From a virus, in the IMG/VR virus record IMGVR_UViG_3300050821_002597, positions 1 to 21,617 of that record: a stretch of DNA of 21,617 bases; one strand, 5' to 3'. The position numbers and the translations under genes are program-made. Shown in pieces: positions 1-21,617 of the stretch (position 1 is the stretch's first letter; the number at the start of each line of letters is the position of its first letter). The notes beneath the pieces are model-generated. The model did no database searches. It was not told where the DNA came from and saw nothing but the letters and a program-made list of their open reading frames with translations.

Positions 1-74
1 CCGGGGTCGACGCCTTCAACGCTGTGGATGTACGCGAGGTTCGCGCCGATGTGACGAATGAACACAACAGGCAT
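1..74 (-). CDS. Start of a hypothetical protein, cut by the left edge
   Basis: Only the first 24 codons are in the window. They begin MPVVFIRHIGANLAYIHSVE and run open to the edge. The start is supported by a strong ribosome binding site, AAGGAGAG, five bases before the ATG, and by its position 30 bases after the stop of the 96-aa gene. The first residues are mildly hydrophobic but too few to name a family. It is the next gene in the left-going lysis-side unit. The function is unknown. Confidence 0.6.
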   Translation of the reverse strand, partial: MPVVFIRHIGANLAYIHSVEGVDP

Positions 75-104
75 AGTTCTCTCCTTGGTTGGTCGTTTGC
101 AGTT

Positions 105-395
105 TCACCAGTGACGTCTGGTTGCCGAGGGATGACGCCCGATCAGGGCGCGGCCCAGGTCGAGCAAACGCGCGCGCTTGGCGTCAAGCTCCACCCATCC
201 CCTTGACTGCGCGTGATCGAGCGCCGCACGCAGCACCGGGCCTTCCAGCGGAAGTTTCCGCTGTAGCACATGCACCATCACCCATCGATCGGACTGGCCT
301 TGGCTGGCCAGATAAAGTTCCAGCACCGCAAGTCGGGCGTGGCTCTGGTGAGGTTGATGATCCGACAGAGCTACCCGAGGCCGTTCGTCCGTCAT
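105..395 (-). CDS. Small hypothetical protein after the endolysin, possible winged-helix fold
   Basis: The product is 96 aa. Its ATG overlaps the TGA of the M15 endolysin gene in the four-base ATGA pattern (392-395), so translation is probably coupled to the endolysin. Residues about 20-85 look like three helices followed by a short beta hairpin (RWVMVHVLQRKLPL, then a helix, then GWVELDAKRARLLDL), which resembles a winged-helix domain; this is a reading of the pattern only. It has no signal peptide or membrane segment and is rich in Arg and His. A DNA-binding or host-takeover role is possible but unproven. An upstream extension to 488 in the same frame is rejected because it would run through the coding region of the endolysin. 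Confidence 0.65.
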   Translation of the reverse strand: MTDERPRVALSDHQPHQSHARLAVLELYLASQGQSDRWVMVHVLQRKLPLEGPVLRAALDHAQSRGWVELDAKRARLLDLGRALIGRHPSATRRHW

Positions 396-883
396 GCAAC
401 GATGCCGTTGTAAGTGCCGCCGTTGTTGATGGTGAGACATTGGGCGCGCGGCGTGGTGGGCGGGATCGCGCGCCCGATATGGACCCAAGTCATTTCATAA
501 ATAAGTTGGTCGACGCCCCACTCGTTGAGGTGCGGCTCGATGGCGTGGCACACGTCGAGCGGCGAGCCGAAGTCGGGGATGATGAAGTCGGCAGCGCAAC
601 CGTAGAGGTGCGCGCTGTTAGCCGCGCCACCGACCGCCGCGTTGAGCTCCGGGCAGCGGAAGCCACTCGAGATCAGGACCGGCTGGCCGCCGCAGAGCGC
701 CCGGACTTTTTCGAGCAGCAGCGCCGTCTCGCCCAACTCGTCGACCTCGTCGGCATCGGGCAAGTTTTCGATGCCTTCAGCGTCGGCGGTGTCACTGGCG
801 ATCATTTCGGCCAGGGTGAAGTGTGGAGTCAGATGGCCGGGGGGCAACCGTGGCGGCTGCGGCGGCTCGTGGGCTTTGGGCAT
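392..883 (-). CDS. Endolysin, M15A-type zinc peptidase
   Basis: The product is 163 aa and is recognised as a peptidase M15 family (VanY/M15A) peptidoglycan-cleaving enzyme, used by many phages as the endolysin. The zinc and active-site pattern is visible: SSGFRC around residue 75, then SAH with His92, followed by a catalytic-region Asp99 in CAADF (an H-x6-D pattern), and His135 in WVHIG. The first 20 residues are proline-rich and there is no signal peptide, so release to the periplasm would need a holin. The start is the ATG with GAGG a few bases upstream. It lies 6 bp after the stop of a 77-aa two-helix membrane protein, the best holin candidate here. Its stop overlaps the next gene (ATGA). 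Confidence 0.9.
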   Translation of the reverse strand: MPKAHEPPQPPRLPPGHLTPHFTLAEMIASDTADAEGIENLPDADEVDELGETALLLEKVRALCGGQPVLISSGFRCPELNAAVGGAANSAHLYGCAADFIIPDFGSPLDVCHAIEPHLNEWGVDQLIYEMTWVHIGRAIPPTTPRAQCLTINNGGTYNGIVA

Positions 884-889
884 GGTTCC

Positions 890-1123
890 TCACTTCCGGG
901 TGACGCCAGCGAAGGCAAGCGCCGCCGCCAACGCTGCGGCAAGCAGACCCATCAACCGGCTGTTGGGATCGCAGTTCACGTCGGCCGCCGTGATCACGAT
1001 CTCGGCGTGCCAGATGCACGCGGCGGCGAAACTTAGGATGACAAGCGCGTGGACACCGATGACGAAGGCCACCAGCAGGAACGCCGCGCGTTGCGGATCG
1101 AACGGCGGCCGGTCATTCGACAT
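890..1123 (-). CDS. Small two-helix membrane protein, holin candidate
   Basis: The product is 77 aa. Residues about 13-36 form one hydrophobic helix and residues about 57-74 (LMGLLAAALAAALAFAG) a second, with a polar stretch containing two acidic residues and a Cys between them. The ends are charged (N-terminal Asp/Arg, C-terminal Arg-Lys). The size, two-helix topology and placement 6 bp before the endolysin fit a class II-like holin. The family is not recognised with certainty, so the role is inferred from context. The ATG has only a moderate purine-rich stretch (AGAGGCGG) about ten bases upstream. A second two-helix protein at 3361-3528 is the alternative candidate. Confidence 0.72.
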   Translation of the reverse strand: MSNDRPPFDPQRAAFLLVAFVIGVHALVILSFAAACIWHAEIVITAADVNCDPNSRLMGLLAAALAAALAFAGVTRK

Positions 1124-1141
1124 GCCACGGCCGCCTCTTGA

Positions 1142-1393
1142 TTAGGCCGGTTGGTGAGTTGGTGCGTCCGGCGGCGGCGGGGGTGGATCAGGCGGCGGCT
1201 CGACCGGCGGCGGGTCGGGCAATTCCTCGGCCGTCACGGCACCCCACATGATATTCCCCATGCAGTGGACCAGCGTGGGATTTGAGTTGTCCTCGGCGGC
1301 CTGCATCGCGACGTGCGGGTTGCCCGACAGGGCCACCCACGCCATCCATTTTTCTTCGTCGTGCTGGGTCATCGGCTTGGGATCATCGGCCAT
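1142..1393 (-). CDS. Hypothetical 83-aa protein with proline-rich tail
   Basis: The product is 83 aa. The start ATG follows GGAGGA by five bases, a strong ribosome binding site. Residues 1-57 look globular, acidic and helical, with two Trp; residues 59-83 are a proline-rich tail (about half Pro, with P-P-P runs). There is no signal peptide or membrane segment. It sits between the 53-aa lipobox-like peptide and the holin candidate, so it is transcribed with the lysis genes. No family is recognised. In-frame extension upstream to 1750 is rejected because it would overlap two better-supported genes. Confidence 0.7.
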   Translation of the reverse strand: MADDPKPMTQHDEEKWMAWVALSGNPHVAMQAAEDNSNPTLVHCMGNIMWGAVTAEELPDPPPVEPPPDPPPPPPDAPTHQPA

Positions 1394-1413
1394 GGTCTTC
1401 CTCCTTGGCTGGT

Positions 1414-1575
1414 TTAGACGCGTCGAATGATGATGATCGGCGCCACGAATTGAATGGGCTGCGCGTAGTATTGCCACGCCGTGTTGCTCTGCGGCGCGTA
1501 GGCCACTGGCCCGGCGATCACCATGGTGGCCGACTGTCCGCAGGCGAGCAGTGCGCCGACGATGCACGACAGCAT
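1414..1575 (-). CDS. Small 53-aa hydrophobic protein with lipobox-like Cys
   Basis: This short gene encodes 53 aa beginning MLSCIVGALLACGQ and ending PIIIIRRV. Its ATG is preceded by GGGAGG with a six-base spacer, which is the main reason to accept it; it also fills the gap between two other genes exactly, with a 20-bp gap carrying the next ribosome binding site. The N-terminal hydrophobic stretch ends in L-L-A-C, close to a lipobox, so lipidation at Cys12 is possible, but the N-region lacks the usual Lys/Arg. The middle (residues 22-45) is rich in Ala, Pro, Gln and Tyr. It could be a small outer-membrane lipoprotein, and an o-spanin is conceivable. No family is recognised. Confidence 0.6.
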   Translation of the reverse strand: MLSCIVGALLACGQSATMVIAGPVAYAPQSNTAWQYYAQPIQFVAPIIIIRRV

Positions 1576-1586
1576 GGCGAGCCTCC

Positions 1587-1940
1587 CTAATTTTGGCGGG
1601 GCTGGAAACCATATTGCTCGGCTTGATAGGGCGCGAGCATCGGCAGTTGCTGTGTCGGCGGCGTGACGGTCGGTCCAGCGCCCACCGCCGGGCCGCCGGT
1701 TGACGGGTTGATGACGATGGTCGAGCCCTGTGCGCCCGCGCTCGGATCACCGACGCCGTTGCCAGAGTGGACCTCGCCCTCCGGCGTGATGGTCTGCCAG
1801 TAGCCGTTGGCGCATTGGATGGTGTTGTTCACTCCATTCGGCACCGACCAGCACGGCACCTGCTGCGCCATCGTCGCCGTGATCACCAGCACCACGATCG
1901 ACAGAGCCAGTGCGATCAACAGGCCCTGCCGAAATGTCAT
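1587..1940 (-). CDS. Membrane-anchored or exported 117-aa protein
   Basis: The product is 117 aa. The start is taken at the ATG that overlaps the upstream TGA (TGATG, 1938-1942) and not five codons earlier. Residues 6-24 are strongly hydrophobic (LLIALALSIVVLVITATMA) after a single Arg, so the protein is either N-terminally anchored or cleaved after AMA-Q type residues. The exported part has two Cys close to the membrane (about 30 and 43), which could form a disulfide, and then a Gly/Pro/Thr-rich low-complexity tail with no coiled coil. The lack of a coiled coil argues against a classical i-spanin. It belongs to the exported gene group at 1414-3244. The function is unknown. Confidence 0.72.
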   Translation of the reverse strand: MTFRQGLLIALALSIVVLVITATMAQQVPCWSVPNGVNNTIQCANGYWQTITPEGEVHSGNGVGDPSAGAQGSTIVINPSTGGPAVGAGPTVTPPTQQLPMLAPYQAEQYGFQPRQN

Positions 1941-2722
1941 CAGATGTAGCCGCACGAAGCGCCCGCCGTTCCGACAGCGACCTCACGACCACGAGCGTCC
2001 ATGCACGCGAAGCGCCCTGTCGGCTGGAACGGCTGCGCGGTGGTCGTGCGCATGATCGGCTGCGGCGTCGCCGCCACAGGACCAGGTGCGGGCGTGCCGT
2101 CGAACTGCGGGCGCGGCTGACAGGGCTGGCCGGACGAACGGAAGGCGAAGTAAGTGGCCTTGTCGTTGCACATCAGTTCCTTGGCCGCACCGGCATAGCC
2201 CGCGTTGTGGATCATCGCGATCTTCTGCCTCGTCGCGCAGTCCTCGTCCACGAAGGTGCCGCCCGCCGCCGCACCCCAGCCGATCACCGAGACGCCACCC
2301 GACACCGCGAGCGTGCACGGGTTGCCCCCGGACACCGGCGGCGCATACACGGTCGGTGTGGTGCGCACCGTGATGTCGGACTGACCGTAGAACGGCGGAT
2401 TGTTGCCGCCGCCTCCGACGCCGTTGCTGCCGTTCGCGCCAGCAGGTCCGGCCGGGTCAAGCGGGCTGCCCGCGCCCGAGTTGAACGTGATCGGAATGTT
2501 GTTGTTGGTCGTGGAGTTTACGCGCTGGTTGGTGCGCTGCTGATTGGACGACGTGCCCGAGGTGGTTGACGCGCCGCTGGCACTGCCGCTCGAACTGGTT
2601 GCGGTCGAGCCCGAGCTGGACGTTGAGGAAGAACCGGAAGTGGAGGTCTGCGCCTTGGCAGGCAGGCCCTGCAGCGCCAGCGCGGTCACGGCCAGCGCGG
2701 CGAAACTCACAAGAGCTTTCAT
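1940..2722 (-). CDS. Secreted serine-rich protein with six cysteines
   Basis: The product is 260 aa. Residues 1-24 are a clear signal peptide (Lys2, hydrophobic core, cleavage expected after AKA). The mature protein starts with a Ser/Thr/Gly linker (26-60), then an Asn- and Gly-rich stretch (70-110), then a compact domain at about 115-202. That domain has the spaced pattern Pro-Cys136, GVSVIGWG, Asp-Glu-Asp-Cys162, and Met-Cys185 to Pro-Cys201, with Cys240 and Cys257 near the end. Six Cys in an exported protein suggest disulfides. Similar Cys-domain proteins occur, from memory, as hypothetical exported proteins in alphaproteobacterial phages and prophages. It lies 108 bp after the 137-aa secreted gene and overlaps the next gene by one base. 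No function can be assigned. Confidence 0.82.
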   Translation of the reverse strand: MKALVSFAALAVTALALQGLPAKAQTSTSGSSSTSSSGSTATSSSGSASGASTTSGTSSNQQRTNQRVNSTTNNNIPITFNSGAGSPLDPAGPAGANGSNGVGGGGNNPPFYGQSDITVRTTPTVYAPPVSGGNPCTLAVSGGVSVIGWGAAAGGTFVDEDCATRQKIAMIHNAGYAGAAKELMCNDKATYFAFRSSGQPCQPRPQFDGTPAPGPVAATPQPIMRTTTAQPFQPTGRFACMDARGREVAVGTAGASCGYI

Positions 2723-2766
2723 GGGTGGAGATCCTGACGAGTGGGTTGAAGTGATCCTTCGCCACG

Positions 2767-2803
2767 CGCCGTCCCCGAGGGTGGGTGTTCCCCGAGGACG
2801 GCG
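2767..2803 (-). terminator. Hairpin after the 137-aa secreted gene, possible terminator without a U-tract
   Basis: An inverted repeat has arms CGCCGTCC (2767-2774) and GGACGGCG (2796-2803), and the loop itself contains GGG/CCC stretches and a repeated CCCCGAGG. It lies in the 108-bp gap, 28 bases after the stop at 2831. No T-run follows on the minus strand, so it is either a factor-dependent terminator, an RNA stability element or a processing site. Confidence 0.4.
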
Positions 2804-2830
2804 ATGGCACCCGATAACCTGACGTCAGGC

Positions 2831-3244
2831 TTAGGGCAGGGGCGACAGAACGATGGTGAAGAAATTGCCGGTCGTCGCCGCACCGGAATTGCCGTTGGCA
2901 CCGGCATTCGATCCGCTGACATTGATCGCGCCGCCGATGGCGAACGAAGCATTGTTCGCCTGCGTCTGCGACGTGTTGACGTGGCTCGACGTTCCGGTGG
3001 TGCCGCCCGGCGTGGTCTGTGAGGTGCCGGTTGCCGTGCCGGTATTCTGGCCCGCTCCGGTGGTGGTTCCGGCGGTGACGCCGAAGATGGCCGTCGCGCC
3101 ATTCGACGCGCTGGCCGAGTTGGAAGCACCCTGGCTGACGGTTTGGCTGGAGCCGACAGCGACGGTGAGCGAGGCCGCCTGTGCGATGCCGGACAGGGCG
3201 AGCAGGGCGGCAAGAGCGACAGAAGCTAGAAGATGCTTACGCAA
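2831..3244 (-). CDS. Small secreted Ser/Thr/Asn/Gly-rich protein with TTG start
   Basis: The product is 137 aa. Residues 1-23 are a textbook signal peptide (MRKH, Leu/Ala core, cleavage after IAQA). The mature part contains no Cys and is dominated by Ser, Thr, Gly, Asn, Gln and Ala, with repeated short units such as GASNSASASNG and GTATGTSQTT, and ends in a more hydrophobic NFFTIVLSPLP. The start codon is TTG: it is preceded by GGGAGA at a normal distance, and only this start gives the positively charged N-region. The gene sits alone between a probable terminator (3349-3380) and a hairpin (2767-2803). A surface, adhesin-like or exclusion role is conceivable. No family is recognised. Confidence 0.75.
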   Translation of the reverse strand: MRKHLLASVALAALLALSGIAQAASLTVAVGSSQTVSQGASNSASASNGATAIFGVTAGTTTGAGQNTGTATGTSQTTPGGTTGTSSHVNTSQTQANNASFAIGGAINVSGSNAGANGNSGAATTGNFFTIVLSPLP

Positions 3245-3300
3245 GGTGTATCTCCCAAAATGAAGCGGGGCACAGGACCATCCTGCGACCGGCGCGGCTA

Positions 3301-3329
3301 CTTATCACGTTGTGCGCGAAATTAAGTGA
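3301..3329 (-). promoter_or_regulatory. Weak candidate promoter for the secreted gene
   Basis: On the minus strand TCACTT (3329-3324) and GATAAG (3306-3301) are separated by 17 bases, in a locally AT-richer 100-bp gap about 60 bases before the TTG start. The match to sigma-70 boxes is poor. The case rests mainly on context: a terminator lies just upstream and a new gene follows. Confidence 0.22.
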
Positions 3330-3348
3330 CGATCCGCACGCCGGTCCC

Positions 3349-3380
3349 AAAAAAGTCGGCCTAGCGCAGTGGCGGCCCGA
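3349..3380 (-). terminator. Intrinsic terminator after the fibre / small membrane protein unit
   Basis: On the minus strand the six-base-pair stem TCGG(G)CC / GGCCGA, with one bulged G and a 12-base loop, is followed by C and then six T (3354-3349). The stem overlaps the last codons and stop of the 55-aa membrane protein gene. It would end transcripts coming from the tail genes before the secreted-protein gene. Confidence 0.55.
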
Positions 3381-3528
3381 ACACCTGCCAGCCGAGCAAG
3401 GCGAAGAGCAGGAACGGGATGAGCGCGATGCCCAGCACGCCATAGGTGCCGAGCAGCGCGAAGTGCCATGCGATGCCGACGACGAGCCAGATGATCATCA
3501 GCACCCAAAACGCGAGCCCTCGTGTCAT
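3361..3528 (-). CDS. Small 55-aa membrane protein with two helices
   Basis: The product is 55 aa beginning MTRGLAFWVLMIIWLVVG and ending GPPLR. Two hydrophobic helices are visible at about residues 5-24 and 28-49, separated by a very short turn (GTYG), with Arg3 and Arg55 at the ends, so both termini are probably cytoplasmic. The ATG has an excellent ribosome binding site (GGGAGGT, five to six bases upstream). It lies 52 bp after the fibre accessory gene. A holin role is possible, but the endolysin is 2.5 kb away and a second two-helix protein lies next to it. Other small-membrane-protein roles such as superinfection exclusion are equally open. Confidence 0.72.
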   Translation of the reverse strand: MTRGLAFWVLMIIWLVVGIAWHFALLGTYGVLGIALIPFLLFALLGWQVFGPPLR

Positions 3529-3532
3529 GGTG

Positions 3533-3552
3533 AACCTCCCTTGTGAACAAGG
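3533..3552 (-). promoter_or_regulatory. Small hairpin overlapping the ribosome binding site of the 55-aa membrane protein
   Basis: The minus strand carries the palindrome CCTTGT-TC-ACAAGG (3552-3539), and its 3' arm runs directly into the ribosome binding site GGGAGGT. Folded as a 5-bp stem with a TTCA loop, it would cover the first part of the AAGGGAGG stretch. It may tune translation of the membrane protein; chance is also possible. Confidence 0.3.
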
Positions 3553-3580
3553 CCGATCAAAGTGGCGGGCGCATCGTCAC

Positions 3581-4003
3581 TCACAGCGTGGCTGCGAGTT
3601 GGAAGAGGGTGTCGATCTCTGCCGGGGTCATGTTGAGCGGGTCCTGTGCGAACGACAGCACAAGCGGGTCGTTACGCGCGAAGACCGCGGCGCGCGCCCA
3701 CAAGCGTTGCGTGAGCGGGTCTGCCTTGGCCATGGCAGCATCGACCGCTCCGAGCAGTCCGCGTTGGTCAAGCGCGCTGATCAGTTGAGTGGCATTGACT
3801 TGCATCGGCACGAAGGGCGGCGGCGGCGGCGGCGGCGTCGGATCGATTGGCGCGCCGCCGTTCCAATGCCATCCAAGGGAAACGGGTCCGTCGGCGAAGG
3901 CATGGGCCGTCATACCCTCTGGCGGCTGCCATGGGGAAGACGCGGGGTCCCACTCGATCAGGTTCACGATCACATCGTCCGAGGAAACCACGGCATATCG
4001 CAT
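3581..4003 (-). CDS. Tail fibre accessory / assembly-type protein
   Basis: The product is 140 aa. Residues 1-50 form a small beta-rich domain of the type MRYAVV..D.VIVNLIEWD...W.PPEG, known from short proteins encoded directly after phage tail fibres. A run of seven prolines (57-63) links it to a helical C-terminal domain (68-140: a LISALDQRGLLGAVDAAM helix, ARAAVFARNDPLVL, and PAEIDTLF). This second domain is also typical of fibre-linked accessory proteins in proteobacterial phages. A fibre chaperone role is inferred from this and from the position 13 bp after the fibre gene, with AGGAGA as ribosome binding site. It could instead be a minor part of the tail tip. Confidence 0.75.
   Translation of the reverse strand: MRYAVVSSDDVIVNLIEWDPASSPWQPPEGMTAHAFADGPVSLGWHWNGGAPIDPTPPPPPPPFVPMQVNATQLISALDQRGLLGAVDAAMAKADPLTQRLWARAAVFARNDPLVLSFAQDPLNMTPAEIDTLFQLAATL
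3816..3836 (-). repeat. Trinucleotide repeat (GGC)7 coding for the proline linker
   Basis: Seven consecutive GGC units on the plus strand encode the seven-proline linker of the fibre accessory protein. Slippage here would change linker length by whole residues and keep the frame. Confidence 0.8.
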
Positions 4004-4016
4004 GATGCTCTCCTAG

Positions 4017-5150
4017 CTACACCGACAGATATTCGGTGATGACGACAATGCCCGGCGCGCCAGCCGCCCCGTTGATCAGACTGCTATTGCTGTCCGTCGT
4101 CGCGCCGCCCGCGCCGCCACCGGGGATTGTTCCGGGATTGCCACCATTGCCGCCCGCCGAACTCATCGTGCCGGCCGCGCCGCCGCCGAAGTAACTCGAG
4201 CCGCCCGTGCCGCCCAGCCCGTAGCCGTTCGAAGCCGTGACGAGAAATCCGGCCCCACCGCCGCCGCCGACTGCCGTAAAATCTCCCGTCGCGCCCGCTC
4301 CGCCTGCACCTCCCGGAGCGTTGGAAGGCAAATTCCCCAAACCGCCGCCGCCGCCCGGCGCGATGCACAAAGTCCCGACGCTGGTCGTCCCTCCCGCGCC
4401 GCCGTTCACTCCGGCACCACTACCAGCAACACCGCCCGCGCCGATGGTCACTGGTAACGAGGCCCCAATCATTGCCGCTGTGGCGGTCTTGCGCGCATAG
4501 GCTCCGCCGCCGCCGCCGCCGCTCCCCAACGAGTAGCTCGAACTGTTCGCGTTACCAGCCACCGCACCGCTGCCGCCACCGCCGCCGACTGTTTCGAGCA
4601 CGCAGTAGATCATGCCCGGCGTCGGCACGTAGGTGCCGGTGCTGGTGATTGTCCGCACCTTGATCGCGTTGGGGACCGACGAGATCGAGCCACTGCGCCC
4701 GAACGTGATCGAGTTTTGCAGCACCCCCGCGTCGTTGTAGCTCGACAGCACCAGCGCACCCGCGCCGTTCACCGTCATGCGCCAGTCTTTGACATCTATC
4801 GGATTGCCGGTCGCGTTCCAGCGCACCATCGGGTTCGCCGCCGCCTGCGCGAGCAAGACCGCAGCGGCAAACTGGCCACCAGCCGCAGCGCTGATCGTGA
4901 CGGCCCCGGTCGTGGTGTTCAGGGTGAACAGCGGCACGTCACCTACGGCGGCCGACACGAACCATTCAAGTATCCACGCACTCGCGCCGCCCGCATCGTT
5001 GATCCACAACTGGCCCGGCACCACATAGGGTGGCCGGGTGCCGCCGCGATGGTAGGACAACAGGGCGTCGCGGAACTGGTTGAGGTCGTCCGCGAGCTGC
5101 ACGCCGTCGACCACATACGGGTCGATTACGCCGAAATCGAACTGGCTCAT
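4017..5150 (-). CDS. Tail fibre / receptor-binding protein with polyglycine-rich tip
   Basis: The product is 377 aa. Residues 1-160 form an N-terminal shaft or attachment part, with a segment around 40-90 (PGQLWIND...FTLNTTTGAV) typical of phage fibre N-termini. Residues about 163-377 are a glycine-rich domain that opens with TITSTGTYVPTPGM and has many G-runs (for example 189-193, 211-216, 266-270, 295-299), closing with PGIVVITEYLSV. Glycine-rich tips of this kind pack as polyglycine-II sandwiches in phage adhesins such as that of Salmonella phage S16, where loops between the glycine stretches contact the receptor. It follows the J gene by 33 bp and precedes its accessory protein. Host-receptor binding at the tail tip is inferred. 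Confidence 0.85.
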   Translation of the reverse strand: MSQFDFGVIDPYVVDGVQLADDLNQFRDALLSYHRGGTRPPYVVPGQLWINDAGGASAWILEWFVSAAVGDVPLFTLNTTTGAVTISAAAGGQFAAAVLLAQAAANPMVRWNATGNPIDVKDWRMTVNGAGALVLSSYNDAGVLQNSITFGRSGSISSVPNAIKVRTITSTGTYVPTPGMIYCVLETVGGGGGSGAVAGNANSSSYSLGSGGGGGGAYARKTATAAMIGASLPVTIGAGGVAGSGAGVNGGAGGTTSVGTLCIAPGGGGGLGNLPSNAPGGAGGAGATGDFTAVGGGGGAGFLVTASNGYGLGGTGGSSYFGGGAAGTMSSAGGNGGNPGTIPGGGAGGATTDSNSSLINGAAGAPGIVVITEYLSV

Positions 5151-5183
5151 TGTGGGTCTGCCCCGCTTTTGGATTTTGGGCGT

Positions 5184-8100
5184 TTAAGAGTGGCCGCCGT
5201 AGCCCTGTACGAAGTAGTCGATGGAACCGCCTGCCGTTGGTGCGCCAGACGCGTTGCGATGTTCGACCTTGAAGTGGTTGGCGTCGGACTCGATCACCAC
5301 GATATTGCCGCCCGCGATCAACCCCTGCCGCGCCGTGATCTGCACCGTTGGGGTGGCGAGGAACCCGACCACGTAGGTGACCACCAAGTGTCCGGTGCCA
5401 TCCATGGCCACGTCGCTGCCTTGGATGTTGCGCAAGGGGATGTTGAGAATGACCGCCGCGCGTATCGTTCGCATCGTGGTGAGCAAGTCATAGAGCGCCC
5501 CCACCAGCCGGAACTGAAAGGCGCGGCCGGTGATGATGGTGGACTTGAGTGGAAACCAAGGGGCGTAGGTGCTGCCGTCCTGACTGACGGCGCACTCGAT
5601 GTGACCGTCCCACTGTGAAGACGATCCCATGGCCAGCGGCATCGCCTGCGCGAGCGGCACCCACGAGGACATGGTGTTGTTGGCTCCCGAGGCCAACGGC
5701 TGGGCCACGGAGATCGACGGCACCCACTGGGCCATCACCGTGCCGAGGTACATGCCATAAGCCAGAACGATCGCCACAACGGACACGTTGCTGCACACGA
5801 TCCCGAGGTCGAGGGTGTTCTGAAAACCGTAAACGGCAACGCGCGTTGCCGTCTGGTTGAGGGCCACGCCACGGTCCCCGGGGAAGATGCCGGGCGGTAT
5901 CGTCTCTGGCGCGGCGGGCGGCGGCAACATCAGCTCGCCGAGATTGACATGCCAGTTCGCCCCTCGGTTGCCCAGCCAAAGCGGCTGTTCCTCGATGTCC
6001 GTCACATGCACCAGTTCGGTGATCTGGGGGATCAGGATCGCCATCGCCGCGTCCACCGACTCCTGCCCCAGCGAGTCGATGGTCTTCACCATGTAGGTTC
6101 CGGCGCGCGACGGCGTGTTGATCTGAGTGGTGTCCACACTCACTCGCGCGATCGAGGTGGTGGCCCGTTCCCACGTGGCGCTGCCGTCAGTGACCGGCGA
6201 CCATTTGAGCCAGAAATACAGCACGTCCAGTTCGCCGGTCGGTATCCAAGCCACGGTCACCAGCGGCCCGTTCGGCGAAAGGAAAATGTTCGACGGCACC
6301 AGCGGCCTGGCCGACAGGCCGATGGGAGTGAATGTCAGTGTGATCGGCGCGGAAGCGTGGCCCAGGTTGTCGTAGGCGGTCACGGTGACCGTCCACTGGC
6401 CCGGCCGCATCAGCGGCACGTCCTGCACCACAGTGTTGAGATTGCGGAACGTGCGGTAGTCCGCGTTCGGTCCGCTCATTTCGAGCTGGTAGCGGGTGAC
6501 GCGCCCGTCCGGTGACCCGGTCCACGACACGATGACGCCGAACTGCGGATAGCCCGTGCCGTCGAGGTAAATATATTCTTTGTAGTTGAGGTTTGACGCA
6601 GGCGCGAGCGGCCCGGTTGGGATCAACGACGTCGGCGGCTCGGGGATCACCAGACCATAGTCGACGTACGCATATTTTTCCGGGTGGTGCTGCGTGGCCA
6701 TGATCTCGTACAGGCCGGAACCCTTGTCGCTGATCGAGGCCACGCGCCACGTGGTGGGTTCCACCACGTTGCTCACGATCATCCAATTGGAGCCCGGCAG
6801 AAACGCGCCCGGGTTCGGCTTGCCGGACACGCGGATCTGATTGGGGTTCGCCGCGACCATTCCCACCACGCCAAGGCTGAACAGGCTCGGCCGGTAACCA
6901 TCGGCCGCCGACCCGGCGGTGACGTAAATGGTCCACCCGGTCCAATCGCCGGGATAGGGCAGGCGGTCGAGCGTGAGGGTGTCCACGCCTTGGTCGTCGA
7001 GCAGCCGCCCGGCCATGCGCGCACCCACGCGCGACGGGTCGGAAATGTTGATGATGTCGCCGGGCCGAAGGTCGGCGTTCTCAAGCCCGACCTGAAACGT
7101 GGCCAGTTCGGTTTCGTTCTGGTTGGTGTAGATGGTCCATCGGCCCAGCCGGATCGCCTGCGTCCTCACCGTGCAGCCGTAGGCCACCACCGTGTTGGAC
7201 TCGCGATAGCTCTGCGTGGCCACGTAGCTGGGGTCCTGCACCAGCTCCACGGCCTGCTGATAGGTGTCGGCGGGATCGATCCATTGAACCGGCACCGCGT
7301 TCCAGCGGCTCTTAACGTCGGCCCCGGCATAGTCGAAAATTCCGTTCACCACGTCGGACGGCGAGAACAGCCGGATGGGATTGCCGGGCCGGTCCTGCGC
7401 GAGAAATACCGTGCCGTTGGCGAAGTAGATCTGCGCCAGCATGTTGGACGCCACGGCGGTGAGGACCGTGTAGGCGTCCTGCCGGGTGTTGATGATGCCG
7501 TTGAAGGTGAACCGGGGCTCGTAGCCACCGAACTGCGCGGGAACGCCGCCGTCGCAGTATTGGGCGGCCTCGTAGAACGACCACTTGTCGACGTTGGCGG
7601 TGTTGAGGTAGCGGCCCAGCCCCCACCGTTCGTTGGTCAGCAGCGCGTAGAGTATCCACGCCGGGTTGTTGGTCCACTGGACATAGAACGACCCGTCCCA
7701 ATCGCCGCTGTAGCTGCGCGAGCGCGGTTCGTAGTTGGTGGGCAGTTCCACCATGATCCCGTCGAGCATGTAGGCGCGGCTCGGGATGCTCGGGAACTGT
7801 TCGGCGTCCACCGTGATGGAGATCATCGCCGTGTCGTCGTAGGCGAGCTGCTGGTAGAGCATTTCGGTGTAGCTCGACCAGATAAGATCGTTCGTCGTCT
7901 TGGGCTCCACGTCGGGTGACAGCCGCTCGATGCGGATGTTCTGGGTGCCGTCGGTGTAGGGAACCGACGCCACCACGGAACGCATATACGGGGAGTTGGT
8001 CTTTCCCCAGATCGCCTCCGTCACCACGTTGGTCCAAAGACCGCCATCGGTTTGTACGTCGAACGCATAGGCCACCGACGCCCCGTTGATGTCGCCGTCG

Positions 8101-8603
8101 TCCTCGGTCATCCACAGCGCGGGGATTTGCAGCTTGTACCGCACGGCGTGAATTGGGGTGTTGATGGCCTTGACGATGGGCACGCCGAACATGGCCTGCA
8201 CACCCACGTTGAATTCCGCCTCGATGAACGGAAAACCGGCGATGGCGTCCTGTGAGGGGTAGCCGTAGCGGGCGTCGGCCTCGAGGATGTTGAACTGCCA
8301 GTTTCCGCCGAAGTCCTCGACTTGGGTGCCGTCGAGGTAAACGGCCTGCCACCACGAGGTGGCGGGTGCGGCCGGTCCATAGATCACGCCCTCCGACACC
8401 ACCTCCAGAATTCGCGCGGTGGACATCGAGCGCAGCGTGTTGGCGAAATTCACCGGCTGGTGCGGCGTCTGCTGCACAGGCTGGGCACCGGCACCACCCT
8501 TGCCGCCCTTGGCCGCGATCCGATTTCGTTCATTAAGTCTGCGCGGGTCGGCAATTCGGCGCACGTGAACGCCGACCTGGGTGTCGCGGCCGCGGCGGTT
8601 CAT
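5184..8603 (-). CDS. J: Tail tip attachment protein J (central fibre, host specificity)
   Basis: The product is 1139 aa, similar in length to lambda J. The chosen ATG overlaps the TGA of gene I (ATGA, 8600-8603); in-frame extension to 9128 is rejected because it overlaps gene I and reads as low-complexity Arg/Gly/His shadow. The basic N-terminus (about 1-50, Arg/Lys/Gly) leads into the conserved J region (RILEVVSEGVIYGP around 64-77, QAVYLDGTQVED at 86-97, and the long baseplate-hub-like part to about 650). Two fibronectin type III-like domains follow at about 660-765 and 770-865, then a C-terminal region that ends in a short Gly/Ser-rich tail. J forms the hub and tip of the tail and determines host contact. 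It is the last gene of the M-L-K-I-J block. Confidence 0.92.
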   Translation of the reverse strand: MNRRGRDTQVGVHVRRIADPRRLNERNRIAAKGGKGGAGAQPVQQTPHQPVNFANTLRSMSTARILEVVSEGVIYGPAAPATSWWQAVYLDGTQVEDFGGNWQFNILEADARYGYPSQDAIAGFPFIEAEFNVGVQAMFGVPIVKAINTPIHAVRYKLQIPALWMTEDDGDINGASVAYAFDVQTDGGLWTNVVTEAIWGKTNSPYMRSVVASVPYTDGTQNIRIERLSPDVEPKTTNDLIWSSYTEMLYQQLAYDDTAMISITVDAEQFPSIPSRAYMLDGIMVELPTNYEPRSRSYSGDWDGSFYVQWTNNPAWILYALLTNERWGLGRYLNTANVDKWSFYEAAQYCDGGVPAQFGGYEPRFTFNGIINTRQDAYTVLTAVASNMLAQIYFANGTVFLAQDRPGNPIRLFSPSDVVNGIFDYAGADVKSRWNAVPVQWIDPADTYQQAVELVQDPSYVATQSYRESNTVVAYGCTVRTQAIRLGRWTIYTNQNETELATFQVGLENADLRPGDIINISDPSRVGARMAGRLLDDQGVDTLTLDRLPYPGDWTGWTIYVTAGSAADGYRPSLFSLGVVGMVAANPNQIRVSGKPNPGAFLPGSNWMIVSNVVEPTTWRVASISDKGSGLYEIMATQHHPEKYAYVDYGLVIPEPPTSLIPTGPLAPASNLNYKEYIYLDGTGYPQFGVIVSWTGSPDGRVTRYQLEMSGPNADYRTFRNLNTVVQDVPLMRPGQWTVTVTAYDNLGHASAPITLTFTPIGLSARPLVPSNIFLSPNGPLVTVAWIPTGELDVLYFWLKWSPVTDGSATWERATTSIARVSVDTTQINTPSRAGTYMVKTIDSLGQESVDAAMAILIPQITELVHVTDIEEQPLWLGNRGANWHVNLGELMLPPPAAPETIPPGIFPGDRGVALNQTATRVAVYGFQNTLDLGIVCSNVSVVAIVLAYGMYLGTVMAQWVPSISVAQPLASGANNTMSSWVPLAQAMPLAMGSSSQWDGHIECAVSQDGSTYAPWFPLKSTIITGRAFQFRLVGALYDLLTTMRTIRAAVILNIPLRNIQGSDVAMDGTGHLVVTYVVGFLATPTVQITARQGLIAGGNIVVIESDANHFKVEHRNASGAPTAGGSIDYFVQGYGGHS

Positions 8604-9271
8604 GGCGCAATGTCCGATGCATCGACCATGGCCGACACCACCACGCTGCCGGTCAGGTGCGTGCCGAACACCAGCGGCACCGGCCCACCCTGCTGGGTGT
8701 TGTTGACGATGCCGTTGAACAGGAACGACGGACGGTCCTGCGGCGGCGCGCTGTCGGTGGGCGAGGCGTTGACGCCGGGAATTCCCTGCGGCGGCTGGGC
8801 CATCATTCCGGCCACCCCTCCCAGCACCATCGACGCTCCCAGCACCGCCACGTTGGCCGCCGATATGCCCATGAAGCTCGCTCCGGTCATGGCCGCCCCG
8901 AACCCGCCCAACGTGCCCATCGCGGCAAAACCGGCGGGCGCGGCAAGACCGGCGGTCACGATCGACGCCCCGATCAGCACCACACCGGCCGCAACCTTGC
9001 CCACACCATCGCCGCCCGCCGCGCCAGTGGCCGGAACCAGGTGCAGCGGCAACGCGCCGATGTTCATTGCCGCCGTGTGAACCTGTATCGCGTTCGCGAT
9101 GTGAGGTGATCCCACGATGATCCGCCACTGGCCCTCGCGGATGGCCTCGCGCAGACCCGGACGCAATGTCATCAGGGCCCGCACCGCTTCGGCTGGCGAC
9201 GACACGTCAAGGCGGAAGCGACGCCCGAACCGTCTGCCCGCTGCGCCGTAGAGGAAAACATCCCGCATCAT
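8600..9271 (-). CDS. I: Tail assembly protein I
   Basis: The product is 223 aa, close to lambda I in length and in the same place between K and J. The first 60 residues are a small folded domain (DVSSPAEAVRALMTLRPG and QWRIIVG). Residues about 90-157 are an unusually long Gly/Ala-rich hydrophobic region, typical of this family, and the C-terminal part includes NGIVNNTQQGGPVPLVFG and GSVVVSA. The start is the first of two adjacent ATG codons because it overlaps the TGA of K (ATGA, 9268-9271). In lambda this protein is needed for tail tip initiation but is not in the finished particle; the same role is inferred here. Confidence 0.88.
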   Translation of the reverse strand: MMRDVFLYGAAGRRFGRRFRLDVSSPAEAVRALMTLRPGLREAIREGQWRIIVGSPHIANAIQVHTAAMNIGALPLHLVPATGAAGGDGVGKVAAGVVLIGASIVTAGLAAPAGFAAMGTLGGFGAAMTGASFMGISAANVAVLGASMVLGGVAGMMAQPPQGIPGVNASPTDSAPPQDRPSFLFNGIVNNTQQGGPVPLVFGTHLTGSVVVSAMVDASDIAP

Positions 9272-10026
9272 TTTCGGCGCAACCCCATGGTGAAGTGACG
9301 GGTGTAGCGCACGCGCGGCACCGCCGCCGACAGTCGGGTGCTGTCCACGGCCCGCACACCCGCCGCGTGGTGGAGCAGCAGGTGCTGGTCGAGCACCACG
9401 GCCCCGTGCATCGGAACCTTGTTGTTGAAATTCATCAGCACCAGATCGCCGCGCTGGGTGGCGGTGGCCGGGTCGATCCTGACGAACCCCGCCCGTTCGA
9501 AGTTTTCGGTGTAGAGGTCCTGTCCCTTGGTCCACCACTCCCAATCGCGCGGCCCGTCGTGAAACTCGATGCCCTGCTCGCGGAAGAAATCCCGGATCAG
9601 GGAACAGCAGTCGTGCACACCATGACGGAAGCCCCGACCCACCAGCGGCGCGGGCTTGAGCATGTCGCCCCAGCAGAACGTGTCGGGCACCGGCCACACC
9701 ATCACCACGAAGGGGATGCCGAGCTGTATCTGGTAGACCATGTCCGTCTGCGACGGCGAACCCAGCCCGTCCGGATGGCTGTGAAAGAACACGTCCGCGT
9801 CGGCCACGCGCAACAGGTCGGCGTCGGACAGGAACACGTCGGCGTCCGGGGTGCGGCTTATGTTGTCGAGGCGCACATACTGGCCACCCTCCACAATCCC
9901 GGCGGCCTCGAGGGGATAGACCTCGGCCGTGTGGTCTCGCGCCGCTTGGTGGATCTCCGCCGTCCACGCCTCGGGCCAAGCCGGGCACATCGGCACGGGG
10001 AAGCGGGCGGTGATCGTGGTGTTCAT
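9268..10026 (-). CDS. K: Tail assembly protein K: JAMM protease plus NlpC/P60 domain
   Basis: The product is 252 aa with the two-domain layout of lambda K. The N-terminal JAMM/MPN domain shows the zinc pattern His82-x-His84-Pro followed by Ser92-x2-Asp95, with Glu40 in PLEAAG as the likely catalytic acid. The C-terminal NlpC/P60 domain has Asp139-Cys140 (nucleophile) and His207 in MHGAVV, with a pair of His at 219-220. NlpC/P60 domains cleave peptidoglycan peptides, so the protein may process tail components and help DNA entry. It overlaps L and I by ATGA on both sides, which supports tightly coupled production of the tail tip proteins. Confidence 0.92.
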   Translation of the reverse strand: MNTTITARFPVPMCPAWPEAWTAEIHQAARDHTAEVYPLEAAGIVEGGQYVRLDNISRTPDADVFLSDADLLRVADADVFFHSHPDGLGSPSQTDMVYQIQLGIPFVVMVWPVPDTFCWGDMLKPAPLVGRGFRHGVHDCCSLIRDFFREQGIEFHDGPRDWEWWTKGQDLYTENFERAGFVRIDPATATQRGDLVLMNFNNKVPMHGAVVLDQHLLLHHAAGVRAVDSTRLSAAVPRVRYTRHFTMGLRRK

Positions 10027-10721
10027 TTAACTTTTCCAACGCCGGGGAAAAACCGCGCGGGCAAGACGCTTTCCCCGAACCGGAACCGACAGCCCTGCAA
10101 GGTTTTCTGGCAGACGTCGTGGGTGGGGTCGGTCGGGCTGTTGTTCACGTCATAGAAGCCGTTGCCGCTGTAGGGGCAGGTGGCCAGCGAGTAGTCGAAC
10201 GCCCCGGTGTTCGGGTTCCAGAAACGATAGGTGTGACTGCAAACGTCGCGAAGAATTTGCCGCCGGGGAAGTTGAACGCCCTCCTGATCCATCCGTGACG
10301 CCAGCTTGAACACGATGGCCAGCGCGTTGTGGCTGGTCTTTTGGGCCACCACGAATTCGTTGCGCGTGATGTAGGCGTTGGCGTCCGGCGTGGACCCGTC
10401 ATCGAGAAACCGGCGCAAGGTGAGGATGCGGACCAAGATAGCGCCGATCAGTCCCCGATAGCTGTCCAGCAGCAGGTTGCCCGCGCCAAACAGATTGGAA
10501 ATCGTCACGTTGGGCGTGGGGATCGAGCCGCGCGTGGTCATTTCAAAACCGGACGCGTCCATCGGCAGAGCGGCGTACTGTTGGCCGCCCCAGAAGATCG
10601 TGGTGTCGAAATCCTCGGCCGACGTGAAGTAGAACATCTGGCCGCCGAGGTTGCGCGTGTCGAGCTGGAACAGGGTGATCAGCCCCTCGGTGACGAGCGG
10701 GTCGTCCCACCGGACCGTCAT
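10023..10721 (-). CDS. L: Minor tail protein L with a four-Cys iron-sulfur site
   Basis: The product is 232 aa and matches lambda gpL in length, position and sequence style (TEGLITLFQLD, FWGGQQYAALPMDASGFE, TPNVTISN). Exactly four Cys lie in the C-terminal domain: Cys161 (DVCSHTY), Cys182 (ATCPYSG), Cys204 (DVCQKT) and Cys211 (GCRFRFG). Lambda gpL binds a [4Fe-4S] cluster through four C-terminal Cys, so the same is expected here. The protein forms part of the tail tip beneath the tube. The start ATG overlaps the TGA of gene M (ATGA, 10718-10721). Confidence 0.92.
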   Translation of the reverse strand: MTVRWDDPLVTEGLITLFQLDTRNLGGQMFYFTSAEDFDTTIFWGGQQYAALPMDASGFEMTTRGSIPTPNVTISNLFGAGNLLLDSYRGLIGAILVRILTLRRFLDDGSTPDANAYITRNEFVVAQKTSHNALAIVFKLASRMDQEGVQLPRRQILRDVCSHTYRFWNPNTGAFDYSLATCPYSGNGFYDVNNSPTDPTHDVCQKTLQGCRFRFGESVLPARFFPGVGKVK

Positions 10722-11110
10722 GGGTGGGGCTGGATCGGCTGAGGGTTGAACGCGCGGTTGAACGTGGCCGCCAGCGTGCCCACCACGCCACTGCCGTCAC
10801 GGTTTTTGACCTGTATCGTGTATGTCCATTCGTCGGCGGTGACATACACGGGGGCCGCTTCGCCGGGCGGCTGGTAGTAGAACCCCTGAAGTGCGTTGGC
10901 CTGCAGGAACGTGTCCATCTGGGCCATTTCATCGTCGCTGGTGAACGCGAAGGTCACCCCGTAGGCCGGGCGCACGGGATTGAGGCCGCGCGTGGATCGA
11001 TGAACGTAGCCGTCGCCGAACGCGTTGATGTCCACGGCCAGCTTGGCGTCCTTGGTGTGGCCGGGCATCGGGCAGAACGGCCAGAAGGGTTGCGGTAGCG
11101 GATCGGCCAT
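10718..11110 (-). CDS. M: Minor tail protein M
   Basis: The product is 130 aa of the lambda gpM family, a tail tip protein placed between the tape measure and L. The family signature is visible: FGDGYVHRSTRGLNP at about 31-45, VTFAFTS, FLQANALQGFYYQPP, and a closing VYVTADEWTYTI. The start ATG has GGAGG eight bases upstream, in the 12-bp gap after the tape measure gene, and the stop overlaps gene L. It contributes to the distal tail ring on which the tube is built. Confidence 0.88.
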   Translation of the reverse strand: MADPLPQPFWPFCPMPGHTKDAKLAVDINAFGDGYVHRSTRGLNPVRPAYGVTFAFTSDDEMAQMDTFLQANALQGFYYQPPGEAAPVYVTADEWTYTIQVKNRDGSGVVGTLAATFNRAFNPQPIQPHP

Positions 11111-11122
11111 GGTGCGCGCCTC

Positions 11123-13162
11123 CTATGCCGACTGCCGGGTGTAGAGGACGCCACCCGGCCGCTTCTCGTTGGAAATCGTGTCCACCACCGCGGCCTTGAT
11201 CCGGCGGGCAAACTCGGCGGTGTTGCGCGGGTCGTTTTGCGGACCGCTGTTGCCGCTCATGTCCACGTTGACGGTGACCCCACCCGATTGACCGCCGCCG
11301 TTCGGCACGATGTTCCCTGCCGCGCTCGGCACGAACATCTCGGGCCCTTGCTCCCCCACCACGTAGGCCTGTCCGGGCATCACGGGCCCACCCCCGGCAA
11401 GACCCGGAATGGACGGCAATCCTGCCGCGATGTTGGCCGCGTTGATCCCTGCCGTGCCTGTGAAGCCGCCCGCACCCACCGCCAAATTCGGAGTGACACC
11501 GCCCGCCCCGGCGAACAGCAGTTTGAACGCCTGTGACGCCGCCGCCTTGATCGCCATTTCCGCCAGCATGTTGGCGAAGTCCAAAAGGATCTGGCTGAAG
11601 GTCTTGGTGCTCTGGCCCTCCAGCGCCTTCAGCCCGTCCGTCATCGAGGTGGTCAGCCCGGTGAAAATCTGTTCGCCCTGTGAGTACAGGTCGTTGCTTC
11701 GCGCGTAGGCGTTGGCCGCGTGTTCGAACCCGGCGGCGAGCGAGCCCAGGTTGTCGTCGTAGCGTTGCGCCGCGAGCGCCGCCTGATTGATCGCCTCGGT
11801 TCCCTCCGCGAGGGCACGATTGAAATCGGTCTGGCTGATGCGGTGCGTCGCGAGCTGGTCGCTGAGGTCCTTGTGGAGCTTGGTGAGGGCCACGGTGCCG
11901 TCGCCGTATTTCTTGTCGGTCTCGACGGCGGCGGTCTCGACCTCGATCAGTTTCAGTTCGGCGGCGTGCTTGGTCTCGTAGGCGAGCACCGCGTCGTAGA
12001 TCGCTTTTTTCTGTTCCTCGGACACCTGCTGGCCCCGGGCGATCAGCTTGGCCGCGATGTCGTCGGCCTGCTGCTGCGCGGCAACCTGGCGCTTCAGATC
12101 CTCGATGTTCTGGGTGTAACCCTCGTTGATTTTTTTGAAGGCCGCGTCCGCCGCGTCACCCATCGCTTTGTAGCGCGCGATCTGCTTGTCGATGGTGTCT
12201 TCTTGGGTGCCACCGCCGCCGCCACCAGCCGGCAGTGGCGGATTGTCGGCAGCAGCAAGGCTGATCGGCACGCCCAGCGTGGACCCGAAGCCACGGCCCA
12301 TCTGGCGCTGGTTTTCCTGATAGCGGCGCGCGGCTTCGGCAGCGGTTACGGCATTGCTGGTGCCATCGAACATCCCGAAGGCACCGCCAGCGCCGGTCGG
12401 GCCACCGCCCGCCGGGCCGGTCTTGTAGCCATATTGAGCCGCTTGGGCGCGGCCCATCTTCTCCAGCTCCGCACCCGACACGGTGGCCTGCGCTGCCACT
12501 TTGCCGAGCCAACCGACCAGATCGATGGTGGCGGCTATCACGAGCCGCATGCCCTCCGCCGTGGTCTTCAGCTGGATCACAAGTCCGTTTGCGAGGACAT
12601 CGACTACCCGATTGACCGACGGGACGAGCTTTTCAAACCAGTCGAAAAGTGCGTTAGCTTCCTTGCTGGCCCAGTCCATCGCGCCGCTGCCGTCACCCGG
12701 CCGTTGCGTCAGTTGCAAATAGAGGTCGTGCATGCGCTGGCCCAGCACGAAGGTCTTGTTGCTGAAGTCCTCGCTCGCGGTCTCGGCCTTCTGCACGCGC
12801 GCCAGATAGTCCTCGGTCCACTCGCGCCCCATCGTCTTGTAGAGCTCGGCGAGCTTCACACTGTCGTCAGTGAGCCCTCGCACCGACCGGGAGGCCGCGT
12901 CGGTGCGCAGGGAATACGCTGCCAGCGCTTCCCCGGCTTTTTGCATCTGGTCGTTGTAATCGATGACCTGCTTGATGGCCTCGCCAATGGCCAGCGCGCC
13001 GGTCACGCGCTTTGCCAGCGCAATGAAGCCTTCGATGCTCTGGCCCGCCTTGGCGATGCTCTGCGACCAGCTTTCAATCTCCTTTTGGCTTTTCGCCATG
13101 TTGGTGGAGAAGTCGGCGAAGTCCGCCACGAATTTGACGAGGATGTCGCCGATTGCTGCCAT
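11123..13162 (-). CDS. H: Tail tape measure protein
   Basis: The product is 679 aa, the protein whose length sets the tail length; at the usual 0.15 nm per residue the tail would be roughly 100 nm. Residues 1-240 are helical with several hydrophobic stretches (for example near 40-65 and 185-225). Gly-rich spacers lie near 247-265 and 312-320. A long charged helical and coiled-coil part runs from about 325 to 490, followed by a hydrophobic helix and Gly-rich segments (540-600). The tape-measure C-terminal signature GEQGPEMFVPSAAGNIVPN is at about 605, and the end is TVNVDMSG with AEFARRIKAAV. It lies directly after the GT frame (3-bp gap), where G/GT chaperones act on it. Confidence 0.93.
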   Translation of the reverse strand: MAAIGDILVKFVADFADFSTNMAKSQKEIESWSQSIAKAGQSIEGFIALAKRVTGALAIGEAIKQVIDYNDQMQKAGEALAAYSLRTDAASRSVRGLTDDSVKLAELYKTMGREWTEDYLARVQKAETASEDFSNKTFVLGQRMHDLYLQLTQRPGDGSGAMDWASKEANALFDWFEKLVPSVNRVVDVLANGLVIQLKTTAEGMRLVIAATIDLVGWLGKVAAQATVSGAELEKMGRAQAAQYGYKTGPAGGGPTGAGGAFGMFDGTSNAVTAAEAARRYQENQRQMGRGFGSTLGVPISLAAADNPPLPAGGGGGGTQEDTIDKQIARYKAMGDAADAAFKKINEGYTQNIEDLKRQVAAQQQADDIAAKLIARGQQVSEEQKKAIYDAVLAYETKHAAELKLIEVETAAVETDKKYGDGTVALTKLHKDLSDQLATHRISQTDFNRALAEGTEAINQAALAAQRYDDNLGSLAAGFEHAANAYARSNDLYSQGEQIFTGLTTSMTDGLKALEGQSTKTFSQILLDFANMLAEMAIKAAASQAFKLLFAGAGGVTPNLAVGAGGFTGTAGINAANIAAGLPSIPGLAGGGPVMPGQAYVVGEQGPEMFVPSAAGNIVPNGGGQSGGVTVNVDMSGNSGPQNDPRNTAEFARRIKAAVVDTISNEKRPGGVLYTRQSA

Positions 13163-13165
13163 GGG

Positions 13166-13480
13166 TCACTCTCCCCGCCATTGCGCACGCAGCCGGTCGA
13201 TCTCGGACACCTCGGGCTTGGCTGGTGCGGTGCGATCGCGGATCACGAAGAAATCGTCAGGCGCGACCGGCGCTGCATCGGGGGCGCGTTGGAGGTTGAC
13301 CATGGTCGACAGGATCATCCCGGTGTGGATGTCGGCCAGCCGGTCGGGCAACGGCTCGTGCACGGCGTCAAACCACTGCCAATCGCGCAACTCGCGCGTG
13401 GACATGGTGGCCTTGATTTCAGCGACAGTTTTGTGGAGCGCCAAAGCGAGCCGGTGAAGGAACAGCCGCTCCGGCGTCAG
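13166..13480 (-). CDS. T: T domain of tail assembly chaperone GT, read by -1 frameshift
   Basis: This frame has no good start of its own near its beginning. It is in the -1 register relative to G, is open through the G stop codon, and continues as LTPERLFLHRLALALHKTVA with TMSTRELRDWQWF, the hallmark of the C-terminal part of lambda-like GT proteins. Read with G through a -1 slip at 13480-13486, the fusion is about 215 aa (111 from G, 104 from this frame). GT and G bind the tape measure and recruit tail tube subunits during assembly. The gene ends 3 bp before the tape measure start, as in lambda-type tails. An independent TTG start at 13444 is unlikely since it lacks a ribosome binding site and cuts off the conserved part. 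Confidence 0.8.
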   Translation of the reverse strand: MTPERLFLHRLALALHKTVAEIKATMSTRELRDWQWFDAVHEPLPDRLADIHTGMILSTMVNLQRAPDAAPVAPDDFFVIRDRTAPAKPEVSEIDRLRAQWRGE

Positions 13481-13486
13481 GGGGAA
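13450..13486 (-). other. Programmed -1 frameshift site between G and T
   Basis: The zero frame of G ends CCT TCC CCC TGA. The candidate slippery heptamer is T TCC CCC (13486-13480), placed directly before the stop. A slip leaves the A-site codon unchanged (CCC on CCC) and the P-site tRNA on TTC with a G-U pair. Downstream, eight bases after the heptamer, GAGCGG can pair with CC(G)GCTC, and GCCGG (13475-13471) can pair with CCGGC (13454-13450), giving a stimulatory hairpin. The site is inferred from frame logic and position; it is not the usual lambda G GGA AAG. Confidence 0.65.
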
Positions 13487-13812
13487 GGGCTGGCGGCCGA
13501 CCCGTCGTGGCCATTGCTGGCTCCCGGCAGCGGCGCGTCGGGGTCGGCATCCTGCAGCCCGTTCGCATAGGCGGCCTTGGCGGCCAGCCGCTGCAATACC
13601 AGCCAGAAACGCAGAGGTTGAGCGTAGATCTCGTCAACGCTGGTGAACACGGGTTCCTCCGTGTCGGCCCAGCGCATCGTTGCCACCAGCAAGGCATAGC
13701 GCCCCGCCCTGGCTTGACCAGCGGCAATGGTGTCGATGATCGGCTCGCCTTCGCGGATCGACAGGGAGGCGAAGTTTACCGGCCTGCCGTCCCAAATATC
13801 GCGCCCGCTCAT
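13477..13812 (-). CDS. G: Tail assembly chaperone G
   Basis: The product is 111 aa, located between the tail tube and tape measure genes where siphoviruses encode their tail assembly chaperone. It is largely helical (residues 15-85, EGEPIIDTIAAGQARAG, FWLVLQRLAAKAAYANGL) and ends in an unstructured Ala/Ser/Pro tail from which the ribosome can shift into the T frame. Its ATG overlaps the TGA of the tube gene (ATGA, 13809-13812). The low sequence conservation of this family means the call rests mainly on position and the overlapping T frame. Confidence 0.82.
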   Translation of the reverse strand: MSGRDIWDGRPVNFASLSIREGEPIIDTIAAGQARAGRYALLVATMRWADTEEPVFTSVDEIYAQPLRFWLVLQRLAAKAAYANGLQDADPDAPLPGASNGHDGSAASPSP

Positions 13813-14546
13813 GCGGCGGCCTGCATCGGCGGGTTAGTCTGTGGCCTCGGAACCGTGCCCTGTTGGGTCACCAGCGGCACGAAGCCGGGTGCCGGTGTCT
13901 TGTAGAAGTTAACGCGCCCGTCGATCTGGCCGCCCAGCGTGTTGGCCACCGCCACGTTGATGCCCAGCGTCACGTCGAAGGTGTTGACGATGGCCATGTA
14001 CGTGAAGCCGCAGCCGTCGGGCAGGCGGATGTCGAGCACCACGTCCTCGCCCGTCCGATAGGCGTCGCGCGCCCGTGCAAGCGCGGTGTCCTGACAGTCG
14101 TAGAAACCCGCCGCCGTCCATGTGCCGATGGCGGGCAACCCGGCCACGATACGGTGGGCGGTGTCGCACAGGGTCGTCACGTCGATGGTGGCACTGGCCG
14201 GCTGATTGGCCGTGAAGTTGCTGCGGCACAGCTCGAGGAACGTGGGAACCTCGATGGTTCCTTGCGGCGTGCCCGTGGTGTTGATCGTGTTGGGCTCGCG
14301 CGTGGTGTCGCTGTCCTCCAGCGTGAGAGCCCCGGCCGCCACGGCACTCACCTTGAACGGCATCGCCTCGATGCTGTTCCAGCCGGTGTTGCGCGGCACG
14401 ATGATGTCGCCCACCACCGGCTCGCCCGCGCCGGTGGCAACGGTGATGACGCATGGCTTGGCCTTGGTCGCGCTCATGATGTCGATGGGTGTCGGCGGCA
14501 CTTCGTCGCTGATCATGATCACGGTTCCCTGTGACGCAATACGCAT
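13809..14546 (-). CDS. V: Major tail tube protein
   Basis: The product is 245 aa, comparable to lambda V. It contains the beta-rich tube fold pattern: an N-terminal region with PVVGDIIVPRNTGWNSI and a long insertion, PTFLELCRSNFTANQPASA as the domain joining strands, and AGFYDCQDTALARARDAYRTGEDVVLDIRLPDGCGFTY across several entries of the family core. The last 20 residues are Pro-rich. The start ATG has GGGAG six bases upstream. It polymerises around the tape measure protein into the tail tube, and lies between the gp10/Z-like protein and the G/GT chaperones. Confidence 0.85.
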   Translation of the reverse strand: MRIASQGTVIMISDEVPPTPIDIMSATKAKPCVITVATGAGEPVVGDIIVPRNTGWNSIEAMPFKVSAVAAGALTLEDSDTTREPNTINTTGTPQGTIEVPTFLELCRSNFTANQPASATIDVTTLCDTAHRIVAGLPAIGTWTAAGFYDCQDTALARARDAYRTGEDVVLDIRLPDGCGFTYMAIVNTFDVTLGINVAVANTLGGQIDGRVNFYKTPAPGFVPLVTQQGTVPRPQTNPPMQAAA

Positions 14547-14556
14547 GGTGTTCTCC

Positions 14557-15165
14557 CTATCGCTTGGGCATGGCGCTGACCGCCGCGTCGATCAGCTTGG
14601 TGAAGATGTCGCGGCACGAGTTGATGGCTTGTGCGCCCGTCTGGTTGAACGTCGGTCGCAACCACGGCATGGGCTTGATGCCGCCGCGTGATGGGGCGGC
14701 CTCCCAGCGGGCGCGCGCACGTGCGGACCTGGTGCCCGGCCGCAGGTTTCTGCGTTTGGCTTTCGGTGTGGCCACCGATTTGCGCGGGTTGGTTCCGAAC
14801 TCGAGGTAGCGCCACCAGAACGCAACCTGCTGCAGGTCGACCTTTTTTTTGGCTCGGGCGGCGCGTTTGCGGACCAGCGTTTTGAAGGGCGTTTCTGCAC
14901 CGCTGATTTTCTGGGGATACTCGACAACGTAGGCCTTCAGCCGGTCGTCTTTGGGGTCGTGCTGGACCGCCACCGAAAGGCCGGTCCTGATCGCCCCCGT
15001 GATCCGCTTGAAACCGCTGGTGTAGGTGGCCTCGCGCATCGGCTTGGTCATTGCCCAGCACGCCTCGCGCAACGCGTCGCGCCCGATCTCATGTTGCGCA
15101 TCGGTGGTCAGCTTTTTCATGTTGTCGAGGCATTGGCGAAGGCCTTGGACTTCGAACCCTGCCAT
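14557..15165 (-). CDS. HK97 gp10 / lambda Z-like tail protein
   Basis: The product is 202 aa. The family pattern includes an N-terminal MAGFEVQGLRQCLDNMKKL helix, WRYLEFGTNPRKSVATPK in the middle (the conserved Y-x-E-F-G-T), and MPWLRPTFNQ near the end. HK97 gp10 and lambda Z proteins sit at the head-proximal end of the tail and are needed for active tails. The start ATG follows the stop of the terminator gene by two bases and lies inside a longer open frame that reaches 15471; the shorter start is used because the extension overlaps the terminator gene. A run of eight A in the KKK codons (106-108) is unusual for so GC-rich a gene. Confidence 0.88.
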   Translation of the reverse strand: MAGFEVQGLRQCLDNMKKLTTDAQHEIGRDALREACWAMTKPMREATYTSGFKRITGAIRTGLSVAVQHDPKDDRLKAYVVEYPQKISGAETPFKTLVRKRAARAKKKVDLQQVAFWWRYLEFGTNPRKSVATPKAKRRNLRPGTRSARARARWEAAPSRGGIKPMPWLRPTFNQTGAQAINSCRDIFTKLIDAAVSAMPKR

Positions 15166-15167
15166 CG

Positions 15168-15644
15168 CTATGGCCCCGGCAACGGCGCGGGCGGCGTGTC
15201 GGGGAAGTTCGGCCAGTTGCCGAAACCTGGGCCGCTTGCATCGCGCCGCGTCTGGAACTGGTAGTTGGCGGTCATGGCCACTTGCCACCACTCGCCCATG
15301 GCCTCGGGGTCCACATCGTGCGGACCGTCCACACTTAGGATCAGCAGCCCGTCCGAGCGATAGCCGTGGAAGGTCTGGCGCACGTAGTCCACCGCCTGAT
15401 CGAGCGCCGCCGGACCTTTGCCGGAACGGGTGAACAGGCCGATCAGAATGGTGCCGGTTTCCTCCACCCATGGCGTGCTACCGAGCGTCACGTCCACCCG
15501 GGTGGTGGGTTGCACCACCGCCGCGCCCCACGGGTCGGGGGCGTCGTTGATGTTGGTCTGCAGGTTGACCGCCTCAATGTAGGTGATCGCGGAAGGCGGG
15601 ATCGCGGCCTGCCATCGGGCGAAAAAGATTTCGAGCGGCGTCAT
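15168..15644 (-). CDS. Tail terminator protein (lambda U-like)
   Basis: The product is 158 aa starting MTPLEIFFARWQ at the ATG that overlaps the preceding TGA (ATGA, 15641-15644); the 22-residue upstream extension to 15710 is rejected. The pattern fits the tail terminator family: an N-terminal helix, TTRVDVTLG and TGTILIGLFTRSGKG strands, the ALDQAVDYVRQTF helix, then GLLILSVDGP and EWWQVAMTANYQFQT strands. A Pro-rich tail ends the protein. It caps the tail tube and joins it to the stopper of the head. A close alternative is a general tail-completion protein of the same fold. Confidence 0.8.
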   Translation of the reverse strand: MTPLEIFFARWQAAIPPSAITYIEAVNLQTNINDAPDPWGAAVVQPTTRVDVTLGSTPWVEETGTILIGLFTRSGKGPAALDQAVDYVRQTFHGYRSDGLLILSVDGPHDVDPEAMGEWWQVAMTANYQFQTRRDASGPGFGNWPNFPDTPPAPLPGP

Positions 15645-15982
15645 TGTGAGCCACCGCGCAACAGCAGTTTGAAGAACACCGGGGCGTCGTCGTTGGGCGA
15701 TCCGCGCCATTCCTCGACGGCGTACGACATGGTGGAGGTGCGGAGCCGGTCATATCGCGCGGGGATGGGCCGGGCCGGGAACAGGGTTTTGAATTCGGCC
15801 GCGTCGATCACGGCGGCGTTGTCCTGCTGCATGGCGCTCGCGAACAGGTCTTCAGATCTCACACCACGAATGAACGCCATCAACGTGGCCGACGCACCGG
15901 CACCCGGCACATAGGTCGCCGGTCGGGCCGTCAGTTTGAACACGTACCGCCAGCCCGGTGCCGCGAAATCGACGATGTTCAT
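15641..15982 (-). CDS. Head-tail stopper / joining protein
   Basis: The product is 113 aa. It starts MNIVDFAAPGW at the ATG that overlaps the TGA of the connector (ATGA, 15979-15982). The small beta-rich pattern, ending VEEWRGSPNDDAPVFFKLLLRGGSQ, with SAMQQDNAAVIDAAEF in the middle, matches short head-tail joining proteins (HK97 gp7-like). Its place between the gp6-like connector and the tail terminator fits a neck stopper that holds DNA in. The assignment is by position and style, not by a strong motif. Confidence 0.75.
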   Translation of the reverse strand: MNIVDFAAPGWRYVFKLTARPATYVPGAGASATLMAFIRGVRSEDLFASAMQQDNAAVIDAAEFKTLFPARPIPARYDRLRTSTMSYAVEEWRGSPNDDAPVFFKLLLRGGSQ

Positions 15983-16782
15983 GGCGGCGGCACCACGGGT
16001 GTGGTGGTGGGAATGAGCGGTGATCCCATCTGCACCCGGGCATCCACGTAGCTGTCGAGGAAGGTGATCCACGGGCCCAGCATGGGATCGCCGCCGCCAC
16101 GGGTGCGGGCGGCGCTTTCGATGAACGACCCTCCGGTGTCGATGTCGATGTCGCCGACGTCCACCACGTTGATGCGGGAAATGGAACCACCGCCGATGGC
16201 ACCCCCCATCTGCTGCGACTGGCGGCCCTGCCATTGGGGCCGGATGCACCCGAGCAGCGCCTCGTAGAGATCGCCGGGAATGGTGGTCCACCCGGCCGTG
16301 TAGGTAATCTGCGCTCGCTGGCAGCGCAGCCAATGGCTGACATCGTGGGCGTAGCCGCCCGTTGATCCGTCGAGGGTGAACAGCTTGCCGCTGGCGGCCT
16401 CGAACCTCACCAGTGTGGGGTCGGCTGTCCCGCCGTTGAGGGTGATGGCGTCCACGCTGACCACCGGGCAGTACCGCAGGAACGGCGAACCGACCGGCCA
16501 GAAATCCATCATGGGTGGCTGCACGCGGTTGGAGTGCTCGCCGATCATTCCCCAGTCATCGATGAATTGAGCCGGGGGCACGGGCAGGACGCGGCAGCAA
16601 TACTTTTCGAAACGGGCCCACACGTTGTCCATGCGCCGTTGCAGCCACGCGTCGTTGGTGGTGTCGTCGAGCGGGATGTTGAGATCGTCCTTGATCGTGT
16701 CGAGCAAACCGGGCGGCGCATCGGCCGGAGTCACGGTTTGCCCATCGGATGCCGCGAGGCGCGGCCCGTTCGGTTCGGTCAT
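15979..16782 (-). CDS. Head-tail connector (HK97 gp6-like)
   Basis: The product is 267 aa, longer than the typical gp6 of about 110 residues owing to an N-terminal extension and a C-terminal tail. The gp6 core is clear: LDTIKDDLNIPLDDTTNDAWL at about 26-46, RRMDNVWARFEKYCCR helix, RYCPVVSVDAITLNGG strands, and ITYTAGWTTIPGDLYEALLGC near 165-185. The last 60 residues are rich in Gly, Ile and Asp and may contact the portal or stopper. The ATG has GGGAG eight bases upstream. It forms a ring below the portal. Confidence 0.87.
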   Translation of the reverse strand: MTEPNGPRLAASDGQTVTPADAPPGLLDTIKDDLNIPLDDTTNDAWLQRRMDNVWARFEKYCCRVLPVPPAQFIDDWGMIGEHSNRVQPPMMDFWPVGSPFLRYCPVVSVDAITLNGGTADPTLVRFEAASGKLFTLDGSTGGYAHDVSHWLRCQRAQITYTAGWTTIPGDLYEALLGCIRPQWQGRQSQQMGGAIGGGSISRINVVDVGDIDIDTGGSFIESAARTRGGGDPMLGPWITFLDSYVDARVQMGSPLIPTTTPVVPPP

Positions 16783-16794
16783 GTGGGTTGCTCC

Positions 16795-17457
16795 CTAAGC
16801 GGCCTTGCCGAGGTGCTTGGCCACCACCGCCTCGATCACGCTTGTGAACATCGGCTTGATCGACCCCACGTCGCGGCCGTTCTCGGTGAGAACGCCGGTC
16901 GTCTCGTCCAGCGACCACGTGAGAGAACGGGCATACTTGCCGCCGACCTTCTCCCACACCCCTTCGGCGTCTGTACTGGTGGGATCGACGCCAAGGGACA
17001 TTTTCACCGCCGAATGTTCGCCGTATCGAAACACCCGGTCGCCCGGCATGTAGGTGGCTTCGGCGTTCCAGTAGCCGCGCACGATGGGGACGGCGATCTC
17101 CCGTTCGGCCTCGACCATGCGACCATCGGAGAGGTGGGCCATACAGACGAACTTGTGGTCATCGACCCAGCGCATATCAAAGCCCGCGAGCCCGACGACC
17201 AGCGGCAACCACGAGCCATCGTCATCCGCCAGGGGTTGGGCTGTGGTGTCGCGCCGCGCCATGAAGATCCCGCCATGGGCACGCACCACCGTGCCCGCGC
17301 CGTGCTTGCCCTCGGTCCACACCGGCGGCGGCACGAACGGCGGCAACGGCTTGGCCGCGATCGCACGGTCGATGTGGGCGATCAGATCGTCGCGCAGCCG
17401 GGCGAAATGTTCGGCCATAACGTCGGCAACCAGGGCGTCGATTTCCTCGCGCGTCAT
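16795..17457 (-). CDS. Protein of unknown role with two carbohydrate-binding-like repeats
   Basis: The product is 220 aa. Its ATG overlaps the portal TGA (ATGA, 17454-17457), so it is translated with the portal. Two related segments are visible: residues 46-86 (VWTEG...GTVVRAHGGIFMARRDTT..P.....W) and 129-171 (YWNAEATYMPGDRVFRYG...P......VW). Both follow the W/Y-x-G-x-x-V-x-x-G-x-x-[FS]-x-A pattern of small beta modules related to chitin-binding (CBM5/12) domains, which recur in phage proteins near the head-tail region. A helical N-terminus (1-35) and C-terminus (205-216) may attach it to the virion. A head decoration or fibre role is inferred only from these repeats. Confidence 0.75.
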   Translation of the reverse strand: MTREEIDALVADVMAEHFARLRDDLIAHIDRAIAAKPLPPFVPPPVWTEGKHGAGTVVRAHGGIFMARRDTTAQPLADDDGSWLPLVVGLAGFDMRWVDDHKFVCMAHLSDGRMVEAEREIAVPIVRGYWNAEATYMPGDRVFRYGEHSAVKMSLGVDPTSTDAEGVWEKVGGKYARSLTWSLDETTGVLTENGRDVGSIKPMFTSVIEAVVAKHLGKAA

Positions 17458-18836
17458 GCGGCCCTCCGTAGTCGATCGCGGACCATCGAGCGCACGCGCA
17501 ACGGATCGGGTGCGCTTTCGGTGGTGGCGGGTGCCGGTGGTTGATCGGCGGGACCGGGCGCGGGGTCGGCCGCCGGTGGTGGAGCGTTGGCCGCCGACAG
17601 CGGCACGTACTGCATCTGCACGCGCGGTTCCTCGCCGCCCGGAACGGGTTCAAGGCCCTCTTGTGCCCGCACTTCGTTGATGGATTGCCACCCGGCGTTA
17701 AGCGACGCCTGATAGGCCGTATAGCGGACGTCGATCTCGGTGCGCAGCAATTGGGTGAGGTCGAACTTGATTTCGTAGGTGATGGGAAACTGAAAGGCGC
17801 GTTCGAACCGCTTCTCGATCGACTCGATGTGCCAGGCGAGACACCCGGTTAGATACGCGCGGGCGAGCTGTTCACTGTTGCGATAGGTCACCTTGCTCAC
17901 GTCGCCCAGCATGAACGTGGGCACCCGGAACACCCGGGCCACGTCCTCCACCGACCATCGAAGCTGCTCGATCAGTTGCGCGTCCTGCGCGGTTATGGTG
18001 ATCGGCTTCCAGTCCAGACCGTTGGGCAGGATGGCCACCTTGCCGTATTCGCGTCCCCGATAGGCGATGTCCCATTCTTCCTTGGCCTTGCGCCTCTGTT
18101 CGTCACCGAGGTTGATCGTCGATTGCAGAAGTCCCGAAGGCCGCGCCGAGTTGGCGAAGAACTGCTGGCTGTCCTGAAGGATTTTGATCCCCACCGCGCT
18201 GGAGGCCGCCGCGGCGAAGATCGGCGTCACCCCGATCAGGGGGAACCCCGGCACCAGCGGCAGGCGATGGTGGATCATGTCCCGTTCGGGCACCCGGGTG
18301 TTGACCTTGAGCCCGGCCAGAAAATCCTCGCCGCACTCGTAGAACACCGAACCGTCTTCGGCGATGTAGGGGCGCACCCGATAGGGGTTGAGGACGTGAA
18401 GCTCGGTGGTCTCCCCTCGGCCGTTGCGCCGGCCCGTGTACATGTAGGCGTTGCCCTGCAGCAGATAGCTTTGGACGAACGAATAGATCAGGTCGGCGCG
18501 GGTCTGATACTCGTTGGGATCGCGGAACAGGCCGGCATAGTAGTCGGTGCGCTGCAGGGACCGGGCACCCGTGTCCAAGTCCACCTCGTAGATCATCAAC
18601 GGTAGCTTGGCCACGTCGCTGGCGATGGTGTTGACGCACGCGTAGACCGCCGAGAACGCCACCAGTTCGAGCCCTTGCTGGTGGTTGCGCTGATACATGG
18701 TCTGCCACCAGCCGGGTGGTCCACGGTCGCCATTGCCCGGGCCGCTCGGCCACAGCCACTGTCCGGTCGGTGCCGCCTTGGCGAACAACGCGGCGGCCAG
18801 ACGGCCCAGCCATCGGCGGGAAACGAGCGCGGCCAT
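17454..18836 (-). CDS. Portal protein, HK97 family
   Basis: The product is 460 aa, in the usual range. Typical portal features are GLELVAFSAVYACVNTIASD near residue 55, LHVLNPYRVRPYI, the helix LRWSVEDVARVFRVPTFMLGD, YRNSEQLARAYLTGCLAW, and a late LRTEIDVRYTAYQASLNAGWQSINEVRAQEG split across strands and helices. The last 60 residues are Pro/Ala-rich. It forms the dodecameric ring through which DNA enters. Its ATG abuts the TAG of the 69-aa gene (TAGATG), with only a weak ribosome binding site, so reinitiation is likely. Unlike the usual order, it comes after the capsid gene and not before the protease. Confidence 0.95.
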   Translation of the reverse strand: MAALVSRRWLGRLAAALFAKAAPTGQWLWPSGPGNGDRGPPGWWQTMYQRNHQQGLELVAFSAVYACVNTIASDVAKLPLMIYEVDLDTGARSLQRTDYYAGLFRDPNEYQTRADLIYSFVQSYLLQGNAYMYTGRRNGRGETTELHVLNPYRVRPYIAEDGSVFYECGEDFLAGLKVNTRVPERDMIHHRLPLVPGFPLIGVTPIFAAAASSAVGIKILQDSQQFFANSARPSGLLQSTINLGDEQRRKAKEEWDIAYRGREYGKVAILPNGLDWKPITITAQDAQLIEQLRWSVEDVARVFRVPTFMLGDVSKVTYRNSEQLARAYLTGCLAWHIESIEKRFERAFQFPITYEIKFDLTQLLRTEIDVRYTAYQASLNAGWQSINEVRAQEGLEPVPGGEEPRVQMQYVPLSAANAPPPAADPAPGPADQPPAPATTESAPDPLRVRSMVRDRLRRAA

Positions 18837-19046
18837 CTATCGATCCGAACGCATGTCGCGCCGATTGTAGGCGGCAACCTGGTCGGCGTCGGTCGGCCTC
18901 ACATCGCGAACGAAATTCAACGCCTTCAGATCGGCCGCGTCGGCCGCCGTCATTCGCACGATGTCGTTGGCCCACACCTCTTTGCCGTTGTGCTTGAAGC
19001 GAGCGCCAGCCACCACGGTGACAAGGCCATCGTCCTTTTTGGCCAT
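18837..19046 (-). CDS. Small 69-aa protein between capsid and portal
   Basis: The product is 69 aa starting MAKKDDGLVTVVAG. The start has a strong GGAGGT four bases before the ATG and lies just after the terminator of the capsid gene; the upstream in-frame start at 19088 would read through the terminator and is rejected. The pattern (VVAGARFKHNGKEVWANDIVRMTAADAADLKALNFVR) is a single small beta-alpha domain, like short proteins found beside capsid or portal genes in alphaproteobacterial phages. A head-associated role is inferred from position only. Confidence 0.75.
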   Translation of the reverse strand: MAKKDDGLVTVVAGARFKHNGKEVWANDIVRMTAADAADLKALNFVRDVRPTDADQVAAYNRRDMRSDR

Positions 19047-19057
19047 CGCTACCTCCA

Positions 19058-19085
19058 AAGAAAAACCGGGGCACAAAGGCCCCGG
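19058..19085 (-). terminator. Intrinsic terminator after the capsid gene
   Basis: On the minus strand CCGGGGC (19085-19079) and GCCCCGG (19072-19066) form a 7-bp GC stem with a six-base loop, followed at once by five T, one C and three T. It lies 27 bases after the capsid stop and just before the ribosome binding site of the 69-aa gene, the classic position for ending or attenuating a strongly made capsid transcript. Confidence 0.85.
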
Positions 19086-19112
19086 CAAGTTTGGCTGCCA
19101 AATCCCCCTCGA

Positions 19113-20537
19113 TCAGGTCTGGAAGCCCGAGATGTAGCCCACGGCCTTGTCGTGGCGCCGAACCCAATACTGGTACTGTTCGGCGCGGATCGCCCACATG
19201 TTCATCTGGAACATGGAGGCCAGCGGCGTGGGCGGCGTGGCGGGGGCGCTGTCGAGCTGCAACGACGCTTCGTTGCTGGCCTGCACGTCGATCACGGGAT
19301 CGCTGGCGTGGAAAATCTGCGACGCGTCGCAGAGGATGATGTTGCTCTGGCCGATGGGCACTACCGTTGACGTGGCGATGTTGTTGCTCTCGATCACCGG
19401 ATAACCCCGGAACGTCGGGTTGACCCCGGCGATCAGCGTGCCGCCCGCTCCCGACAGCTCGGGGAAGGCGATCAGGTCTTGGCTGGTGCGGGTGTTCTGC
19501 AACGTGATCCGCGCGGCTGGCGTCATCAGCCAGTACATCGAGGTCATCGGCAGGTTGGCCGCCGCCATCTGCTTGAGCAGGTTGGTGACGTCGGCGGTGA
19601 TCGCCGCCACGGTGACCCCCGTGCTTGGCACCACCACCACGTTCGTGCCCGCCACACCGTTGGTGACCGCGCCCGGGCGAACCCCGGCGGCCGGGGCAAC
19701 GGTCGGGTCCACGAACTGCGTGTCGAGGAACTGGACGATGGTGTTGACCAGATCGTCGCGCACCAGCATTTCGGCGCTGGGGTCCGCGAACCGGATCAGC
19801 TCGTCGGTGATCACGCTGATCACCGAGGTCTTGGCCCACGGGATCGGCAGGCGATCGAAGCTGAGAGCGGCCACCGGCTTGCTCTGCCCTTCACCCACCC
19901 ACCCGGCGGTTGCGCCGCCGGTCTGCCGGGGAATGCTCACGTTGAACGGCACGGACCGCAGCGGCAGCCTGCCGATGATGGTCTGCGGCCGAAGGAACTC
20001 GATGAATTCCGACGACAGGTTCTGCGCGTAGATCAGCGGCCCCGCCCACGTTGCGTTCGTCGCGGTTCCCGCCGCCACCGCCGCCCGCAGCACTTCACCG
20101 GGCAGTTCCCCGGTCTGTGCCATGGCACGCAAAACGATCTCCACCTCGGGGGTGGTGTCCTTCCAGCGGAGGGCGGCAAACTCGGCCGCCGCGTGGGCGT
20201 TGCCCTTGTTGCGGGCCATGGCCGTCACGAGCCGCACGAACCCCTGGCCCTTGAACGGCTTGAACGCCCGCACCTCGAGGCCGGGTGTCGGCTTGGGTGG
20301 TTCCAGCGGCGTCGGCGCGGGCTTCGCCGTCCGGGCCATCATCTGTTCCGCCGCCTCGAGGCGGCCCATCTGGTCGTCGATGTCTTTCACTTCACCTTGG
20401 GCCTTGTCGAACGCCTTCTGTTCGTCCTCGGTGAACAGGCGACCCTCGGCTTCGGCCAATTGTGCGGCCCCCATCATTGCGTCGATGTGGCCGTTGCGCT
20501 TGGCCTGTAGTCCGTCGATCTGTTTTCTAAGCGACAT
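19113..20537 (-). CDS. Major capsid protein, HK97 fold
   Basis: The product is 474 aa from the ATG of MSLRKQIDGLQ, chosen over two earlier ATG codons because GGTGG lies at a suitable distance and because the coiled-coil scaffold starts here. Residues 1-70 form the charged helical delta (scaffold) domain, followed by a Pro-rich joint (70-86) where the prohead protease would cut. The remainder is the HK97 fold, with LRAAVAAGTATNATWAGPL, then RSVPFNVSIPRQTGGATAGWVGEG, KTSVISVITDELIRFADPS and FRGYPVIESNNI. It assembles the icosahedral head. The gene is bracketed by terminators at 20551-20574 and 19058-19085, and overlaps the protease by 11 bases. Confidence 0.95.
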   Translation of the reverse strand: MSLRKQIDGLQAKRNGHIDAMMGAAQLAEAEGRLFTEDEQKAFDKAQGEVKDIDDQMGRLEAAEQMMARTAKPAPTPLEPPKPTPGLEVRAFKPFKGQGFVRLVTAMARNKGNAHAAAEFAALRWKDTTPEVEIVLRAMAQTGELPGEVLRAAVAAGTATNATWAGPLIYAQNLSSEFIEFLRPQTIIGRLPLRSVPFNVSIPRQTGGATAGWVGEGQSKPVAALSFDRLPIPWAKTSVISVITDELIRFADPSAEMLVRDDLVNTIVQFLDTQFVDPTVAPAAGVRPGAVTNGVAGTNVVVVPSTGVTVAAITADVTNLLKQMAAANLPMTSMYWLMTPAARITLQNTRTSQDLIAFPELSGAGGTLIAGVNPTFRGYPVIESNNIATSTVVPIGQSNIILCDASQIFHASDPVIDVQASNEASLQLDSAPATPPTPLASMFQMNMWAIRAEQYQYWVRRHDKAVGYISGFQT

Positions 20538-21189
20538 GGTTGCCACCATTAAAAAAGCCCGGCTTGAACCGGGCGATGGTGAGAAGGTTGCGCCGTCTTT
20601 GACCCACGACGCGGGCACCTGCCCTCTCGTCGAAGACCATCAATCGACGTTGCGTCGCATCGCTGAACGCGAGCGAGCGGGCGAGGGCGAGGGCCTGCGG
20701 ATTGGCAGGCACCGGCACCACGCTTAATTCGAGCAGCTCCTGTCCGACGTACTCGTAGCCGGTCGGCCATTTCTCATGCTTGGGATCGTCCTCGGCCCAC
20801 AGCATGTTCGGCTTTTGGGTGGGCAGGAAACCCACAGACACGGCGTTGATGAACCCGCCCTGAAGGCCCTTGTAAACATCGTCGGCGATAGCGTTGTCAC
20901 CCTCGGGGCGAAACTCCACGCTGGCGATCAGGCGCGTTCCTTCGACGTGGATGTCGGGCACCTTGCCGATGGGTGGTTCCCTCGATTGGTGCGACCACAG
21001 CAGCACGTTGTTAATTCGGAAGTTGCGGAGATCCCATCCGCTTGCCCGAACGATGTCGCCGTAGCGGTCCACGCTTTCATCGGACGCCACGAAGGTGGCG
21101 GTGCGTTTGCCGTCGGCGGTGACGATCCTGTCGATCTTGCCGTCGCGGATCAGGTGTTCGCCAACCTTGGGCATCGGGCGCTGGTTCAT
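20527..21189 (-). CDS. Prohead protease (HK97 gp4 / peptidase S78 family)
   Basis: The product is 220 aa. The herpesvirus-assemblin-like protease pattern is visible: the general base region with His67 in LLWSHQS, the nucleophile Ser118 in NAVSVGF, and Glu154 in ELLELSVVPVPANPQA. It cleaves the delta domain of the capsid protein during head maturation. The start ATG has a weak GGGAAC about nine bases upstream. The last 15 codons, which encode ARFKPGFFNGG and neighbours, also contain the hairpin and T-run of an intrinsic terminator, and the stop lies 11 bases inside the capsid gene. Confidence 0.93.
   Translation of the reverse strand: MNQRPMPKVGEHLIRDGKIDRIVTADGKRTATFVASDESVDRYGDIVRASGWDLRNFRINNVLLWSHQSREPPIGKVPDIHVEGTRLIASVEFRPEGDNAIADDVYKGLQGGFINAVSVGFLPTQKPNMLWAEDDPKHEKWPTGYEYVGQELLELSVVPVPANPQALALARSLAFSDATQRRLMVFDERAGARVVGQRRRNLLTIARFKPGFFNGGNHVA
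20551..20574 (-). terminator. Intrinsic terminator inside the protease 3' end, before the capsid gene
   Basis: On the minus strand GCCCGG (20574-20569) and CCGGGC (20562-20557) form a 6-bp all-GC stem with loop TTCAAG, followed directly by six T (20556-20551). It lies within the protease coding region and 14 bases before the capsid ATG. A promoter could not fit between it and the capsid gene, so capsid transcription must pass through it. Confidence 0.75.
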
Positions 21190-21201
21190 GGTGACTGTTC
21201 C

Positions 21202-21369
21202 CTATCGTTCGCGCCGACCGACACGGTTGCTCGTGGGCTTGGCGCTTTTGACGGCGGTGGACTTCAGGCCGAGTTTGCCGCGCGCCTTCTGGACCTGGGC
21301 CTTGGACGCCACGTGCGAGGTGAGGCCCAGCCGTCCGCGCGGGCGCGTGTGGCCGGTCTTGGTGGGCAT
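21202..21369 (-). CDS. Small highly basic protein with an internal repeat
   Basis: The product is 55 aa with 15 Lys/Arg, a single acidic residue and no aromatic residue or Cys. A short repeat is visible: R-G-R-L-G-L-T-S at 11-18 and R-G-K-L-G-L-K-S at 30-37, 19 residues apart. The ATG follows GGAGG by five bases, in the 11-bp gap after the terminase stop, which strongly supports a real gene. It lies between the terminase and the protease. The composition suggests nucleic-acid or head-interior binding; no family is recognised. Confidence 0.75.
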   Translation of the reverse strand: MPTKTGHTRPRGRLGLTSHVASKAQVQKARGKLGLKSTAVKSAKPTSNRVGRRER

Positions 21370-21380
21370 GGTGCCTCCGA

Positions 21381-21617
21381 TCAGATGATGAAAATCGACT
21401 GGTCGCCGCCGGCGAGGCTCGCGGTGTAGCGGCCGATGGCCATGATCAGCGCCGTCATCCCGTCGATGCGGCCGACGCTGTGGCTCTTGTGGGGCATCTC
21501 GTTGAGGTTCTTGTCCCGTTGCACTTTGAGGTTGGACGCCATCACGGTCAGCACCGGGTTGTTGCCGTGGTCGAGGATGTGGGCCGCCAGCATGGCCGCC
21601 AGTTCCTTGGTCGGCGC
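21381..21617 (-). CDS. terL: Terminase large subunit, C-terminal end (cut by right edge)
   Basis: The last 78 codons are present and open to the right edge, beginning with APTKELAAM; the ATG codons inside are not starts. The end matches the nuclease domain of HK97-type large terminases: HILDHGNNPVLTVMASN, NEMPHKSHSVGRIDGMTALIMAIGR. The Asp of RIDG is the expected last metal-binding residue of the RNase H-like nuclease. The enzyme cuts concatemeric DNA and pumps it into the head through the portal. The ATPase domain lies outside the window. Confidence 0.92.
   Translation of the reverse strand, partial: APTKELAAMLAAHILDHGNNPVLTVMASNLKVQRDKNLNEMPHKSHSVGRIDGMTALIMAIGRYTASLAGGDQSIFII

Follow-up and report, generated by a model that had tools for sequence, protein, structure and literature searches.

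Phage morons are defined as insertions that separate a pair of genes found side by side in related phages (PMC4378225). They usually carry one coding region with its own promoter upstream and its own terminator downstream, their base composition is usually unlike that of their neighbours, and some are expressed from a repressed prophage (PMC4378225). RNA hairpins that lie between the genes of an operon and lack a U-tract protect the upstream cistrons of operons such as malEFG and puf (pufBALMX) (PMC5927463). We analysed a 21,617-nucleotide stretch of viral DNA (here called the window) in which a first-pass annotation had described a single-gene moron, with one secreted-protein gene bracketed by an intrinsic terminator and a GC hairpin. 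We found that this gene (gene A) leads a four-gene cassette of exported-type proteins, A-B-C-D (137, 260, 122, and 53 aa), and is not a one-gene moron. By sequence comparison, the cassette is accessory and mobile among tailed phages, in the late region.

Gene A and its predicted product

Gene A lies on the minus strand (2831..3244), begins with a TTG codon preceded by the Shine-Dalgarno (SD) sequence TTTTGGGAGA, and encodes a 137-aa, Thr/Gly/Ala/Ser/Asn-rich, predicted exported protein. Its N terminus reads as a signal peptide of the AQA|A type with an n-region and a hydrophobic core, the mature protein contains 18% T, 17% G, 16% A, 15% S, and 10% N with no Cys, and the conserved C terminus is GNFFTIVLSPLP. 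Among five relatives, substitutions in the gene fell mostly at third codon positions and dN/dS was 0.10 to 0.23; because of this pattern of change, we consider it a real gene on the minus strand that is under purifying selection. A plus-strand ORF of 136 aa that overlaps gene A was set aside because the substitutions track the codon positions of the minus frame. Thus, the TTG-started signal-peptide gene of the first-pass annotation is borne out, as is its picture of a Ser/Thr/Asn/Gly-rich, Cys-free protein without a family, since gene A gave no Pfam, PHROGs, or NCBIfam match above chance.

A profile search found gene A in 19 viral records. Its homologues are present in 19 of 19 cassette records at 30 to 95% identity, and among relatives the mature part aligns without gaps apart from the last two residues. 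No relatives of A were found in the phage, plasmid, and bacterial genome collections searched, and neither A nor B had a convincing relative among solved structures. The AlphaFold model of A was poor (pLDDT 47), as was that of B, and both were too poor for a Foldseek search. An internal repeat within A was not supported.

Genes B, C, and D and the flanking genes

Gene B (1940..2722, minus strand) encodes a 260-aa predicted exported protein with a Ser/Thr-rich N-terminal part and a conserved Cys domain (VYAPPVSGGNPCTLAVSGGVSVIGWG...). It matches phrog_20531, with E values of 3.7e-5 for the window protein, 7e-10 for the B protein of L022, and 4e-5 to 3e-18 across B and its relatives, which include a protein of Pelagibacter phage HTVC023P. 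A Pfam match of B to New_glue was rejected, being below the cut-off and limited to the low-complexity N-terminal part. In the same Pelagibacter phage, the PurM (phosphoribosylaminoimidazole synthetase) annotation of gp44 (L041 3977-4621) is doubtful, as the translation did not seem to resemble that enzyme.

A pattern scan for B in bacterial genomes gave no matches. The B domain also occurs in bacteria, in Novosphingobium humi and Burkholderia cenocepacia. On the N. humi plasmid (L106 7092-8741), an exported Gly/Ser-rich ORF precedes a B-domain protein that ends in an OmpA domain (PF00691). On the B. cenocepacia replicon (L107, about 4200-9530), two exported Gly/Ser-rich ORFs come first, then the B-domain protein, and then the gene of a VpsR-domain sigma-54 activator. 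Homology between A and these bacterial Gly/Ser-rich ORFs was not established, as shuffled sequences scored equally for two of the three.

Gene C (1587..1955, minus strand) shares 16 nt with the end of B and encodes a 122-aa exported or membrane-anchored protein with two Cys residues. Gene D (1414..1575, minus strand) encodes a 53-aa, probably exported protein of the form MxCIVGALLC...AWQYYAQPI...RRV. The N termini of all four proteins are predicted to be of export or membrane type. In the loci examined for the 19 viral records with A, B adjoins A and A comes first, and the two were never apart in the records seen. In addition, C follows B in most carriers, of 15 loci examined, 12 have a D homologue after C or B, and no promoter before B was seen in a scan of the window.

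Between D and the holin-like gene, a further minus-strand ORF of 83 aa (1142..1393) has a match in another cassette only in a near-identical record. The cassette is flanked on the left by m54 (3361..3528, minus strand), a gene for a 54- to 55-aa two-helix membrane protein that is strongly conserved in tail-module relatives, where, if there is no cassette, it sits next to the holin-like gene; m54 is possibly part of the lysis system. On the right are the holin-like gene (890..1123, minus strand; 77 aa, two membrane segments, no family match) and, by profile match, a Peptidase_M15_3 endolysin gene (392..883, minus strand). We also observed that small ORFs starting MIGCLxLAFALC..., Tyr/Gln/Pro-rich with YYxQPVY repeats and probably exported, recur in carriers close to their lysis or terminase genes (L018 2152; L024 10453; L022 4926-5207; L061 1877-2143).

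An accessory block at varying positions

A search with a tail gene found 38 structural-module loci. Five mapped tail-module loci carry the cassette, with the fibre gene or m54 on one side and the locus end or lysis genes on the other, while A and B were absent from all the available sequence of 15 of the 16 tail-module relatives searched, several of these records being fragments. One relative, L137, has an empty site in which the m54 stop codon is 1 nt from the ATG of the holin-like gene and there is no cassette; in the window, about 2.2 kb lies between these genes. In L121 and L128, the same interval contains an unrelated ORF of ~80 to 90 aa. The cassette is downstream of a tail-fibre gene in the window and in L003, L004, L006, and L024, and homologous blocks occupy other positions in other phages: after terminase (L012, L022, and L061), after DNA polymerase A (L019 and L023), and after endolysin (L005). 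The GC content of the insert does not differ from that of the window (65.8% versus 65.0%).

The empty site in L137 and the other positions elsewhere support the core of the moron idea, for the four-gene block. What stands of the earlier reading, by this comparison, is an accessory block between phage modules; the single gene and the bracketing terminator do not.

A tyrosine integrase gene is present in the near-identical 46-kb record and in two other cassette carriers. No tyrosine or serine integrase was found in carriers of 39 to 69 kb, records that may be incomplete. Lysogenic conversion is therefore possible for this phage, but it cannot be assumed as a general rule among carriers, given those without an integrase.

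Structured RNA between genes A and B

The A-B intergenic RNA of the window (2723..2830, minus strand) folds into a three-way-junction-like structure (z of -4.8 for the whole spacer) that contains a long GC hairpin at 2767..2803 (minus strand; minimum free energy [MFE] of -38 kcal/mol, z of -4.0). The first-pass annotation had placed one edge of its unit at this hairpin. The hairpin is real, but the unit continues past it into genes B, C, and D. Since it lacks a U-tract, we take its role to be protection or regulation and not termination. Four compensated pairs were seen among six sequences with the window-type spacer. Directly 3' of the A stop codon, CCTGACG is complementary to CGTCAGGA, which carries the SD of B; we offer this pairing as a suggestion for a switch, and go no further because L008 lacks the first copy.

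Strong structure between A and B was found in 17 of 17 loci folded (z of -3.0 to -6.6). Eight relatives have another spacer design, an 11-bp hairpin with compensatory changes among its pairs and a loop whose length is constant at 7 nt. A 6-nt segment of the loop is complementary to CGUGGG or variants of it (CGUGGG/CGUGGA/CUUGGC) located 12 to 25 nt downstream, forming a pseudoknot, and in L032 and L061 this loop pairing is altered on both sides, that is, it covaries. The covarying pseudoknot hairpin is always located between A and B (L022 7577-7728; L023 6255-6406; L024 8415-8566; L020 6978-7122; L061 5584-5725; L054 5505-5647; L019 7717-7838; L032 5853-6026). Rfam gave no gathering-threshold matches for the A-B spacers of the window and nine relatives, and at an E-value threshold the L022 spacer gave chance-level hits only. 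An exact-match probe with a 15-mer from the pseudoknot returned 34 hits, of which 4 had the loop partner, all in already-known cassettes; the 15-mer was dropped as an independent probe because the partner occurred only there.

The leader upstream of gene A

The 116-bp gap upstream of gene A (3245..3360, minus strand) had been described as AT-richer than its surroundings, and it is: its GC content is 57.8%, compared to 65% for the window, and only 4.4% of 116-bp windows rank as low. This cassette leader contains CACTTAATTTCGCGC-N-CAACGTGATAAGT, a GC stem-loop (GCAGGATGGTCCTGTGC), and the SD GGGAGA. The block is conserved in L003, L004, and L006 and in part in L005; it accompanies window-type cassettes, and partly so in L005, where the context differs. 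We regard this conserved block as the likeliest place for a putative promoter or operator. No sigma-70 promoter matches above those of shuffled sequences were found in 13 leader contexts.

The intrinsic terminator that had been proposed at 3349-3380 was rejected. The folding energy of this segment is worse than that of shuffled sequences (MFE of -10.4 versus -15.3, z of +1.98), a terminator scan made no report there, and the GC part of the segment belongs to the end of the conserved m54 coding sequence. The T6 run taken as the terminator tail (3349..3354, minus strand) is missing or shortened in relatives. No hairpin followed by a U-run was found on the minus strand in the scanned region.

Proposed function and alternative explanations

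The best explanation of these observations, to which we give about an even chance, is a mobile four-gene surface cassette that yields A in excess over B and an altered cell surface. Transcription would run from the cassette's own leader or by late read-through. The A-B structures that lack a U-tract may act as decay terminators, as a translational brake on B, or as both; because hairpins of this kind protect upstream genes (PMC5927463), A would be produced in large excess over B. Once exported, A could coat the cell envelope or form fibres on it, B with its cysteine domain could be a minor partner in the envelope or an anchor, and the roles of C and D would be accessory. The outcome would be a changed surface of the infected or lysogenic cell, such as receptor masking or adhesion. 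The OmpA domain fused to the B domain in Novosphingobium is peptidoglycan-binding, and this fusion, together with the predicted export signals, favours an envelope role. The VpsR-type regulator gene beside the B-domain gene in Burkholderia also enters into the surface reading. As judged from these features, the cassette proteins probably alter the surface of the infected bacterium.

The neighbourhood of lysis genes is the main argument for a different reading, in which the cassette would be an accessory module for lysis or release, with B and its partners targeting the outer membrane or periplasm at lysis and replacing or supplementing spanins. The window cassette directly precedes the holin-like and M15 endolysin genes, many carriers have an endolysin or holin-like gene within about 2 kb in either orientation, and no spanin was recognised. 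In Pelagibacter phage Mosig, a B-domain protein also adjoins a GTA_holin_3TM gene, and in Pelagibacter phage HTVC023P one is near an M15 peptidase gene. However, the holin-like gene and endolysin are retained in tail-module relatives that have no cassette and no A or B in their available sequence, and in L019 and L023 the cassette instead follows DNA polymerase A. In the stretches read, the bacterial B homologues adjoin no recognised phage gene, and one has the OmpA domain; the low-complexity, export-type composition of A is also unlike that of lysis proteins. We regard a lysis function as rather unlikely.

Another reading would keep A as a classical single-gene moron, with the hairpin as its terminator and B-C-D transcribed separately. 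This would account for a strong hairpin right after A and an AT-rich leader before it, but a U-tract is missing from the hairpin, A and B always occur together in the records seen, B and C overlap, and no promoter was seen before B, and we judge this arrangement to be quite improbable. It is very unlikely that A to D are virion-associated or decoration proteins with misleading signal-like N termini: decoration genes can be morons (PMC4378225) and the cassette follows a tail-fibre gene in the window and four other loci, but terminase or DNA polymerase genes precede it in other phages, export-type signals are kept at the starts of A, B, and C in relatives despite diverged mature parts, and B has conserved cysteines, as expected for exported proteins.

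The surface cassette can be extended, tentatively and with low confidence, to an undescribed mobile system in which a major fibre-like protein (A) and an envelope partner (B), held at a fixed ratio by a new class of pseudoknot RNA, would serve several unrelated groups of phages to remodel the infected cell's surface. If this is true, a movable set of exported proteins, with RNA control of the subunit ratio built in, is common to uncultured phages that are not related to each other, and it would give phages a concrete means of altering the surfaces of bacteria. The relatives' A-B spacer is itself a covarying pseudoknotted RNA absent from Rfam.

Comparison with known systems

Like phage morons, the cassette is inserted between genes that adjoin in relatives, its position varies, and it may benefit a lysogen. 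In contrast to morons, it has four genes instead of the usual one, it lacks an intrinsic terminator and a demonstrable promoter, its base composition is that of its neighbours, and several carriers have no detectable integrase. Among known phage proteins, gene B matches phrog_20531, whose function is unassigned, whereas gene A has no PHROG. The A-B spacer shares with the decay-terminator hairpins of pufBALMX and malEFG a stable structure without a U-tract between two operon genes (PMC5927463), but the phage cassettes usually have two or three hairpins, eight relatives have the covarying pseudoknot, and the phage elements are known here from sequence. Finally, the loci of the Novosphingobium humi plasmid and the Burkholderia cenocepacia replicon resemble the cassette in that a B-domain protein comes after exported Gly/Ser-rich ORFs, and they differ from it in the OmpA domain carried by the Novosphingobium B protein and in that C and D were not seen.
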